Assembly: GCA_903822545.1 (NCBI GenBank)
Contig: CAIJPN010000029.1
Coordinates: 1-64,000, forward strand
Direction: 5' to 3'
From: an uncultured Anaerolineae bacterium
Lineage (GTDB): Bacteria > Chloroflexota > Anaerolineae > Anaerolineales > Villigracilaceae
DNA length: 64,000 nt
The notes under the pieces are model-generated. The model saw nothing but the letters and a program-made list of their open reading frames with translations, was not told where the DNA came from and ran no database searches. Numbering within the stretch: position 1 is the first letter of the stretch; each line of letters starts with the position of its first letter. Shown here in pieces: positions 1 through 64,000 of the stretch. A program made the position numbers and the translations under genes.

Positions 1-1140
1 GATGTTGTTATCGAAAAAGCCGAAGGTGTGTGGGTCATAGATGTAGAAGGCAACAAATATCTCGATTGTCTCTCTGCTTATTCCGCCGTTAATCAGGGGC
101 ATGTTCATCCGCGCATTCTGGATGCCATGCTTTCGCAGGCCAAAAAGGTTACCCTGACCTCGCGCGCTTTTCGCAACGACCAGCTTCCGCTGTTTTACAA
201 AGAACTTTCTGAATTCAGCGGTTATGAAATGTCCCTGCCCATGAACAGCGGCGCAGAAGCGGTTGAATCAGCGCTGAAACTGGCCCGTAAATGGGCTTAT
301 CGCGTCAAGGGTGTGCCGCGCCACCAGGCCGAGATCGTTACCGTGGCCGGGAATTTCCACGGGCGCACCACCACCATCATTTCCTTTAGCACCGAGCCGC
401 TTTATAAGGATGATTTTGGGCCATTCACCCCCGGCTTTGTCACCGTTCCGTATGGGGATGTCGGCGCGATTGAGAAAGCCATCAACCCGAACACTGCCGC
501 AGTGATGCTGGAACCGATCCAGGGCGAGGCGGGTGTGGTCATTCCCCCGGCAGGCTATCTCAAAAAGGTGGCTGAAATCTGCAAGCAGAACAACGTCCTG
601 CTGATTGCGGATGAAATCCAGACCGGGCTGTGCCGCACTGGTAAAGTTTTTGCGCACCAGTATGAAGACATCCGCCCGGATATGGTGGTGGTGGGCAAGG
701 CGCTTTCGGGCGGTTTCTACCCTGTTTCAGCCGTTTTGGCTGATAAACCCCTGTTGGGCTTGTTCGTCCCGGGTGAGCATGGCTCCACCTTTGGCGGCAA
801 CCCGCTGGCCGCGGCGATTGGCCGCGCCGCGATTGCTGTGCTGCGTGAAGAAAATTTGGCCGAGCGTTCTGCGGTGTTGGGCAATTACTTCATCGAGCAG
901 TTGAGTGAAATCCCCAGCAAGCACATCAAGGAAGTGCGTGGGCGTGGCCTGTTGATTGGCGTGGAACTCAAACCGCAGGCTGGGGGCGCGCGCCGCTTCT
1001 GTGTGGAATTGCAAAAGCGTGGTATCCTTGCCAAGGAAACACACGACCACGTCATCCGCTTTGCACCACCGCTAGTGATCGACCAGGAAACGATCGACTG
1101 GGCTTTGCCGAAAATCCGCGAAGTCCTGAACATGGAATAA
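1..1140 (+). CDS. rocD: Ornithine aminotransferase (5'-truncated by window edge)
   Basis: Class III PLP-dependent aminotransferase that moves the delta-amino group of ornithine to 2-oxoglutarate, giving glutamate semialdehyde. The reading frame is open from base 1, so the true start lies outside the window; the GTG at 28 is internal. Seen: the early LDCLSAYSAVNQGH segment typical of ornithine aminotransferases, the NSGAEAVE cofactor-binding segment, the ADEIQTGLCRTG segment and the PLP lysine in GKALSGG. About 379 codons are present, so only a short N-terminal piece is missing. The downstream alanine dehydrogenase and CoA-transferase on the same strand suggest amino-acid catabolism. Acetylornithine aminotransferase is the main alternative, but SAYSAVNQGH favours RocD. 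Confidence 0.93.
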   Translation, partial: DVVIEKAEGVWVIDVEGNKYLDCLSAYSAVNQGHVHPRILDAMLSQAKKVTLTSRAFRNDQLPLFYKELSEFSGYEMSLPMNSGAEAVESALKLARKWAYRVKGVPRHQAEIVTVAGNFHGRTTTIISFSTEPLYKDDFGPFTPGFVTVPYGDVGAIEKAINPNTAAVMLEPIQGEAGVVIPPAGYLKKVAEICKQNNVLLIADEIQTGLCRTGKVFAHQYEDIRPDMVVVGKALSGGFYPVSAVLADKPLLGLFVPGEHGSTFGGNPLAAAIGRAAIAVLREENLAERSAVLGNYFIEQLSEIPSKHIKEVRGRGLLIGVELKPQAGGARRFCVELQKRGILAKETHDHVIRFAPPLVIDQETIDWALPKIREVLNME

Positions 1141-1196
1141 CCCATTCTAGTGAGGGCGACTCGGTCGAGTCGCTCTCTTATTGTTAAGGAGGCACT

Positions 1197-2300
1197 ATGT
1201 ATATTGGCGTTCCAAAAGAAAGACGCCCGTTTGAATACCGTGTGGGCCTTTCGCCTGCCGGTGTTGATTATTTGTCTCGTCAGGGCCATGCTGTATTTGT
1301 AGAACACGATGCAGGTGTGGGCGCTGGCTTCAGCGACCAGGATTACGAACACGCCGGAGCGCGGATCGCATATTCTGCGGATGAAATCTTTGGGCGTGGG
1401 GATTTGATCTTGAAAATCGCCCGCCCATTGCAGTCAGAGTTGGAATGGATCCAGCCTGGGGCTGCAATCGCCGGTTTCTTGCACCTGGCTTCAACCCGCG
1501 AAGACCGCATCAGGACCCTGCTGGAAAACAAGATCACTGCCATTGCCTGGGAACAGGTGCGCAGTGCGGATGGTTCCCTGCCCATCCTGCGCCCGCTCAG
1601 CCAGATCGGTGGCATGATGACCGCCCAAATTGCTGCGCGCCTGCTCCAGAACAACTGGGGTGGCAAAGGCATCCTGCTGGGTGGCATTGTCGGCGTTCCG
1701 CCTGCCGAAGTTGTCATCCTTGGGGCTGGCACAGCCGGAACACATGCCACCAAGGCCTTCCTGGGTCTTGGCGCGCACGTCACGCTGCTGGATCGCAACA
1801 TGGAAGCGCTGCAACGCGCTTTCGACCGCTTCCCCAACATTGTCACCATGTACGCTTCACGCCGCAACGTCCAGCGCGCCTGCGCCTATGCAGATGTTGT
1901 TGTGGGCGCCATCCTGGTGCCGGGCGAACGTACCCCCGTCATCGTCCCGCGCGACTACCTGAAAGGCATGAAGCCCCGTTCCGTCATCATCGACCTGTCG
2001 ATTGACGAAGGCGGCTGCTTTGAAACCTCGCGCCCGACCATGCACGACCGCCCCACATATGTGGATGAAGGCATTTTGCATTACTGCGTGCCGAACATTC
2101 CGGGTGTGGTGGGCCGCAGCGCCACCCACGCTTTTATGAACGTTGCCATCCCTTACATCGAAGAACTCGCCAATAAGGGTACCGAAAAGGCCATCGCCGA
2201 CAATCCTGCTATCCAGGCTGCCATCAATACACATAATGGACAGATCTATAACCTGTCGCGCATGGCCCAGAACGAAGGAGGCAATGATGGAGTGGAGTAA
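1197..2300 (+). CDS. ald: Alanine dehydrogenase
   Basis: NAD-dependent interconversion of alanine with pyruvate plus ammonia. The protein is 367 residues, the usual size for the family. It opens with IGVPKER, a hallmark of the AlaDH/PNT N-terminal domain, and has a Rossmann segment VVILGAGTAGTHA near residues 168-180 and a late HYCVPNIPGVV motif. A ribosome site (aaggagg) sits 6 bases before the ATG. Its 3' end overlaps the next gene by 17 bp, so the two are probably translationally coupled. With rocD upstream and pyruvate kinase downstream it points to pyruvate and ammonia as a hub of amino-acid fermentation or nitrogen storage. Confidence 0.95.
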   Translation: MYIGVPKERRPFEYRVGLSPAGVDYLSRQGHAVFVEHDAGVGAGFSDQDYEHAGARIAYSADEIFGRGDLILKIARPLQSELEWIQPGAAIAGFLHLASTREDRIRTLLENKITAIAWEQVRSADGSLPILRPLSQIGGMMTAQIAARLLQNNWGGKGILLGGIVGVPPAEVVILGAGTAGTHATKAFLGLGAHVTLLDRNMEALQRAFDRFPNIVTMYASRRNVQRACAYADVVVGAILVPGERTPVIVPRDYLKGMKPRSVIIDLSIDEGGCFETSRPTMHDRPTYVDEGILHYCVPNIPGVVGRSATHAFMNVAIPYIEELANKGTEKAIADNPAIQAAINTHNGQIYNLSRMAQNEGGNDGVE

Positions 2301-3597
2301 TCGTTACAAAGACCGTATTGTGAGCGCCGATGATGCGGTCAAAGTTATCCAATCTGGCTATCGGGTTTTCCTTACCGGCAATGTCTCAGTTCCGAAAACG
2401 GTACTGGCTGCGCTGGTTCGTCGCGCGCCCGAGTTGACCAATGTGGAAATTTGCCAGGCCCTGACCATCGGCCCGGCGGATTATGTTTCGCCTGCCATGG
2501 AAGGCCACCTGCGCGTTAACACGCTCTTCATTAGCGCCAACGTGCGCAAGGCCGTGCAAGAAGGCCGCGCCGATTTTACCCCGGTGCTGCTGTCTGAGTT
2601 CCCACTGCTGTTCAAAAACAAAATCCTGCCGGTGGATGTTGCCATGATCCACGTTTCCCTGCCCGATGAGCATGGTTTCTGCTCGCTGGGCGTGGAAGTT
2701 GGCCTGACCAAATCTCCCGCCGAAAGCGCCAAAGTAATCATCGCCGAAGTCAACGAGCAGATGCCCCGCACGCTGGGTGATTCATTCATCCACGTCAGCC
2801 GGCTGAACCACATCGTCCCGGTCAACTACCCCATCCCCGAGATGGCTATGGCCGAAGAAGGTGATTCCGCGGTGGTGGAAAAAATCGCCGGGCACATCGC
2901 CGAACTCATCCCCGATGGCGCAACCATGCAAATGGGCATTGGCGCCATCCCCGATGCGGTGCTGAAATTCCTTTTCCACAAAAAAGACCTGGGCATCCAC
3001 ACCGAGCTGTTCTCTGAAGGCGTTATCGACCTGGTGGAAGCGGGTGTGCTAACCAGTGCCCGCAAAACCCTCCATGCCGGGAAAATCGTGGCCGGGTTCA
3101 TCCTTGGCACCAAACGCCTGTACGATTGGGTGGATGACAACCCGTTGATCGAACTGCACCGCACCGAATACGTCAACGACCCGTTTGTGATCGCCCAAAA
3201 CGATCGGATGGTGGCTATCAACTCCGCCATCGAAGTTGATCTGACCGGGCAGGTGTGCGCCGATTCCATCGGCCCCAAGCTCTACTCTGGCGTCGGTGGC
3301 CAGCTGGACTTTATCTATGGCGCATCCCGCTCAAAGGGCGGCGTACCGATCATCGCCATGCCGAGCACATCCACCCTGCGCGATGGAACGCTCATCAGCA
3401 AAATCACAGTGATGCTCAAACAGGGCGCAGGTGTGGTCACCAGCCGCAACCATGTGCGTTACATCGTCACCGAGCATGGCGTGGCCGAACTGTACGGCAA
3501 AACCATCCGCCAGCGCGCGCAGTCGCTCATCAACATCGCTGCGCCCGAATTCCGTGAGGAATTGACGAAACAGGCGCGCGAATTGCATTATCTGTAA
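2284..3597 (+). CDS. Acetyl-CoA hydrolase/transferase family CoA-transferase (4-hydroxybutyrate CoA-transferase-like)
   Basis: Transfers CoA between acetyl-CoA (or another acyl-CoA) and a short carboxylate. The product is 437 residues from the ATG at 2284, which follows gaaggaggca; an earlier in-frame start at 2143 lies deep in ald and has no ribosome site. Family marks include GIGAIPDAVL near residue 220, the HTELFSEG segment carrying the expected catalytic Glu, and the C-terminal VTEHGVAELYGKT. Length and motifs fit the Cat2/AbfT group (4-hydroxybutyrate, butyrate or propionate CoA-transferases); substrate cannot be fixed by eye. It overlaps ald by 17 bp and ends before a strong terminator, so rocD-ald-CoA-transferase may be one unit. 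Confidence 0.88.
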   Translation: MMEWSNRYKDRIVSADDAVKVIQSGYRVFLTGNVSVPKTVLAALVRRAPELTNVEICQALTIGPADYVSPAMEGHLRVNTLFISANVRKAVQEGRADFTPVLLSEFPLLFKNKILPVDVAMIHVSLPDEHGFCSLGVEVGLTKSPAESAKVIIAEVNEQMPRTLGDSFIHVSRLNHIVPVNYPIPEMAMAEEGDSAVVEKIAGHIAELIPDGATMQMGIGAIPDAVLKFLFHKKDLGIHTELFSEGVIDLVEAGVLTSARKTLHAGKIVAGFILGTKRLYDWVDDNPLIELHRTEYVNDPFVIAQNDRMVAINSAIEVDLTGQVCADSIGPKLYSGVGGQLDFIYGASRSKGGVPIIAMPSTSTLRDGTLISKITVMLKQGAGVVTSRNHVRYIVTEHGVAELYGKTIRQRAQSLINIAAPEFREELTKQARELHYL

Positions 3598-3629
3598 TAT
3601 CACGCCTTTTCTGTCTGGAAGCAGGCAAC

Positions 3630-3667
3630 AAAAAGAGCCGGGTTTCGGTAAGAACCCGGCTCTTTTT
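3630..3667 (+). terminator. Intrinsic terminator after the CoA-transferase gene
   Basis: Perfect 15-bp inverted repeat (arms 3630-3644 and 3653-3667) with an 8-base loop. The arms begin in A-rich and end in T-rich sequence, so it could work in both directions. It separates the rocD-ald-CoA-transferase group from pyruvate kinase. Confidence 0.9.
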
Positions 3668-3743
3668 ACAGGGTTATTGCAGTAAAATTTTAGGATAGGT
3701 TTCACATTTAGAGTGAGACATAATCTTGCAAAAGGGATTTTTT

Positions 3744-5183
3744 ATGGAACGAAACGCAAAAATCGTCGCCACGCTTGGCCCCAGCAGTGATACCGAAGAA
3801 ACAATCGAAAAACTCATCTACTCCGGGATGAATGTTGCCCGTCTGAACTTTTCACACGGCACACACGAAGAACATGCAGCCCGCATCAACAATATCCGGC
3901 GCATCTCAGAGCGGGTTGGCCAGCCAGTTGGGCTTTTGCAAGACCTGCAAGGGCCGAAAATCCGCGTTGGCGTGCTCAACCCGGCCCTCGAACTGGTTTC
4001 TGGCGAGATGGTGCGTATGTATGCCGAAGGCACGCAGCCCGGCCTGACTGCCGAAAAGTGGATTCCGGTGGTTTTCCCCGAGTTATTCGCCTGTGTTTCG
4101 GTCGGCGACAAAATATTGCTGGATGACGGCCACCTGGCGCTGAAAATCGTCGAAACGGGAGAAAACGTTTTACGGGCGGCGGTTTTGGTTGGGGGGCGAT
4201 TAAGCTCCAATAAGGGCATCAACCTGCCGGGTGTGCGGCTCCCCATCCCCGGATTTACGGAAAAAGACCGCGCCGACCTGGCTTTTGGGCTGAATCAGAA
4301 CATCGATTTTGTCGCCATCTCGTTTGTGCGCTCGGCGGAGGATGTCAAATCTGTCCGCGCGGCGGTGGAAGAACTGGACGAACAGGGTTCCCAGCCGCTG
4401 ATCATTGCCAAGCTGGAACGCCCCGAAGCCCTGGACAATCTCGAAGAGATTTTAGCTGCCGCTGATGGTGTGATGGTGGCGCGTGGCGACCTGGGCGTGG
4501 AAATGTCGCCCGAAATTGTGCCGATTGCCCAAAAACGCATCATCCAGGCTGCCAACCGGCACGGTAAGCTGGTCATCACCGCCACGCAGATGCTCGATTC
4601 GATGATTTCTAACCCACTGCCAACCCGCGCCGAATCTTCAGATGTTGCCAACGCGATTTTTGATGGCACCGATGCCGTGATGCTCTCTGGCGAAACCGCC
4701 AGCGGCATGTACCCGGTTGATGCGGTGCAGATGATGGATCGGATTGTGCGCCAGGCTGAAACTAACGCCGCTGAATGGGGCCATTACAACACCCCGGATA
4801 TGTCCACCCACGACGATGCTGCATCCATGACCCGCGCAGCGCGTGAACTGGCCCACGACCTGAATGTGACCGCTGTGGCAGTCTTTACTCACACCGGCCG
4901 CACCGCGCGCCTGATGTCGAAAGCCCGCCCGCGCGTGCCGATTTTTGCCTTTACCCCGGCGCTGCGCAGCTACTCACAGATGACGCTGTTGTGGGGTGTG
5001 CGCCCCAGCCTGGTGACGATGGCAACCTCCCTGCGCGAGATGGTTAACCAGGCCGACACAAAACTGCTGGCCACGGGTTGGATCCAGCCCGGCCAGCAGG
5101 TTGTGGTCATCAGCGGGTTCCCGGTCAATGCCGTCAGGCCGCCGAATATGGCTTTATTGCATAATGTAGGAGAGAAGCTCTAG
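3744..5183 (+). CDS. pyk: Pyruvate kinase
   Basis: Last ATP-forming step of glycolysis, phosphoenolpyruvate to pyruvate. The ATG at 3744 is preceded by aaaaggga and gives 479 residues starting MERNAKIVATLGPSS, the standard N-terminus; an in-frame TTG at 3726 would only add six residues. Seen: NFSHGTHEEH, LLQDLQGPKIRVG, the VARGDLGVEM active-site segment, the ATQMLDSMI segment and the C-terminal alpha/beta domain (AVAVFTHTGRTARLMSKARP). It is monocistronic between terminators, and its product pyruvate links to alanine dehydrogenase just upstream. Confidence 0.96.
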   Translation: MERNAKIVATLGPSSDTEETIEKLIYSGMNVARLNFSHGTHEEHAARINNIRRISERVGQPVGLLQDLQGPKIRVGVLNPALELVSGEMVRMYAEGTQPGLTAEKWIPVVFPELFACVSVGDKILLDDGHLALKIVETGENVLRAAVLVGGRLSSNKGINLPGVRLPIPGFTEKDRADLAFGLNQNIDFVAISFVRSAEDVKSVRAAVEELDEQGSQPLIIAKLERPEALDNLEEILAAADGVMVARGDLGVEMSPEIVPIAQKRIIQAANRHGKLVITATQMLDSMISNPLPTRAESSDVANAIFDGTDAVMLSGETASGMYPVDAVQMMDRIVRQAETNAAEWGHYNTPDMSTHDDAASMTRAARELAHDLNVTAVAVFTHTGRTARLMSKARPRVPIFAFTPALRSYSQMTLLWGVRPSLVTMATSLREMVNQADTKLLATGWIQPGQQVVVISGFPVNAVRPPNMALLHNVGEKL

Positions 5184-5268
5184 GAGATAAAAAGCGCAAA
5201 ATCGGCTTTATTTTTTTGCGGATTTGTAATGGTCACAAAAAGAATGGGCTCAAAATTCCAAGCGTTTC

Positions 5269-5335
5269 ACCACAGAGACACCGAGAACACGGAGAAAAGC
5301 ATTTAAAAACTCCGTGAACTCCGTGTCTCTGTGGT
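5269..5335 (+). repeat. Imperfect inverted repeat ending in a T-run (likely terminator, repeat family type)
   Basis: Arms 5269-5294 and 5310-5335 match at about 22 of 26 positions and carry the recognisable accacagagacac core, a sequence often dispersed as intergenic repeats in environmental bacterial genomes. Seven or more T follow the right arm, so on the + strand it could end pyruvate kinase transcription. The rest of 5184-5521 shows a weak hairpin (5195-5220) and a GC-rich hairpin (about 5474-5503) but no gene. Confidence 0.7.
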
Positions 5336-5521
5336 TTTTTTGGTTTTCTAAGTTGATTTTTGCGCAAAAAGTTTCGGTATGTTTTCCATTCTTTATTTGA
5401 CCAATACAATTTTTTGCGGAACTGCCAAAAAATCCTGGCGTTCTCCCCGGCCCGGTTTGCCAGGATGGGCTGCGCGCCCTGCCGCGCACGCTGCGGGCAG
5501 GGCGGGAAATGGCTGTTTTTT

Positions 5522-6400
5522 TTATTTTTCGTTCGAGATGATAATTCCCAGCCCGATCAGCAGCCCCCCGAGCATGAATAGTGCGGTGATTTGTTCCCCC
5601 AGGAAGAACCATCCCAGCAGTGTGCCGACCACGGGTTGGGCAAAAAATGTCAGCGAGGCCGCCGCTGCCGGGAGTTTGGCAAAAGCATAATTCCACAGGA
5701 ACATGGCGATCGCGGTGGAAATTATCCCCAGGAACAGCACCCCACCGATGACGCCGGGGGTGATTGTCCCAATCCCGCTGGTTTGGATTTCCCAAACGCT
5801 GAAGGCCAGGCTGGTAGGCAGCCCGCCGATGAGCATGATCGTGCTGGCTTGCAGTAAGTCGATGCCTTGTGATACTTTGCGGACGAGCACCGAATAGAGC
5901 GCCCAGGTTAGCGCAGCGGCCAGCAGGCTCAGGTTGCCCCAGAACAGGTCCGAAGACAGGTTGGCGGTGCGCGGGTCGATGACAGCCAGCACGCCCAGGC
6001 TGGCGACAACGATGGCGGCCAGGCGGCGCAGGGTGATCGGTTCATTCAGCAGCATGGCGGCAAAGGGCAGCACCAGCGCGGGCGTGGCGGATGTGACCAG
6101 TGAGCCGTTTGCTGCGGTGGAGAGTTTTGTCCCAACGAATTGGAAGCCGAGCGAGATGCCGTATCCCACCACGCCAACGCCAAATGTGCGCCAGAAATCG
6201 CGTTTGGAGAGTGTAAATCCGCCCCGCAGCAGGATGACTGCTGACAGGCTGGCCGCGCCCAGCACCAGTCGCAGCGCCAGCAGGCTGAATGGCGGGATGA
6301 CATCTAGCACTACTTTGCTGACTACATACATGCCGCCCCAGATGGATGCAGCTACAAGACCGGCAATCAGGCCGGGAAGGGATGTGTTTTTGGTGTGCAT
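5522..6400 (-). CDS. EamA/DMT-family transporter
   Basis: Ten-helix drug/metabolite transporter-type permease of 292 residues, in two EamA repeats of about 140. Seen: an N-terminal AASIWGGMYVVSK motif typical of EamA repeat 1, many hydrophobic segments, and a second repeat starting near WGNLSLLAAALTWALYSVLVRK. The ATG at 6400 is chosen because aggaaataaaa precedes it at good distance; an upstream ATG at 6427 lacks this. Substrate unknown; members export amino acids or other metabolites. It is divergent from the SRPBCC gene. Confidence 0.88.
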   Translation of the reverse strand: MHTKNTSLPGLIAGLVAASIWGGMYVVSKVVLDVIPPFSLLALRLVLGAASLSAVILLRGGFTLSKRDFWRTFGVGVVGYGISLGFQFVGTKLSTAANGSLVTSATPALVLPFAAMLLNEPITLRRLAAIVVASLGVLAVIDPRTANLSSDLFWGNLSLLAAALTWALYSVLVRKVSQGIDLLQASTIMLIGGLPTSLAFSVWEIQTSGIGTITPGVIGGVLFLGIISTAIAMFLWNYAFAKLPAAAASLTFFAQPVVGTLLGWFFLGEQITALFMLGGLLIGLGIIISNEK

Positions 6401-6502
6401 TTTTATTTCCTGGGTAAAGGGTGTCACTCACCTCGCAGCAATGCTGTGTGGTGATTTTGCCTGCAATGATTAACATCCGGGTTTGCGAAATCGAGGCTAA
6501 AA

Positions 6503-6943
6503 ATGGAAATTCAAACGATTACAGAAATTGTGGCTCCGGCAGGGGTGATATGGGATATTCTGGTTGATTTTGAGCATTATCCTGAGTGGAATCCTTTTAC
6601 ATATCACGTCGAGGGCGTGCCGCAGTTGGGTACACAAGTCCGGCTAAATGTGCGCTTTTCGGATGGCAGCGAGGTGGTTACCCGGCATCTCATTTGCGCC
6701 CTGTCACCAGGTCGCGAGTTGAGCTGGCGCAAGACAAATGTTCCCTTGCTGCTATGGACAGAACGGCGCCAGGTGCTTGAGCAGCTTGATGAAAAGCGGC
6801 TCAGGCTGGTCAACCGTGAGTTTGCCTGGGGGCCGCTTGCGCCGCTGGTATTTATCTTCTATGGGAAACGCATCGAGGCTGGTCTGCGAGCCTGCGCCGA
6901 AGCTGCGAAGCAGCGCGCTGAAGCTCGCGTTGACCAACGCTAG
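6503..6943 (+). CDS. SRPBCC-family (START-like) small protein
   Basis: A 146-residue START/Bet v1-fold protein, the group often named polyketide cyclase/dehydrase or activator of Hsp90-like. Seen: the N-terminal strand ending in APAGVIWDILVDFEHYPEWNP, where the W-D-x-L-x-D-F-x-x-Y-P-x-W pattern is diagnostic, and the long C-terminal helix FIFYGKRIEAGLRACAEAAK that closes the hydrophobic pocket. The bound ligand is unknown. A gagg site precedes the ATG. Its 3' end overlaps the convergent SDR gene by 4 bp. Confidence 0.8.
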   Translation: MEIQTITEIVAPAGVIWDILVDFEHYPEWNPFTYHVEGVPQLGTQVRLNVRFSDGSEVVTRHLICALSPGRELSWRKTNVPLLLWTERRQVLEQLDEKRLRLVNREFAWGPLAPLVFIFYGKRIEAGLRACAEAAKQRAEARVDQR

Positions 6944-7935
6944 AGCAATGTTTTAATCCAGGCCAGGGTTTCCTGAAAGGCCTGCTCTGGGGAGATAACC
7001 GGTTGGTAGCCCAGGTCACGCCGGGCTTTTTCACCGCTGAAGTAGAAATCCTGGCAGGTGGACAAGACCACATAGCGGGTCAAGAGTGGCGGCCGGGGGC
7101 CGATCCCCAGTTTGCCCAGGTTTTCTGTCACAAGCGCCAATCCATAAGCTATGGAAGTGGGAATGCGCGTGCGCGGGATGGGCATCCCCAGGGCGGTTAA
7201 GTAGGGTGTGAAAAAATCATAGAAATTGCTGGGGGTGTGATCTGTGGTGAAGTAGGCCTGTCCGCTGACGGGTGAACCAGGCCGCAATGCCAGCGCAGCG
7301 CGCAGGTGCAATTCCACCAGGTTGCCGACATAAATGTGATTAAATCGGGCGCGGCCATCGCCCATATACACCATATTGCCCGTTTTGCTGGCCTTGATTA
7401 CCGATGGGAATCGGTGACGGTCACCAGGGCCATAAATTCCCGCTGCGCGCAGGGAGCAGGTTTGCACTCCTGCAATAGTATTGGCACGCAAGATATCCTG
7501 TTCGGCCAGGGCTTTGGTGTCACCGTAATCATCCAGGTGCTGGCTGGGATATGGCAGGCTTTCATCACCATTGGTGATGGGCGTGCCATCGAAAACCACA
7601 TCAATCGAACTGGTGTAAACCAGGCGCGCTACGCCCTGCTGCTGGCAGGCCGCAATCAGGTTGCGATTCCCCTGCACGTTGATATCATACAGGCGTTGGC
7701 GGTTGCGCGGTCCCCAGTCGATCAGTGCGGCAGTATGGAAAACGGTATCAACCCCTTCGCAGGCTTTTCGCACCTGTTCGGGGTTGCGCAAATCGCCGAT
7801 GATATTATCATTTTCAAATTCATGATTTTTGGTCAGTGAAAAATTGCGTACGGAGGCGTACCCTGCCTTTTTCAACCTGTGCATGAGTGCCGAGCCGAGA
7901 AATCCGCTGCCGCCAGTGACGAGAATGTTTTGCAT
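6940..7935 (-). CDS. NAD-dependent epimerase/dehydratase (extended SDR, 3-beta-HSD-like)
   Basis: Extended short-chain dehydrogenase of 331 residues. The N-terminal Rossmann motif reads TGGSGFLGSAL (canonical TGxxGxxG) and the catalytic YxxxK is YGDTK near residue 138, preceded by YTSSIDVVF that supplies the Ser. The central FHTAALIDWGP and IYGPGDRHRFP segments fit the 3-beta-hydroxysteroid dehydrogenase/isomerase-type and sugar-nucleotide epimerase groups; the exact substrate is not readable. It is monocistronic and minus-strand, next to a HAD phosphatase with which it shares strand but a 59-bp gap. Confidence 0.85.
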   Translation of the reverse strand: MQNILVTGGSGFLGSALMHRLKKAGYASVRNFSLTKNHEFENDNIIGDLRNPEQVRKACEGVDTVFHTAALIDWGPRNRQRLYDINVQGNRNLIAACQQQGVARLVYTSSIDVVFDGTPITNGDESLPYPSQHLDDYGDTKALAEQDILRANTIAGVQTCSLRAAGIYGPGDRHRFPSVIKASKTGNMVYMGDGRARFNHIYVGNLVELHLRAALALRPGSPVSGQAYFTTDHTPSNFYDFFTPYLTALGMPIPRTRIPTSIAYGLALVTENLGKLGIGPRPPLLTRYVVLSTCQDFYFSGEKARRDLGYQPVISPEQAFQETLAWIKTLL

Positions 7936-7994
7936 GGGCTACGCTCCTGTTTTGCCAGCTGGTGTCTTATTTGAGTATAACGCTTTCTCGTCTA

Positions 7995-8672
7995 TCATTT
8001 CAAAATTTGGAGCAGTTCTTTCAGCGCATGAATCTGGTAGGTGACTGGCAGGTCGGTGGTTTTGGCGCGGGGGTTATACCAGCAGGTGTGGATGCCGTAA
8101 TCGATCCCGCCGCGCATATCCGAAGTCAGGCTGTCACCAATGATGAGCACCTGGTCGCGGGGTGGCTGGCCGATGGCGGTAAAAATGATCTCAAAATATT
8201 CGCGGGAGGGTTTGGCCGTTCCCATTTCTTCAGAAATAAAGATGTGCTCAAAGCAGTCGTTGATAGCCGAACGCCCCAGCCGGGGTCTTTGAACATCTGC
8301 CAGGCCGTTGGTACTCAGTGCCAGGTGATGACGGCTTTTCAGGCTGCGCACAACACTTTCAGCGTCTTCGAGCAGGTCTGCGCCCCGGGCCAGGTTTTGC
8401 AAATAAAGCGGGCTGACAGCTGCCGGGTCGGCATTTTGTCCGATTTCATCAAAAAACAACCGGAAGCGTTTGGTGCGCAGTTCCAGTGATGTCACTTCCC
8501 CGCGTTCAAACTCTCCCCAGACCTGTTTGTTGCAGCGGGAATAGATTTCAAAATAGGCGGGCGTATTGGGCAGGCCAAGCTGCTCCAGCGTCCATTGCAG
8601 CGCGTTGGCTTCGGCCCGCGGAAAATCGAACAGGGTATCGTCAGCATCAAAAAGCAGCCAAGTGTAGCTCAT
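7995..8672 (-). CDS. HAD-superfamily 5'-nucleotidase (YjjG-like)
   Basis: A 225-residue subfamily IA HAD hydrolase. Motif I is FDADDTLFD, where the doubled-Asp pattern is typical of YjjG-type nucleotidases; motif II is ALSTNGL; motif III/IV lies in GTAKPSREYFE and ILIGDSLTSDMRGG. The group dephosphorylates (often non-canonical) pyrimidine monophosphates and is thought to clean the nucleotide pool. Starting ATG at 8672, no strong neighbour context. Confidence 0.85.
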   Translation of the reverse strand: MSYTWLLFDADDTLFDFPRAEANALQWTLEQLGLPNTPAYFEIYSRCNKQVWGEFERGEVTSLELRTKRFRLFFDEIGQNADPAAVSPLYLQNLARGADLLEDAESVVRSLKSRHHLALSTNGLADVQRPRLGRSAINDCFEHIFISEEMGTAKPSREYFEIIFTAIGQPPRDQVLIIGDSLTSDMRGGIDYGIHTCWYNPRAKTTDLPVTYQIHALKELLQILK

Positions 8673-8776
8673 TTTGCTCCAGGTAGATTAGATAAAAAGC
8701 GTCCAGATTGTACCATCCTCACCGCCTGCCGCAAAATTGTGCTATCCTCAAGGAAACGTTTTCCCTGGAGGCTCCC

Positions 8777-9613
8777 ATGAAACAGCTCTCGACCCTTTCC
8801 TATTCAATGCTTAACTCGATTTTAACCGCAGTGCTGGTTTTCCTGCTGCTCTCGGCTGGATTCCCCTTCCGCGCTGCCCAGGCCGCCGGATCAACCCCCG
8901 CCCCGACTCCGCCTGCCGTTACCCAGGCCGAGTCGGCCTGTGACTCATCCCGCACCGTGCAGGTGACCGGCTCGGCCATGATCAACGTGGCCCCTGACCG
9001 GGCGCTGATCCAGCTTGGGGTGCAATCCAACGGCCAGACGCCCGAACTGGTTCAGGCGGCCAATGCCGTAGCCATCGAAAAAGTCATGAAGGCGATCCTG
9101 GCCCAGGGGGTGGAGTCGAAAGATATTGCCACCTCGCTATATGTGATCGAGCCGATTTACGAAGATTATGATTCGTTGTATATCAAAGGCTACCGCATCA
9201 ACAACATGCTTTCGGTGACACTGCGCAAAGTGAATCTGACCAGCAGCATCCTGGTGGCAGCGCTTGGGGCGGGCGCAAACCAGGTGCTCAATGTGGAGTT
9301 TTATACCAGCGAGCTACGCAAGTATCGTGACCAGGCGCGCGAACTGGCAGTAAAAGCTGCCCGCGAAAAAGCCCAGGCCCTGGCTTCGGCGGCGGGCGCA
9401 GAAGCCGGCTGTGTGTTGAATATCAGTGAAAATAGCTGGACGTATTACAACAGCTGGTGGTGGGGTGGCCCCAGTCAGAACCAGTGGACGCAAAATACTG
9501 TCCAAAATGTAGCCCCCAGCCCATCCGGGCAAGGTGGCACAGGTGACGAACCTGTCAGCCCCGGGCAAATTTCGGTCAAGGCCGAGGTCAGTGCAACTTT
9601 TGGGTTGAAATAA
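8777..9613 (+). CDS. Secreted SIMPL-domain protein (DUF541)
   Basis: 278 residues from the ATG at 8777, which follows ctggagg; an upstream in-frame ATG at 8708 is rejected. A signal peptide (hydrophobic LTAVLVFLLLSAG, cleavage after AAQA) and a Pro/Thr linker are followed by a SIMPL domain beginning VQVTGSAMINVAPDRALI, with the VTVT-like GYRINNMLSVTLR strand mid-way. The C-terminus has an aromatic Asn/Trp-rich patch (YYNSWWWGGPSQ). SIMPL proteins are periplasmic or extracellular oligomers of poorly known function. A strong hairpin follows directly. Confidence 0.86.
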   Translation: MKQLSTLSYSMLNSILTAVLVFLLLSAGFPFRAAQAAGSTPAPTPPAVTQAESACDSSRTVQVTGSAMINVAPDRALIQLGVQSNGQTPELVQAANAVAIEKVMKAILAQGVESKDIATSLYVIEPIYEDYDSLYIKGYRINNMLSVTLRKVNLTSSILVAALGAGANQVLNVEFYTSELRKYRDQARELAVKAAREKAQALASAAGAEAGCVLNISENSWTYYNSWWWGGPSQNQWTQNTVQNVAPSPSGQGGTGDEPVSPGQISVKAEVSATFGLK

Positions 9614-9652
9614 CACAACGCCCCACCAGGATATTCCTGGTGGGGCGTTGTG
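9614..9652. terminator. Convergent-gene terminator hairpin
   Basis: Perfect 17-bp inverted repeat (9614-9630 and 9636-9652, 5-base loop) between the convergent SIMPL and hemerythrin genes. There is no long T-run, but stem strength and position make it a likely bidirectional terminator. Confidence 0.8.
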
Positions 9653-9665
9653 AGTGCGCCAGGTT

Positions 9666-10082
9666 TTATGCCATCTCACGCCGGCCGGGGATGCAAGGCT
9701 TCAGGCGAGTATCAGTATCGATGATGTGGTTTTTGATCCACTGCCCCAGGGCTACGTGAGTACCTTGGGCTGTTTTCAAATCCATGGTGCCATTTTGCCA
9801 GCGTTCATATAGATCGCCGAACTGGGTCAGGAAATCAGCATGTGCTAGTTTGTTTTCGATGGCAACCGGGCATTTGTACTCATCCATGCAGGCTTCTTCC
9901 TGCTTGAAGTGCCAGGTGGCATAAAATTGAAGGAAGTCCAACACTTCTTCTGCGTTTTCGCGCATCATGGTGGAATCATCGAGCAAGTCGGTAAATTCAT
10001 TAAATTTTTGGATGAGCATCTGGTGTTGCTTGTCCAGTTTGGATACCCCGGTGCTCATACTTTCGTCCCATTCAAAGTGCAT
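9666..10082 (-). CDS. Bacteriohemerythrin-like protein
   Basis: 138-residue four-helix O2-binding di-iron protein. Seen ligand candidates: H20 (DKQHQ), H58 and E62 (HFKQE), H81, and H119 with D123 (HIIDTD). The usual H-x3-H pair of helix C appears as N77-x3-H81, so one canonical His ligand is replaced by Asn. Family role: oxygen sensing, storage or delivery, fitting a microaerophile or anaerobe. Start at 10082 after tcacggagatt. The C-terminus KPCIPGRREMA is slightly longer than usual. Confidence 0.86.
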   Translation of the reverse strand: MHFEWDESMSTGVSKLDKQHQMLIQKFNEFTDLLDDSTMMRENAEEVLDFLQFYATWHFKQEEACMDEYKCPVAIENKLAHADFLTQFGDLYERWQNGTMDLKTAQGTHVALGQWIKNHIIDTDTRLKPCIPGRREMA

Positions 10083-10474
10083 AATAATCTCCGTGAGAGT
10101 CTTGATATTGGTAGTGTGTCAAAACAATGGGATATGATCCCATTTACGGGGTTTTGTGCGCTTGCTGGCGGGATGAACTTCTCGGAAGCGTGCTGCCTTG
10201 GGGATCCAGCATATGGCTTGCTTGTCTCATTGGCTTGACGAGCCAAGCTATGGATTATCATACAACAAATCCGGCATAACTGGCAAGATTTTAAACTTGT
10301 TTCCTTTTCCGCAAGACGGGTTGAGCTACCCAATAGCGGTTTCTGCCAGTTGTTGGGGCAAAATATGCGAGGATATTGACAGGTTACGTTTACATGACAA
10401 ATTTCACTGGCAATGCGCAATCCCTGGTGTCATAATCAAGTAGTGTGGTTTCCAATTCATAAAGGAGATTTTGA
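10083..10474. other. Intergenic region without a credible gene
   Basis: 392 bp between divergent hemerythrin and tldD-like genes. Visible: a perfect 7-bp hairpin around 10126-10144 and a longer imperfect stem around 10208-10255. Possible promoter pieces for tldD lie near 10377-10435 (a TTGACA and a CATAAT box, spacing imperfect). No open frame here has family-like sequence. Confidence 0.5.
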
Positions 10475-11929
10475 ATGCTTAAAGATTTGAAACAACAAAT
10501 TGAGCGCCTGCGAGCGGCCGGCGCAACCTATGTGGATGCGCGCTGGTACCCCTATGAGGAAAGCAATGCGCTGACCATGTGGAATGGCAATCTGAAAGAT
10601 GCCTCATCCAGCCGTGAGAGCGGAGTTGGTATCCGCGTGCTGTACAAGGGCGCCTGGGGCTTTTCAGCCTCGTCAGATGTCAGCAACCCGACCGGCCTGT
10701 TTGACAAGGCTTTTGATAATGCCCGCATCTCTGCCGAACGCGTTACCTTCCCGATTCGTCTTGCCGAAAAGGATGCCCTGCAAGCCACTTTCAACAGTCC
10801 GACCAAGATTGACCCGTTTGTGGTTTCGCTGTCCGATAAAATTTCCTTCCTGAAAGAGATGGATGAGAAGCTGAACCAGCCCGGCGTGCTGCAACGGGTA
10901 GGCGAACTGATTTTCATGCGCAAGCAGATCGTTTTTGTCGATTCTGAAGGCAGCGAAATCGAAAAGAACATCGTCGAAGTTTTCCCCGGCATTATGGTGA
11001 TGGGCGTCGATGAGCAGGGTGTCAGCCACCAGCGCAGTTTCAGCCCTGGGCGCATCGCCGACACACGCGGCTGGGAAACCATCGACCGTGGCATTTTCCT
11101 CGAAAACGCCGAGCGCATCGTCCGCGAGATGAAAGAAGTGCTCGTTGCGGATGAGTGCCCCAAGGAAGACCGTTCGGTCATCCTGCTGCCGGGAATCATG
11201 TTCTTGCAAACCCACGAAACCATCGGCCACGCCCTCGAGTTGGATCGCATCCTGGGCTATGAGCTGGCTTATGCTGGCGGCTCCTTCGTTACCCTCGACG
11301 ATTTTGGCAAGCTGCGCTACGGCTCGCCCAAACTGACCGCCCGCGCCGATGCCACGCTGACCAACACCCCCGGCAGCTTTGGCTACGACGATGACGGTGT
11401 CCCGGCCCAGGACAACCTGCTCATCGACAAAGGCATCCTGGTAGGCGCCATCACTGGCCGCCAGATGGTGGAAGAAGCCAATGCCCGCGCCAAAAAACAG
11501 ATTTTCAAAGGTTCCAGCGGCGCGAACCGCGCCACGGCTTTCTATCGTGTGCCGATTGAGCGCATGACCAACATCAACATCGATCCCGGCGAAGACGGCA
11601 CGCTCGATGACATTGTCAAAAGCACCGAGCGAGGCATCATTCTCGATGGCACCAAAAGCTGGTCGATTGGCTCCAACCGCGAGCAGTTCCACTTTGCCAC
11701 CGATATCGGCTGGTTGGTGGAAGATGGCAAAATCCAGCAAGTGGTCAAAAATTCCACCTATAAGGGCGATACACTCAAATTCTACAATTCACTCTCCGCG
11801 GTGGGTGACAAATCCACCTGGCAGGTGGAATATGTCAATAACTGCGGCAAAGGCCAGCCCAACCAGATCATGCAGCTCGGGCACGGCGTCCCGGTTTGCC
11901 GGTTTGACAATGTGAGAATAGGAGAATAA
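10475..11929 (+). CDS. tldD: TldD-type metalloprotease subunit
   Basis: 484-residue member of the TldD/PmbA (modulator of DNA gyrase) family. It carries the HETIGHALELD segment, the HExxxH zinc motif that marks TldD rather than TldE. Family knowledge: TldD and TldE form a heterodimeric protease that processes modified peptides or unfolded peptides in the cytosol. A clear aaaggag precedes the ATG. The stop is followed after two bases by the GTG of its partner, so the pair is one transcript and likely translationally coupled. Confidence 0.9.
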   Translation: MLKDLKQQIERLRAAGATYVDARWYPYEESNALTMWNGNLKDASSSRESGVGIRVLYKGAWGFSASSDVSNPTGLFDKAFDNARISAERVTFPIRLAEKDALQATFNSPTKIDPFVVSLSDKISFLKEMDEKLNQPGVLQRVGELIFMRKQIVFVDSEGSEIEKNIVEVFPGIMVMGVDEQGVSHQRSFSPGRIADTRGWETIDRGIFLENAERIVREMKEVLVADECPKEDRSVILLPGIMFLQTHETIGHALELDRILGYELAYAGGSFVTLDDFGKLRYGSPKLTARADATLTNTPGSFGYDDDGVPAQDNLLIDKGILVGAITGRQMVEEANARAKKQIFKGSSGANRATAFYRVPIERMTNINIDPGEDGTLDDIVKSTERGIILDGTKSWSIGSNREQFHFATDIGWLVEDGKIQQVVKNSTYKGDTLKFYNSLSAVGDKSTWQVEYVNNCGKGQPNQIMQLGHGVPVCRFDNVRIGE

Positions 11930-11931
11930 CT

Positions 11932-13317
11932 GTGAAAGAGAAAATCCTGCAAATCCTGGCCGATCTGCGCGCCTACGCTATCGGGAAAGGCATCGAAGCC
12001 ACCTTTTTCTATCACGAAGAAGACAGCTACCTGATGCGCTTCGCGAACTCAGCCATTTCGCTCAATACCAACGAGCACCTGATCCGTCTCGAAATCACCG
12101 CCTACGAAGGCCGCAAACGCGCCAGCTACGCGCTCATCACCGACCTGGGCAAGCTCGAAGAGATGAAACAGGGGATCGACATCGCTGGTGAGATGGTCAA
12201 ACATGCCCAGCCGCTCAATTACGATCCCACCATCCCGGTTTACACCGAAACTTTTGTGGATGAAGGCGGATTTGACCCCGCCCTGGCTTCCCTCAGCAAC
12301 GAAGAGCGCCTCGCCTACTTCAACCGGCTCGCCGGGAATCTCGAAACGAACGATGTCAAACTGGGCGGAATCTTTTCTTCCGGCTCGAACATTGTCGCTG
12401 CCGCCAACACCCGCTCCGAGCATTCCATCTACATCAAAACATCTGATGCCCAGGTGACAGCCGTGCTCTCGCACGCCAAACTGAAATGGGAAGTCATTGC
12501 CGAACAATCTGCCTGGCAAAAAAGCGACCTGACCCCCGAAGCCCTGCACGACGATCTGGCCTTCCTGCTCGAACGCTACCAGAACGATGCCCCGCAGCAG
12601 ATTCCGCTCGGGCGCTATGACATCGTTTTTGGCCCGGCAGCCACCGGTGACCTGATCAGCTTCATGAACTGGATCGGCTTCAGCGGCGGCGCGCTCAAAC
12701 GCGGCTTTTCCTGCCTGAAAGAAGAACAGGTTGGCCAGAAAGTTTTCTCCGACAAGTTTACCCTGCTCGACGAACCCGCCCGCCTGGAGACCTTCCCCAG
12801 CAAAATCGACTTGATGGGCATAAAGCGCAGCACCTTCCCACTGATTGAGAATGGTGTTTTCAAGGGTTTTACCTGGTACCAGGATGACGCCGATGAATTT
12901 GGCGCGCAGCCTACCGGTCACACCGTCATGCACAAAAGTCTGTGGCTCAAACCCGGCGATTTCCCCGCCGCCACGCTCCGCGAACTGATTGAACAGCCGC
13001 GCGACAATGATATTCTCTACATCCCTTACCTGCACTACATGAACCTGGTCAACCCGTCCAAGGGCGTTGTCACTGCCAGTTCGCGCTTCGGGGCGCTGCT
13101 GCTCAAAAAGGATGGCTCTATCGTCGTCCCGTACAATGTGCGCGTCACCCAGAGCCTGTTCGACATCTTCGGTGACAAAGTCGCCTGGATGTCCAAAGCT
13201 GAAACCGTCAACAACACTTCCAGCAGCTACGGCGCGCGCAACCCCACCTCGGTCATCCTGCCCACCTTCATCCGCGTCAACGACCTGGAGATTTCACACT
13301 CTAATTCATCGTACTAA
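11932..13317 (+). CDS. tldE: TldE/PmbA-type metalloprotease subunit
   Basis: 461-residue partner of the upstream TldD-like protein. It lacks the HExxxH motif, as expected for the TldE/PmbA half, but keeps the C-terminal family core (GGALKRGFSCLKEEQVGQ, YLHYMNLVNPSKG, TASSRFGALLLKKDG). GTG start at 11932, two bases after the tldD stop with the ribosome site aggaga inside tldD. No candidate peptide substrate gene is adjacent, so what the complex processes here is unknown. A GC-rich hairpin follows. Confidence 0.87.
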   Translation: MKEKILQILADLRAYAIGKGIEATFFYHEEDSYLMRFANSAISLNTNEHLIRLEITAYEGRKRASYALITDLGKLEEMKQGIDIAGEMVKHAQPLNYDPTIPVYTETFVDEGGFDPALASLSNEERLAYFNRLAGNLETNDVKLGGIFSSGSNIVAAANTRSEHSIYIKTSDAQVTAVLSHAKLKWEVIAEQSAWQKSDLTPEALHDDLAFLLERYQNDAPQQIPLGRYDIVFGPAATGDLISFMNWIGFSGGALKRGFSCLKEEQVGQKVFSDKFTLLDEPARLETFPSKIDLMGIKRSTFPLIENGVFKGFTWYQDDADEFGAQPTGHTVMHKSLWLKPGDFPAATLRELIEQPRDNDILYIPYLHYMNLVNPSKGVVTASSRFGALLLKKDGSIVVPYNVRVTQSLFDIFGDKVAWMSKAETVNNTSSSYGARNPTSVILPTFIRVNDLEISHSNSSY

Positions 13318-13332
13318 CAGTTTGTCGCTACA

Positions 13333-13355
13333 GCCAGCCGCCTCGCGCGGCTGGC
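13333..13355 (+). terminator. Terminator after tldDE
   Basis: Hairpin with arms 13333-13340 and 13348-13355 (8 bp, GC-rich) followed by a T/A-rich tract; ends the tldD-tldE unit and precedes the suf promoter. Confidence 0.75.
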
Positions 13356-13387
13356 TTATTTAATATACTAGAAAAATATCATAAATA

Positions 13388-13416
13388 TTGACTTTTTTAG
13401 TCCGATTTGCTATAAT
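13388..13416 (+). promoter_or_regulatory. Sigma-70-type promoter of the suf operon
   Basis: TTGACT at 13388-13393, a 17-bp spacer and a perfect TATAAT at 13411-13416, about 65 bp before sufC. No clear dyad for an IscR/SufR-type repressor overlaps the boxes. Confidence 0.85.
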
Positions 13417-13481
13417 GCGGGCCTGTCGAAAAATCCGCCCAAGGGCGTTAAAGCACAAAAGAGAGCACGCAAGGAGCAAAT

Positions 13482-14258
13482 ATGTCTGAGTTGGTCATCA
13501 AAAATCTCCATGTCAGCATTGAAAACAAGGAAATCCTTAAAGGTCTCGATCTGACGATCAAACAGGGCGAGGTTCATGCCATTATGGGCCCCAACGGCAC
13601 CGGGAAATCCACCCTGGCCTATACGTTGATGGGGCATCCCAATTACACTGTCACCGAAGGGGAAGTCTGGTTTAAAGGCCAGAACATACTCGAATTGGAA
13701 GCTGACGAACGCTCCCGCGCCGGGATTTTCCTGGCTTTCCAGTACCCGGTTGCCATTCCGGGCGTGACGGTTGCCAACTTCCTGCGCTCGGCCATCAACG
13801 CCCGCCGCCGCGCCGACAACCCCGAAGATAAGGGCATCGCCATCCCTGAGTTTCGCAAGATGCTCAAAGATAAGATGTCCATGCTGAAAATGGATTCGGC
13901 TTTTGCCGGCCGCTACCTGAACGATGGCTTTTCTGGCGGCGAGAAGAAACGCGCCGAGATTTTGCAGATGGCCGCCCTCAAGCCGGAGATCGCCATCCTT
14001 GACGAGACCGACTCTGGCCTTGATATCGACGCGCTGCGCATTGTCTCGGAGGGCGTCAACGCCCTGAGTGGGCCGGATTTAGGCGTGCTGGTCATCACAC
14101 ACTACCAGCGTTTGCTCAACTATATCAAGCCGCAGTTTGTCCACATCATGATGGGCGGACGCATCGTAGAGAGCGGCGGCCCTGAACTGGCGCTGCATCT
14201 TGAAGAACATGGCTACGATTGGGTGCGCGAGAAGTATGACGGAGTGCCCGAAGGGTAG
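13482..14258 (+). CDS. sufC: Fe-S assembly ATPase SufC
   Basis: ABC-type ATPase of 258 residues that drives the SufBCD scaffold. Walker A is GPNGTGKST near residue 35; the Q-loop area reads [13 protein letters not shown], a SufC hallmark; the signature is FSGGEKKR and Walker B is [12 protein letters not shown]. Ribosome site gcaaggagc before the ATG. First gene of an eight-gene run sufC-sufB-sufD-X-sufS-Y-sufU-Rieske with promoter directly upstream. Confidence 0.97.
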
Positions 14259-14346
14259 GAAGTAGCCTGGATTGCAGATAAGAAGATAAAGAGCGGAAGG
14301 TTTTATTCGTAACTCCTTATCTCATTATCTCCGAACTGGAGTTCTT

Positions 14347-15756
14347 ATGAGCGAAGACGCAAAAATCCTTGATGAAATTGGCGATTACAAGTACGGTTTT
14401 CATGACCGTGATGATAATTATGTGTTCAAATCCCAGCGTGGTTTGAGCCGCGAAGTGGTTGAAAACATTTCGCGCATGAAGGGCGAACCGGAATGGATGC
14501 TCGCCTTCCGCTTGAAGGCGCTGGAGCACTATATGCAGCGTCCGATGCCCAACTGGGGCCCGGAATTGAACGATCTCGACCTGGATAACATTTTTTACTA
14601 CGTCAAGCCGACCGAGAAAAGCGAAAAATCCTGGGACGATGTTCCAGATGACATCAAACGCACTTTTGACAAGCTCGGCATCCCCGAAGCCGAGCGCAAA
14701 TTCCTGGCGGGAGTGGGCGCGCAGTACGAGTCGGAAATGGTATATCACTCCGTCCTGGAGCATCTTGAAAAACAGGGCGTCATTTTTCTCTCCATCGAAG
14801 ATGGCTTGCGCCAGCACCCGGATTTGTTCCGCGAATATTTTGGGACCGTTATCCCCATAGAAGATAACAAATTCGCTGCGTTGAATAGCGCCGTTTGGTC
14901 GGGTGGTTCTTTTGTCTACGTGCCAAAGGGTGTTAAAGTCGATCTTCCGCTCCAGGCCTATTTCCGCCTGAACACTGCCAATGTCGGGCAGTTTGAGCGC
15001 AGCCTGATCATCGTCGATGAAGGCGCGCAAGTTCACTATGTGGAAGGCTGCACCGCGCCGCAGTACACCACCAACTCTTTCCACAGCGGTGTTATCGAGA
15101 TTATTGTCAAAAAGGGTGCGCGTTCGCGCTATTCAACCATCCAGAACTGGTCGACCAACGTGTTCAACCTGGTTACCCAGCGCGCCAAAGTATTTGAAAA
15201 TGGCACCCATGAATGGGTGGATGCCAACCTGGGCTCGAAACTGACCATGAAGTACCCATCTTGCTACCTGATGGAACCCGGTGCGCACGGTGAAATGCTT
15301 TCGATGGCATTTGCCGGGCCCGGGCAGATCCAGGATGCCGGGACAAAAATGGTGCACTTTGCAAAAAACACCACCAGCAAAGTGGTTTCCAAATCCATCT
15401 CCAAGGGTGGCGGGCGCGCCTCGTTCCGTGGACTGCTCAAAGTTTATAAAGATGCCAAAGGTTCGAAATCCAGCGTGGTATGTGATGCACTGCTGCTCGA
15501 CCCGAAATCCCGTTCAGATACCTATCCATCCATTGAAATTGACGAGCAGGACGTGACCATCGGCCACGAGGCTTCGGTCTCCAAAGTGGGCGAGGAGCAG
15601 CTTTTCTATCTCATGTCACGCGGCCTGAGCGAAGAAGAAGCCACCACCATGGTAGTTTCCGGCTTTATCGAGCCGCTGGTCAAAGAACTGCCGATGGAAT
15701 ACGCTGTGGAAATGAACCGGCTTATCCAATTGCAAATGGAGGGGTCAATCGGCTAA
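14347..15756 (+). CDS. sufB: Fe-S assembly scaffold SufB
   Basis: 469-residue SufB. Conserved segments include the early YKYGFHD and [11 protein letters not shown], the [17 protein letters not shown] beta-helix entry, HYVEGCTAP with the conserved Cys, and the C-terminal [20 protein letters not shown] that binds SufC. It accepts sulfur from SufS-SufU and builds 4Fe-4S clusters with SufC and SufD. The gap to sufC is 88 bp, larger than inside most of the operon, but no promoter is evident. Confidence 0.97.
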
Positions 15757-15822
15757 CGTATTTTCTACTTTCAAATCCTGTAAAGTTGAAAGTGGAAAGC
15801 AGAACCTTTTGACAATCAAAAT

Positions 15823-17160
15823 ATGGAAGAAAAACCCAAAGTTATCGTCTCCTCCCGCTCCCGCCGCGCTGATGCTGCCTCGAAGGAATTTGCTTTCAGC
15901 CAGTCTGATGTTCGTGCCGGGACGCTGACCGAGTATCGCCAGCGCGCCTGGCAGGCCTATACTCGCGCCGCGATGCCATCGGCTAGCGATGAAGCCTGGC
16001 GGCGCACTGACCTGCGGCACCTGCCCGCGAACGTTTTCACCCTGCCCAAAGCTGGCGCGTTTGAAGACCTGCCGCCCGTCCGCGAGGATTTGCTGCGCCC
16101 ACTGGCCGACGGCCAACATGGCGGGCAGATTATCCTGCTCCCTGGTGGATCAACGGTCGAATTGGATGAAAAACTCGCTGCCCAGGGCGTTATCTTCACC
16201 GACCTGAAAACTGCCGAAGAAAAACACCCCGACCTGGTCGCAAAAATGATCGGGCGCACGGTCAACCCCGAAGAAGGCAAATTCGCTGCCCTGGCCGGGT
16301 CGCTGGCCCAGCATGGTGTTGTGCTCTACGTCCCGAAAAATGTCCAGGTGGAAGAACCCCTCCACAGCATCCTGTGGGGCCCGGGTTCTTTCGCCCACAT
16401 CTCGCACCTGATCGTGCTGGTGGATGAAGGCGCTTCCGTAACCTATGTCCACGAAGCTGCCTCGCCGGATGAACCCGGCACCGATACCATGCACGCCGGG
16501 CTGGTCGAGATCCAGGTTTTGCAGGGCGCCAGCCTGAAATTTGTCGAACTGCAATCCTGGGGCAAGCACGTCTGGAATTTCAGCCATGAACGTATCCGCG
16601 TGGAGCGTGACGGCCAGCTCGACTGGATTTTCGGCGCGATTGGTTCGCGCCTGACCAAGAACTTCTCCGAACTTGACCTGGCTGGTCAGGGCGCGCAGGG
16701 ACGCATGTCGGGCTTCTACTTTACCGATGGCTCCCAGCATCTTGACCATGACACCCAGCAGAATCACCTGGCTCCCAACACCACCAGCGACCTGCTCTTC
16801 AAGGGCGCGCTGAAAGGCAAAAGCCGCTCGGTCTGGCAAGGCATGATCTATGTGGCCCCCGGCGCGCAGAAAACCGACGGCTACCAGGCCAACCGCAACC
16901 TTGTGCTGAGTGACCAATCTCGCGCCGACAGCATCCCCGGCCTTGAAATCCTGGCGGATGATGTGCGCTGCACCCACGGCGCAACCGTCGGCAAACTGGA
17001 GCAGGAGCCGCTCTTCTATCTCAAATCGCGCGGCATTCCCCAGGCAGAAGCCGAAAAACTGGTCGTGGAAGGCTTTTTCGACCCGATTTTCCAGCGCATC
17101 CCTTTCGAAGGTGTGCGCGAACGCTTCCAGGAATACATCGCCGCGAAAATGTCAGAGTAA
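15823..17160 (+). CDS. sufD: Fe-S assembly protein SufD
   Basis: 445-residue SufD, paralogue of SufB. Seen: EAWRRTDLRHLP near residues 55-65, the beta-helical core with YVPKNVQVEEPLHSI, the conserved late AATTSDLLFKGAL-like segment (NTTSDLLFKGALKG) and CTHGATVGKLEQEPLFYLKSRG, where the conserved His serves cluster assembly. The 66-bp gap to sufB holds a small hairpin (arms actttcaa/ttgaaagt). Followed by a 281-bp spacer with a possible structured element before the next gene. Confidence 0.95.
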   Translation: MEEKPKVIVSSRSRRADAASKEFAFSQSDVRAGTLTEYRQRAWQAYTRAAMPSASDEAWRRTDLRHLPANVFTLPKAGAFEDLPPVREDLLRPLADGQHGGQIILLPGGSTVELDEKLAAQGVIFTDLKTAEEKHPDLVAKMIGRTVNPEEGKFAALAGSLAQHGVVLYVPKNVQVEEPLHSILWGPGSFAHISHLIVLVDEGASVTYVHEAASPDEPGTDTMHAGLVEIQVLQGASLKFVELQSWGKHVWNFSHERIRVERDGQLDWIFGAIGSRLTKNFSELDLAGQGAQGRMSGFYFTDGSQHLDHDTQQNHLAPNTTSDLLFKGALKGKSRSVWQGMIYVAPGAQKTDGYQANRNLVLSDQSRADSIPGLEILADDVRCTHGATVGKLEQEPLFYLKSRGIPQAEAEKLVVEGFFDPIFQRIPFEGVRERFQEYIAAKMSE

Positions 17161-17232
17161 GATTGTTGGAGTGCGCAACAATGGCGCACGTGCTGAATCA
17201 GCGTTTCGGCACCCCGATTTGTTATAAAAAAG

Positions 17233-17314
17233 ATGTCGCGCCAGATTGAAGGAAAATTTCCAGGCAAGAAAAGGTTCTTATAACGGAAATCCGCCTGAAA
17301 GTCCGGTGCGACAT
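17233..17314 (+). other. Possible structured RNA element inside the suf operon
   Basis: A 10-bp closing stem (17233-17242 with 17305-17314, one G-U) encloses a second imperfect stem (around 17257-17264 with 17292-17300) and a small hairpin near 17268-17281. A separate 6-bp hairpin lies at 17172-17190. I do not recognise a known riboswitch class. It sits between sufD and a small unknown gene, so it could be a 5' regulatory element or an attenuator; only base-pairing seen by eye supports it. Confidence 0.35.
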
Positions 17315-17441
17315 ATCCTTCTTATGAACCAAATAATTTCGGTTTGCGGTCAATTTGCTTTTCTACTGTAAACTGATGTAAAATACCCCGATTTGTGGCG
17401 GCGCGGCCCGCCAGATCGATCTCAATTTGAGGGTAGAAAGT

Positions 17442-17813
17442 ATGAAACCTGTTCGATCCACCGGTTCACCCCAGTCCGAAGATGGCAAGCGCGGCCCTCG
17501 TGGCAGCTCTGGCCCACATTCCTTTATGCGCTCGCCTACGCCCGAATACTCATTCGATGTCGGCGACGTTGTCGAAGCCCTGTGCGACCACGAAAAGGGC
17601 AGCGACCGTGTGCGCGGCTGGCTGAAAGGCATTGTCGTGCAGGTTGACAACAAAATGGTCGCCGTCCAGTTCCGTTCCAACGTTTTTCTCACCGATGGCT
17701 GGATGGTTCCCGACCGCATTCTGTGGTACCCCACCAATTCTGACCAGATCCGGCCAGCCGGGACTGGCAAGAAAACCCCGCTGATCGTCAAGAAAGACAT
17801 CCCCGACTACTAA
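17442..17813 (+). CDS. Small conserved-type protein of unknown function in the suf operon
   Basis: 123 residues from the ATG at 17442 (gaggg eight bases upstream). The first 35 residues are Ser/Gly/Pro/Arg-rich and probably disordered. The rest (YSFDVGDVVEALCDHEKGSDRVRGWLKGIVVQVDNKMVAVQF) has the alternating strand pattern of a small SH3/Tudor-like barrel, with WMVPDRILWY closing it. No cofactor motif. It ends 4 bp before sufS and lies wholly inside the operon, so a role linked to Fe-S assembly or its control is an inference from position only. Confidence 0.7.
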   Translation: MKPVRSTGSPQSEDGKRGPRGSSGPHSFMRSPTPEYSFDVGDVVEALCDHEKGSDRVRGWLKGIVVQVDNKMVAVQFRSNVFLTDGWMVPDRILWYPTNSDQIRPAGTGKKTPLIVKKDIPDY

Positions 17814-17817
17814 AACC

Positions 17818-19044
17818 ATGTCTCTCGATATTGAACACATCCGTCAGGATTTCCCCATTCTCAAGCGGGAACTGCGCCCTGGGGTGAAACTGGTCTATCT
17901 GGATTCGACCGCCACCGCCCAGAAGCCTGCTTCCGTTATCGAGGCAATGGATTCCTTTTATCGTTTGTCCAATGCCAATATCCACCGTGGTGTCCACACT
18001 CTCGCTGAAGAATCCACCGCCCTGTATGAACAGGCCCGCGAGAAGATCGCCCGTTTCATCAACGCCGCCTCGCCCCGCCAGGTGATATACACTCGCAATA
18101 CCACCGAGTCGCTCAACCTGGTGGCCTACACCTGGGCGCGCGCCAACCTGAAACCTGGTGACCTGGTCATCCTGACCGAAATGGAGCACCACAGCAACCT
18201 CGTTCCGTGGCACATGCTGGCCGCCGAGCGTGGCATCCGGCTGGAATTTATTCCCGTCGCTGAAAATGGCCTGCTCGACCTGGACGCTTACAAAAAACTG
18301 CTGGAATTAGGCCCAAAGCTGGTCTCGTTTACGCACATGTCCAACGTCCTGGGCACCATCAACCCGGCCAAAGAGATTATCGCGCTGGCGCACGCTGCCG
18401 GGGCGGTGACAATGCTCGATGGGGCGCAGTCTGTTCCCCATTTTGCGGTCGATGTCAAGGCGCTGGATGTGGATTTTATGGCTTTTTCCGCCCATAAAAT
18501 GCTCGGCCCCACTGGCATTGGCGCGCTGTATGGAAAAACCGCCCTGCTCGAAGCCATGCCGCCTTTCCTGGGTGGCGGCGACATGATTAAGGAAGTCAAG
18601 CTGCGCTCTTTTCGCGCCAACGACCTGCCCTACAAGTTTGAAGCCGGGACGCCCGCCATTGCCGAAGCGGTCGGTTTTGGCGCGGCGGTTGATTATCTCA
18701 ACAGCGTCGGCATGGATAATGTCGCCGCGCACGAACATGAGATAACGGAATACGCCCTCGAGCGGTTGGAAGAGATTCCGGGAGTAAAACTTTTCGGCCC
18801 GGAAGCAAAATTCAAGGGCGGGGTTGCCGCCTTCACGCTCGATTGTGCGCATCCGCATGATGTCGCCCAAATTTTGGATGGCGATGGCGTCGCCGTTCGC
18901 GCCGGGCATCACTGCGCCCAGCCGCTGCACGAAAAATTTGGCATCCCGGCCACCTCGCGTGCCAGCTTCTACCTTTATTCTACAAAGGAAGAAGTTGACA
19001 GGCTGGTGGATGGCATTTACAAAGTCAAAAAGATTTTCAGTTGA
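17818..19044 (+). CDS. sufS: Cysteine desulfurase SufS
   Basis: 408-residue group II cysteine desulfurase that passes sulfane sulfur from cysteine to SufU. The PLP lysine is in FSAHKMLGPTGIG; the catalytic Cys lies in RAGHHCAQP near residue 365, the SufS-type short loop. Other marks: NIHRGVHTLAEEST near residue 60 and LTEMEHHSNLVPWH. ATG at 17818, four bases after the previous stop, and one base before the next start: tight operon packing. Confidence 0.97.
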   Translation: MSLDIEHIRQDFPILKRELRPGVKLVYLDSTATAQKPASVIEAMDSFYRLSNANIHRGVHTLAEESTALYEQAREKIARFINAASPRQVIYTRNTTESLNLVAYTWARANLKPGDLVILTEMEHHSNLVPWHMLAAERGIRLEFIPVAENGLLDLDAYKKLLELGPKLVSFTHMSNVLGTINPAKEIIALAHAAGAVTMLDGAQSVPHFAVDVKALDVDFMAFSAHKMLGPTGIGALYGKTALLEAMPPFLGGGDMIKEVKLRSFRANDLPYKFEAGTPAIAEAVGFGAAVDYLNSVGMDNVAAHEHEITEYALERLEEIPGVKLFGPEAKFKGGVAAFTLDCAHPHDVAQILDGDGVAVRAGHHCAQPLHEKFGIPATSRASFYLYSTKEEVDRLVDGIYKVKKIFS

Positions 19045-19045
19045 G

Positions 19046-19366
19046 ATGAACGAAAAAGCCTGGAATGTGGATGTGCGCGATGGCTTCCTGCGCGTTGCCA
19101 CGCCCGCCCGCAAACGCGCCAAAATCCGCCTGGCAGACGTGATCGGGATTGCCATCGAAACCAATGACAGCGGCCCCTGGGGCAGCGATGTGATCTGGCA
19201 CATCTCGGATGGCAAATTTACCCTGCACTTCCCCATGGGCGCGACTGGTGAAGAGACGGTTTTGCCGGTTTTCCAGAAACTGCCTGGTTTCGACAACCAG
19301 GCCATGATCGATGCGATGGGCTGCACCAGGAATGAGATTTTCGTAGTTTATAAGAAAACCAAATAG
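19046..19366 (+). CDS. Small protein of unknown function between sufS and sufU
   Basis: 106 residues, ATG at 19046 one base after the sufS stop, so translation is very probably coupled. Sequence is mixed alpha/beta (WNVDVRDGFLRVATPARKRAKIRLADVIGIAIETND) with WGSDVIWHIS and a C-terminal NEIFVVYKK strand; this resembles a PH-like or small anti-parallel barrel fold but I cannot name a family. One Cys only (near residue 93), no metal motif. Position suggests an accessory function in sulfur transfer or regulation; this is inference. Confidence 0.7.
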   Translation: MNEKAWNVDVRDGFLRVATPARKRAKIRLADVIGIAIETNDSGPWGSDVIWHISDGKFTLHFPMGATGEETVLPVFQKLPGFDNQAMIDAMGCTRNEIFVVYKKTK

Positions 19367-19382
19367 GTTTGTAGGTCATTTG

Positions 19383-19422
19383 GTTGCCCGGTTATCTGGC
19401 TCACAACCGGTAACCGGGCAAC
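19383..19422 (+). repeat. Perfect 12-bp inverted repeat upstream of sufU
   Basis: Arms 19383-19394 and 19411-19422 are perfectly complementary, with a 16-base loop. No T-run follows on the + strand, so it is more likely an mRNA stability or processing structure than a terminator. Confidence 0.65.
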
Positions 19423-19434
19423 AGGAAAACACCC

Positions 19435-19830
19435 ATGGACGATCTTTACCGCGAAGTCATCATTGAGCACTATAAAAACCCCGCCTACCGGGGGCATCTT
19501 GACCCGCACGATTACTCGTTCGAAGATAGCAACCCGTTGTGCGGTGATCACATCGAAATCACCCTGCAAATCAGCGCGGATGGCGCTGTCAGCGATGCCC
19601 GTTTCGATGGGCATGGCTGCGCCATCTCGCAGGCCTCAGCTGATTTGCTGATCGAATCCATCATCGGCAAACCGCTGGAAGATGTCAGGCACCTGACCAA
19701 ACAGGATGTGCTCGACCTGTTGGGCATCGAACTCGGCCCGGTGCGCCTGAAGTGCGCGCTGCTTTCGCTGAAAGTGCTCAAGGCCGGGGTGTACGGTTTG
19801 GGTGAAGCCTCCGATTCATTGGTGGAATAA
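19435..19830 (+). CDS. sufU: SufU-type sulfur acceptor/scaffold
   Basis: 131-residue NifU/IscU-fold protein of the SufU type. The three conserved Cys are seen in NPLCGDH, GHGCAISQAS and LKCALLS; the residues between the second and third Cys (SIIGKPLEDV...) are longer than in IscU, as in zinc-binding SufU. It starts DLYREVIIEHYKNP, the standard SufU opening. It takes sulfur from SufS for SufBCD. Penultimate gene of the suf operon. Confidence 0.95.
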   Translation: MDDLYREVIIEHYKNPAYRGHLDPHDYSFEDSNPLCGDHIEITLQISADGAVSDARFDGHGCAISQASADLLIESIIGKPLEDVRHLTKQDVLDLLGIELGPVRLKCALLSLKVLKAGVYGLGEASDSLVE

Positions 19831-19895
19831 AATTCCTGCATAGTGGAAAACTGCGAAATCACTGGATGCTTTCCACTGGCTGTTTTTGGAGGAGC

Positions 19896-20240
19896 ATGTT
19901 CAATTACACAACCTTCGACGAATCCCAGGCTGACTTTTTTGAGATAGCCTCCAGTGCTGAACTGCCCAATGGCGAGCGCCTGTTCGTTGAAATTGGCGAG
20001 ACACCCATCGTGTTGTTCAACATTGCCGGGAAAATTTATGCCATTGGCGATGTCTGTACCCATGACGATGGCCCGCTCGGGGATGGCGACCTGGAAGGCC
20101 ACAATATCGTTTGCCCCCGTCACGGCGCGGAATTCGATGTGCTTACTGGCAAAGTGAAGATGATGCCCGCGGCAGTCGATATCCCGGCCTACCCGGTGCG
20201 GGTGGCGGATGGCAAGATTTTGGTGGGAATACCGAAGTAG
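19896..20240 (+). CDS. Rieske-type 2Fe-2S ferredoxin
   Basis: 114-residue soluble Rieske protein. Cluster ligands are C54 and H56 in CTHDDGP and C73 and H76 in CPRHGAEF. The ATG at 19896 follows tttggaggagc; an earlier in-frame ATG at 19866 is not supported. It resembles the NirD/naphthalene-dioxygenase-type ferredoxins often found at the end of suf operons, where it may carry electrons for assembly. A strong terminator begins immediately after the stop. Confidence 0.92.
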   Translation: MFNYTTFDESQADFFEIASSAELPNGERLFVEIGETPIVLFNIAGKIYAIGDVCTHDDGPLGDGDLEGHNIVCPRHGAEFDVLTGKVKMMPAAVDIPAYPVRVADGKILVGIPK

Positions 20241-20287
20241 GCAGGAAGAAAGAGGAAAGAATCAATTTCTTTCCTCTTTCTTCCTGC
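20241..20287 (+). terminator. Terminator of the suf operon
   Basis: Perfect 20-plus-bp inverted repeat made of A/G-rich and T/C-rich arms (20241-20261 and 20267-20287), the right arm ending in T/C-rich sequence. It begins at the base after the Rieske stop codon. Confidence 0.85.
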
Positions 20288-20300
20288 TTTACAAAACGTT

Positions 20301-20570
20301 ATGGATAATGATCTATCTCCTCGCCTGACCCTTTTGCGGATGCTCACAGCCCGGCTGGAACGTCTTTCGGTGGATTCGATTTGGGCGCGGCGGGCTAGCG
20401 GTTTGCGCGGATCACTGATCAAGGCGTTGGATGCGGCTGACGGTGGGAATCCACCCGAAGCAGCGCACCTGGACATGTTGATCGAGCGCAGCTTTGAGAT
20501 TTTGGCCAAATCGGCCCGCGAAATCCCCGACCCGGAGAAACAACTCTGGCGCAGCATCAAAAAAATATGA
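20301..20570 (+). CDS. Small hypothetical helical protein
   Basis: 89 residues, predicted all-helical by eye (SPRLTLLRMLTARLERLSVDSIWARRASGLRGSLIKALD). No motif, signal or membrane segment. ATG at 20301 comes soon after the suf terminator with no clear ribosome site. Codon use is like its neighbours, which favours a real gene; I do not recognise the family. Confidence 0.5.
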   Translation: MDNDLSPRLTLLRMLTARLERLSVDSIWARRASGLRGSLIKALDAADGGNPPEAAHLDMLIERSFEILAKSAREIPDPEKQLWRSIKKI

Positions 20571-20578
20571 TGGATCGA

Positions 20579-20655
20579 CCCTCAACCTCCGCCCTCCCTG
20601 TAGGGGAGGGGACTACGAACCCCTTCTCCCCCTGGGAGAAGGGCGGGGATGAGGG
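20579..20655. repeat. Intergenic palindromic repeat (REP-like)
   Basis: Outer arms 20579-20595 and 20641-20655 (CCCTCA/TGAGGG-type) enclose two smaller hairpins (20592-20610; 20630-20643). The CCCTTCTCCC/GGGAGAAGGG style is common in dispersed intergenic repeats. Confidence 0.6.
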
Positions 20656-20668
20656 AAAAGGATAAAAT

Positions 20669-21247
20669 ATGCCCCGCGATTACCAGAAAGCCGCCCCTGC
20701 GCAATATCAGCGCCTGCCCGAATATACTCGCGACGAAGCCTGGACACGCGAATTCCTGCGCCGGGCGTTGATCGGCCATGTGGCGCACCTTTCCGGCGAC
20801 CAGCCGTTTGTCACCCCGACCAATTTCTGGTTTGACGAAACCAAACACCGCATCATTTTTCATTCCAATATCTCCGGGCGGCAGCGCTCCAACCTGGAAA
20901 ATTCTCCCAAAGTGGCGTTTGTCACCAGTGAGTTTGGACGATTCCTGCCTGCCAATACCGCGCTGGAATTCAGCACGCAGTATCGCTCGGTGATGGCATA
21001 CGGGACGGTCACAATTCTCGAAAATGCCGATGAAAAACGGGCTGTGCTGTATGGCCTGCTCGGCAAATACTTCCCGAAACTGACTCCCGGCAAGGAATAT
21101 CGACCCATTACCGATAATGAGTTGGCCCGCACCAGTGTGTATGCCATTGAAATCCAATCAATGACAGGAAAAGAAAACTGGCAGGAGCAGGCCGAACAAC
21201 TTCCCGATTGGCCGCCGCTGCCAGGTGAATTGCTGAAGGCTGGATAA
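20669..21247 (+). CDS. Pyridoxamine-5'-phosphate-oxidase-like flavin-binding protein
   Basis: 192-residue split-barrel FMN-binding protein. Seen: LRRALIGHVAHLSGDQPFVTPTNFWFDE, the opening strands of the PNPOx-like (NimA/flavoredoxin-type) family, then HSNISGRQRSNLENSPKVAFVTSEFG and a YRSVMAYGTV strand. Family members reduce nitro-compounds or flavins or bind F420/heme; the substrate here is unknown. It is convergent, one base apart, with the membrane reductase-like gene. Confidence 0.82.
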   Translation: MPRDYQKAAPAQYQRLPEYTRDEAWTREFLRRALIGHVAHLSGDQPFVTPTNFWFDETKHRIIFHSNISGRQRSNLENSPKVAFVTSEFGRFLPANTALEFSTQYRSVMAYGTVTILENADEKRAVLYGLLGKYFPKLTPGKEYRPITDNELARTSVYAIEIQSMTGKENWQEQAEQLPDWPPLPGELLKAG

Positions 21248-21248
21248 T

Positions 21249-21980
21249 TTATCCCTGGCGAACCGGAGCCGGTTTAGGGGCGTTGGCTTCCAGTTTGCTG
21301 GTGATGGTGGCGGCGATGCGGTAGACCAGCAGGAAAACCAGGCTGCCGCCAGAAATCCAGTAAAAATACTGCGCCCAGGCTGTGGATGTGTCTGTGCCGC
21401 TCATCAATCCGTGTGAGATGCCCATAAGATACATCAGGAAGCTGGCGTAGTGCAGTGCGCGCCAGGTTTTGGGGCCAATGCGCTGGCGCAGGTAGAAGCT
21501 GAGCGCCACAATCAGCCACAGGTAAAAGCCGATTTGCCCGATTCCAACCCAGGTGGGACGATAGCTGACAGTGGAAAATGGCACCAGCACCTGGAGCAGG
21601 TTGAAGTTGATGTAGTGATCCCCCATCAGCACCAGCGCATGAAAAAGCGAGAATGCCAATCCCAGCAGGCTGACGTATTCATGGATGGCAAAAGCTGCCG
21701 GGGCGCCGGGCCACAGGCGCGCCATTTTGTTGGTGATACCCAGCCCGAGCGCCATCGAGGCCCACAGCAGCGCCAGCGCGACGAAGGATGTAGCGCGTGA
21801 GAGATACCAGTAGACTTTGGGGCCATCCCCGGCCAGCGAGGCGGCCAGGTTGGGCATCCAGGCGGGCAGCAGCAGCACGGCGGCCAGCGCGCCGGCGGCC
21901 ATTGCCAATAGGAACAAAAGGAAAGATTGCAAATTTAAGGCAGAGTCATTGTATTCAGCTTCGTTGAGGGGGGCGGGCAT
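21249..21980 (-). CDS. Ferric-reductase-like transmembrane cytochrome b
   Basis: 243 residues with about six membrane helices. The layout (SRATSFVALALLWASMALGL, FAIHEYVSLLGLAFSLFHALVLM, TWRALHYASFLMYLMGISHGLMSGTD) matches ferric_reduct/YedZ-type heme-binding domains, with paired His in the third and fifth helices (H of AIHEY, FHAL, ALHYAS, ISHGL) as heme ligands. It is the last gene of a minus-strand set with ApbE and a PepSY-like protein, suggesting trans-membrane electron transfer to a flavinylated or other extracytoplasmic partner. Confidence 0.8.
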   Translation of the reverse strand: MPAPLNEAEYNDSALNLQSFLLFLLAMAAGALAAVLLLPAWMPNLAASLAGDGPKVYWYLSRATSFVALALLWASMALGLGITNKMARLWPGAPAAFAIHEYVSLLGLAFSLFHALVLMGDHYINFNLLQVLVPFSTVSYRPTWVGIGQIGFYLWLIVALSFYLRQRIGPKTWRALHYASFLMYLMGISHGLMSGTDTSTAWAQYFYWISGGSLVFLLVYRIAATITSKLEANAPKPAPVRQG

Positions 21981-22019
21981 GGGACAAATCCTTTTTGAAT
22001 GATGATTATTTGATGGGCG

Positions 22020-22934
22020 TTATAAATATGCTTGCATCGGTTCGGTGAACAGCCAGCGGCCATCTTGCAGAACCAGCAGTGCGGCCATTTCCGGGTACTG
22101 GGCCAGCCATTCCAGCCCGGCATAACTGCCCAGGATGAATACGGCTTTAGCGGCGGCTTCGGCTTCCATCACGGATGGGGCCACGATAGTGACGGTTAAT
22201 AAGTCGGTTTGGGCGGGCTGGCCGCTGCGAGGGTCGATGATGTGATGGCGCGGCTGCGCGTTTTGCGTCCAGTTGCGCCGGTCGCGCCCAGATGTGGCGA
22301 CTCCGCCACCTGACAGGTGCAGCACCACCAGGTTTTTGCTCGGATCAAACGGATCGGCGATCCCAACCGGCCAGGCTTTTCCGCTGGTTTGTGGCCCGCT
22401 GATCGACACATCGCCAGCCGCATCCACCAGCGCCGGGGCAAAGGCTGATAGCTTTTGCGCAGCCTGGTGCGCAGCCCAGCCTTTGGCTACCCCGCCCAAG
22501 TCGAGATGTATGCCTGGCGGGATGCAAATCGTCTGCGTGGCGGCATCCCAGAGAATTTTTTCGAGGGCGGAAACTGCACTCCACATGGGCCGGTTGGGGA
22601 GAATCTGCTGGCGCGGAAGGGTCTCAAAGCTGCGGTCGTATCCGGCCTGGATGAGCGCATCGTACACTGTGGGTGTGACCAGGCCGCCCGTCAGCGTTTC
22701 TGCCGCTATGGAGGCCAGGAACACATCCCAGAGTGTTTGGCTGACGGGGGTGCTCCAGCCGGGCTCCCGGTTCAGGCGGCTGAGTTCACTTTCAGGGCGG
22801 AAGCGGCTGAGTACCTGCTCCCAGCCTTCGAACCAGCCCGGGACTTCATCCAAAGCGCGGGTGTGGATGAAGTCCCCATCCACAAGCGCCTGCATTTGGC
22901 AGCCCATGGCGTGAAATGATTTCTTGTGCAGCAT
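22020..22934 (-). CDS. apbE: FAD:protein FMN transferase
   Basis: 304-residue ApbE-type flavin transferase. The ATG at 22934 overlaps the upstream stop (TAATG), so the much longer in-frame extension is not needed. Marks: FHAMGCQMQALV near the start (canonical MGT/C), LSRFRPESELSRLN, the LDLGGVAKGWAAHQAA motif, and late ATSGRDRR and HHIIDPRSGQPAQTDLLTVTIVAPSVMEAEAAAKAVFILG. There is no obvious lipobox or signal. It covalently attaches FMN to Thr/Ser in target proteins, but no target motif of the S/T-G-A-[ST] type is visible in its neighbours. Confidence 0.9.
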   Translation of the reverse strand: MLHKKSFHAMGCQMQALVDGDFIHTRALDEVPGWFEGWEQVLSRFRPESELSRLNREPGWSTPVSQTLWDVFLASIAAETLTGGLVTPTVYDALIQAGYDRSFETLPRQQILPNRPMWSAVSALEKILWDAATQTICIPPGIHLDLGGVAKGWAAHQAAQKLSAFAPALVDAAGDVSISGPQTSGKAWPVGIADPFDPSKNLVVLHLSGGGVATSGRDRRNWTQNAQPRHHIIDPRSGQPAQTDLLTVTIVAPSVMEAEAAAKAVFILGSYAGLEWLAQYPEMAALLVLQDGRWLFTEPMQAYL

Positions 22935-23266
22935 TACGAACTCCGAGTTTGGGCAACCGGGGCTGGGGCGCTTCCTGAATTGTTCTGGCGGCCTTGTTTT
23001 TGTTGTTTTGTGGTTGGTTGTTGCGCTCCCTGGGCTACCTGCCGGGTTTGTGGGGCGCTGCCGCCAAAATATACCTTGACGTTGGGGGGTAACTCCGGGG
23101 CCGGGCTGGCGCTGATGGCTGCTTCGGGTGCGGCCAGGTTTTGTGCGGTTTCGATTTTTGCCGGGGTTGCGAAGATGTTCCACAGGCCGATGGTGGCGGT
23201 GATGGAAAGGGCGGCGAGGGCCATTTGGATGTCGTTCCAGTTTTTGGGGTTGGGTTTGGCGGGCAT
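22934..23266 (-). CDS. Small single-span membrane protein linked to apbE
   Basis: 110 residues: one membrane segment (MALAALSITATIGLWNIFA, about residues 15-33) followed by an Ala/Pro/Gln-rich tail with little complexity. No cofactor motif. It lies between the PepSY-like gene (9-bp gap) and apbE (1-bp overlap), so it is an operon member, perhaps an anchor or assembly subunit of the redox complex; function unknown. Confidence 0.65.
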   Translation of the reverse strand: MPAKPNPKNWNDIQMALAALSITATIGLWNIFATPAKIETAQNLAAPEAAISASPAPELPPNVKVYFGGSAPQTRQVAQGAQQPTTKQQKQGRQNNSGSAPAPVAQTRSS

Positions 23267-23275
23267 GGCTGGCTC

Positions 23276-23740
23276 CTAATCGTGATCTTCGTTGTCGTGG
23301 TCTTCGTGTTCGCTGTTGTTGGAGGCTTCTTGGTTTTTATTTTTCTTTGCCGGGGCTTTTTGGGTATCTTGGAAGGTGGTGTTTGTTTCGCTGACGAAGG
23401 CTACCTGTTGCGGGGCCACGCTTGCCAAAACCTGCCCATCCATGCCGATGTAAACTTTGTCGCCGCTGCTGAAGGTGATCAGGTAGGCTGGCAGGTTGTT
23501 GTAGCTGGATTTTTCAGCGCTGTACAGGTCTTGTTTGTTCATGAATTGGGCGGCCAGGGCTGCGGCTTGTTCCACCGTCACGGGGGTGGGTTCTGCCACT
23601 GCCTGGACGGTTTCAAGGGTTGGCTGGGGGGTGGGTGGCGTGCTGGCGGCGGTCTTCTGGTACGCCGATACAACCCCAAACAGGATGGCCAGGATGAATG
23701 TGGTCAGGGCGGCAGATATAAACAGGGTGCTTTTGCGCAT
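23276..23740 (-). CDS. Exported PepSY-like protein with acidic His-rich tail
   Basis: 154 residues. An N-terminal signal/anchor (LFISAALTTFILAILFGVVSAYQ) and Thr/Pro linker lead to a PepSY-like stretch where YLITFSSGDKVYIGMDGQVLASV shows the strand-turn-strand pattern. The last 14 residues (EHEDHDNEDHD) are Asp/Glu/His-rich and may bind metal. First gene of the redox set (PepSY-like, small membrane protein, apbE, ferric-reductase-like). The PepSY call rests on pattern only. Confidence 0.65.
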   Translation of the reverse strand: MRKSTLFISAALTTFILAILFGVVSAYQKTAASTPPTPQPTLETVQAVAEPTPVTVEQAAALAAQFMNKQDLYSAEKSSYNNLPAYLITFSSGDKVYIGMDGQVLASVAPQQVAFVSETNTTFQDTQKAPAKKNKNQEASNNSEHEDHDNEDHD

Positions 23741-23863
23741 GATGATCTCCTTTGATTGCGTGATTGAATGGTTTCAAAGGAGTAGTCGCCCCCGGCGGTG
23801 AAAAGTTATGCCGTGTAGATAAGGAATGGATGAGAAAAATTCCCCCGAAAATGATCTTCCAAT

Positions 23864-23904
23864 TGCAGGGAGTGCCACAGTTTTCCTGCGCGGCACTCCC
23901 TGCA
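23864..23904 (-). terminator. Hairpin after the ProX-type gene
   Basis: Perfect 13-bp inverted repeat (23864-23876 and 23892-23904) just downstream of the minus-strand deacylase gene. No long T-run; likely transcription end between two minus-strand units. Confidence 0.65.
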
Positions 23905-23914
23905 GAGGCATTGA

Positions 23915-24403
23915 TTACTTAAAAAGGTGAAATTCGTGACCGGTCAGCGCGAAGAATCGCACCAATTCAGCCTTTGGCAAGACCAGCGTGGCTGTGTTGA
24001 CCAGCGGGTGACTCAGGAAGTGTTCGCCCGGCCAGATTTCGGCATCCATCCACAACTCCACCTGGTGGCTGGCATCGTTTGCCAGCGCCATCATCGTCAC
24101 CGAGCCGCGCGTCACGCCCAGCAGACGGTACAGGTTCTCCTCCGAGCCAAAGCGCAGGTGTGCGACCCCAAATTGCGGAGCCAGCGCTGCCAGGTCAACT
24201 GTTTTCTGGCAGGATGTCACCGCCAGGAAGAAGCGCCGCGCCTTTTTGTCGCACAGGAACAGGTTTTTTGTGCTAATGGCGGGGGTTTGTGGCCGGTGCT
24301 GCTCCGATTCGGCGCAGGTGAAGACTGCCGGGTGCTCGATGCGCTCGTAGCGGAATCCGTTTTGGTTGAGAAACAGCAGGAATTCTTGTTCAGAAATAAT
24401 CAT
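23915..24403 (-). CDS. ProX/YbaK-type Ala-tRNA(Pro) deacylase
   Basis: 162-residue free-standing editing domain. It matches the ProX (PrdX) layout: LNQNGFRYERIEHPAVFTCAES, KNLFLCDKKARRFFLAVTSCQKTVDL with the conserved Lys, and the late GSVTMMALAND and HPLVNTATLVL segments. It hydrolyses mischarged alanyl-tRNA(Pro). Sixteen bases separate its start from the end of the mannosidase gene, so the two may share a transcript although their functions are unrelated. Confidence 0.88.
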   Translation of the reverse strand: MIISEQEFLLFLNQNGFRYERIEHPAVFTCAESEQHRPQTPAISTKNLFLCDKKARRFFLAVTSCQKTVDLAALAPQFGVAHLRFGSEENLYRLLGVTRGSVTMMALANDASHQVELWMDAEIWPGEHFLSHPLVNTATLVLPKAELVRFFALTGHEFHLFK

Positions 24404-24418
24404 ATTGGTGGCGTGGCA

Positions 24419-27400
24419 TTAATGCCGCATTATGACCCTGATGGTCATAATCTGGTAAGGTTTCAAATCCAGGCGGATGGAATCATTCTCCGCGCTGAGA
24501 GCGGATTCGTTCTCCTCGAGCAGATTCGTCACCCAGGCTGCTTCCAGCGCGAACGCAAACCGGACTGTGACCGGCCCTCGTTTTCGGTGGCTTTCGTACA
24601 ATCTGACGATGACCCCGTTCCCGTCCTCAGCCTTTTTCACCGTTTCGATGATGACGTTCGGGGCGGATGAAGTAATCAGTGAACAGCATTCAGTAATCAG
24701 TTTTCTACCGCTCACTGAACATGGATAACTGATTATTGGATCATTCAACGCATACGCCTCCCGCTGGGTGTTCTCCTCCCACGAGCCGGAGTGTGGCAGC
24801 AGGCTATAAGTGAAGGTGTGCTCGCCAAAATCGGCCATCGGGTCGGGCGTGGTTGGCGAACGCAGCAACGTCAGGCGAATGACATTGTCGTGGATGTCGT
24901 GGCCGTATTTGCAGTCATTTAACAGGCTGACGCCGTAACCGCCTTCGGACAAATCCACCCATTTGTGGGCGCAGGTCTCAAAGCGCGCCCAGTCCCAACT
25001 GGTGTTTTTGTGCGTCGGGCGCTGGACGTTGCCCCACTGGATTTCATAGGTCGCCAGCGGCGAGAAAACTTCCACCGGGAAGGCCACTTTGAGCATGGTG
25101 TGGCGCTCCATCCAGTTGATTTTCGTCTCAAAATCCAGCCGGGGCGAGTTGTGGCGCAGGGAAATGCGCTGGGTAATCTCGCTATTGAGAATCTTGCGGG
25201 TCACTTCCACCGTCCAGCGCAGCGGGCCGGATTCGACCAATCTGATGGAGGAGGCAGGTTCAGCGAGGTAAATCTTGTCGTCGTAGTAGATGTCGATGTC
25301 CCAGGCGTCGAAATCCTTGGGGCGGTCTTCAAAAGCCTGGAACTGGTTGGCCACCGCTCCAGCGGCGAGGACTTCACGGTTGGCGGATTTGTCGAAGATG
25401 CGGGTGATGTCGCCGGTTTCGGAGAAGGTGACGAGGAGAAAATCGTTTTCCAGTGTCAGGTTCCAGGTGTCAGGTGATTGGTAATTGGTAATTGGAGATT
25501 GATCGATGTTGACAGGGGTCACGCTGTAGGGCGGAAGTTCGCCCGCGTCAATCAGCACACCGCTTTCGACTGGTTGGATTCGCCAATTACCATTTATTGA
25601 TTGCCAATCGCCAGGAAGGAATGCCAAATCGTTCCGCGGAAACGGTGTCGGGTTGACGAGCAGCACATCCCCGCCCAGGGTGGCGGCGATGGCCGCTAAA
25701 GCGGAATCTCGCTCACGGGTGATGGATTCCGTCAAATCGGCATATTGCTGGAGCGATTCTTCATACACCGGGCCAATGCTGGAGCCGGGAATAATGTCGT
25801 GGAACTGGTTGAGGCAGATGGTTTGCCAGGCGCTGGTAAATTGGGAAATTGGGTATTGGTATTCGGCAATTTGCGCAGCGAAAGTGGCGAGAAACTCGGC
25901 GTCATGCAGCAGGAATTCGCTTTTGCGGTTGGCGCGTTTGTTGCGGGCCTGGGTGGTGTAGGTGCCGCGATGGTATTCGAGGTAGAGTTCGCCATTCCAG
26001 ACCGGCATTTTTTTATCGGCGGTGAGCGGCTCGATGGTTTGGAAGAACTCGCGCACGCTGGCCTGTTTGACCCGTGGCAGGCCGGGGATGTTGCCCATCA
26101 CTTCGATGTTTTCGAGCATTTCGCGGGTCGGGCCGCCGCCGCCATCTCCGTATCCGTAGGCCATCAGCAGGTCGCGCTGGAGTTCCTTTTGCTGGAAGTT
26201 GCTCCACGCGCCCAGCGATTCGGTGGCGTTGGCCATCGAGTTGTAGGTGGCAAAATAGGGGCTGCCCAGCTCCATGACGGTGCTGAAATGGGTCAGGATT
26301 TGGGTGCCGTCCAGCCCCTGCCACAGGAAGGTGTCGTAGGGCAGGCGGTTGTACTGGCTCCAGCCGATTTTGATGGTCATGAAGTATTTCAGTCCGGCCT
26401 GCTGGATGAGCTGCGGCAGCGCCCAGGCGTAGCCAAAAACATCGGGAAGCCAGAGCACCGGGGTTTCGGCGTTTTTGCCAAAGTGTTGGCGGAAGTAGCT
26501 GCGCCCGAGCAGGAACTGGCGGGCGAGTGATTCTGCGCCGGAGAGATTGCAGTCAGCCTCGACCCACATCCCGCCCATCGGCTCCCAGCGACCCTCGGCG
26601 ACGCGCTGTTGGATGGTTTCGAACAATTCGGGTTGATCCTGGCGAATAAATTCATAAAGCTGGGGCTGGGACTGGCTGAAATGGTAGCCGGGAAACTGTT
26701 CCATGTAGCGCAGGACGTTGTAGAAGGTGCGCTCAGATTTGCGGCGGGTCTGACCGAGTGTCCACAGCCAGGCCACGTCGATGTGGGCGTGACCGCTGGC
26801 GTGGATGGTAACATCCAGCGGTGGGCCGGCTTTGGCGAGTCCGGCCCGCAGCGCGGCAGCGGCCGGTTCGACGCTGGGATAGAAAGTATCGGGGAAAATC
26901 TCTACACTGCGGGTTTCAAGCAGGGCGAAGGCTTCGTTTAGGGCGTTGAGAATGCCGTGGCGGGCCGGGTTGCCTTCATCCAGTTTGGCGGCGGTTTCAC
27001 AGGCCACGCGCGCCAGGGTGATAAAGTCTCGGGTGGGCTGGTGGATTTGGGCCACCTGGCACTGGCGCATGTAGAGTTTGGTGAACGAATCGCCGTTGGC
27101 GTAGCCGCCGAGCCCGGTCCAGCCGTGCAGGGCCAGGGTGTGGGGCTGGCCGTTGGCCCATTCGGGTTTGAGCAAAATCTCCTGGTGATGGCGGTCGGCG
27201 GTGGCATAGGGCGCGCCGTCGATGTAGGCCAGCGTTTCGGGGTGCGAAAAGTCGCCAGCATCGCCGAGCGGCAGGTAAAGGGCGATGGGCTGGGATGTGT
27301 CCCAGCCCTCGGGTACGGTAAATGTTGTCCGCAGGATGAAATCCTGCATCCAGAAACCCCAGTAATCTGTTGCGCCAATTTCAGGCCATTTTGAGTCGTC

Positions 27401-27559
27401 CACATTTGGGGCGACGGGGGGAGATGACAGGGGGCTATCCAGTTCTTTATAACGGAAGGCAGGCAAAGGGGCGGTTTTGATGTATGCGAGCGGGGCGATC
27501 AGCCCGAGCCGTTGGCGAATCTTTTCCAGTGTCCAGCGTTGGCGATGGTACATATTCAT
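24419..27559 (-). CDS. GH38 alpha-mannosidase
   Basis: 1046-residue glycoside hydrolase family 38 enzyme. Seen in order: N-terminal beta-rich region, catalytic domain starting SGHAHIDVAWLW (zinc ligands H and D, about residue 253), VEADCNLSGAESL with the expected nucleophile Asp, LWLPDVFGY, HDIIPGSSIG, and C-terminal beta domains. No signal peptide, so cytosolic. It likely removes alpha-mannose from internalised or cellular glycans. ATG at 27559 (second ATG at 27553 with aagga in better register). No sugar transporter or regulator is adjacent. The 3140-bp gene is intact. Confidence 0.94.
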   Translation of the reverse strand: MNMYHRQRWTLEKIRQRLGLIAPLAYIKTAPLPAFRYKELDSPLSSPPVAPNVDDSKWPEIGATDYWGFWMQDFILRTTFTVPEGWDTSQPIALYLPLGDAGDFSHPETLAYIDGAPYATADRHHQEILLKPEWANGQPHTLALHGWTGLGGYANGDSFTKLYMRQCQVAQIHQPTRDFITLARVACETAAKLDEGNPARHGILNALNEAFALLETRSVEIFPDTFYPSVEPAAAALRAGLAKAGPPLDVTIHASGHAHIDVAWLWTLGQTRRKSERTFYNVLRYMEQFPGYHFSQSQPQLYEFIRQDQPELFETIQQRVAEGRWEPMGGMWVEADCNLSGAESLARQFLLGRSYFRQHFGKNAETPVLWLPDVFGYAWALPQLIQQAGLKYFMTIKIGWSQYNRLPYDTFLWQGLDGTQILTHFSTVMELGSPYFATYNSMANATESLGAWSNFQQKELQRDLLMAYGYGDGGGGPTREMLENIEVMGNIPGLPRVKQASVREFFQTIEPLTADKKMPVWNGELYLEYHRGTYTTQARNKRANRKSEFLLHDAEFLATFAAQIAEYQYPISQFTSAWQTICLNQFHDIIPGSSIGPVYEESLQQYADLTESITRERDSALAAIAATLGGDVLLVNPTPFPRNDLAFLPGDWQSINGNWRIQPVESGVLIDAGELPPYSVTPVNIDQSPITNYQSPDTWNLTLENDFLLVTFSETGDITRIFDKSANREVLAAGAVANQFQAFEDRPKDFDAWDIDIYYDDKIYLAEPASSIRLVESGPLRWTVEVTRKILNSEITQRISLRHNSPRLDFETKINWMERHTMLKVAFPVEVFSPLATYEIQWGNVQRPTHKNTSWDWARFETCAHKWVDLSEGGYGVSLLNDCKYGHDIHDNVIRLTLLRSPTTPDPMADFGEHTFTYSLLPHSGSWEENTQREAYALNDPIISYPCSVSGRKLITECCSLITSSAPNVIIETVKKAEDGNGVIVRLYESHRKRGPVTVRFAFALEAAWVTNLLEENESALSAENDSIRLDLKPYQIMTIRVIMRH

Positions 27560-27710
27560 CCTTATCCATTATTCAAATTTTGGGGTAACTATCGAACCAT
27601 CCCCGAGCAGGGATGGAACTTTTTTGGCGAGGGAGGCGCTTGGGGGTAATTGTAATCCAGAGCCCTGTTGCGCGGCGATTGCCTCATGGGGCAACCCCCA
27701 ATTTGTACAA

Positions 27711-27748
27711 CAAAAAGACTTTTGCCCCAAAGAGCAAAAGTCTTTTTG
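27711..27748. terminator. Bidirectional terminator closing the type VII-like locus
   Basis: Perfect 15-bp inverted repeat (27711-27725 and 27734-27748) bounded by A-run and T-run, so it can end transcription from either side. It follows the YukD-FHA gene on the minus strand. The remaining 27560-27764 spacer shows no gene. Confidence 0.9.
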
Positions 27749-27764
27749 TTGGCGCAAGCGTAGG

Positions 27765-28853
27765 TCAGGTCTCGAAGCGCATTACCACTTCCTGGCCCAG
27801 GCCCAGTTTCGTGCCGGGACGCAGTTCGTAGGGCCGGTTCGGGTCAATGCGGATGCCGTCCAGCATCACGCCGTTGGTGCTTTGCAGGTCGGTGACGGTA
27901 TATCGTTTTGCGGCTGCATCGTAGTTGATCTCAGCATGGCGGCGCGAAACCTTGATTTCGTTCGCCAGCATGGGTGTGCTGCGGCCCAGCACCACCGGGA
28001 ATTCGGTCAATTCCAATCGCTGCCCGGTGGCAATGGTTGGGGCGGCTTCCACCACCAGGCGCGCCATTTGGCGGATTTCTTCCACCGCCAAATGGGTTTT
28101 ATCTGAATACTCTTCTGGCTGGAAGGTTTTTTCGGGCGGGGTGATGGGCTGGTGTGGCTGGATCACCTGCGGCTGGGGCTGCTGCTGCGGCGTCCGCCCG
28201 GCAGGTTGCGAATGCTGATCGCGCACTGCTGAAACTTGCGCCACCGCCGGGGCGGTTTGGAACACCATCGGGATTTTGCTGCGACCAATTAACAGCTTAT
28301 CGCCATTTTTGATTTCGCGGCGCACATTCAGCGGGATTTCCTTGCCGTTGATATAAATCGGGTTATTATCAGCCAGCAGTTCGACATAGTATTTGCCAGC
28401 GGCAAAAGTGATCTGTGCCTGTTTGCGCGAAATTGTCATGCCGTTTGGTAAAAGCTGCACATTCACCGCCAGCACAATATTATGATCCACCTCGTTGGTA
28501 GGCCGCCCGATCACCGCAGGCTGCCACTGGATATCGAAGGTTTTGCCGGTGCTTTCTTCGCGCAGGATGGCGTACTGGCCCGGTTCCAGCATCTGCCGGA
28601 TGGTTTGGCGGATATACTCAAAAACCAGCTGGTCTTGCGGCTGGATGTCCAACTCCAGCATGGTTTTCGACGCAGCCAGGGGGCGATCCATGCCTTTCAG
28701 ATAAAGGGCGTACTTGCCCGGAGAATCGGCGGTGATATCATCAAACTCGCGCAAAATCTCATCAATCAGGCCTGCCACCGTCAGGCTTTTATCCACTTTT
28801 GCGCGCTGGCCGGTGTGTTCGAACACATCAATCTTTACATCAATATATTCCAT
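27765..28853 (-). CDS. YukD/EsaB ubiquitin-like protein fused to two FHA domains
   Basis: 362 residues. Residues 1-85 (DVKIDVFEHTGQRAKVDKSL, LTVAGLIDEILREF, DIQPQDQLVFEY) read as a ubiquitin-like YukD/EsaB domain, an accessory of type VIIb secretion. Residues about 100-200 form FHA-1 (IGRPTNEVDHNIVL, ISRKQAQI, IYINGKEI) and about 270-360 FHA-2 (VVLGRSTPMLANEIKVSRRHAEI, LQSTNGVMLDG), with a Gln/Pro linker between. In Firmicutes the FHA pair is on the N-terminus of EssC; here it sits on the YukD protein, encoded 8 bp after the ATPase gene. Cytosolic; likely docks phospho- or pseudo-phospho ligands at the ATPase. Confidence 0.85.
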   Translation of the reverse strand: MEYIDVKIDVFEHTGQRAKVDKSLTVAGLIDEILREFDDITADSPGKYALYLKGMDRPLAASKTMLELDIQPQDQLVFEYIRQTIRQMLEPGQYAILREESTGKTFDIQWQPAVIGRPTNEVDHNIVLAVNVQLLPNGMTISRKQAQITFAAGKYYVELLADNNPIYINGKEIPLNVRREIKNGDKLLIGRSKIPMVFQTAPAVAQVSAVRDQHSQPAGRTPQQQPQPQVIQPHQPITPPEKTFQPEEYSDKTHLAVEEIRQMARLVVEAAPTIATGQRLELTEFPVVLGRSTPMLANEIKVSRRHAEINYDAAAKRYTVTDLQSTNGVMLDGIRIDPNRPYELRPGTKLGLGQEVVMRFET

Positions 28854-28861
28854 AGCGCCGC

Positions 28862-31800
28862 CTATTTCTTATCATCAAGAATACCAAACGCGCGGGCATT
28901 TTCCACAATATCCCTGTCCGACATCTTCTCGAACATAGATTCCGGCAGGCCTTTTTCAGCGAGCTTCTTCTTTATTTCGGGAATATTGTATTTGGAAGAA
29001 TCGTCCGCCTTGGGAGCGGAAACGACTGCCGGGGCAGCTGCGGCCCCTTGGGCAGATTCCTGGGACTGTGGCTTGCCACCGTTATCTGGTTTTGGCAGCC
29101 ATTCCGCTTTTTTGCCCAGATACCTGCCCCGGATGCGGCGCACCCACGTATCCAGTGAGCCTTCCACGTCATCGTCGTTGGCATAGGGTGTGGCAAGCTG
29201 CAACATGCTGGTAATCCCCGAGCGGACGGTGAAGGCGCGTCCCATTGGCAACTCAGCTTCGGCCAGGCTGCGCGGGAACTTACCGTTCAACCGGTTGACA
29301 GCATCTGCGCCCTTCAGCGCAATGCCAAAGTTGGGGGCCATGAACACTTTGCGCAGGTCATCTGATGCGCTGGTGATGGCCAGCGAGCCTGACACAATCA
29401 GTGAAATGCCTGAAGTCTGGTACTTGCGGATCAGCCCCGAGAGATTTTCAAAGAAACTCATCTTCTTGCGGCTGGATTCTTCGGTGAAGGCATCGTAATT
29501 GTCGATGAAGATCATGATTTTACGACGCTTGGGCTTGACCTCGAACTCGGCGCACTCGGCTTGCATATTTACCAGGAACTCATCCAACTGGCCAATATCT
29601 TCGATGGTCTGGACGACATGCGGCAGGTCGGCCAGGGATGTTTCGCTGGCTTTCCACAGCTTGCGCGAGTAATCAATCAGCACCATCACAACTTCATCTG
29701 GCGTGTAGTTGTAGGCAATCGAAAGCATGATCAGTCGCAGCGTGGTGGTCTTGCCTGAAAACGGTTGCCCGATGACAACCATGTGCGGCCCCATGCGCTC
29801 GATGTCGATCAGGGCCGGGGAGAGTGTGCGGTCATCGATGCCCATGATGGCATTCAGCCGGCGCACTTCGGGGAGTTGGGCGGTCTGCATCACGGTTTCG
29901 AGCAGGACGCGCAGCGGCAGTGTCTCTATGGTGGATGGCTTTTCACCCTTCCATTGGTTGGCCCAAACTTCGGCCATGCGCGCGGCCATTTTGCTGATTT
30001 TTCCCAGAGCATCGGGGTCTTTTTCATTGGGGGTGAAGGTCAGGGCGGTTTGGAATTCGAGTGGGATGTTGCCCACGCGCACATATCCGCGTCCCGGGAC
30101 GGCGCTGAGATCGGCAGGAACGCCGCGCCCGACGATTTCGGAATACTCGGACGGGTCGGAGAGTTTCAGGGTGAATCGTTCGGTGATCAGGTTATAGAGT
30201 TTGCCGGTCAGGGCGTTGGGCAGGTCTGCCGAGATGAGGAAGTGTACGCCATAGGCGCGCGATTCACGCACCAGTGAGATCAACGGGCTCATCAGGTTTT
30301 CGTAATATTCCTTGAATTCGGCAAAGTTATCAATGACCACCAGCACCGCTGGGAGCATCTTTTGTGGGTGGGCCTGGTTGTACGAATCCAGGCTGTTGAC
30401 TTTGGCTTCGCTGAAGAGCATCTGGCGCGCATCGATGATGTCGTTGACTTTGCGCAGGGCGCGCAATACACGCTCTTCTTCCTCGGATGTGATCACTGCG
30501 CCAACATGTGGCAGGTCACTGAGAATGCTCATGGCGCGGCCGCCAAAGTCGAGGATGTAGATGTGTAATTCGTCTGGGGAGTGAGTCAGGGCCAGACTGG
30601 TGATGATGGTGCGCAGGAAGGTGGTTTTGCCGCGCCCAGACGCGCCGAAGATGACGGCGTGACCATTCGGGAAGTCGATTTTGAGGGGTTTTTGCGAGGC
30701 CTGGTACGGGTTGTCAATGATCCCTATCAGCGGGCGCATAGCTGTTCGTCCCCATCCTGCCCCTTCCCACCGAAAATCTTCTTCCCAAAAACTAATGGCG
30801 CGCTCGTTGAGGGTCAGGGCCGGGGTGGTTTCATGGTCATTGACTTTGAGCAGGTCGATGTCGGCGTCGCTCATGTAGGCGGTGTCGAGGGCGGTCTCGA
30901 GGCTGAGCACGTTGCCGTGACTTTGGACGGGCAGGAAGGCCGGCCAGGGCCGCCATTGTGGGCGTGATTCTTGTGTGGAAAGGCCAGCCATCATCTCGAC
31001 GATGACATCGTACAGTTTGGGCGGCTCGGCAGATTTTTGCTTGTCGCTTTTGCGCGGACGGTCTTGCCAGATGACGTGCTGGACGACGTTTTCTTCTTGC
31101 GGGCCTTTGTAGTCGCCGCCGGTGTATGCTGTTTGGATGAGTTCGATGTTCTCGTTGCCGATTTGCAGGTAGCCGCGCCCCGGGATGCCGGGCGGCAGGA
31201 AGGCTGCATCGGCGCGCCGCAGAACTTCGCGGCTGTCATCGGGTGTTTCCACGCGCAGGGAGATGCGGAATTTGATGTTGGCGCGCATCTGGTCGGTGAC
31301 GCCTACCGGGCGCTGCGCTGCCAATATGAGTGTAACGCCCAACGCGCGGCCCAGGCGGGTGATGCTTTCAAGTTGGGCTTTGTATTCGGCATTCCCCGAG
31401 ATCATTTCGGCGAATTCGTCGATGATGATGAACAGGTGTGGGTAAGGCGGGCGCTCGGGGTCGAGGTTCAACCCTTTGCGGCGGTAGTGGACGATGTCTT
31501 TGGAGTTGGTATAGGTGTTCAGGCGCTGGCGGCGATCCAGTTCGGCGATGATGGATGCAAAAACACGCGCGGTGGCCGATTGGTCCAGGTTTGAGACGAT
31601 GTCTACGGCGTGGGGCAGGCGCTTGAATGGTTCGAAGGCCGAGCCGCCTTTGTAGTCTACCAGTACGAAGTTGAGCACATCTGGGTTGAAGTTGAGCGCC
31701 ATGCCGATGATGAGCGTCATCAACAGCTCAGATTTGCCCGAGCCGGTTGAACCGGCGATGATGCCATGGACGCCATCCGCTTTGGCTGAGAAGGTCAGCA

Positions 31801-33394
31801 CGCGCGGTTCATTGCCTGAGAGCAGGCCAACCGCCGTGTAGAGCCAGTCGGCAGATTTGGGGTCCATGCTGCGCCGCCAGTTTTCGCGGGCGAATTCCTG
31901 AAGCTGGTCAATGGACTGGATGTTGAGCATCTCCAGCAGTGTGACGGTGGATGCCAGGCTGGAGCCGTATCCACGCCGGATGTCGAGCGGTTCCAGGTGG
32001 CGCGAAAAATCGCGGGCTTTTTCCTGGGTGGAAACCAGTTTGGTTGCGCCAACATAGCGGATGGTGTTGAAACCGGTTTCAGCGTAGCGGAAAATGGCGG
32101 ATTCTTCGTCGTCTGGGTGATTATCCACTTCGATGATGGCATTGCAGCGGCTGGGAACTTTGGCGCGTTCTGGCACGAGGAAGATGATGCCCGCCCCGAG
32201 CATTTGCCCATCCATCATGATGGTGCTGATGGCGGCTTCGCCTTCCAGGTCGCGCAGGCACGACCAATCGGGGGCTGGGGTGCGCACATCCACCACGACC
32301 AGCAAGAAGGGCAGGCGCACATCTGCGCCGCTTTCTTTATCTTGCAAGCGCATCCGGCGGCGTTCCAAAATGGTGCGGATGTTCTTCCAGAACAGGCGCA
32401 TCCGATCGGCTTCGTTCTCGCCCGGTTTTTGGTCAGCCTCGAAGAGCAGGGTTTCGGTTTTGTCGGTTTCCTTGCAGTGGGGCAGGGCGTAAGCCCAGCG
32501 CCAGTACTGGCGCGCGGCGCTCGTCCCGGCTACGTAGAGCATGGTATCCTGCGGCGAGTGGAAGGCGGCATAATCGACCAGTATCGTATTCAGGTAGGCA
32601 TGGACTTTTTCGGGAATGTTCCCCACCACGCCAATGGCATGACGGACGCTGATGCCTTTTGCTTCTTGTGACTGCTCAGGCCTGCTCTCTTCCTCATCCT
32701 GTTTCTTCGCTTCAACCTTTTTTTGTTCTTTTTCATCTGCTGGGGCGTACATTGGTATGGTCACCGGCACATCAAAAAGCAGGCGTGAGTCTTCGGCCAG
32801 GCGGGTGGCTTCGCGCGTCAGCGGGTTATCGGTTTTTTCGTTTTCAGAAATTTTGTAGATGACGGTCGATTGGCGGGTGCTGAGACCGAGTCTCAGGTGC
32901 AGGAAGTCATGGTCGGTGGGGCGGCGTTCCCACAGGCGTGTGCCAGAGCGAATGGCCTCTTGCCGCGCTTCGGCGGGCAGGTCAATATCTGCGGCCATGC
33001 GCAGGGTGGTATCTGGGTTGGGATAGTTGTAGAAGTAATAGATGCGTTGCTGCTCGTGCTCGCTCTCCATCTTGCGGCGCAGCTCACCAATCCGCCGTTT
33101 ATAGGATGCTTCGGCTTCATCGCTCTGTTTGCGCTCAGAGATGTTGGTGTAGATGGCCAGCGCCACTGTGGCTACCACCGAGAGCATCATCGGGATCATC
33201 ATCATCATGTTGCGGCCCTGGCTAAACATGGAGACGAGAATATAACCCAGGATCATCACCATTGGCAGGAAGGCCTGCTGGAGCACCTGCCCAATCTTTA
33301 CTTCGGTATCTGGCGGGTTGGGGATGTTGTTGGCCCCGGATGGCAGCCCGGGTTCTATGCGGGGCGGTCTATCGATATAAACTTTGTTTGCCAT
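28862..33394 (-). CDS. EccC/EssC-like FtsK-SpoIIIE ATPase of a type VII-like secretion system
   Basis: 1510 residues. Two membrane helices lie near residues 40-85 (AFLPMVMILGYILVSMF, MIPMMLSVVATVALAIY). Three ATPase domains follow, with Walker A GSTGSGKS (about 548), GASGRGKT (about 921) and GQPFSGKT (about 1213). Walker B is IIIDEFAEM in the first but VVIDNFAEF and IFIDNYDAF in the second and third, so only domain 1 keeps the catalytic Glu, matching the EccC/EssC pattern where D1 works and D2/D3 bind substrates. A C-terminal Pro/Ala-rich tail follows. It is the motor exporting the WXG100-like proteins encoded upstream. Start after gggagagatgat. Confidence 0.93.
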   Translation of the reverse strand: MANKVYIDRPPRIEPGLPSGANNIPNPPDTEVKIGQVLQQAFLPMVMILGYILVSMFSQGRNMMMMIPMMLSVVATVALAIYTNISERKQSDEAEASYKRRIGELRRKMESEHEQQRIYYFYNYPNPDTTLRMAADIDLPAEARQEAIRSGTRLWERRPTDHDFLHLRLGLSTRQSTVIYKISENEKTDNPLTREATRLAEDSRLLFDVPVTIPMYAPADEKEQKKVEAKKQDEEESRPEQSQEAKGISVRHAIGVVGNIPEKVHAYLNTILVDYAAFHSPQDTMLYVAGTSAARQYWRWAYALPHCKETDKTETLLFEADQKPGENEADRMRLFWKNIRTILERRRMRLQDKESGADVRLPFLLVVVDVRTPAPDWSCLRDLEGEAAISTIMMDGQMLGAGIIFLVPERAKVPSRCNAIIEVDNHPDDEESAIFRYAETGFNTIRYVGATKLVSTQEKARDFSRHLEPLDIRRGYGSSLASTVTLLEMLNIQSIDQLQEFARENWRRSMDPKSADWLYTAVGLLSGNEPRVLTFSAKADGVHGIIAGSTGSGKSELLMTLIIGMALNFNPDVLNFVLVDYKGGSAFEPFKRLPHAVDIVSNLDQSATARVFASIIAELDRRQRLNTYTNSKDIVHYRRKGLNLDPERPPYPHLFIIIDEFAEMISGNAEYKAQLESITRLGRALGVTLILAAQRPVGVTDQMRANIKFRISLRVETPDDSREVLRRADAAFLPPGIPGRGYLQIGNENIELIQTAYTGGDYKGPQEENVVQHVIWQDRPRKSDKQKSAEPPKLYDVIVEMMAGLSTQESRPQWRPWPAFLPVQSHGNVLSLETALDTAYMSDADIDLLKVNDHETTPALTLNERAISFWEEDFRWEGAGWGRTAMRPLIGIIDNPYQASQKPLKIDFPNGHAVIFGASGRGKTTFLRTIITSLALTHSPDELHIYILDFGGRAMSILSDLPHVGAVITSEEEERVLRALRKVNDIIDARQMLFSEAKVNSLDSYNQAHPQKMLPAVLVVIDNFAEFKEYYENLMSPLISLVRESRAYGVHFLISADLPNALTGKLYNLITERFTLKLSDPSEYSEIVGRGVPADLSAVPGRGYVRVGNIPLEFQTALTFTPNEKDPDALGKISKMAARMAEVWANQWKGEKPSTIETLPLRVLLETVMQTAQLPEVRRLNAIMGIDDRTLSPALIDIERMGPHMVVIGQPFSGKTTTLRLIMLSIAYNYTPDEVVMVLIDYSRKLWKASETSLADLPHVVQTIEDIGQLDEFLVNMQAECAEFEVKPKRRKIMIFIDNYDAFTEESSRKKMSFFENLSGLIRKYQTSGISLIVSGSLAITSASDDLRKVFMAPNFGIALKGADAVNRLNGKFPRSLAEAELPMGRAFTVRSGITSMLQLATPYANDDDVEGSLDTWVRRIRGRYLGKKAEWLPKPDNGGKPQSQESAQGAAAAPAVVSAPKADDSSKYNIPEIKKKLAEKGLPESMFEKMSDRDIVENARAFGILDDKK

Positions 33395-33409
33395 ATCATC
33401 TCTCCCTGG

Positions 33410-34486
33410 CTATGGGGTTACCGGAACTGCTGACATTGCCAGAAGCAGGAGCAGTGAAATTGCCAGCAGCGAACCAAGCACAATGAACACCATCCGCCAG
33501 TTAACGCGGAAAGGTTTCTTTTCGGCTGGGATGGCCGGGAAGTTGGATTGCAGTGCGCGGGCGAAGGCTGGCACATCGGCAAAGCGCTGGCCCGGCTGGT
33601 TTTGGATGGCTTTTTCGGCAATTTCTGGGACATTTTTCAGGTCGATGCGCCCGGTGGGTTTGAACTCTGCCTGGGAGATTTCGCCCACAACGGCTTCATC
33701 CTTCTTCAGGTGATATTCATACGCTGGACGCCCTGCCAGCATCTCGTAGAGCAACATTCCCAACCCGTACACATCGGTTGCGGGGCCCGGGCTGCTGCTT
33801 CCGCTGAGAATTTCAGGGGCGGTATAGGCAGGCAGGTTGTAGTTGCCATTCCAGGCGTCGATGGCAGCCTGTCCGCTGGCGCTGATGCCCAGGTCGAGCA
33901 AAAGCGGGCGGGGAATGCCCTGCTTATCGAAGCGGATCAAGATCACATCGGGATTGATGCACAGGTGTAATTTCCCGGCCCGGTGCAGGTAATAGATCAC
34001 ATCCGCGATGCTGATGACGATCCAGCCAGCATGTTGGTACCAGGGCTGCGGGTTTTTGAGCAGTAGGTTGCGCAGCACAGTCCCCTCGGCATATTTGAAG
34101 ATGGCGTAAAATTTCAAACGGCCTTCGATCACAATCCAGCCATAGGGGTGCTGTTCGATACTTCCCTGAATGTGAGCGGGTAAAAGCACTGGCAAGAGTG
34201 GGTGCTGCCCGGCTTTGGCCAGTTGCAAAAAGGCTTTGGCTTCCAGTTTCAGCTTTTCTTCACAGCCCACATTGGCAACTTTGAGCAGGATATTTTCTTT
34301 ATCGCGCCGGGCGTGGTAAACAATAGCTGAGCGGGTAATGATAAGCGGTTCAATAATTTCAATTGGCCCGAACCATTCGCCGTTGTCGAAAATCTCGGTG
34401 GCGTTTTCTGCCGGGCAGTATTTTTCCTGACACCACAGGTTAAAATCTTGTGAAATGATGTTACATCTCTGACAAATTCGCTTCAT
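33410..34486 (-). CDS. Membrane pseudokinase with N-terminal zinc ribbon (EssB-like role)
   Basis: 358 residues from the ATG at 34486 (gagg six bases upstream). Cys 5, 8, 19 and 24 form a zinc-ribbon-like knot. Residues about 40-315 have a protein-kinase fold with the Lys of ILLKV (K69), DLG at 198-200 and YTAPE at 221. The catalytic loop HRDxKxxN reads HLCINPDV (174-181), so the catalytic Asp, Lys and Asn are all replaced: an inactive kinase. A single helix at 331-353 anchors it, kinase side in the cytosol. EssB/YukC of type VIIb systems is also a membrane-anchored pseudokinase, so the role may be the same. Confidence 0.85.
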   Translation of the reverse strand: MKRICQRCNIISQDFNLWCQEKYCPAENATEIFDNGEWFGPIEIIEPLIITRSAIVYHARRDKENILLKVANVGCEEKLKLEAKAFLQLAKAGQHPLLPVLLPAHIQGSIEQHPYGWIVIEGRLKFYAIFKYAEGTVLRNLLLKNPQPWYQHAGWIVISIADVIYYLHRAGKLHLCINPDVILIRFDKQGIPRPLLLDLGISASGQAAIDAWNGNYNLPAYTAPEILSGSSSPGPATDVYGLGMLLYEMLAGRPAYEYHLKKDEAVVGEISQAEFKPTGRIDLKNVPEIAEKAIQNQPGQRFADVPAFARALQSNFPAIPAEKKPFRVNWRMVFIVLGSLLAISLLLLLAMSAVPVTP

Positions 34487-34596
34487 AAAGCCTCGCTGGA
34501 TGAGGGCTTCTGCCTGGGCTGGTAAAAACAGTCCGCGCCGCAAAGAGCGGTGCGCTCTCAGCAGACGCGGACGTTTGCGTAGAGGACAGGCGGATT

Positions 34597-34638
34597 GACA
34601 CATATTACCTGCCTTGGGGGAGACAGGTAATATGTGTC
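34597..34638 (-). repeat. Perfect 15-bp inverted repeat between WXG100 and kinase genes
   Basis: Arms 34597-34611 and 34624-34638 are exact complements with a 12-base loop. In transcript direction it follows the last small secreted-protein gene and precedes the pseudokinase gene; there is no T-run. It may act as an mRNA 3'-end stabiliser or partial attenuator giving more substrate than machinery mRNA. Confidence 0.7.
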
Positions 34639-34653
34639 AATATACCGGGGGAA

Positions 34654-34950
34654 TTAGCAGAATCGCCTGGAGCCTGACAAGTCGCCATCGCGATAGGCGC
34701 GGATAGCGCTCTGGATGTCGCCGGAAAGTTCGTGCATTTTCTGCGCAGCTTTCTGGACGTTGGGTTTGATGCGGTCAATGAAGGTGGCAACTGCGGCAGT
34801 TGCGCCGAGCGAGAGCCAGGCAGTGGCTTTCAAAACCAGGCTGAGCGCTTCAAGGGTTTTTGCAACGCCTTCGAGAATGCTGCCAAAGGTCTGGAAATCT
34901 TTGCTCATCTTCTCGACAGCGGGGATATCCATAAAGACTTCGTCTGTCAT
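34654..34950 (-). CDS. WXG100-like small helical protein without WXG motif
   Basis: 98 residues: two helices around a more hydrophobic centre (ILEGVAKTLEALSLVLKATAWLSLGATAAVATFIDRI), ending in SRRFC. Size, helical hairpin pattern and position in the cluster support the ESAT-6/WXG100 superfamily or a dedicated partner/chaperone, but the W-x-G turn is absent. Start ATG at 34950 with ggagaaacgg upstream. Operon member, 22 bp from the previous gene. Confidence 0.65.
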   Translation of the reverse strand: MTDEVFMDIPAVEKMSKDFQTFGSILEGVAKTLEALSLVLKATAWLSLGATAAVATFIDRIKPNVQKAAQKMHELSGDIQSAIRAYRDGDLSGSRRFC

Positions 34951-34972
34951 GTCCGTTTCTCCTTAATACCGT

Positions 34973-35302
34973 CTAGAAAATCCCGCCAAATATTTCAAGT
35001 AGCGAGTTGGCCTGTTGGGTGGCCTGTTGCACAGCCTGGGCCATCTGTTCTTGGGATTTCTTAATGCCGTTGGCAAAATTGGTATTGATACCCATAATAT
35101 TGACCAGCATCGGGATAACTTCGTCGGTCATTTCCTGGGCAAAGCGGTTGGCGCCTTCGCCTTTCCACATACCTGCCATGACCGCAGAAACCAGGGCGCG
35201 TAACGGGGCCGTCACGGCATCTTGGATAATATTAACCTGAGAGAGAATCTGGTTGATGATATCGCCGACAAGGTCTTCGACCCATTTAAACAATCCAAAC
35301 AT
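34973..35302 (-). CDS. WXG100-family secreted-protein candidate
   Basis: 109 residues; W46-K-G48 sits between two predicted helices, in MWKGEGANRFAQEM, the classic WXG100 turn followed by A-x-x-F. The N-terminus (FGLFKWVEDLVGDIINQIL) is more hydrophobic than usual. Likely exported by the linked FtsK/SpoIIIE-type ATPase, as a hetero- or homodimer. A ggaggaagcc site precedes the ATG. Confidence 0.8.
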   Translation of the reverse strand: MFGLFKWVEDLVGDIINQILSQVNIIQDAVTAPLRALVSAVMAGMWKGEGANRFAQEMTDEVIPMLVNIMGINTNFANGIKKSQEQMAQAVQQATQQANSLLEIFGGIF

Positions 35303-35317
35303 GGCTTCCTCCTGGGA

Positions 35318-35608
35318 TTAGAAATTGTTTCCGGCTGAATTATCGGCCTGGCGCATGTCGTTCATGGCCTGTTTGATGTCATTTGAAACTTCAGAGAACT
35401 TGCCACTGAGTTTGTTGACCTTGAAAACAAAAATATTCAGAGCCTGTACATAGGCTTCACCTGGAGGCCCAACCAGCGCGCCATTTTGCATTTGAGCGGC
35501 GATTTTCTGGGCAGTGGATGCGGTTTGTGCCAATCGGTCTGACACACCCTGGCAGTGGGCTGCCATTTCTTCCAGGGCAGGGTAATTTACACGGATTTGG
35601 TCTGACAT
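35318..35608 (-). CDS. WXG100-like protein with degenerate turn (LVG)
   Basis: 96 residues. It opens like its neighbours (IRVNYPALEEM) and has two helices, but the turn reads ALVGPPGEAYVQAL, with L45-V-G47 in place of W-x-G. Many WXG100 heterodimer partners vary the Trp, so it may pair with the canonical protein encoded immediately upstream (12-bp gap). Confidence 0.77.
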   Translation of the reverse strand: MSDQIRVNYPALEEMAAHCQGVSDRLAQTASTAQKIAAQMQNGALVGPPGEAYVQALNIFVFKVNKLSGKFSEVSNDIKQAMNDMRQADNSAGNNF

Positions 35609-35620
35609 TTTTCGCCTCTC

Positions 35621-35926
35621 TTATCCGATATTGCTGAAGAAACTCTTAGTGCCTTCATCGGCGCTATGGATGGTGTGAATGATCTGCTTGGCGACATTTC
35701 CGGCAATGTCGAGGGCCTGCACCATCCTGCCCATGGCGGGCAATACGGTGCCCTCCATCTCGTTAAAGAATTTATCTGCTCCCTGGCCAACCCATTGGTT
35801 GCCATGCAGACTTTCAACTTTCCCTTTGGTCTGCTGTAAGAGAGCCCGGAGCTCGTTCTCTTCCGATTGCATGAGTTTGATGATGTTTTCCATCTCATCA
35901 TAATTGACTTGAACAGTTCCAGCCAT
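35621..35926 (-). CDS. Canonical WXG100-family protein
   Basis: 101 residues; W45-V-G47 in NQWVGQGADKFFNEME, flanked by two amphipathic helices (VNYDEMENIIKLMQSEENEL and LPAMGRMVQALDIAGNVAKQII). The A-D-K-F-F stretch after the turn is typical. First gene after a long leader with its own promoter, and start with gaaaggatg context. Expected substrate of the type VII-like ATPase. Confidence 0.88.
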   Translation of the reverse strand: MAGTVQVNYDEMENIIKLMQSEENELRALLQQTKGKVESLHGNQWVGQGADKFFNEMEGTVLPAMGRMVQALDIAGNVAKQIIHTIHSADEGTKSFFSNIG

Positions 35927-36082
35927 TTTTCATCCTTTCCAGTGCATAGTGGATAATTCAATACATGCTGGTTTGACCATTTTCTTGATTCCTGACCAGC
36001 CAGGCACCAGGGAAAAACTTTGCGAGGTGGTGTTTTATTTTGTAAGCTGCAACCTCCTTACATTTTAGCAAACTACACTAAT

Positions 36083-36111
36083 ACTCTAGCATTTTTGTAA
36101 TTCAGAGTCAA
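36083..36111 (-). promoter_or_regulatory. Promoter of the WXG100-to-YukD operon
   Basis: On the minus strand TTGACT (36111-36106), 17-bp spacer, TAGAGT (36088-36083). It leaves a 5' leader of roughly 150 nt before the WXG100 gene at 35926; the leader carries an aaggaggt followed by a complementary acctc, so it may fold. The promoter separates the small-protein/machinery genes from the upstream WXG/vWA pair. Confidence 0.7.
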
Positions 36112-36201
36112 GTAGTCTTTTTTGGGGGCTTTTCCATCTCCGGCACAAATTGTGCAAGGGGATCAGCGAAAAGGCGCTATTTGAAATTGGCGTGGTAAAG
36201 A

Positions 36202-37095
36202 TCACTCATCCTGTTTGTCTTTGATGGCCTTTACGGCTGCGCCGACGGCCGCGCTGCCGACCAACCCGGCGGCCCCGGCCACAACCCCGCCGCTGCTATC
36301 CGGTGTGGGCTGGCTTCCACCTGTGGGTGGGGTGCTGCCAACGGGCGGTACTGCGCCGCCGCCACTGCCACCGCCGAAATCGTGATCGGGCAGGTTTTGT
36401 GCCCCGCCCGAAGCTGCACCGGCAAAGGCGTTTTGCTGCGGCCCTACCGAGCCTGTGCCCAGGCCCTGTAAATCACCCTGCATTCCCTGGCTGGAGCCAC
36501 CACCTCCTCCGCCACCTCCGCCTCCGCTGGCTTCGGGCGTGGTCTCGGGTGTTTCGGTGGCGGCCTGTTCATCTGGCCCCAGCGGTGTTTCAGATTGGCT
36601 GGGAACATCTGATCCAGCTGCGTTGGGTTGCGATGCCTGCCCGGCCTCGTTAAACTGACCAGCCCCAAAATCGTCACCGGGTTGACCGCCACCGGCAGCC
36701 TGCCCGGCCTCGTTAAATTTTCCGGCACCAAAATCTTCGCCAGCCCCGCCTGGCGGCCTGCCGCCAGGGATTGCGCCGAACATCCCGCCGCTAAAATCAC
36801 CTTTGGTGAAATTCCCGGCGGTATCCTGGTCAGCTTCGTGGATGATTTTCATAATTTCCAGCAGCTTATCCTGGGCCATATCGCACGCATTTGCCAGCCG
36901 TTTTAGCGCGGGCAGCAGTTCAACCTCCATTTCGGCAAAAAATTTATCGGCGGCCTCGCCGCTCCACTCGCCATGCAGGTTTTGGACTCGCTGGCGGGTG
37001 TCTGAGAGAATCTGAATGGTGTCGTCACCCTCATTGTTCAGGGTTTTTACGATTTTGTGCAGGTCATCGTAATTTAGCTGGATCATGTTTGACAT
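36202..37095 (-). CDS. WXG100 domain protein with long Gly/Pro-rich C-terminal tail
   Basis: 297 residues. Residues 1-100 are a WXG100 domain (W44-S-G46 in GEWSGEAADKFFAEME, close kin of the 101-residue neighbour). The tail contains two near-identical copies of DFGAG-[KQ]-FNEAGQA around residues 120-155, a run of ten Gly near 200, and ends in a hydrophobic AAGLVGSAAVGAAVKAI before a charged KDKQDE. It may be a large secreted substrate resembling PPE/LXG logic, with a repeat tail instead of a toxin domain. 12 bp after the vWA-FHA gene. Confidence 0.82.
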   Translation of the reverse strand: MSNMIQLNYDDLHKIVKTLNNEGDDTIQILSDTRQRVQNLHGEWSGEAADKFFAEMEVELLPALKRLANACDMAQDKLLEIMKIIHEADQDTAGNFTKGDFSGGMFGAIPGGRPPGGAGEDFGAGKFNEAGQAAGGGQPGDDFGAGQFNEAGQASQPNAAGSDVPSQSETPLGPDEQAATETPETTPEASGGGGGGGGGGSSQGMQGDLQGLGTGSVGPQQNAFAGAASGGAQNLPDHDFGGGSGGGAVPPVGSTPPTGGSQPTPDSSGGVVAGAAGLVGSAAVGAAVKAIKDKQDE

Positions 37096-37107
37096 TTTTT
37101 TGCTCGC

Positions 37108-39411
37108 TCAGCTGAGATCAAATCGGATGATAACGTTTGGCCCAAGCCCAATGGCGGTGCCGCTTGTCAGCAAGACGGGCTGGCCGGGGGGAATGCGCTG
37201 GTTGTTGATGCGAGTTCCATTGCTGCTGTTCAGGTCTGTAATGAAATAAACTCCTTTGGCTGCATCATAAGTGATTTGGGCGTGCTTGCGTGAGATGTTG
37301 CCTTCCTGGATGATCAACTGCCCTTCGGCCCTGCCGATGACGAATGGGATTTGCGCCACCGGGATGGCTCCGCGCGGGATGACCGCCCCGGTAGCCTGGA
37401 TGACCGTTATGGAAGCAGTTTTCTGGCTGGGGCTGGCATAGGCTACCATCGTTGCTCCAGCGCTGGCATCTTCGGCGATCAGGGTAGCACCTGCCGGGGG
37501 TATGGGAGCCACTGCCGGGGCGGAAGGTGGCGCTGGCGGCCTGGGGTTTGAATCTGCCTGGGCTGGTGGTGTTCGCCCACGCGTGGCAGGAATCGGCTCA
37601 TCCGCAATGGGTATGACCGGCCCGCCGGATTTTTTCCCATCTTTCAGCTTCCCACCCATGCGCCCCTGCAAAACTGGCGTGCCGCTGAGTGATTTTTCGC
37701 GCGAGGATGTATACATCATGAACCCAACCACCACGGCGATAATGGCGACGATCATGAACAGGATGATGGGGGAGGCGATCAGCGCGGCGATGGCGATGGC
37801 GATGTAGTTGGGCGATTTGCGGGTGTAGCTGATGCCTTCATATTGCGCGGTGGAGTAGACCTGGTTGTTTTTGCCCAGGGTGCGCACGATGATGGTGTAT
37901 TTTCCGGTTGGTACTTCGCTGTCAGCTAGCGCTACAGTCACGTTTCCGGCTTCGCTGCCAGGGGGCGGGCTGGTGAAATCGGAACCGCTCACTTTGGTGC
38001 CGGTGTTTTCATCCACCAGCCAGCCATCGAAGCCACCGATCAGGTTGAGTTGGCTGGTGGTGACGGTGAGCACAAGGTCATTGTCTTTTTGGGCGACGGC
38101 CTGGATGGCGAGTGAGGGCAGGTCGGGGGCAAAGGTGAAATCGTGGATCAGTTCCTGGAAGCTTTTTCCATCGTTGTCTTTGAACCAGGTGAAGAGGGTC
38201 TGGTCGGTTTTGCTCACTGCGATCATGCGCAGTTCGTAGTCACCGCCGATTTTTAGTTTGTCGGTGGGGATGTTGTAGGCTTTTTGTTGGGCGACATCAT
38301 CGAACTGGTATTCGGCCACTTTTGAGCCGGCTTTGACATCCCAGATGGCGATTTTGATATATTGCACCAGTTCGGAGGATGTCATGGCGAGTTGAATGTC
38401 GTAGGTCTGGCTTTCTGGTTGGAACTGTAACCCGACAAGTTGTCCGTTAACCGGGCTGGGCGGGCCGGGGTAGTCGATATTTGATTCGATTGTGAAGGCC
38501 TGGCTGAGGCTATCCTGGTCTTTGCGGTTGAGGGTTATCACCACCTGGTTTTTGCCGCGTTTGGGGTAGATCAGGGCTTCGATCATCCATTGGGCCTTCA
38601 GGCCGTCCATGATGTTCTGGAAGGCCTGGGCCATGTTGCCTTCTTTTTCGATGGCTGAGAAGCCGCCGGTGCTGGCTGCCAGCCCTTTGAGTTCGACATC
38701 GTTTAGCGCAGATTCTTTGAAGGATATGCCGATGGTGTTGATGGGGATTTGGGTGCTTTGGGCAAAATCGGAGAGTTCTTGAAAGCTATGTTTGCTGCAT
38801 GGTTTCCCGGCGGCGGTTTCATCTTTGCCATCGGTAAACAGGATGATGGCGCGGCGTCCGGGCGGGGCTTTTTGCAGGGCTTCGGCGGCGCTGTAGGCGG
38901 CATCATACAGGCACGTGCCTTTGTTGGCTACTTTGTACTGGTCGATGGCAAAGCTGACTGCCGGGATGTTTTGGGTGAAGTCCTGGATGAGTTTGATGTC
39001 TTCGTTGAATTGCACCACGGAGAAGAAGGCGTTGTCGGGGGTGTTGTTGAGGGCTTCTTTGGCGGCTTTTTTCAGGTTTTCGGCGGCTCCACCCATACTG
39101 CCGGAAGCATCCAGTACCATGACGATGTAGATGGGTACATCTGGTTTTTTGAATTCGGCTGGGGCGCTGAAGTTGGTTTGGGGTAGTGCGATTTCTGCGC
39201 TGGTGATGCCCGTATCGGTGATTGGCAGGCTGGTTTTGGGGTCGTAGATGTTGAAGTAAACCTTCAAGATCATTGCATCGGGGGTTTCGAGGGTGGTAAC
39301 CAGGCTCGTGCGAATTTCCCAGCCGGTTTGGGCCAGGACTTCTGTGACCGGGGAAGCTATGAGGGCGATCATCAAGGTTGCGAATAGCAAGGTCTTCAGG
39401 GTACGGTGCAC
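37108..39411 (-). CDS. vWA-FHA membrane protein of the type VII-like locus
   Basis: 767 residues from the GTG at 39411, which follows ggaggctcgc; this start gives a proper signal peptide (TLKTLLFATLMIALIASPVTEVLAQ). Next comes an extracytoplasmic von Willebrand A domain with MIDAS DASGS (VMVLDASGSMGG), beta-rich domains to about residue 525, one or two helices at 532-565, a Pro-rich cytosolic linker with VIPIADEP, and a C-terminal FHA domain (FVIGRAEGQLIIQEGNISRKHAQI, LNSSNGTRINN). It links the outside to phospho-dependent assembly inside, and may form the scaffold for the machinery. Confidence 0.87.
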   Translation of the reverse strand: MHRTLKTLLFATLMIALIASPVTEVLAQTGWEIRTSLVTTLETPDAMILKVYFNIYDPKTSLPITDTGITSAEIALPQTNFSAPAEFKKPDVPIYIVMVLDASGSMGGAAENLKKAAKEALNNTPDNAFFSVVQFNEDIKLIQDFTQNIPAVSFAIDQYKVANKGTCLYDAAYSAAEALQKAPPGRRAIILFTDGKDETAAGKPCSKHSFQELSDFAQSTQIPINTIGISFKESALNDVELKGLAASTGGFSAIEKEGNMAQAFQNIMDGLKAQWMIEALIYPKRGKNQVVITLNRKDQDSLSQAFTIESNIDYPGPPSPVNGQLVGLQFQPESQTYDIQLAMTSSELVQYIKIAIWDVKAGSKVAEYQFDDVAQQKAYNIPTDKLKIGGDYELRMIAVSKTDQTLFTWFKDNDGKSFQELIHDFTFAPDLPSLAIQAVAQKDNDLVLTVTTSQLNLIGGFDGWLVDENTGTKVSGSDFTSPPPGSEAGNVTVALADSEVPTGKYTIIVRTLGKNNQVYSTAQYEGISYTRKSPNYIAIAIAALIASPIILFMIVAIIAVVVGFMMYTSSREKSLSGTPVLQGRMGGKLKDGKKSGGPVIPIADEPIPATRGRTPPAQADSNPRPPAPPSAPAVAPIPPAGATLIAEDASAGATMVAYASPSQKTASITVIQATGAVIPRGAIPVAQIPFVIGRAEGQLIIQEGNISRKHAQITYDAAKGVYFITDLNSSNGTRINNQRIPPGQPVLLTSGTAIGLGPNVIIRFDLS

Positions 39412-39540
39412 GCGAGCCTCCAGGTGATAAGATAAAAATAGTCTGAATTGCATAAAAATTATAGCAAGTTCCGATAACATTTTCTAGTGGGTAGCGCCCC
39501 CGAAGCCGTTATAATGTTTTTTTGGGTGCTGATACTTCAA

Positions 39541-40512
39541 ATGAAAAAACTTCGCGGGATTTTGGTTGGGATTTGGCTGGTTAATATGCTGGTCTGCCTG
39601 GGGGTGGCAGCAGCTTTTTATAATGGGATGCCAGCTCCGGCCCCGATTGAGGAGGCTAATCAGCAGGTGGATGCTTTTATCCACCCGAACCAGCCCACGC
39701 GCACCAAACGTCCCACTATCACCCCGATTCCCCCGCCTACCCAGAGAGCCACCATCACACCTTTCCCTGCGATGACCCGGCCACCGACCACTACGCCGCT
39801 GGTGCTGCCGCCCGCGCACCTGATGGTGATTGGCCAGTCGGTGGAAGGACGCAGCCTGGAAGTGTATCGTTTTGGCAGCGGTGAGCGTAAAAAGCTGATC
39901 GTGGCGGGCATCCATGGCGGCTATGAATGGAATACGGTGGCGCTGGCTGAGGAGCTGATCGCTTATGTTGACGCGAATGATGGGATTATCCCTTCGGATA
40001 CCAGCCTGTATATCCTGCACAACCTGAATCCGGATGGATATGCGCGCAAAAAGGGTATCGATGGTCGCGCCAACGCTAATAACGTGGACCTGAACCACAA
40101 CTTTCCCTATAACTGGCAGCTCGATTGGAGCCGCGATGGCTGTTGGGCCTGGCGCACACTGACCGGTGGCAGCGAGGGCGGCTCGGAGCCGGAAACACAG
40201 GCGCTGATGGCTTTCATCGATAAAATTGGGCCGGAGGCCATTATCAGTTATCACAGCGCGGCCCTGGGGATTTTCCCCGGTGGCAACCCGGAGTTCGCGC
40301 CATCGGTGCGGCTGGCGGAGGCGGTTGCCCGCGTGAGTGATTACTCCTATCCGCCCATCGACACCGGTTGCGATTACACCGGCAACCTGACGGATTGGGC
40401 CGCCAACACGCGCGGTATCCCGGCGATTGATATTGAGTTGACCAATCACCGGGATACCGATTTTGAGCAAAATTTGCGCGTTTTAGGGGTGTTTATAAGC
40501 TGGAATCCGTAA
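39541..40512 (+). CDS. Membrane-anchored M14-type carboxypeptidase-like protein
   Basis: 323 residues from ATG at 39541 (an upstream in-frame start is less likely). One anchor helix (GILVGIWLVNMLVCLGVAAAFY) and a Thr/Pro linker precede the peptidase domain. Zinc-site segment is IHGGYEWN, with the H and E spaced HxxxE rather than the usual HxxE; NPDGYARKKG, NNVDLNHNFPYNW and SYHSA are family-like, and DIELTNH holds the catalytic-Glu position. Likely trims peptidoglycan stem peptides or proteins on the outside. Divergent from the vWA-FHA gene. Confidence 0.82.
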   Translation: MKKLRGILVGIWLVNMLVCLGVAAAFYNGMPAPAPIEEANQQVDAFIHPNQPTRTKRPTITPIPPPTQRATITPFPAMTRPPTTTPLVLPPAHLMVIGQSVEGRSLEVYRFGSGERKKLIVAGIHGGYEWNTVALAEELIAYVDANDGIIPSDTSLYILHNLNPDGYARKKGIDGRANANNVDLNHNFPYNWQLDWSRDGCWAWRTLTGGSEGGSEPETQALMAFIDKIGPEAIISYHSAALGIFPGGNPEFAPSVRLAEAVARVSDYSYPPIDTGCDYTGNLTDWAANTRGIPAIDIELTNHRDTDFEQNLRVLGVFISWNP

Positions 40513-40650
40513 CGTATCTGTTTTCTGGGTTTTGAGCGTTTTCTCAATGAGACACCGGGAACCTTGTTATCCCCACAAAGCACAGTCAGGTTCTCTTGTG
40601 GTGCGACGCACAACGACTTTAAGCCAGCCCTGTGGAGCACATCTCAGGTG

Positions 40651-40679
40651 TTGACTTTAATGTCAGACAAGTCCATAAT
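40651..40679 (+). promoter_or_regulatory. Promoter of the amidohydrolase-CYTH gene
   Basis: TTGACT at 40651-40656, 17-bp spacer, CATAAT at 40674-40679, about 40 bp before the ATG at 40722, with aaaggag as ribosome site. Confidence 0.7.
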
Positions 40680-40721
40680 TAGACAAAGCAGCCCTGAGAC
40701 CACATTGTAAAAGGAGACTGA

Positions 40722-42692
40722 ATGACCCAAAAAGTTGACACTTTGTTCGTCAATGCCCATGTCCTGACCATGGACGAACCCATGAACCAGTATCGCAACG
40801 GTGCGGTCGCCGTCAGCGGAGATAAAATCGTGGCCGTCGGCTCCGAAAGTGAGTTGAAAAGCCAGTTTGAATCCACGGAGATTGTCGATTGCGGCGGGAA
40901 AATCCTGATGCCGGGGTTGGTCAATGCCCACACCCATGTTCCCATGACACTGCTGCGCGGCCTGGCCGACGATCTGCGCCTGGATGTCTGGCTGATGGGC
41001 TATATGATGCCGGTTGAGCGCGAATTTGTCTCACCTGATTTTTGCCGCCTGGGCAGCCTCATCGCCTGTGCCGAATTTATCAAAAGCGGCGTCACCAGCT
41101 TCGCCGACATGTACTATTTCGAAGAAGATGTCGCCAAAGCCACCGCCGATGCTGGTTTGCGAGCCGTGTGCGGCCAAACGGTGCTCAAATTCCCCACACC
41201 CGATGCCAAATCGTATGAAGATTCGCTGGCCCTGGCGCGCGATTTCATCATCCGTTGGAAAGACCACCCGCTGATCGTCCCGGCAGTTTCGCCGCACGCC
41301 CCATACACCTGCACCCCCGAGATTTTACGCGCCACCGCCCAACTGGCGGTGGAATTTGATGTTCCGTTGCACACGCACATCGCCGAGACTGCTTTTGAAG
41401 TCGAAAACATGCGCAACGAAAACGGCATGCCGGTCGTGCCCTACGTCAAAAAGCAGGGATTGTTCGAGGCCAAAGTCCTGGCGGCGCATTGCGTCCACAT
41501 CGACGAGGGCGAAATGCGCACCCTGCTCCATGCGGGCGCGGGCGTGGCCCATAACCCGTCGTCTAATCTCAAGCTGGCCTCGGGCTTTGCCCCGGTAACC
41601 AAAATGCTCGAAACCGGCCTGAACGTGGGGATCGGCACCGATGGCCCGGCATCTAACAATGACCTGGATATGTTCGAGGAAGTGCGCCTGGCGGCGTTCC
41701 TGGCCAAAGCTGCCTCCAACGACCCAACTTCGCTGCCTGCTCCCCAGGCCTTAACCATGGCCACCCGCCTGGGCGCGCGCGCCCTGCACATTGGTCACCT
41801 GACCGGCTCGCTCGAACCCGGCAAACGCGCCGATATCATCCTGGTAGATATTGACCCGCTGCACAACTCCCCGCGCTTTGAACGCGACCCGAACAACGCC
41901 TACGCCCAAATCGTCTATGCCGGGAAATCGACGGATGTTACCGATGTAATGGTCAACGGCAAATGGCTGATGCGCTCTCGCAAATTGCTCACGCTGGATG
42001 AATCTGCCCTGTTGCAGGCTGCCGCTGGCTACGCCAAGAAAATTGATTCTTTCTTGATGGCGCGTGAACAATCAGTGTTATCCAAACTCATCGCGCTCGG
42101 CGGTTCGATGGAGGAGGAGAGCTTCGAAGTGCAGTTGAAAGTCAAACTGGTTGAACCGGCCAAAGTCCAGAATTCGGTCAAATCGCCCGAATTGGAAATC
42201 CTGTACCAGCGTCATTATCGCCAGTATGATACCTATTTTGAGTTCAGCGACCCAACACAAGGACGCCTGCGCTACCGCGAAGACGATTTTGTAGATGTCA
42301 AAGGCAACGTGACCAACGTCCGGGCGCGGCTGACGCTGATTGGGCAGAACGCAGGCGAGTTTGAAGAAGATGTGCTGCTCTCGCGTTCGCGTTTCCTGGC
42401 CCCGGCAGCCCAAACCTTGCGCTTTTACCGTGAATACTTCAAGCCGGTGAGTGAAAAAGTGGTCGAAAAAGACCGCCTGCGCTGGCATGTCAAATTCAAA
42501 GGCGAGGAGTTTTTCATCAACCTTGATAGCTTCGAAACCCCCAAACTGGGTACTTTCCTGGAGATCAAAAGCCGCACCTGGAGCCGCAAAGACGCCAAAA
42601 TCAAGGCCGCCCTGGCGCTGGAACTGGTCAACCTGCTTGGCGCTGGCGCTGGTGAACACCTGACCCGCGATTATGTGACCCTGGCCGGGTAA
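40722..42692 (+). CDS. MTA/SAH deaminase-type amidohydrolase fused to a CYTH domain
   Basis: 656 residues in two domains. Residues 1-450 are an amidohydrolase (NAHTHVPMTLLRGLADDLRL; metal ligands HTH, later H in THIAET and AAHCVH, and the D of GTDGPASNNDLDMFEE) close to 5'-methylthioadenosine/S-adenosylhomocysteine deaminases. From about 463 a CYTH-like domain follows: EVQLKVKL (ExExK-type start), QYDTYFEFSD, GRLRYREDDF, EKDRLRWHVKF, INLDSFETPKLGTFLEIKSR. CYTH proteins bind triphosphates with Mg2+ (thiamine-triphosphatase/adenylate-cyclase type). The fusion is unusual. Followed by a terminator; no operon partners. Confidence 0.85.
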   Translation: MTQKVDTLFVNAHVLTMDEPMNQYRNGAVAVSGDKIVAVGSESELKSQFESTEIVDCGGKILMPGLVNAHTHVPMTLLRGLADDLRLDVWLMGYMMPVEREFVSPDFCRLGSLIACAEFIKSGVTSFADMYYFEEDVAKATADAGLRAVCGQTVLKFPTPDAKSYEDSLALARDFIIRWKDHPLIVPAVSPHAPYTCTPEILRATAQLAVEFDVPLHTHIAETAFEVENMRNENGMPVVPYVKKQGLFEAKVLAAHCVHIDEGEMRTLLHAGAGVAHNPSSNLKLASGFAPVTKMLETGLNVGIGTDGPASNNDLDMFEEVRLAAFLAKAASNDPTSLPAPQALTMATRLGARALHIGHLTGSLEPGKRADIILVDIDPLHNSPRFERDPNNAYAQIVYAGKSTDVTDVMVNGKWLMRSRKLLTLDESALLQAAAGYAKKIDSFLMAREQSVLSKLIALGGSMEEESFEVQLKVKLVEPAKVQNSVKSPELEILYQRHYRQYDTYFEFSDPTQGRLRYREDDFVDVKGNVTNVRARLTLIGQNAGEFEEDVLLSRSRFLAPAAQTLRFYREYFKPVSEKVVEKDRLRWHVKFKGEEFFINLDSFETPKLGTFLEIKSRTWSRKDAKIKAALALELVNLLGAGAGEHLTRDYVTLAG

Positions 42693-42732
42693 TATTTGGG
42701 GTGAAAAGCGAGCTTTTTCACTCTAAAAAGAG

Positions 42733-42760
42733 TGGGGCGAGATGCAATCTCGCCCCATTT
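42733..42760. terminator. Terminator between convergent genes
   Basis: Perfect 11-bp stem (42733-42743 and 42747-42757), tri-base loop, T-run on the + strand; lies between the amidohydrolase-CYTH gene and the convergent lipase-like gene. Confidence 0.88.
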
Positions 42761-42762
42761 TG

Positions 42763-44640
42763 CTATTTGCGCTTGCGTGCCAGCCTGAATCCGCCAAGGA
42801 TTATCAGGATGATGGCAAGCAGCAAGCCCAGTCCTAGCGCCGCAACCTTGAGCCATGTCGCTGTGGCGGATTGGGGCGGGGGCTGGACTTCAAAAGTGAT
42901 GAAGGCTGCCCGGTCGATCGGCAGTCCATCCTGTTGGGCGCTGACGCTGATTTCGGCCGCGTACAGGCCGGTTTGGCTGGGCGTGTATGTCAGCGTGTAC
43001 GAACTGCCCGCGGCGAGCAGATCAATTGTTTCGGTGGAACCATCCGGCTTGCGCAGCAGCGCCCGGGCGGAGTCGATGGCCGGCGCGGAGCCATCGGCTG
43101 TCAGCGTGGCATGGATGCTCATGGGTGTATCCAGCGCGGGGAGTGTGGTACTCGGTTCCACTCTCAGCTGTGCGCCACCATCGAAACGGGCCGAAAGCGC
43201 AAAGTCTGCGCCTTTTGCCGGGGTGGAGGCTGTTGGTAGCAGGGTCACAACCCACTTTCCGGGTTTGGGCTGCTTAAATCCGTAGCCGAGATATACCAGC
43301 GCTTCGGGGTCTTCCACTTTGATCAGGCCGTTTTTGACCGGGTCAAGCTGGATGGTCTTGCCGCTGGCCCCTTGCACGCTGACTTCCAACGAGTGGGTAT
43401 CATCGAAAAGTGCAAAACTGGCCACCGCTACGTTGGTATCGATGTTGATGGTGACCTGGGCGTTCTCGCCGGGGTTGACGTGGCCGGTGTAGATGCGGGT
43501 GAACTGCATCGGGGCGGAGTTGGTGGCCGGGCCAGGCTCGGGGGCGTTGAAACTATCTCCGGGCGGATTCTGCAACAGCGGGCGGACAAAGTCCCGAAAA
43601 ACTTCGGCAGAACCGGTTAATTCGTGGTGCATCAGCGGCGATTGTTCGGCCTTTTGCAGCGTGATGGCGTTCAGGCTCTCAAACGAGACAACTGTGTCGG
43701 ATGGCACGCCGGTACAGGGTGCGCTGACGGGTTCCAGCAGGTAAGTTCCGGCCAGGGCGTAGAACGGAACACCATGACGCCGGGTAATTTGCTGGTTGAA
43801 GATGCCTTCCATGTATTCCGGTAGGATTTCGAGCGAGCCAGGCAGGTAAAACCCGAGTGCGGCAGCCAGGCTGACACAGGCCGACCCAGCGTTGGGCGTG
43901 CCCAGGATGATGAGCTGGCCGATGTTGCGGCCGTTCATTACCCGGTCGAGATAATAGCGCGAGATCATCCCACCCATGCTGTGGACGAGCAAATCGACTT
44001 TTTCTGCGCCGGTAATTTTTTGCACGCCGCTGATGTATTGCCCCATGATTTCAGCGTTCTGCGCGATGGTGTTGGTGCGCAGCGATGGATCTGTCATCAG
44101 CCCGGTGTTGAGTGTGCCGGGAGTCTGCCCATCGCCCACAGCAAAGCCGGGCAGTCCCAGCGTAGCCAGGTAACCGCCCGGGCCAAGGTAATTGATCCAG
44201 GTTTCAGCGCTGGAGATGAATCCATGCACCATCACCACCGGGCGCGGAGCCACTTCCACCTGGGCGCTGCCCGGCTGCGGCGCTCCGCCCACTTCCGCGC
44301 GGATGATGCGGGTTGTCACTGCTTCGCCGCCGGGATTCCAGCGCCAGCCCAGGCTGTTGAAGGATTCCGTTTTACATTCGGCGCTGCCAGCCGGGATGGT
44401 GCAGGCTGCCACAGCATCGGGGATGCCATCCAAGAAGAAGCGGGCCGGGCTGGCGGCATTCACTTTGGCAGGCAATGTCACCTGTAGCTGGAGGCTGTTC
44501 CCGTCGGTGATTTTATTGGTTTCGGCCCCGTTTTTATCCAAAATCCGGATTTTGGCATCCGCAATTTGGGCCTGTGCCGTGGAAAAGGGCAGCAAAAACG
44601 TGAGGGCAACGATCAGGATGACGAAAAGGATACGATTCAT
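42763..44640 (-). CDS. Secreted alpha/beta-hydrolase (lipase/LCAT-like) with C-terminal anchor
   Basis: 625 residues from the ATG at 44640 (cccgggagaaaacc upstream). A signal peptide (ILFVILIVALTFLLPFSTAQA) is followed by a beta-rich N-domain, then a hydrolase core: MVHGFISSAETW oxyanion region and LVHSMGGMISRYYLDRV with the nucleophile Ser near residue 240. A C-terminal half of Ig/CARDB-like beta domains ends in a membrane helix (AALGLGLLLAIILIILGGF) and RKRK. It should be an outer-surface esterase or lipase; substrate unknown. Confidence 0.83.
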   Translation of the reverse strand: MNRILFVILIVALTFLLPFSTAQAQIADAKIRILDKNGAETNKITDGNSLQLQVTLPAKVNAASPARFFLDGIPDAVAACTIPAGSAECKTESFNSLGWRWNPGGEAVTTRIIRAEVGGAPQPGSAQVEVAPRPVVMVHGFISSAETWINYLGPGGYLATLGLPGFAVGDGQTPGTLNTGLMTDPSLRTNTIAQNAEIMGQYISGVQKITGAEKVDLLVHSMGGMISRYYLDRVMNGRNIGQLIILGTPNAGSACVSLAAALGFYLPGSLEILPEYMEGIFNQQITRRHGVPFYALAGTYLLEPVSAPCTGVPSDTVVSFESLNAITLQKAEQSPLMHHELTGSAEVFRDFVRPLLQNPPGDSFNAPEPGPATNSAPMQFTRIYTGHVNPGENAQVTINIDTNVAVASFALFDDTHSLEVSVQGASGKTIQLDPVKNGLIKVEDPEALVYLGYGFKQPKPGKWVVTLLPTASTPAKGADFALSARFDGGAQLRVEPSTTLPALDTPMSIHATLTADGSAPAIDSARALLRKPDGSTETIDLLAAGSSYTLTYTPSQTGLYAAEISVSAQQDGLPIDRAAFITFEVQPPPQSATATWLKVAALGLGLLLAIILIILGGFRLARKRK

Positions 44641-44759
44641 GGTTTTCTCCCGGGAATGTGTTGGGCTGGCCAGGAATAGTTTACTGATTTTCGCCGGGAT
44701 TTGCAAACCCAAATTCCGCTCACTGAGAAAGTTTAGAGTTTTTCCTTATCTATGAGATC

Positions 44760-45509
44760 TCAAATCGCAAAATCGCTGCCTTCCCAGGCTTCTTCGCCGT
44801 GTGGCAGGTGGACATGGTTGGGATGTTCGTGCCCGGCCACGTGTGATTCCAGATCATCCACACGCGCCAGCAGTTCTTTGATGGCAACGGCAAAAACATC
44901 GGGCATGGATGTGTGGTTCAAGTCTGGGGCATCACCGGCGTGGTGGGCCCTGGTGCGCTTGATGATCTGTCCTGGCACGCCCACCACCACCGAATTTTCC
45001 GGCACCGATTTGACCACCACCGCATTCGCGCCGATGCGGCTGTCTGCGCCGATGGTGATGTTGCCGAGCACTTTGGCGCCCGCGCCAATTGTCACCCGGT
45101 CGCCGATGGTGGGGTGGCGTTTTCCCTTGTTCAGCGATGTGCCGCCGAGCGTTACACCGTGATACAGCGTTACATCGTTACCGACAATGGCTGTTTCGCC
45201 GATGACTACGCCCATGCCGTGATCGATGAACAATCCCTGACCGATGTTTGCGCCGGGGTGGATTTCGATACCGGTTATTCCGCGTGCAAGCTGTGAGAGC
45301 CAGCGGGCAACCAGCTTGAAGTCTTTCATCCACAGCCAGTGGGTGATGCGATGCACCCAGATGGCGTGCAGCCCCGGGTAGAGCAGCATAATCTCAAATT
45401 TGGTGCGCGCTGCCGGGTCGCGTTCCAGCGCCGAGTTCAAATCATAGCGCAGCGAAGCGAAAAAATTGGGCTGCTGTGACACTTTGGGGGTGATTAGTTC
45501 AGCTTGCAT
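44760..45509 (-). CDS. cysE: Serine O-acetyltransferase
   Basis: 249 residues. The C-terminal left-handed beta helix with hexapeptide repeats reads [61 protein letters not shown]; the catalytic-site His is in FIDHGMG. Makes O-acetylserine for cysteine synthase encoded just upstream on the same strand (55-bp gap). C-terminus ([17 protein letters not shown]) is His-rich and longer than the minimal form, possibly altering feedback or metal binding. Confidence 0.93.
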
Positions 45510-45564
45510 GATGGCCTCTTGTTTTCAACTGGGTAACTCGAACGACGCACTCCTAAGTGGCAGG

Positions 45565-46500
45565 CTAATCTGCCAGGTGCGCGTACAGCGCCGAGGAGAG
45601 ATACCGTTCGCCGAACGAGGGGATGATCACCACAATCAGCTTGCCGGCATTTTCAGCGCGGTTGGCAACCTGCAGGGCGGCCCATGTGGCAGCCCCAGAC
45701 GAAATCCCAACCAGGATGCCCTCCTCCTTTGCCAGCCGTCGGGCAGTTTCCATCGCGTTGTCATCGCTGACGCGGATGATTTCATCGTAAACCTGGGTGT
45801 TCAGCACCGCCGGGACGAAGCCTGCCCCAATGCCCTGGATTTTGTGCGGCCCCTTTGCGCCGCCCGACAGCACCGGTGAAGCCTCCGGTTCAACCGCAAT
45901 AGCCTTAAACGATGGCCTGCGGGCTTTCAACACCTCGCTCGTACCCGTGATGGTGCCGCCTGTGCCCACACCCGCCACCAGAAAATCGATTTTTCCATCG
46001 GTATCGCGCCAGATTTCTTCAGCGGTGGTTTTGCGGTGAATTTCGGGATTGGCCGGATTCTTAAACTGTTGTGGGATGAAATATTTGGCCGGGTCGGACG
46101 CTGCCAGTTCTTCCGCGCGTTTGATCGCCCCGCCCATGCCTTCTGGCCCCGGGGTCAGGATCAACTCTGCGCCGTAGGCTCGCAGCAGCATCCGCCGTTC
46201 TTTTGACATGGTTTCGGGCATGGTCAGGATGCACTTGTAGCCGCGCGCAGCCGCCACCATTGCCAGCGCAATGCCCGTGTTGCCGCTGGTCGGCTCGACG
46301 ATGGTTTTTCCTGGCGTCAATTCGCCGGATTTTTCAGCTGCTTCGATCATCGCAAACCCGATGCGGTCTTTCACGCTTTTGGCCGGGTTATAAAACTCCA
46401 GTTTTGCCACCACCTCGGCTTTTGCCCCGGTTGTGATACGGTTCAGCCGCACAAGTGGGGTGTTGCCGATCAATTCTGTTACGTTCGCTGCGATTTTCAT
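45565..46500 (-). CDS. cysK: O-acetylserine sulfhydrylase (cysteine synthase A)
   Basis: 311 residues. PLP lysine in [12 protein letters not shown]; substrate loop [10 protein letters not shown]; phosphate loop [11 protein letters not shown]-terminal [12 protein letters not shown]. Condenses O-acetylserine with sulfide. ATG at 46500 follows aggagattttagag. First gene of cysK-cysE; behind a roughly 300-nt leader with hairpins and a strong promoter (see separate entries), which suggests expression control by sulfur or cysteine state. Confidence 0.96.
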
Positions 46501-46797
46501 CTCTAAAATCTCCTGGTTTGTTGTAAAAAATGTCAGGGCAGCCTGCCCTGTGTGAAAATGTATCTCGCTTTGCCTGGCAGCGTCGCCCCTGCCTGTGCAT
46601 CCTGGAGACCCGTTAAAAATAAAATGCCAACAGCTTCGGTTGCGTTTGCAAACAAAAAGACGGCGTGCAAGCGCCCTTGTGAATTGTGGTCACAAGCGGA
46701 GTTCGCGCGCCGTCTCTGAGCTGTTGGCAGGTTTTCTCTCAGCAGGCAGCGGTTACGAACCCCGCCTGCGACAGGAGCAAAAGTTAATCGTAGTCAT
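46501..46797 (-). promoter_or_regulatory. Long structured 5' leader of cysK-cysE (attenuator or riboswitch candidate)
   Basis: In transcript order (minus strand): a GC hairpin near 46770-46743; an 11-bp outer stem (46729-46719 with 46635-46625, exact) enclosing a second stem of 8 bp (46715-46708 with 46665-46658) that is followed at once by a T-run, i.e. terminator-like; later another 7-bp hairpin (46550-46544 with 46540-46534) followed by six T, only about 25 bases before the ribosome site. No T-box GGUGGnACCGCG motif and no SAM-I pattern are seen. Two terminator-like hairpins in one leader point to attenuation. Confidence 0.6.
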
Positions 46798-46803
46798 GCA
46801 GTT

Positions 46804-46831
46804 ATTTTACGGATTCCAGTCTGAAAGTCAA
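46804..46831 (-). promoter_or_regulatory. Sigma-70-type promoter of cysK-cysE
   Basis: Minus strand TTGACT (46831-46826), 16-bp spacer, TAAAAT (46809-46804). Start of transcription is expected near 46797, giving a leader of about 297 nt. Confidence 0.8.
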
Positions 46832-46863
46832 GCGAATTGGACAATTTCTATCATAATTTTAAT

Positions 46864-46898
46864 AAAAAAGGTTGGAAAGCTCAAAGCCTTCCAACCTT
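46864..46898 (-). terminator. Terminator of the EF-G paralogue gene
   Basis: 10-bp stem (46868-46877 and 46889-46898) followed on the minus strand by a T-run (A-run at 46864-46869 on +), right after the fusA-like stop. Confidence 0.88.
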
Positions 46899-46921
46899 GA
46901 ATTTGAAACCTGGAGCCAGGC

Positions 46922-49003
46922 CTACTCTTCCTTCTTGGCTTCCATTTCTTTCTTGTGAGCTTCCATGATGGGAGCAGCCAGGTGTTGTGGCACAATGTCG
47001 TAGCGGTCAAACTCCATCGAGAAGTAGCCGCGTCCACCGGTGATGGAGCGCAATTGAGTGGTGTAGCGCAGCATCTCAGCCAGCGGAACATGGGCATTCA
47101 CGATGGTATTCCCGCGTTCTGATTCGGTACCTTGAACGCGTCCGCGCCGTGTGTTCATATCGCTCATCACATCGCCCATATTAGCATCCGGAACCGTCAC
47201 TCGCACATTCATGATCGGTTCGAACAATACCGGGCCGGCATCATTCACTGCCAGGCGGAAGGCTTCACGACCAGCGGTTTCGAAAGCGATAGGCTTGCTG
47301 TCCACCGGGTGCTCTTTACCGTCATAGACGATGACTTTGACGTTGCTGAGCGGGTAACCGGCGAAAATGCCTTTTTCCATGGCTGCGCGGATACCTTTTT
47401 CGATCGGGGGCAGGTATGACTTGGAAAGGTTCATACCCACCAGTTCATCGGTGAACTCGAAATCAGCTTCGGGCAGCGGCTCGATGCGCAGGTGAACTTC
47501 GCCGAACTGACCAGCGCCGCCAGATTGCTTCTTGTGGCGGTACTGCGCCGCAGCTTTGCGCGTAATGCCTTCGCGATAGGGCACTTTCGGCTCGTCAATC
47601 ACCAGCCCCACCTGGAATTTGGTTTGCGCGCGGCGGATGGCGGCATCGATATGCTGGTCACCCATCCCGGCCAGGATGGTTTGCCCGGTGGCAGCTTCGT
47701 TGTGCCAGGTCAGGGTCAGGTCTTCTTCGCACAGGCGGGTCAGGGTCGGAGAAATCTTGGCAGCATCGCCCTGGGTCTTCGGGTGAATGGCCACCTGGTA
47801 GAGCGGGGCCGGATAATTGGGCTTGTCAATTACAACCGTGTGATTTTTATCGCAGAGCGTATCACCGGTGATCGTCACACTCAATTTTGAAACGACAGCA
47901 ATATCGCCCGCGTGAACAGATTTGATAGCGATCTGTTCTTTGCCGCGCTGCAAATGCAGGCCGCCCATGCGTTCATCGGCATTTTTGATGCTATTCCACA
48001 AGTGCGCATCTGCCACAAGGGTGCCAGAGATCACTTTGAAATAGGTCATCTTGCCCACAAACGGGTCCGCAGTGGTTTTCCAGACAAATGCCACCGCTGG
48101 GCCAGCATCGCTTTCATGCAGTTTTTCATCGCCAGCCTTGCCATGCACCAAAACATCGGGGTGTTCGGCAGGGGATGGCATCAACTCCACAATCGCATCG
48201 ATCAGCGGGGCCACGCCCTTTTCGTGACCAGCAGCGGCCACAAAAACCGGGATGAAAGAGCCGCTGCGGACAATCTGCTTCAGGCCACGCAAAAGTTCCT
48301 CGCTGGTCAGGTCACCAGCTTCGAGATACTTCTCCAGTAAGGCATCTTCACCTTCAGCAGCGGCTTCCATCAGTACCTGACGGGCCTCTTCGGCAGCGCT
48401 TTTCAGATCAGCCGGGATTTCAGCCGGGGTTTTGCCATCGCCAGCATAGGCTTTCATGTGGATCAGGTCAATTACACCCTTAAAATCGAGCTTTTCGCCC
48501 CAGGGCAACTGCACCTTCACAATCCGGCGGTCGGCTGCGTGGGCGAACTCTTCTATCGAAGTGTAAGCTTTGGCAAAATTGGCGTTTTCACGATCCATCT
48601 TGTTGATGACCACAAAACGCGGCAACTTGAACTCATCGCAGTAATTCCACGCCAGTTCGGTGCCAACTTCCATCCCGGCTACAGAATCAACCAGGATGAC
48701 CGCGCCATCGGCCACACTCAAAGCCGAGATGGTCTCACCGATAAAATCGGTGTAACCTGGCGCATCCAGCAGGTTGATCTTATGATCGCGGTATTCCACC
48801 GGAAGCATCCCGGTATAGATCGAAATCTTGCGGCGGATTTCCTCTTCGTCATAGTCTGATGCGGTCGTACCATCTTCCACTTTACCCAGGCGGGTTGTCG
48901 CGCCGGTAAAATGCAAAAACGCCTCCGCCATCATCGTTTTACCTGCGCCGCCGTGGGCGACCAGTGCGATGTTACGGAGGTTCTCAGTTGAATACTCTTT
49001 CAT
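46922..49003 (-). CDS. Elongation factor G-like GTPase (EF-G2 type)
   Basis: 693-residue translational GTPase. G1 reads AHGGAGKTMM instead of the AHVDAGKTT of canonical EF-G; G3 is DAPGYTDF and G4 NKMDREN. EF-G domains III-V follow (ending MEFDRYDIVPQHLAAPIMEAHKKEME). The HGGAGKT variant marks the EF-G-like paralogues (EF-G2) of uncertain role, perhaps recycling or stress-linked, so this is probably not the main fusA. It stands alone; no rpsL/rpsG/tuf genes nearby support that view. Start with aggagtagaactcc. Confidence 0.88.
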   Translation of the reverse strand: MKEYSTENLRNIALVAHGGAGKTMMAEAFLHFTGATTRLGKVEDGTTASDYDEEEIRRKISIYTGMLPVEYRDHKINLLDAPGYTDFIGETISALSVADGAVILVDSVAGMEVGTELAWNYCDEFKLPRFVVINKMDRENANFAKAYTSIEEFAHAADRRIVKVQLPWGEKLDFKGVIDLIHMKAYAGDGKTPAEIPADLKSAAEEARQVLMEAAAEGEDALLEKYLEAGDLTSEELLRGLKQIVRSGSFIPVFVAAAGHEKGVAPLIDAIVELMPSPAEHPDVLVHGKAGDEKLHESDAGPAVAFVWKTTADPFVGKMTYFKVISGTLVADAHLWNSIKNADERMGGLHLQRGKEQIAIKSVHAGDIAVVSKLSVTITGDTLCDKNHTVVIDKPNYPAPLYQVAIHPKTQGDAAKISPTLTRLCEEDLTLTWHNEAATGQTILAGMGDQHIDAAIRRAQTKFQVGLVIDEPKVPYREGITRKAAAQYRHKKQSGGAGQFGEVHLRIEPLPEADFEFTDELVGMNLSKSYLPPIEKGIRAAMEKGIFAGYPLSNVKVIVYDGKEHPVDSKPIAFETAGREAFRLAVNDAGPVLFEPIMNVRVTVPDANMGDVMSDMNTRRGRVQGTESERGNTIVNAHVPLAEMLRYTTQLRSITGGRGYFSMEFDRYDIVPQHLAAPIMEAHKKEMEAKKEE

Positions 49004-49117
49004 GGAGTTCTACTCCTCTTAAGATTTGGGATACAAGGGAAAGCCCGTGAATTCTAAAAGAAGAATTCGTAATTGTCAAAGTGCAAAATGTCATGTATGA
49101 TGTCATCATTCATCAAT

Positions 49118-49687
49118 ATGGACTTCCTACGTCGTATTTTCTTCGAAATCTGGTACTTCCGCAACCCGCCCTGGGACAGCGGCCAAACACCCCCGGAACT
49201 GCTGGCCCTGCTGCCTGGCCTCACACCTGCGCGCGCCATCGACCTGGGCTGCGGCACCGGCACCAACGTCATCACCCTGGCTAAAATGGGCTGGCAGGCC
49301 ACCGGCGTCGATTTTTCAGCCCGCGCCATCCAGCTTGCGCGCCAGAAAGCCCAAAAAGCGGCTGTGCAAGCCGATTTTTTCGTTGGCGATGTTACTGATC
49401 TGCGTGTAACAGATAAGGTTTATGATTTCGCGCTGGATTTGGGTTGTTTCCACGGGCTGCCGCTGCGGCGCAGGGCTGATTATGTTAGGGAATTGAAGCG
49501 AATCCTACGCCCCGGCGGACTCTGGTTCCTCTACAGCTTCCTGCGCTCTGGGCTGGATGAATCTGCCCTGGGGCTGGCCGAGGCCGACCTGGGCTTGCTC
49601 CTGGCTGATTTTTCCATCGTCTCCCGCCAGGATGGTTTCGCCCGTGGTGAACGTCCCTCAGCCTATTTCACGTTCCAAAAAAAATAA
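49118..49687 (+). CDS. Class I SAM-dependent methyltransferase
   Basis: 189 residues from ATG 49118 (an in-frame TTG-type extension to 49073 is possible; no clear ribosome site helps). Motif I is AIDLGCGTGTN, post I is ATGVDFSARAI, motif II/III lies in DFALDLGCFHGLP and RILRPGGLWFLYSF. The N-terminus EIWYFRNPPWDSGQTPPELL is typical of small methyltransferases annotated as tellurite-resistance/thiopurine-like. Substrate unknown. Confidence 0.82.
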   Translation: MDFLRRIFFEIWYFRNPPWDSGQTPPELLALLPGLTPARAIDLGCGTGTNVITLAKMGWQATGVDFSARAIQLARQKAQKAAVQADFFVGDVTDLRVTDKVYDFALDLGCFHGLPLRRRADYVRELKRILRPGGLWFLYSFLRSGLDESALGLAEADLGLLLADFSIVSRQDGFARGERPSAYFTFQKK

Positions 49688-49792
49688 AATGGGAAATGGT
49701 TATTCGTTTTTCATCACCCTTCAGGTGGGCGCAATGAATCCCTGCCCATCATTCCTGCTTTTCTCCCGGGGAGAGACGCGAGCTCCCTGACC

Positions 49793-50704
49793 ATGCGCAT
49801 CCTTTTTCTCTTTCTAGACGGTGTTGGCCTGGGCGCAGACGACCCGCATACCAACCCCTTTGCCCGGGCTGCTATGCCCAACCTGGCCAGTTTGCTGGCT
49901 GGCAGGCGGTTCGTGGCCACTTCTGCGCCCGCTGAAGCAACGCGCGCCACGCTAAAAGCGCTGGACGCCAACCTGGGCGTGGATGGACTGCCGCAATCAG
50001 CCACAGGGCAGGCGGTTTTATTGACAGGCATCAATGTTCCGGCGCAACTGGGTTACCACTATGGGCCAAAGCCCAACCCTGAAACCGCTGCATTTTTACA
50101 GGATGGTGGTATCTTTGGCAGGCTGGCGCGCGCCGGGAAGCGGGCCGCACTGGTCAATGCCTACCCGCCGGGTTACTTTCACGGCGTCGAATCGGGCAGG
50201 CGGTTGTATTCGGCCATCCCTTTGGCGGTGACAAAGGCTGGCCTGCCGCTTTCCACCGCTGATGATTTGAAAAATGGACAGGCCATTTCGGCGGATTTTA
50301 CTGCCGAGGGCTGGCGCGAACGCCTGGGCGTGTCTGACATCCCGGCTTTTTCTCCGTATGAAGCCGGAATCCACCTGGCCGGGCTGGCCCGGCGCCTTGA
50401 CTTTTCTTTCTTCGAGTACTGGCTGACAGATTATGCTGGTCACGGGCAGGATATGCAAACGGCTGTTTCACTGCTCGAAAAGGTAGATGCAGTGTTGGGC
50501 GGCCTTTTCTCAGCCTGGGATTTTGAGCATGATCTGATCTTGCTTACATCTGACCATGGTAACCTTGAAGATTTATCCACGCGACGGCATACGAGTAACC
50601 CGGTGCCGCTGCTGCTGGCCGGGCCAGGAAAGGCGCGCCGGGCTTTTGATGGTGTGCAGGATTTGTGCGGGGTTGCTCCGGTGATGGAGCAGCTGTTTTT
50701 GTAA
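49793..50704 (+). CDS. Alkaline-phosphatase-superfamily metalloenzyme (iPGM-like)
   Basis: 303 residues. Opening LFLDGVGLGADD supplies a metal-binding Asp; PQSATGQAVLLTG holds the nucleophile Ser as in cofactor-independent phosphoglycerate mutase; TSDHGNLED gives the D-H metal site and TRRHTSNPVPLLL another His. It is shorter than true iPGM (about 510 residues) and lacks the inserted phosphotransferase domain, so it is probably a phosphomutase/phosphatase-like relative of unknown substrate. Confidence 0.77.
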   Translation: MRILFLFLDGVGLGADDPHTNPFARAAMPNLASLLAGRRFVATSAPAEATRATLKALDANLGVDGLPQSATGQAVLLTGINVPAQLGYHYGPKPNPETAAFLQDGGIFGRLARAGKRAALVNAYPPGYFHGVESGRRLYSAIPLAVTKAGLPLSTADDLKNGQAISADFTAEGWRERLGVSDIPAFSPYEAGIHLAGLARRLDFSFFEYWLTDYAGHGQDMQTAVSLLEKVDAVLGGLFSAWDFEHDLILLTSDHGNLEDLSTRRHTSNPVPLLLAGPGKARRAFDGVQDLCGVAPVMEQLFL

Positions 50705-50782
50705 CCCCCCGGGGGTTTTGGGGCCCGGGAACAGAATGGAGACCAAAATCTCCAGGTTTTGGATTGATGATAAGGAGATGGG

Positions 50783-51280
50783 ATGATGGGAAAAATGTTC
50801 GGGTTGTTTTTGCTGGTTGTTTTCCTGGTGGGCTGTGCCCCGTTAGCGGCAGAACCTACAGCTGCGCCCCAGGTCAGTTTGACGGCGACGCCGTTACAGG
50901 GCGGTGTGGGCGAGCTGGAAACTGCCCCGGCACCGGCAGCCACTTCGCGCGGCGATAAACTTATCGCCAGCGATCCAGCTTCCATTAAATTTGGAGATGG
51001 TAAGCCTGCGCTGGTGGAATTTTTCCGCTTTACCTGATTGACCTGCCGCTCAATGGCGCCCATGGTGCATGGGCTGGAAGCGAAGTATGCCGGCAAGCTC
51101 GATTTTTATTTTATCGATGCGGATGATCCCAATACGGAACAGTTCCGGAGAACGTTTGGTTTTTTTGTGCAGCCGGAGTTTTACCTGTTGGATGGGCAGG
51201 GTAATGTGGTGAAGAAGTGGTTTGGGAATGTTTCGCAGGATGCGTTTGAGCAGGAGTTTGCCAGCCTGCTTGGCGAGTGA
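50783..51280 (+). CDS. Thioredoxin-like lipoprotein with in-frame TGA: probable selenoprotein (UxxC)
   Basis: Single frame of 165 residues read through a TGA at 51035-51037. An N-terminal lipoprotein signal (LFLLVVFLVGC, lipobox LVGC), a Thr/Pro/Ala linker, then a thioredoxin fold: GKPALVEFF-RFT-[TGA]-LTCRSMAPMVHGLEAKYAGKLDFYFID, ending EFYLLDGQGNVVKKW. Aligned with W-C-G-P-C-K-M-I-A-P, the TGA falls on the first redox Cys and C88 on the second, so residue 85 would be selenocysteine. A SECIS-like stem-loop follows the TGA. Start ATG 50783 (or 50786) after taaggag. Without readthrough the product would be an 84-residue piece lacking the redox site. A Cys-to-stop mutation is the alternative. 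Confidence 0.8.
51035..51082 (+). promoter_or_regulatory. Bacterial SECIS-like stem-loop after the TGA codon
   Basis: TGA at 51035-51037; a perfect 6-bp stem GCCCAT/ATGGGC (51058-51063 with 51069-51074) has the apical loop GGTGC, starting 26 nt after the TGA. An outer CGCT/AGCG stem (51047-51050 with 51079-51082) extends it. G in the first two loop bases and this distance fit the general bacterial SECIS pattern recognised by SelB. Confidence 0.7.
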
Positions 51281-51289
51281 TGCGTTGAG

Positions 51290-51820
51290 ATTTTTGATTA
51301 CCGAGTTTTTACAAAGATCTTGGCGCCTTGCCAGTAATTCCAAATTCAAAATTGAGTCGCAGGCAATAGGGCCAAAATCCTAACGCCAGGGCGCAGAGTC
51401 GCAAAGGTTTTTAGAAAATTTGGCCTGACCGTTGCTTTAATTGGTCTTTTTACCGGTTTGCGCGGATAAGGGGTTGTAAAAGTATTACTACGCAGATTGA
51501 TTTTTTAACATTCGTAGACCCCCTCCCGGCCTCCCCCAAATCCCCTGGTTTTGGGGATTTGGGGGAGGAGAAACCCATTTTTTTGCCAGGTTTCAGCGCC
51601 TTCCCCCAAATACGGACGCTCTTCAGTCCGTATTTGGGGGAAGGCGGGGGATGGGGGTCAAACGGGGTATCCGAAAATGCGGAGTTATTCTTTTACAGAC
51701 ACTAAGTCAAAAAACTTGGCATTTTTGCGACTTTGCGTTAAGTCCATTGGTTTCAAATTTGGAATAGCTGGCACCTTGCTTTTATTTTTGGATTCCTGGT
51801 GTTTTTTGTAATGACTTTAA
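51290..51820. repeat. Large palindromic non-coding patch with nested hairpins
   Basis: About 530 bp without a credible gene. Centre: two strong hairpins, about 51531-51567 and 51600-51643 (the latter with an 18-bp stem), enclosed by a further C-rich/G-rich pair (51517-51530 with about 51644-51660). Outside these lie weaker inverted pairs: a cgcagagtcgcaaa-type stretch near 51390-51405 mirrored near 51724-51740, and attccaaattcaaa near 51338-51351 mirrored near 51750-51766. The whole is a decayed palindrome, perhaps a relic mobile element or a repeat nest. Confidence 0.55.
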
Positions 51821-51848
51821 GAAAACACCGTCACTTTACCTGAAATGC

Positions 51849-51876
51849 TTGACTTTTTGCGCTGGTGTTAGATAAT
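51849..51876 (+). promoter_or_regulatory. Promoter of the SAM-hydrolase/ECF cluster
   Basis: TTGACT at 51849-51854, 16-bp spacer, GATAAT at 51871-51876; about 28 bp before the ATG at 51905. Confidence 0.7.
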
Positions 51877-51904
51877 TGAAACAGCTTGTGTGATGGAGTG
51901 TCTT

Positions 51905-52705
51905 ATGCCTGTGATTTCTTTGATGACCGATTTTGGGATTAAAGATGGAAATGTTGGTGTGATGAAGGGTGTTATTTGGGGAATTGCGCCTAATATTCAT
52001 ATTTCTGATCTGAGTCACATGGTAGCTCCCCAAAATGTGCGCGAGGCGGCGTTGGTTTTGGTGCGTTCTGCGCCGTATTTCCCGGCCAACTCTATCCATA
52101 TTGTGGTGGTTGACCCAGGTGTGGGCACGACGCGCAGGCCCATGGCGGCTAAAATTGGGATGCAGTATTACGTTGGGCCGGATAATGGCACCATTACGCT
52201 GTTGTTAGAGCGTGCCCGGCGGGATGGTTTGGGGGAGAAGTTTATTCACCTGAATAAGCATGAATACTGGCTTCCATCCATCTCGCATGTTTTTCATGGG
52301 CGCGATATTTTTGCCCCGGCGGCTGCTTACCTGGCGACTGGTGTGCCTCTCTCTGAATTAGGAGCGCCTTTCGAAGACCCGGTGCTGCTCGACATTCCCA
52401 AACCAGAGAGAACCGAGCGTGGCTGGCGGGGCGAGGTGATGCACATTGATCATTTTGGGAATGTTTCTTCCAATATTCGCACCGAAACGCTTGGCGATGC
52501 CTCCAGGCATAAAGATCACATGACGGTGCGTGTGGCGGGTCAGGATATCCATGGGCTGGTCAATACGTTTGGTGACCGCCCGGTGGGTGAGTTGATTGCG
52601 CTGATGGGAAGTACCGGCAGCCTGATTGTTTCGGTGGTCAATGGCAGCGCTGCTGCGCGTTTTAACCTTAAAGTTGGTGATGCGCTTGAAGTAATCATTG
52701 AATAG
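51905..52705 (+). CDS. SAM hydroxide adenosyltransferase (SAM hydrolase, DUF62 family)
   Basis: 266 residues from the ATG at 51905 (ggag six bases upstream). It starts VISLMTDFGIKDGNVGVMKG and holds VVVDPGVGTTRRPM, VGPDNGTITLLLE and FHGRDIFAPAAAYLA, the D, R and H positions of the family. Unlike fluorinase/chlorinase it should use water, splitting SAM to adenosine and methionine. The next three genes make an ECF transporter, spaced 13 bp from this gene, so the hydrolase and transporter likely serve one pathway. Confidence 0.9.
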   Translation: MPVISLMTDFGIKDGNVGVMKGVIWGIAPNIHISDLSHMVAPQNVREAALVLVRSAPYFPANSIHIVVVDPGVGTTRRPMAAKIGMQYYVGPDNGTITLLLERARRDGLGEKFIHLNKHEYWLPSISHVFHGRDIFAPAAAYLATGVPLSELGAPFEDPVLLDIPKPERTERGWRGEVMHIDHFGNVSSNIRTETLGDASRHKDHMTVRVAGQDIHGLVNTFGDRPVGELIALMGSTGSLIVSVVNGSAAARFNLKVGDALEVIIE

Positions 52706-52718
52706 ATAGTGAGTGTGG

Positions 52719-54362
52719 ATGATGGCAGACGCCCCTCTGGTTGTTGAAAACCTTTCTTTCCAATATCGCACCCGGCCTGAAGTTGCCATTAAAGATATTT
52801 CTTTTGAGTTGCATCAGGGTGAGATGCTGCTGATCGCTGGTTCCAGCGGCTGTGGCAAAACCACACTGGCCCGTTGTATTAATGGGTTGATTCCGCGCAG
52901 TTATCGGGGTAAGCGCGAGGGCAGTATTCGCCTGAATGGCAAAGAAATTGCCGATATGCCGCTGGCAGATGTGGCCCAGGTGGTTGGAACGTTGCTGCAA
53001 GACCCAGAACGGCAAATCGTGGCCAGTAATGTGTTTAGTGAAATCGCTTTTGGGCCTGAAAACCTGGGGCTGCCGCGCGATGAAATCATTCGCCGGATTG
53101 ACCAGGTGTTGAAGCGTTTGAAAATTGAGTACTTGCGTGATCGGGAAACGTTTAATCTCTCGGGTGGGGAAAAACAAAAGGTGGCGCTGGCCGGGCTGTT
53201 GGTGATGCAACCGTCCATTTTGCTGCTGGATGAGCCGCTGGCTTCGCTTGACCCGGCTTCGGCGCATGAAGCGTTGGAAATCTTCCGCGGGCTGGCAGAT
53301 GAGGGCACCACCATCATCCTGATCGAACATCGTGTTGAAGATGCTATCTCAGCCCGCCCCGACCGCTTGATGTACATGGAAGATGGACAGGTGCGTTATC
53401 TGGGCGGGATTGAGAAGCTGCCCCCCGAAATCGATCACCATAAAGTGAAATTACCGGCTTCGTGGGTTGTGGAACGTATCCGCGCCTTGGGTGAGAGGAT
53501 GGATTATGTTCCTCCAGCCAAGCTGAAAACGGACAGTGACCCGCTGGTGGTTTTTAATCACGTTAATTTTGGGTATAACGAAGAGAAACAAGTTTTATAC
53601 GATATCAATTTCCAGATCAATCGCGGTGATTTGATCGCTGTGTTGGGGCCAAATGGTGCCGGGAAATCTACGCTGGTAAAACATGCCATTGGGCTGCTTA
53701 AACCGACAGCCGGGCAGGTGCTTGTGGAAGGCAAAGACACACGTAAAATGAGCGTGGCGCAGGTCGCGCGCGTGTTGGGTTATGTCTTCCAAAGCCCTAC
53801 GCACATGTTGTTTGCTCCAACTGTCAAAGAAGAGCTGGCATTCGGCCCGCAGAACCTGGAATTCCCCAAAGCTGCCATTGATAAATCGGTGAGGGAAAGC
53901 GTCGAAACGGTAAACCTGAACGGGTTGGAAGAATATCCACCGCTGGGGTTATCGTTTGGGCAGCAAAAACGCACCACGATCGCGGCTGTGCTGGCAATGC
54001 AATCCAAAATAATGGTTTTGGATGAACCCACAGCCGGGCAGGATTATGCTAACTATACCCGTTTTATGGATGCAATGTGCGGGGCGACTGAACGTAAAAA
54101 ATCACTACTGGCTGAGAATTTCGCGGCCACGATGTTTATCACACACGATATTGACCTGGCTGTGACTTATGCCAATCGCGTTCTCATCGTCAGCGCCGGG
54201 CGGCTGGTGGCAGATGGCCGCCCCGAGGATGTGCTCAAAGATTTTGATCTGCTCGAACGCTGCCGGGTGCGTCCCAGCTCGCTGCTGCGCTTGAACCTGG
54301 AGATGTTTTCCCAGACCGGCAGTTTTATGCCTGCTGAAAAACTGGCGCAGTATTTACCCTGA
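52719..54362 (+). CDS. ECF-transporter ATPase, two ABC domains fused (EcfA-A')
   Basis: About 547 residues from the ATG at 52719 or 52722. Two complete ABC domains: Walker A GSSGCGKTT with signature LSGGEKQK and Walker B ILLLDEPLASLD; then GPNGAGKST, LSFGQQKRT and IMVLDEPTAGQD. The first Q-loop reads LLQDPERQIVA and the second VFQSPTHMLFA, typical of cobalt/vitamin ECF ATPases. It energises the S and T subunits encoded next. The fused arrangement resembles YkoD-type systems. Confidence 0.92.
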   Translation: MMADAPLVVENLSFQYRTRPEVAIKDISFELHQGEMLLIAGSSGCGKTTLARCINGLIPRSYRGKREGSIRLNGKEIADMPLADVAQVVGTLLQDPERQIVASNVFSEIAFGPENLGLPRDEIIRRIDQVLKRLKIEYLRDRETFNLSGGEKQKVALAGLLVMQPSILLLDEPLASLDPASAHEALEIFRGLADEGTTIILIEHRVEDAISARPDRLMYMEDGQVRYLGGIEKLPPEIDHHKVKLPASWVVERIRALGERMDYVPPAKLKTDSDPLVVFNHVNFGYNEEKQVLYDINFQINRGDLIAVLGPNGAGKSTLVKHAIGLLKPTAGQVLVEGKDTRKMSVAQVARVLGYVFQSPTHMLFAPTVKEELAFGPQNLEFPKAAIDKSVRESVETVNLNGLEEYPPLGLSFGQQKRTTIAAVLAMQSKIMVLDEPTAGQDYANYTRFMDAMCGATERKKSLLAENFAATMFITHDIDLAVTYANRVLIVSAGRLVADGRPEDVLKDFDLLERCRVRPSSLLRLNLEMFSQTGSFMPAEKLAQYLP

Positions 54363-54457
54363 TTTGGCCTTTGCCCTGCAACCATTACGAGGAAGCAGGG
54401 TTTATTTCAAATGGGTCAGCCTGTTATCTCATCCATCGATGTAAAAGGAGACAAGTT

Positions 54458-55006
54458 ATGGAAAAGAAGAGTTTGTGGGAATTCGGTACACGCCAGGTTG
54501 TTTACGGTGCGATTGGCGCTGCGCTGTATGGCGCTTTTTCGCTGCTTACCAACCTTGTGCCGCTGCCTGCCGCCGGGAATATCACCTTCCGCCCGGCCGT
54601 TGCCATCCTGATCTTTTTCGGCGTTGCTTATGGCCCCTGGGTCGGCCTGTTGGCCGGTTTCATCGGCAACACCCTGGGCGATTCGCTCGCCGGTTGGGGT
54701 TTTTACTGGAACTGGAGCCTGGGCAATGGCATCATGGGCATGATCCCTGGCCTGGCCATGCTCATGATCCAGGATTACAAAGATAAGATGGATATTGCCA
54801 AAGCCATCGGTTGGGGTGTAGCCGGCATTGCCGTAGGCATCCTATTCTCCTCGCTGACTGAAATGTTCGTTGGCGGCATCGATCTGAACACAGCCCTGGT
54901 TGGTTACTTTACCCCGGCTTTCATCGGCAACCTGGTGGTTACAGTCATCCTGTTGCCGATCCTGATGATCGCTTTCGCCGCTGTTAACGCACGTCGAGGC
55001 CGGTAA
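54458..55006 (+). CDS. ECF-transporter S (substrate-binding) component
   Basis: 182 residues with about five or six helices (VVYGAIGAALYGAFSLLTNLVPL, AVAILIFFGVAYGPWVGLLAGFIGNTLGD, and so on). Start ATG 54458 behind a clear aaaaggag. The N-terminal GAIGAALYGAFS and the GxxxGxxAGFIGN stretch are the S-component style, but I cannot tell the substrate; the SAM-hydrolase neighbour makes a nucleoside or methionine-related compound worth testing. Upstream leader has a 6-bp hairpin (54374-54379 with 54395-54400). Its stop overlaps the T gene start. Confidence 0.8.
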   Translation: MEKKSLWEFGTRQVVYGAIGAALYGAFSLLTNLVPLPAAGNITFRPAVAILIFFGVAYGPWVGLLAGFIGNTLGDSLAGWGFYWNWSLGNGIMGMIPGLAMLMIQDYKDKMDIAKAIGWGVAGIAVGILFSSLTEMFVGGIDLNTALVGYFTPAFIGNLVVTVILLPILMIAFAAVNARRGR

Positions 55007-55896
55007 TGCTCGTTTCATGGAAGTATCGGCCCCGTAATACCATCATCCAGAGGCTCGACCCACGCTCGCGGCTGATCTTCCTGGCATGTGTAATTCTTGG
55101 TATTACCATCCCCAATATCTGGGATATCCGACTCATCTTTCCACTCTTCCTGATAACAGTGGGCCTCTACCTGCTGGCCCGGATTGAGTGGAAAGATGTC
55201 CGGCGGACCTGGTTGTTCATCTTCATCCTGATCTTCTTCATCGTAGGCCTGAACGGGCTGCTTTCTGGGCGCGGCGGGCCAACTTCAGTGATGCAAGATA
55301 CCTCTGCGCCATTGTTTTCCATCCCGCTCTTCATTCCCGGAACAACATGGGGTTTTGTCCTGAAGATCACCATTGTGCGGGTCTTTTTTGCGATGACACA
55401 GATCATGCGCATGCTCTCAATGGCCATCCTGGCGATCCCCATTCCCTACACCATGGATCCGAACATCTACGGCATCACCTTTCGACGCATGGGTGTGTCG
55501 GACAAAGTTTCATTCACCATGGATCTGGCCTTCCGATTCCTGCCGACCCTGGCGCGTGATTTGAGCATCACCATCGATGCCCAGCGTGCCCGCGGATATG
55601 AGATGGACAGCCTGAAAGGCGGTATTGTGGCGCGGCTGCGCAGGCTGGCCCCATTAATTGTGCCGGTTACCATGCAGTCCACTGTTACCGGCGAAGAAGT
55701 TATCGACGCGATGGATTTGCGCGCCTTTGGCACTGCCCCGCGCACCTGGATCCGCGCCTTGAGCTTTGCGCCGCGCGATTATATTTTCATGGGGCTGGGT
55801 TTGGCCATCTTCATCACTTTCCTGGTGTTCAAGTTCGTTTTTGGCGTGGGTGAATTCTGGGTCCCGCCAGAAGCCCTCGCCTGGGCAAACGGATAA
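55006..55896 (+). CDS. ECF-transporter T component
   Basis: 296 residues; the stop of the S gene overlaps the ATG (TAATG). Opening LDPRSRLIFLACVILG is the EcfT hallmark, followed by four to five helices and the cytoplasmic coupling helix region with TIDAQRARGYEMDSL (contains the A-R-G signature) and a later ALDLRAFG-like VIDAMDLRAFGTAPRTW that contacts the ATPase. A terminator follows. Confidence 0.9.
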   Translation: MLVSWKYRPRNTIIQRLDPRSRLIFLACVILGITIPNIWDIRLIFPLFLITVGLYLLARIEWKDVRRTWLFIFILIFFIVGLNGLLSGRGGPTSVMQDTSAPLFSIPLFIPGTTWGFVLKITIVRVFFAMTQIMRMLSMAILAIPIPYTMDPNIYGITFRRMGVSDKVSFTMDLAFRFLPTLARDLSITIDAQRARGYEMDSLKGGIVARLRRLAPLIVPVTMQSTVTGEEVIDAMDLRAFGTAPRTWIRALSFAPRDYIFMGLGLAIFITFLVFKFVFGVGEFWVPPEALAWANG

Positions 55897-55913
55897 GCAT
55901 TGGGTGAATCCCA

Positions 55914-55954
55914 AAAGGTGCATGGCGCTTTTCGAGGTGCAATGCACCTTTTTC
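55914..55954 (+). terminator. Terminator after the ECF operon
   Basis: 10-bp stem (55914-55923 and 55942-55951) followed by a T-rich tract. Confidence 0.8.
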
Positions 55955-56068
55955 TTTAGGGCATTTGCTCATCAAGGGCTAGCCGATTTTCGTTTTGAGG
56001 AGTGAGATAGGGTATCATAAGTCCAGGGTGATGACACAACTTTGACTATTACCCCAAGGAGTTTAGAC

Positions 56069-56731
56069 TTGAATTACTGGATTTTCAAAATCAACCCTGA
56101 ACGTTATCGGCTCGATGAACGCCTGATTGACCACAACCCGCAAATTACCTGCGCTGTAACCCGTTATGCTGAGCGCATTCGCAAAGGCGACACAGTTTTC
56201 CTTTGGAGAGCGAGCGTACAGCGCGGCATTTGCGCAGTCATGCTGGTTGAGCAGTGCCCCTACGAACCCACCGAGAAAGATTTGAACGATGGCTTTGAAT
56301 TGCCACCCGGCAGCATCACACGCGGTGTGGATCATTGGGCCAGGTGCCGCCTTGTGCAGCGCTTCCCGCTGATTGAAGCCAGTGTGATCAAGAAAATAGA
56401 GGGGCTAGAGCTATTTTCTTTTTTTTCGGCATTCCAACAGGCGATTAATTACTCAATCACTCGTCCCGAAGGATCAATTTTGCTGGAATTTATCGAGCGG
56501 CACAAAGACGAAATGCGCGAAACAGCCTCCAAACCCGCATCCGTGCCCAAAAAGACAGAAACGGCCCGCCCCCGCAAAGATAAACCTGCGCCCAAGCCTG
56601 CCGGCGGGCCAACAGATTTCGCACTGCTCAAATGCGAAGAGTGCGGCAGGTATGTTGTGAACACCGACACCGAACGGCACGTTCGCGAAATCCATGCCGG
56701 CCAGGCCGTAACCTGGAAGAAGACAAAGTAA
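56069..56731 (+). CDS. EVE-domain protein with C-terminal C2H2-type zinc finger
   Basis: 220 residues from a TTG start at 56069, seven bases after aaggag; the protein opens NYWIFKINPERYRLDE, the standard EVE entry, with KGDTVFLWRASVQRGICAV and WARCRLVQRFPLI completing the PUA-like fold that can read modified bases. A Lys/Pro-rich linker leads to CEECGRYVVNTDTERHVREIH near the C-terminus, a Cx2C...Hx4H finger. EVE proteins are frequently fused to nuclease or regulatory domains; none is visible here. Confidence 0.82.
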   Translation: MNYWIFKINPERYRLDERLIDHNPQITCAVTRYAERIRKGDTVFLWRASVQRGICAVMLVEQCPYEPTEKDLNDGFELPPGSITRGVDHWARCRLVQRFPLIEASVIKKIEGLELFSFFSAFQQAINYSITRPEGSILLEFIERHKDEMRETASKPASVPKKTETARPRKDKPAPKPAGGPTDFALLKCEECGRYVVNTDTERHVREIHAGQAVTWKKTK

Positions 56732-56843
56732 CCTGGCTGCTTAATCAGCAACTGTTTGAGCGCACCCCAGCCATTCGCACAAGCCTTCTCCCCATGGTGG
56801 CACCCAATTTCAGGATGTATTTGATAAGAATTCCCCCAATCGG

Positions 56844-56872
56844 TTGCAAACCGCCCTCAAGGTAGATATAAT
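56844..56872 (+). promoter_or_regulatory. Promoter of the ferredoxin gene
   Basis: TTGCAA at 56844-56849, 17-bp spacer and a perfect TATAAT at 56867-56872, about 42 bp before the ATG. Confidence 0.82.
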
Positions 56873-56914
56873 GATTGTGTTCGTTCCCTAATTCTCACAT
56901 GGAGGAAACAACCT

Positions 56915-57310
56915 ATGTCTCACATTATCACCAGCCTGTGTTTGCGCGACAGCGGATGCGTTGAAGTGTGTCCGGTAGAGTGCATCACCCCCGGCAAACC
57001 GGTCGAGCAGTGGCCCTGGTTTTACATCGACCCGGATACCTGCATCGACTGTGGCGCGTGCGTGCCCGAATGCCCGTATTCCGCCATCTTCCCCGAAGAT
57101 GAAGTTCCGGCGAGTTACACCGCCAAGGGCGGGGAATTCATCAGCCGCGTTGGCCTTTCTGGCCACTACGAAGCCAAAGATCATCACGGCAAAGCAGTTG
57201 TCCTCGAAACCGCCAAGAAACTCAGCGCAGGCGAAACCGTCGATCTGACAGCCGACATCAAGCTGAACTACGATTATTACAAAAAAGGCCCTGGCTACAA
57301 CGCCAAGTAA
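56915..57310 (+). CDS. Ferredoxin with two iron-sulfur cluster motifs
   Basis: 131 residues. CIDCGACVPECPYSAI gives one full 4Fe-4S motif (Cx2Cx2Cx3C). The N-terminal CLRDSGCVEVCPVECI has spacing CxxxxxCxxxC, typical of the 3Fe-4S or second cluster of 7Fe/8Fe ferredoxins. An extra C-terminal segment of about 55 residues (VDLTADIKLNYDYYKKGPGYNAK) carries no Cys. Ribosome site catggagg. A soluble low-potential carrier, in keeping with an anaerobic lifestyle; own promoter and terminator. Confidence 0.93.
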   Translation: MSHIITSLCLRDSGCVEVCPVECITPGKPVEQWPWFYIDPDTCIDCGACVPECPYSAIFPEDEVPASYTAKGGEFISRVGLSGHYEAKDHHGKAVVLETAKKLSAGETVDLTADIKLNYDYYKKGPGYNAK

Positions 57311-57321
57311 CCCCGAGAAAC

Positions 57322-57368
57322 AACCACTAAAAATCCCCCGCGAACCTTGCGGGGGATTTTTAGTGGTT
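57322..57368. terminator. Bidirectional terminator between ferredoxin and the FtsW-PBP gene
   Basis: Perfect 20-bp inverted repeat (57322-57341 and 57349-57368) with a 7-base loop; it overlaps the last codons and the stop of the minus-strand gene. Confidence 0.92.
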
Positions 57369-59804
57369 AATACTCTCGTGCAGCAAAGCCACTCCAATGT
57401 TACGCGCCACCCGGAAAAGCTGGCAGGCATCCTTTTCTTCGCCCGGCGACTCGATCACCACCGCCACCGCCAACTCCAGGCCCTGCCAGTCTGGCTGAGT
57501 TCCGCCGATGAACCACTGGCTGCCAGCCGGGGCATTGGTGCAGGTTTGCTGGCCCCAAAACGGGGTTTCGATGGCCAATTTGGGCATTTCAGCCTCAATT
57601 TTTGTGGATGGGAAAACCGCCAGCGGCTCTTTCCCGGCTGGCAGGATGACCCAGCCCGATTGACTCGTATCCACGCTGGTGGCAAGATACGCAGCCGGTA
57701 ACAGCCCACCGTTACTGATAGTGGCAGCCGCGAGAACCATTTGCAATGGGCTGATAAAGATCGCCTGGCCAGCGGCGCGGGTGGGCGGCTGTGAAACTTC
57801 CAGCGGCACCTGGGGTGATTGGAAAAACCCAAGCTTTTCATAAAGCTCGAGCCGACCTGCTTGGCTGGCAGCGAAACCAGCAAACGGGGCGGCAGCATCT
57901 CCCAGCGGGTACAAACCCTGGGTAGCGCGATTCAACAGTGGGGAGGTTTTATCCTGATTCAGCGTTTCACCAATGCTGTCGAGCAGGTTCGCATCAAAAG
58001 TCGGGCTGGAACTCATCGCCAGGATTTCCCCATTTTGAGCGTTGAGCAGCACAATCGCGCCGGTTTTGCCTTCCAGCAGCGCATCGGCCACTTTTTGCAG
58101 GTTTAAATCGATGCTCAGGCGCACATCCAGCCCGGCGGGTGGCTGCCCATAGAGCAGGTGATCCCACCAGATCAGCAGTGTGGGGTTGCCGCGCAGCCCG
58201 CGCAGGTAATCATCCAGCCCGGCCTCGATGCCGCTTTGCCCGTAAACCGGATGAATATAGCCAACTACCGAGGAGAGTGCCGGGTATGGGTAAATGCGCT
58301 GGTATCCACCTGGCTCGCCGATGGTGGTATTGATGGGCTCGTTGTTTCGGTCAAGGATGCTGCCGCGTGGCACATAGCGGTCTGAGATGGCACGGCGGGC
58401 ATTATCGGTGCGCGCCAGCAGATCGTCGGTGCGCCAGACGGCCCACCAGCCGTTTGCCAGGGCAGTTGCCAGCAGCCCAAGCAGAACCAATGCGGCCATG
58501 TGCTTATAGGGCGCGGCATTGCGCAGCGGGGCGGGTTCTTCTTCGCTTTCACTACTGATGAGCAGCAGTAAAAGCAGCGCGATGAAGGATGTCAGCAGCG
58601 AAGAGCCGCCGTATGAGATGAAGGGCAGTGTGACACCCGTCAGCGGCAGCAGCCGCAGGTTGCCACCGATGATGACGATGCTTTGGGCTCCAATATAAAG
58701 CGATAATCCGGCGGCTAGCAAACGCTGGAATTGCCCCGGCGCGCGCATGGCGACCATAAACCCGCGCATGACAAACAGCGCGACCAGCGCGAACAGGGCA
58801 AAGCTGCCGGTCAGCCCGGTTTCCTCGGCGATGCTGGTGAAAATAAAGTCGGAGTGAGCCACTGGAACCAGGCCGGGCGAGCCCAGGCCAAGTCCGCGCC
58901 CGAACAAGCCGCCATTGGCAACCGCCAGCAGCGATTGGATGATCTGGAAAGAACGCCCGCTGGGGTCGTTCCAGGGGTTGAGCCAGGCTTCGATGCGCGC
59001 CTGGATGATGTTGACAAAGAAATACCCGGCCAGGGCGGTGGCGGCCAGCATTCCAAAGCTGATGAGCATTACGCGGCGGCGTCCGCTGGCCAGGTAGAGC
59101 ATGGCGCAGTACAGGAAGGTGAAAATGGAGGCTGTGCCAAGATCGCGTTGGATGATCAGGATGGCTAGCGCTAATCCGCTGATGAATAGCGTTGGCAGGA
59201 TGGTGGGTAAGAGCCGGTTTTGGATGGGGTAATTTTCGGCGAAGTAGGCGGCCAGGTAGATGACGAGTAATAGTTTTAGCGGCTCAGATGGCTGGAAGTA
59301 GATTCCGCAGCAGCCGAGCCACAGGCGCGGGCCGGTATCTGCCGGGTTGGAGCCGAAGAAAAAGGTTAAGGCGGTGATGAGAATGCCCCCGCTGAGCCAA
59401 AGATATTTATAACGGCGTAAAAACCCCAGGTTGGGCGGGGCTTTTAATCCAATTAGCAGGAAGATGACCACAGCCAGCAGCCAGGCCATCTGGCGCAGCC
59501 CAAAAGTGTTGGTTAATCTCCAAATACTCAGCAGCCCCCAGCCTGCCATCAGCATGGCAGTGGGCAAGATGAAAGGGTCGGAATCTGGGATGCGGCGTGA
59601 GGTGATGCGTTGTGCCATCCAGGCGCAGGCCAGCCAGGCGGCGAAGCCGGCCCAGTGCCCCCAGCGAAGCCCGATATCAAAACTGCGCGCGCGCGCCGCC
59701 GGGGCCAGGGTCAGGGTGATGCTCAGGATGAACAGAAACAGCCCGGCTATTTGCATGAGCCGGGCCTGGATCTGTGTGGCGGGAATGTGTTGTTCTTCGG
59801 ACAA
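57360..59804 (-). CDS. FtsW/RodA-type SEDS polymerase fused to a degenerate penicillin-binding domain
   Basis: 814 residues. Residues 1-420 are a SEDS protein with about ten helices: QPSEPLKLLLVIYLA, RDLGTASIF, FGRGLGLGSPGLVPVAHSDFIF (Asp 319 keeps the polymerase position) and VTLPFISYGGSSLLTSF. From about 450 comes a class B PBP-like transpeptidase (DRYVPRGSILDRNNEPINTT, GLDDYLRG, MSSSPTFDAN, NRATQGLYPLG, FISPLQMVLAA). The usual G-S-T-F-K is G-D-A-A-A at 635-639, and the KTG motif is replaced (QQTCTN), so transpeptidation is probably lost. Promoter lies upstream of fhaA; the operon is fhaA-fhaB-mtnP-this gene. Confidence 0.9.
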   Translation of the reverse strand: MSEEQHIPATQIQARLMQIAGLFLFILSITLTLAPAARARSFDIGLRWGHWAGFAAWLACAWMAQRITSRRIPDSDPFILPTAMLMAGWGLLSIWRLTNTFGLRQMAWLLAVVIFLLIGLKAPPNLGFLRRYKYLWLSGGILITALTFFFGSNPADTGPRLWLGCCGIYFQPSEPLKLLLVIYLAAYFAENYPIQNRLLPTILPTLFISGLALAILIIQRDLGTASIFTFLYCAMLYLASGRRRVMLISFGMLAATALAGYFFVNIIQARIEAWLNPWNDPSGRSFQIIQSLLAVANGGLFGRGLGLGSPGLVPVAHSDFIFTSIAEETGLTGSFALFALVALFVMRGFMVAMRAPGQFQRLLAAGLSLYIGAQSIVIIGGNLRLLPLTGVTLPFISYGGSSLLTSFIALLLLLLISSESEEEPAPLRNAAPYKHMAALVLLGLLATALANGWWAVWRTDDLLARTDNARRAISDRYVPRGSILDRNNEPINTTIGEPGGYQRIYPYPALSSVVGYIHPVYGQSGIEAGLDDYLRGLRGNPTLLIWWDHLLYGQPPAGLDVRLSIDLNLQKVADALLEGKTGAIVLLNAQNGEILAMSSSPTFDANLLDSIGETLNQDKTSPLLNRATQGLYPLGDAAAPFAGFAASQAGRLELYEKLGFFQSPQVPLEVSQPPTRAAGQAIFISPLQMVLAAATISNGGLLPAAYLATSVDTSQSGWVILPAGKEPLAVFPSTKIEAEMPKLAIETPFWGQQTCTNAPAGSQWFIGGTQPDWQGLELAVAVVIESPGEEKDACQLFRVARNIGVALLHESINH

Positions 59805-59807
59805 AGG

Positions 59808-60674
59808 CTATTTCAAGTATTTTTTGACCAGCAGATCGAGCTTTTGGCGTGTGGCGGGCGGAATGACTGCCGGGTTGGTGATGAGCGCTGCTGCCAGGGC
59901 GCTGCCACACTCGCAGTGACGTTCTGCGCCCAGGTTGCGCGCCAGGATGCGCAGCGATTCCTGCGCCACTTCGGTGTTTTTGTTGAGGGTTTGGATAACC
60001 ATCTCGACGGTAACGGGTGATTCGCTGATATGCCAGACATCATAGTCCGTGACGTGTGCCATGGTGGTGTAGCACATTTCGGCTTCGCGCGCCAGGAAGG
60101 CTTCGGGCGAAGCTGTCATGCCGATGATGGACATGCCCCAGGCGCGATAGGCGTTCGATTCGGCCTTGGTGGAGAAGCGTGGGCCTTCAATGGTGATAAA
60201 TGTGCCCCCCTGGTGAACGGTTGCGCCTGCCTGGCGCACTGCCTCGTAGGTCTGGGCAGAAAAATCACCGCAGAATGGATCAGCTACGCCGATATGCGCC
60301 ACCAGGCCTTCCCCGAAGAAACTGCGGACGCGGTCTTTGGTGTTGTCATAAATCTGGTTGGGGATGACGATATGGCCGGGCGCATAATCTTCGCGCAGTG
60401 AGCCGCAGGCACTGATGCTGATGACCCGCTCAACGCCCAGGCTTTTCAGGGCGTAGATGTTGGCGCGGTAGTTGACTTCGGTGGGCGAAATAAAATGCCC
60501 AATGCCATGCCGTGCCAGGAAAGCCACGCGTTGGCCTTCCAACATCCCACTGACGATGGGCGAGCTGGGTTTACCGAAAGGGGTTTCCAGGTTGTGTTCC
60601 TGGGTGTCGGTCAGGCCTTTCATACCATAAAGGCCTGAACCACCAATAACGCCAAATGCGAAGGGTTGTGACAT
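59808..60674 (-). CDS. mtnP: S-methyl-5'-thioadenosine phosphorylase
   Basis: 288 residues from the ATG at 60674 (aaggag six bases before; an ATG at 60680 is too close to it). Seen: AFGVIGGSGLYG, FLARHGIGHFISPTEVNYRANIYAL, SACGSLREDYAPG, TIEGPRFSTKAES, IIGMTASPEAFLAREAEMCYTT. Splits methylthioadenosine with phosphate in the methionine salvage route. It separates the two FHA genes from the SEDS-PBP gene, three bases from the latter, so it is co-transcribed with cell-wall genes although unrelated in function. Confidence 0.93.
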   Translation of the reverse strand: MSQPFAFGVIGGSGLYGMKGLTDTQEHNLETPFGKPSSPIVSGMLEGQRVAFLARHGIGHFISPTEVNYRANIYALKSLGVERVISISACGSLREDYAPGHIVIPNQIYDNTKDRVRSFFGEGLVAHIGVADPFCGDFSAQTYEAVRQAGATVHQGGTFITIEGPRFSTKAESNAYRAWGMSIIGMTASPEAFLAREAEMCYTTMAHVTDYDVWHISESPVTVEMVIQTLNKNTEVAQESLRILARNLGAERHCECGSALAAALITNPAVIPPATRQKLDLLVKKYLK

Positions 60675-60719
60675 TAGCATCTCCTTTTTTGCACTGAACG
60701 AAGCGATCGCGCAAGTGAA

Positions 60720-61181
60720 TTATAGCCCGGCTTGGCGGCCTGGTGTGGATTGGCGGGCTTGCATTCGCACCAGCAGGTGGATGTTGCCACACTGGATATC
60801 GTCCCCGTCAATCAGGATGGTCGCCGTGCGTAGTTTTTCTGCGTTTAACAGGGTGCCATTCCTGGAATTCAGGTCTTCCAGCCACCAGTGATTGTGGTGG
60901 AATGACACCCGGGCGTGGTATGCCGAAACAGTCGAGTCATCCAGGCGGCAGGCACAGCCAGCGTCGCGCCCGATCAGGGCTTCTGGTTCAGAAAAATGAT
61001 GGATTTTGTCTTGTGCAAGTGGGGAAGTTTCCACCAGGTCAATGGGTACCAACCGGTTCGCCATCTGGAGTTCGGCCTGGGACTTAAGTGTGCGCCAAAT
61101 TAAAAAGAGCGCCCACCCCAAAAACGCATACAGCGCAAGCGCAGCCAGGATGCGCAGCCCTAACAGGATTAGTCCGCTCAT
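60720..61181 (-). CDS. Membrane-anchored FHA protein (FhaB-like)
   Basis: 153 residues: a membrane helix at the start (LILLGLRILAALALYAFLGWALFLIW), then an FHA domain with LIGRDAGCACRLDDSTVSAYHARVSFHHNHWWLEDLNSRNGTLLNAEKL and a C-terminal extension. Resembles actinobacterial FhaB, which reads phospho-threonine on cell-division kinases and regulates the RodA/PBP pair encoded in the same operon. Its start directly abuts the stop of the upstream FhaA-like gene. Confidence 0.87.
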   Translation of the reverse strand: MSGLILLGLRILAALALYAFLGWALFLIWRTLKSQAELQMANRLVPIDLVETSPLAQDKIHHFSEPEALIGRDAGCACRLDDSTVSAYHARVSFHHNHWWLEDLNSRNGTLLNAEKLRTATILIDGDDIQCGNIHLLVRMQARQSTPGRQAGL

Positions 61182-62006
61182 TTACAGATCGTTTTTCTTG
61201 AAGTTTTTCTCGTCGATCGGGTTTTTGAGTATGGCCGTTTGCCGGTTGGCTGAATTGGGTGAGAGTGGCCCGGTACTGCCCGATCTCAGGCTTTGTGGCG
61301 GGGTATCCTGCCCAAAAACGATCGGCAGCCCGGCCAGTGAAATAACATCCCCCGGATACAGCACCGATTGGTTCATGCGCTGGCCGTTGACATACGTCCC
61401 GCCAGTGGAGTTCAGATCAAAAATGATGAAGCGCCCATTGGCAAAGCGGATCTGGGAGTGATAGCGCGAAACCCGTGGGTCATCTACTACCAGGTGATTA
61501 TCGAGCCTGCGCCCGATATTGGTTACAGATTGGGTGATGGTGTAGACTTTTGTGCCACCGACGATCAGGAACGCCGTACGCCCCGCTGGAGGGTCTTCGG
61601 AAAGAGCGGTTTCCATGTTGGCGGTTTCTTCGGGGATTTCTTCTTTGATGATGCTTGCTGTCACATCATCCACCGCCAGGGTTGGGTCCGTATCCAGGCT
61701 GATGCTGGGAGCGCCGTTGAACTGGACTCCCGCATCAATGGCAGCCAGCCGCAGGATTTTGGTCAGGCCATCTAGCAGGCGCTGGTCTTTTTGCCAGAGC
61801 GGCAGGGCAGAAGGATGAACTTTTAGGACAAACTGGTTGGAAATATTGGAGGTTGAAAGCTCACGGGTTGATACACTGGCGCGGACAGCCTCAGTTAAAC
61901 GCTGGGCCAGCCGGTCGGGCAGCGATGGCGCCGGAAGTAGCTTGACAAGGTGAACCTCGATCAAGTTTTGGAGTTTGCGTTCAAGTTCGTTTAGTTGGAT
62001 AGGCAT
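61182..62006 (-). CDS. DUF3662-FHA protein (FhaA-like)
   Basis: 274 residues. The N-terminal 110 residues (LERKLQNLIEVHLVKLLPAPSLPDRLAQRLTEAVRAS) are the DUF3662/FhaA N-domain, followed by a linker and FHA domain at about 150-245 (IGRRLDNHLVVDDPRVSRYHSQI, LNSTGGTYVNGQRM). In actinobacteria fhaA and fhaB precede pstP, rodA, pbpA and the pkn kinases; here the order fhaA-fhaB-mtnP-FtsW/PBP keeps part of that layout without kinase or phosphatase genes in view. Strong promoter upstream. Confidence 0.9.
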   Translation of the reverse strand: MPIQLNELERKLQNLIEVHLVKLLPAPSLPDRLAQRLTEAVRASVSTRELSTSNISNQFVLKVHPSALPLWQKDQRLLDGLTKILRLAAIDAGVQFNGAPSISLDTDPTLAVDDVTASIIKEEIPEETANMETALSEDPPAGRTAFLIVGGTKVYTITQSVTNIGRRLDNHLVVDDPRVSRYHSQIRFANGRFIIFDLNSTGGTYVNGQRMNQSVLYPGDVISLAGLPIVFGQDTPPQSLRSGSTGPLSPNSANRQTAILKNPIDEKNFKKNDL

Positions 62007-62026
62007 ATCAAACCCAGAATAGAATC

Positions 62027-62055
62027 ATTATAGAAGAGCGCGCACTTTTTTGCAA
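62027..62055 (-). promoter_or_regulatory. Promoter of the fhaA operon
   Basis: On the minus strand TTGCAA (62055-62050), 17-bp spacer, TATAAT (62032-62027), about 20 bp before the fhaA start at 62006. Confidence 0.85.
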
Positions 62056-62118
62056 GCGTGAACTATCATATCGCTATGATTTTCCTATTATCGCTTTCCA
62101 GAAAATCCTTTCTTTGTT

Positions 62119-62179
62119 GATATTGTGCCCCGCTTTTGGGGCAAGCTCGCGGCTGCCACAAGCGCAGGTGCGCAATATC
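62119..62179. other. Stem structure in the intergenic region upstream of fhaA
   Basis: Arms 62119-62128 and 62170-62179 are complementary over 10 bp with one G-U; an inner 6-bp hairpin (about 62125-62141, tgcccc/ggggca) overlaps the left arm. The rest of 62007-62392 holds the fhaA promoter and the SGNH remnant listed separately, nothing else. Confidence 0.4.
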
Positions 62180-62188
62180 CCTTAATCG

Positions 62189-62391
62189 TTATGGGCACAG
62201 GTTTTTGATGATAATTTCGCGTATCGCGCTGGCGAACATTTTTTCTCCGGTGGGGGTGCGATGGATTACGCTGTCAGTGAACTTCGTTGCCAGGAGAATA
62301 TCCCACAGGTCAACATAATTCCAGCCAGGCTGGGATGACTGGGCCGAACATATCTCCGTTAGCCTGGCTTTTGACCCGATCCATTCTCTTT
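62189..62391 (-). pseudogene. C-terminal fragment of an SGNH/GDSL-type hydrolase
   Basis: Translating the minus strand from just after the lipoprotein stop gives an open stretch of about 66 codons ending at TAA (62191-62189). It reads PGWNYVDLWDILLATKFTDS then VIHRTPTGEKMFASAIREII, which matches the end of SGNH hydrolases (hydrophobic strand, F-T-D-S-x-I-H-x-T-P-x-G-E-K, helix; the D and H are the catalytic-end residues). There is no start codon, ribosome site or N-terminal half, so it is a decayed remnant, not a gene. Recognition is from pattern only. Confidence 0.55.
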
Positions 62392-62392
62392 T

Positions 62393-62995
62393 CTATGGTT
62401 TACTACATTCCCACACATACACCGGATGTTCTCCGCCCCAGGGGTAGCCCGGCGAGGATGGCTTGACGCCCACCTGGGCGCTCTCAGGCAGGAAGACGAA
62501 GCGTAAATTTTCCAGCCCAGCCGTTGCCGGGATGTCGAATCGCAGCCAGGCGTCGATTCCCTGGGCCGGGTAGAGCGGTGCGGTCAGGGCCATGTAATCG
62601 GGATAATCCTGACGGTGTCCGTAGGTTGGCTTCAATTCAGAGTTGGTGTAAAGCACACTAAAATGCTCGCTGGCAGGCAGGTTGATTTCGTTTTTGCCAG
62701 TGTTCTTAATGTAGATGTGCACCCAGAGAAATTTTTGTCCAGGCGAGGGGTTTCTCTCAGAACCGAATTCGGTTACAAATTGCGTGTTGATTTCGGCGGA
62801 TGCCATGCGAATTTGCAAATCCTGCCAGGTGGTCTGTTCTCCGGATGCAAAAGGTGTCGGCAGCGGCAGGACTTGTGTGGCTTGGGTAGTGGGGGTGGCG
62901 GTTTTGGGTGTGCTGGTTGGGGTAGTTTGAGCGCATCCGTTTGCCAGGGCCAGCGCAAACAGGCCAAGGGTCAGGAACAGCCATTTTTTGTTCAT
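62393..62995 (-). CDS. Lipoprotein with DUF4352-like immunoglobulin fold
   Basis: 200 residues from the ATG at 62995 (a further in-frame start lies 11 codons upstream). Lipobox LANGC at about residues 17-21, then a Thr/Pro-rich linker and a beta-rich domain with WQDLQIRMASAEIN, FLWVHIYIKNTGKNEINLP, and a C-terminal LRFVFLPESAQ. This is the DUF4352/telokin-like extracellular lipoprotein pattern. Function unknown; probably surface-anchored. It may have replaced the N-terminal part of the neighbouring SGNH gene. Confidence 0.8.
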   Translation of the reverse strand: MNKKWLFLTLGLFALALANGCAQTTPTSTPKTATPTTQATQVLPLPTPFASGEQTTWQDLQIRMASAEINTQFVTEFGSERNPSPGQKFLWVHIYIKNTGKNEINLPASEHFSVLYTNSELKPTYGHRQDYPDYMALTAPLYPAQGIDAWLRFDIPATAGLENLRFVFLPESAQVGVKPSSPGYPWGGEHPVYVWECSKP

Positions 62996-63117
62996 AGGTT
63001 CACAGCTTTCGTTGTGGGTTGGACACAAGCTACTGTGACTGTATACGCTGTACTCACCATAAGGTTTCCGGGTGTGGATTTCTTGCTGTTGTTTGTAAAA
63101 TTGGCGCTAACCCGACA

Positions 63118-63978
63118 TCATGCCAGGAATTCGAGCAAGCACTGGTTTACTTTTCCTGCTTCGTCGTGCTGCACCCAATGAGTGGCCTGTTCAAACGGGA
63201 TAAGTTGGCCATTTTCACAAAACTTCATGCTGGCTTCGGCCATTTCAAAACTCAAGGCTACATCTTTTTTGCCCCAAAGTACCAGGACGGGCATTTTTAG
63301 TTTAATGTTTTGTGGCATGGCCGGGCGTTGATGCACCAGGGCACGATACCAGTTGATCATACCGCTCAGCCCACCGGCATTTTGATAGGCTTTCCGATAC
63401 TCTTCCAGATCCCCTGCGCTAAAGGTGGATGGATTTCCACTCCCTTTGAGCATGGCGATCATCCCCGCGAAGTTATTGCTCCCCATGAGCCATTCGGGCA
63501 ACCCCGGTATTTGGAAGAACCCGATGTACCAGCTTTTTAGCATCTGACGGGGGGAGCCTCGCAGGAATTTAAACATGACTGCCGGGTGCGGGACGTTGAG
63601 AATCCCAAGTTTTTTGATCCTTTGTGGATACAAAATGGCCACTGTCCAGGCTACGGCTGCGCCCCAATCATGACCTACCAGATTTACCTGCTCGATCCTA
63701 AAATGGTCCAGCAAGCCGACCACATCTTTGCTCAGTTCATCTAGCGTGTAGGCGCTTAATTCTTTAGGGGCGTCAGACAGGTTGTACCCACGCTGGTCTG
63801 GGATGATGAGACGGTATCCCTTGCCAGCCAATGGCGTTACCTGCTTCAGCCATCCTCGCCAGAACTCCGGGAATCCATGCAGTAGCAGGATGGGCTCCCC
63901 ATCTTGGGGGCCTGCGAGGACTACGTGCAGGTTGACTCCGTTGGTTTGGATTGTTACATGCACAAGCGTGGTATCCAT
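63118..63978 (-). CDS. Alpha/beta-hydrolase, epoxide-hydrolase-like
   Basis: 286 residues. HGFPEFWRGW provides the oxyanion/entry motif (HGxP), DQRGYNLSD follows, and VGHDWGAAVAW carries the nucleophile, an Asp, which separates epoxide hydrolase/haloalkane dehalogenase-like enzymes from Ser esterases. Cap region from about 130; late LWGKKDVALSFEMAE with the acid and ATHWVQHDEAGKVN with the catalytic His. Soluble, monocistronic. Epoxide hydrolase is favoured over dehalogenase by the HGFPE and DQRGY motifs, substrate unknown. Confidence 0.88.
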   Translation of the reverse strand: MDTTLVHVTIQTNGVNLHVVLAGPQDGEPILLLHGFPEFWRGWLKQVTPLAGKGYRLIIPDQRGYNLSDAPKELSAYTLDELSKDVVGLLDHFRIEQVNLVGHDWGAAVAWTVAILYPQRIKKLGILNVPHPAVMFKFLRGSPRQMLKSWYIGFFQIPGLPEWLMGSNNFAGMIAMLKGSGNPSTFSAGDLEEYRKAYQNAGGLSGMINWYRALVHQRPAMPQNIKLKMPVLVLWGKKDVALSFEMAEASMKFCENGQLIPFEQATHWVQHDEAGKVNQCLLEFLA

Positions 63979-64000
63979 TAGATCATCCTGGTTGGCAAGG

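Follow-up and report, generated by a model that had tools for sequence, protein, structure and literature searches.

Thioredoxins that contain selenocysteine (Sec) are a described class: Table 1 in the 2026 catalogue of prokaryotic selenoproteins marks Sec-containing thioredoxin (Trx, PF00085, UxxC) as verified by experiment (PMC13188914). The same table holds a number of thioredoxin-like selenoproteins, namely SaoT, the HUIPC motif protein, GOS_C, a TlpA-like protein and a thiol:disulfide interchange protein; most of them have UxxC, as does the protein described here, and the TlpA-like one has UGC (PMC13188914). Further, NF041057 is listed in the catalogue as DsbG-like, with UxxC (PMC13188914). 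For the Chloroflexi, Table 2 of another paper gives 3 families and 3 selenoproteins (PMC1794560).

The gene that we describe lies in a stretch of 64,000 nucleotides from an uncultured Anaerolineae bacterium, below called the window. Judging from sequence comparison, it very probably encodes a selenoprotein: the UGA at 51035 would be read as Sec by way of SelA, SelB, SelD, tRNA-Sec and an mRNA hairpin, giving an exported thioredoxin-domain lipoprotein with a Sec85-x-x-Cys88 pair. The coordinates of its features are collected below.

Table 1. Features of the thioredoxin-like lipoprotein gene, in positions of the window.
Feature	Position	Strand	Remarks
CDS, thioredoxin-like lipoprotein, predicted to contain Sec	50783..51280	+	165 residues with Sec85; stop TGA 51278-51280
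Shine-Dalgarno-like AAGGAG	50772..50777	+	precedes ATG 50783 / 50786; direct reading
Putative signal peptide with lipobox L15-V-G-C18 at its end	50783..50836	+	by eye; Cys codon 50834-50836
In-frame TGA, residue 85, probably read as Sec	51035..51037	+	first redox position, UxxC; TGA in 96/96 close orthologues
Resolving Cys88 of UxxC, codon TGC	51044..51046	+	TGC here in 126/126 Sec rows
Thioredoxin domain, about residues 65-164	50975..51274	+	PF00085, AlphaFold2 model, fold matches
bSECIS hairpin	51058..51074	+	7-bp stem, apical loop GUG 51065-51067, 27 nt from TGA to loop

The frame can be read directly from the sequence. Between 50783 and 51277 it holds one internal stop, the TGA of codon 85, and the N-terminus of the translated protein is MMGKMFGLFLLVVFLVGC. 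The preliminary description had the continuous frame, its single TGA and the lipobox LVGC right. Substrates of signal peptidase II have a signal peptide and a lipobox cysteine; in an alignment of 23 of the orthologues (alignment A1), 20 rows have a cysteine here when counted by eye. In a plain list of open reading frames the gene appears as two fragments, of 84 and 80 residues, so routine annotation can overlook it in nearly a hundred genomes of this family alone.

Between the lipoprotein-like signal and the thioredoxin domain there is a linker rich in Pro, Ala and Thr. In the read-through protein Pfam Thioredoxin (PF00085) scores 31.3 bits, with a cut-off of 23.5, over residues 74-157. This match spans both sides of the TGA. 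As in the earlier description, that codon takes the place of the first redox cysteine, and Cys88, three residues past it, is the second half of UxxC. An AlphaFold2 model, made from 23 orthologues with the TGA read as Cys, has a mean pLDDT of 83.2; its block means are 93-98 from residue 61 onwards, and a helix at 86-101 directly follows Sec85. When this fold is compared with solved chains the best 50 rows have Z between 15.0 and 16.3, the latter being the top score, and nearly all of them are thioredoxins. P131, presumably the cis-Pro place of the domain, is invariant in alignment A1.

How does the protein relate to the described groups? With the Sec-thioredoxins it shares a PF00085 match over cut-off, a UxxC redox site and a hairpin after the UGA. 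Ordinary thioredoxin has the active site WCGPC. Unlike it, the proteins studied here carry the lipoprotein-like signal and the linker, and their site reads RFT or AFW followed by U-xxC; the canonical thioredoxin model TIGR01068, an equivalog, gives 29.6 bits, far under its cut-off of 96.8. For the window protein PF13098 also stays below its cut-off (15.5 bits, cut-off 27), and in Pfam and NCBIfam no family model except Pfam Thioredoxin is over cut-off. Models of SaoT, HUIPC and GOS_C are absent among the 17 families that match members of alignment A1 at E <= 0.001.

NF041057, the Rcas_1661 family, is by its name likewise a thioredoxin-like (seleno)lipoprotein, and we take the Rcas in that name to suggest a Chloroflexota source. 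Its model has 247 positions and a cut-off of 190 bits. It is not among the 10 NCBIfam matches of the window protein at E <= 1, nor is our locus among the 56 matches that the model has at E <= 1 in the same genome. Against alignment A1 there are weak matches in 3 of the 23 members (best E 3.3e-5). Membership of NF041057 is ruled out, as the model misses the locus. Three other loci in the genome (L216, L217 and L218, on contigs C24, C159 and C17) match NF041057 at 89-129 bits, under the cut-off of 190, and are without internal stops.

Among the catalogue entries consulted there is none for a comparable subfamily, and the string 'chloroflex' is absent from the main text (PMC13188914). Among the publications found, judged by titles and abstract openings, none names this lipoprotein family. 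We are apparently dealing with a new, unnamed subfamily; Sec-thioredoxin-like proteins themselves are known, and single members may already be annotated with Sec in GenBank. The word 'new' in the preliminary description can therefore be kept for the subfamily, and has to be given up for the class, since UxxC Sec-containing thioredoxins were already described. With this subfamily a conserved and apparently unnamed selenoprotein group is added to a phylum with few on record in the sources consulted.

Next we consider the TGA codon in relatives. The family set consists of 152 genomes, our own included. Some match at E <= 1e-3 is present in 128 of them; 96 have a close orthologue (best match at E 3.4e-27 or better) and the other 32 have weaker matches only. 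At the codon aligned with 51035 all 96 close orthologues have TGA, that of our genome among them. In genome G009 the orthologue (L135) is a frameshift-split gene with a stop at the aligned column. TGA is also found in 20 named loci labelled Chloroflexi, Anaerolineales, Anaerolineaceae, Anaerolinea or Herpetosiphon, several of which are apparently the same genomes. Matches to the alignment are present in 147 of 301 genomes at the level of the order (E <= 1e-12), in 37 of 298 in the class (E <= 1e-25), and in 64 of 400 in a sample of the phylum, where the far matches are mostly weak and without TGA. Twenty later loci from other families of the class, part of 28 matching genomes outside the family, have TGA in 19 cases and Cys in one.

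We then collected distinct sequences with matches at E <= 1e-18 and enough flank, leaving out L135 and the paralogues L137-L149. In these 157 rows the codon is TGA in 126, Cys in 23 (14 TGT and 9 TGC), Ser, Asp or Ala in 7, and one row (L186) is frameshifted. Close homologues had been expected to show Cys or Sec at this position, and they do, apart from the seven Ser/Asp/Ala paralogues (7/157) and the frameshifted row. Directly ahead of the site, 80 of the TGA rows have RFT and 39 have AFW. Differences among the TGA rows are mostly at third codon positions, before as well as after the TGA, and the codon at +3 is TGC in all 126; together this indicates that the stretch after the TGA is under selection as protein.

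It could be argued that a Cys codon was turned into TGA in a pseudogene, or by an error in sequencing or assembly, so that only a truncated protein is made. TGA is indeed one base away from both TGT and TGC, and the genome is an assembly of 237 contigs (5.53 Mb, 100% complete, 3.15% contaminated). However, the same TGA is present in every one of the 96 close orthologues, other assemblies included, and in all 126 distinct TGA rows the TGC at +3 is followed by an intact remainder of the domain. A nonsense mutation or assembly error is ruled out by the presence of the TGA in independent genomes and the conserved domain downstream of it, and the probability that we give to this explanation is vanishingly small.

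The seven Ser/Asp/Ala rows (L165, L166, L168, L169, L183, L184 and L185) lack the second Cys as well in six cases. At L183 and L184 such a copy adjoins an intact TGA copy, and genome G260 has both kinds. They appear to be copies that have lost the site, that is, redox-dead relatives.

The genomes of the family also contain other thioredoxin-like genes whose first redox position is a stop, with different motifs around it: QSPY-U, FSGT-U and YADW-U. These are L138-L141, L143-L146, L148, L149 and L150:3835-4146, and the stop is TGA where it was typed; L137 and L142 have Cys there instead. The gene in L150 is about 2 kb upstream of the orthologue. Probably these genes represent further Sec subfamilies.

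The genome contains the complete set of genes that the preliminary description proposed to search for. SelA scores 430.4 bits, SelD 351.3 and the main piece of SelB 322.3 (cut-off 242.25), and there is a tRNA-Sec with 73.3 bits (cut-off 47) to which ARAGORN assigns the anticodon TCA (UCA). Of the 152 family genomes 143 have SelA above cut-off, which shows that it is no contaminant of a single bin; as SelA is nearly universal there, the machinery does not discriminate inside the family. Within the window itself there is no tRNA, and Rfam has 0 matches at gathering score. The selD gene of the genome (L018, G000:C17:135378-136310) has an in-frame TGA of its own, within the active-site loop of SelD (C-A-G-U-A-S-K), and this TGA too is followed by a hairpin.

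The residue that is inserted is not visible from sequence, and Cys is what the other redox-intact homologues have. UGA might thus be decoded as another amino acid throughout the genome, or as Cys by a tRNA-Cys with a UCA anticodon, with no Sec involved. Against the first version, this gene itself and 28 of the 126 Sec rows end in TGA, where it acts as a real stop, so UGA is not reassigned everywhere; genome-wide reassignment is ruled out by these terminal stops. Against the second, the UCA-anticodon tRNA of the genome, among the part of its tRNAs that was listed, fits the tRNA-Sec family. Further, the hairpin covaries and is kept in the TGA rows and is mostly gone from the Cys rows, which indicates decoding that depends on SelB. 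We regard such non-Sec decoding as extremely unlikely.

In the hairpin, GCCCAUG-GUG-CAUGGGC, the stem is formed by nucleotides 24-30 and 34-40 and encloses the loop GTG (the T of TGA being 1), with a folding energy of -9.9 kcal/mol. Published limits for bSECIS elements are a loop of 3-9 nt with a G in its first two positions, an upper stem of 4-16 bp, a distance of 16-37 nt from the UGA and an MFE of -7.5 or lower (PMC13188914), and the hairpin at 51058-51074 falls within all of these printed limits. The same rule is satisfied after 127 of the 2109 TGA triplets on both strands of the window (about 6%), and when the 17 nt are shuffled, 7 of 200 sequences fold equally well. The hairpin of this single gene is within chance, and alone it is weak evidence. 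The preliminary description had held that the exact position of the TGA and the stem-loop together speak against chance; the stem-loop is there, and it is the conservation and covariation that carry the weight. What lifts the hairpin above chance is a TGA conserved at the exact codon (96/96) together with compensatory changes in the stem.

Covariation is observed directly when the rows are compared. For five core pairs in 121 distinct Sec segments, 604 of 605 cells are paired and all five pairs are present in 120 segments, one segment being without a core pair; if the pairing partners are slid only 11-39% of the cells pair. In 23 Cys segments the corresponding figures are 59 of 115 cells and all five pairs in 1 of 23. 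The Sec rows have on average 4.99 of the 5 pairs vs 3.81 (sd 0.07) in a synonymous-codon null, and the Cys rows have 2.57, in agreement with their null of 2.62; the codon pool of the null was drawn from the Sec rows. Mean folding energy does not discriminate Sec from Cys segments, as it is below the synonymous null in both (Sec -16.1 vs -14.0, Cys -11.3 vs -9.5 kcal/mol).

Compensatory changes are seen at three pairs. On a tree there are at least 11 switches between A-U and G-C at pair 28-36, at least 5 between C-G and U-A at pair 25-39, and at least 2 between C-G and U-A at pair 27-37; these counts may be too high, as the tree is a poorly resolved FastTree of short proteins, with the hairpin codons left out. 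Some changes in the stem are not silent: where GGG becomes AGG (Gly to Arg) there is a silent CCC to CCT, and where Pro becomes Ser (TCC) there is a silent GGG to GGA. In the later loci of the class all five pairs are found in 18 of 19 TGA loci, L238 being without one core pair, and L242 has C-G at 29-35, where all 121 earlier segments had T-A. The residues HG at the hairpin-coded positions are still present in 13 of the 23 Cys rows (counted by eye), although all five pairs are present in only 1 of the 23. The idea that the RNA dictates the residues is thus only partly supported.

With the machinery in the genome, the conservation of the TGA and the covariation of the hairpin, the case for Sec insertion at 51035, as first proposed, is about as strong as comparative evidence allows. 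In the Sec pathway SelA makes Sec on tRNA-Sec from selenophosphate, which is supplied by SelD, and SelB brings the charged tRNA to the UGA. For this gene SelA would make Sec on tRNA-Sec(UCA), and SelB, bound to the hairpin 51058-51074, would deliver it to the UGA at 51035. With Sec85 in place translation would run on to the stop at 51278. After export the product would receive a lipid on Cys18 and stay attached to the outer face of the membrane; the lipobox, read by eye, suggests that it is probably located at the surface. From the thioredoxin fold and the UxxC site we infer a redox role: the Sec85-x-x-Cys88 pair would carry out thiol-disulfide (selenenylsulfide) chemistry, most likely as a reductase.

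In general Sec insertion competes with termination. The UGA might accordingly be a regulated stop, where an 84-residue lipoprotein is a main product and read-through with Sec occurs only when selenium is plentiful; the 84-residue part does carry the signal and the lipobox. However, no more than the beginning of the domain lies in these residues, the sequence past the TGA is conserved, and the Cys orthologues have no stop at this position. A regulated stop would also not exclude Sec insertion, only rank it as partial, and as an account of the gene we find it very unlikely. If Sec is inserted as proposed, the test peptide FTULTCR and its variants can be used to search metaproteomes.

The Sec and Cys forms differ in the presence of SelA. 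Among orthologues at E about 1e-28 or better, tallied by hand, SelA is absent from 12 of 23 Cys genomes vs 4 of 52 TGA genomes outside the family (Fisher p = 4.6e-5); ten of the 12 SelA-less Cys genomes belong to one genus, so that the independent events are few and the association is affected by shared phylogeny. Codon readings cover all 23 Cys genomes and 31 of the 52 TGA genomes, the rest being taken from an internal-stop flag, and the sample leaves out G165 (frameshifted) and four genomes with Ser or Asp copies only. The four TGA genomes without SelA are incomplete assemblies (68-91% complete), and the remaining 11 Cys genomes have SelA. One Cys row, L181, keeps the hairpin (CCC GTC GTG CAC GGG), and its genome, G257, retains SelA; this is as expected for what a recent change from Sec to Cys would leave. 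A tree of the two forms requires at least 4 changes between U and C. As it is built from few columns and has no inferred root, no direction is claimed. Together the Sec, Cys and redox-dead forms, some in genomes that have SelA and some in genomes that lack it, make up a natural series in which the loss of Sec can be studied.

Finally, we looked at the neighbouring genes. In the window the upstream neighbour encodes a Metalloenzyme-superfamily protein, and downstream there are a SAM hydroxide adenosyltransferase and an ECF-type transporter; the transporter genes are common to 3 of 20 loci of the family. In several other families of the order (L156-L215) the gene order is the thioredoxin lipoprotein, csoR (PF02583), a gene for an HMA protein (PF00403) and a copA-like E1-E2 ATPase with an HMA domain. 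Within flanks of about 4, 3 and 3 kb for order, family and class, shorter at contig ends, csoR is found in 35 of 60 order-level loci and in 0 of 20 loci of both family and class, and copA in 35 of 60, 0 of 20 and 1 of 20, respectively. Among loci with more than 2.5 kb of sequence after the gene, copA lies downstream in 31 of 50 from the order and in 0 of 10 from the family. No copper genes of the csoR/HMA/copA type are present in the window or in the 20 loci of its family. The copper link is not general, and for this gene it is a lead, not a finding.

For some of the sister families, it is a reasonable guess that the protein keeps extracytoplasmic thiols reduced under copper stress. A broader picture would be that of a redox lipoprotein that is Sec-dependent, extracytoplasmic and widespread in this Chloroflexota class. 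Its sequence would be shaped in part by the RNA hairpin, with the residues encoded by the stem changing in step with it, and in some families it would be a partner of CsoR-CopA that guards surface thiols. We hold this picture only tentatively, and consider it rather doubtful as a whole. Its part on CsoR-CopA is weakened by the fact that copper genes are commoner beside Cys forms than beside TGA forms (16 of 18 vs 12 of 28 order loci with more than 2.5 kb downstream).

In the intergenic region at 51520-51650 of the window there are C-rich and G-rich arms (cctcccccaaatcccc ... ggggatttgggggagg, and then again), which look like inverted repeats.
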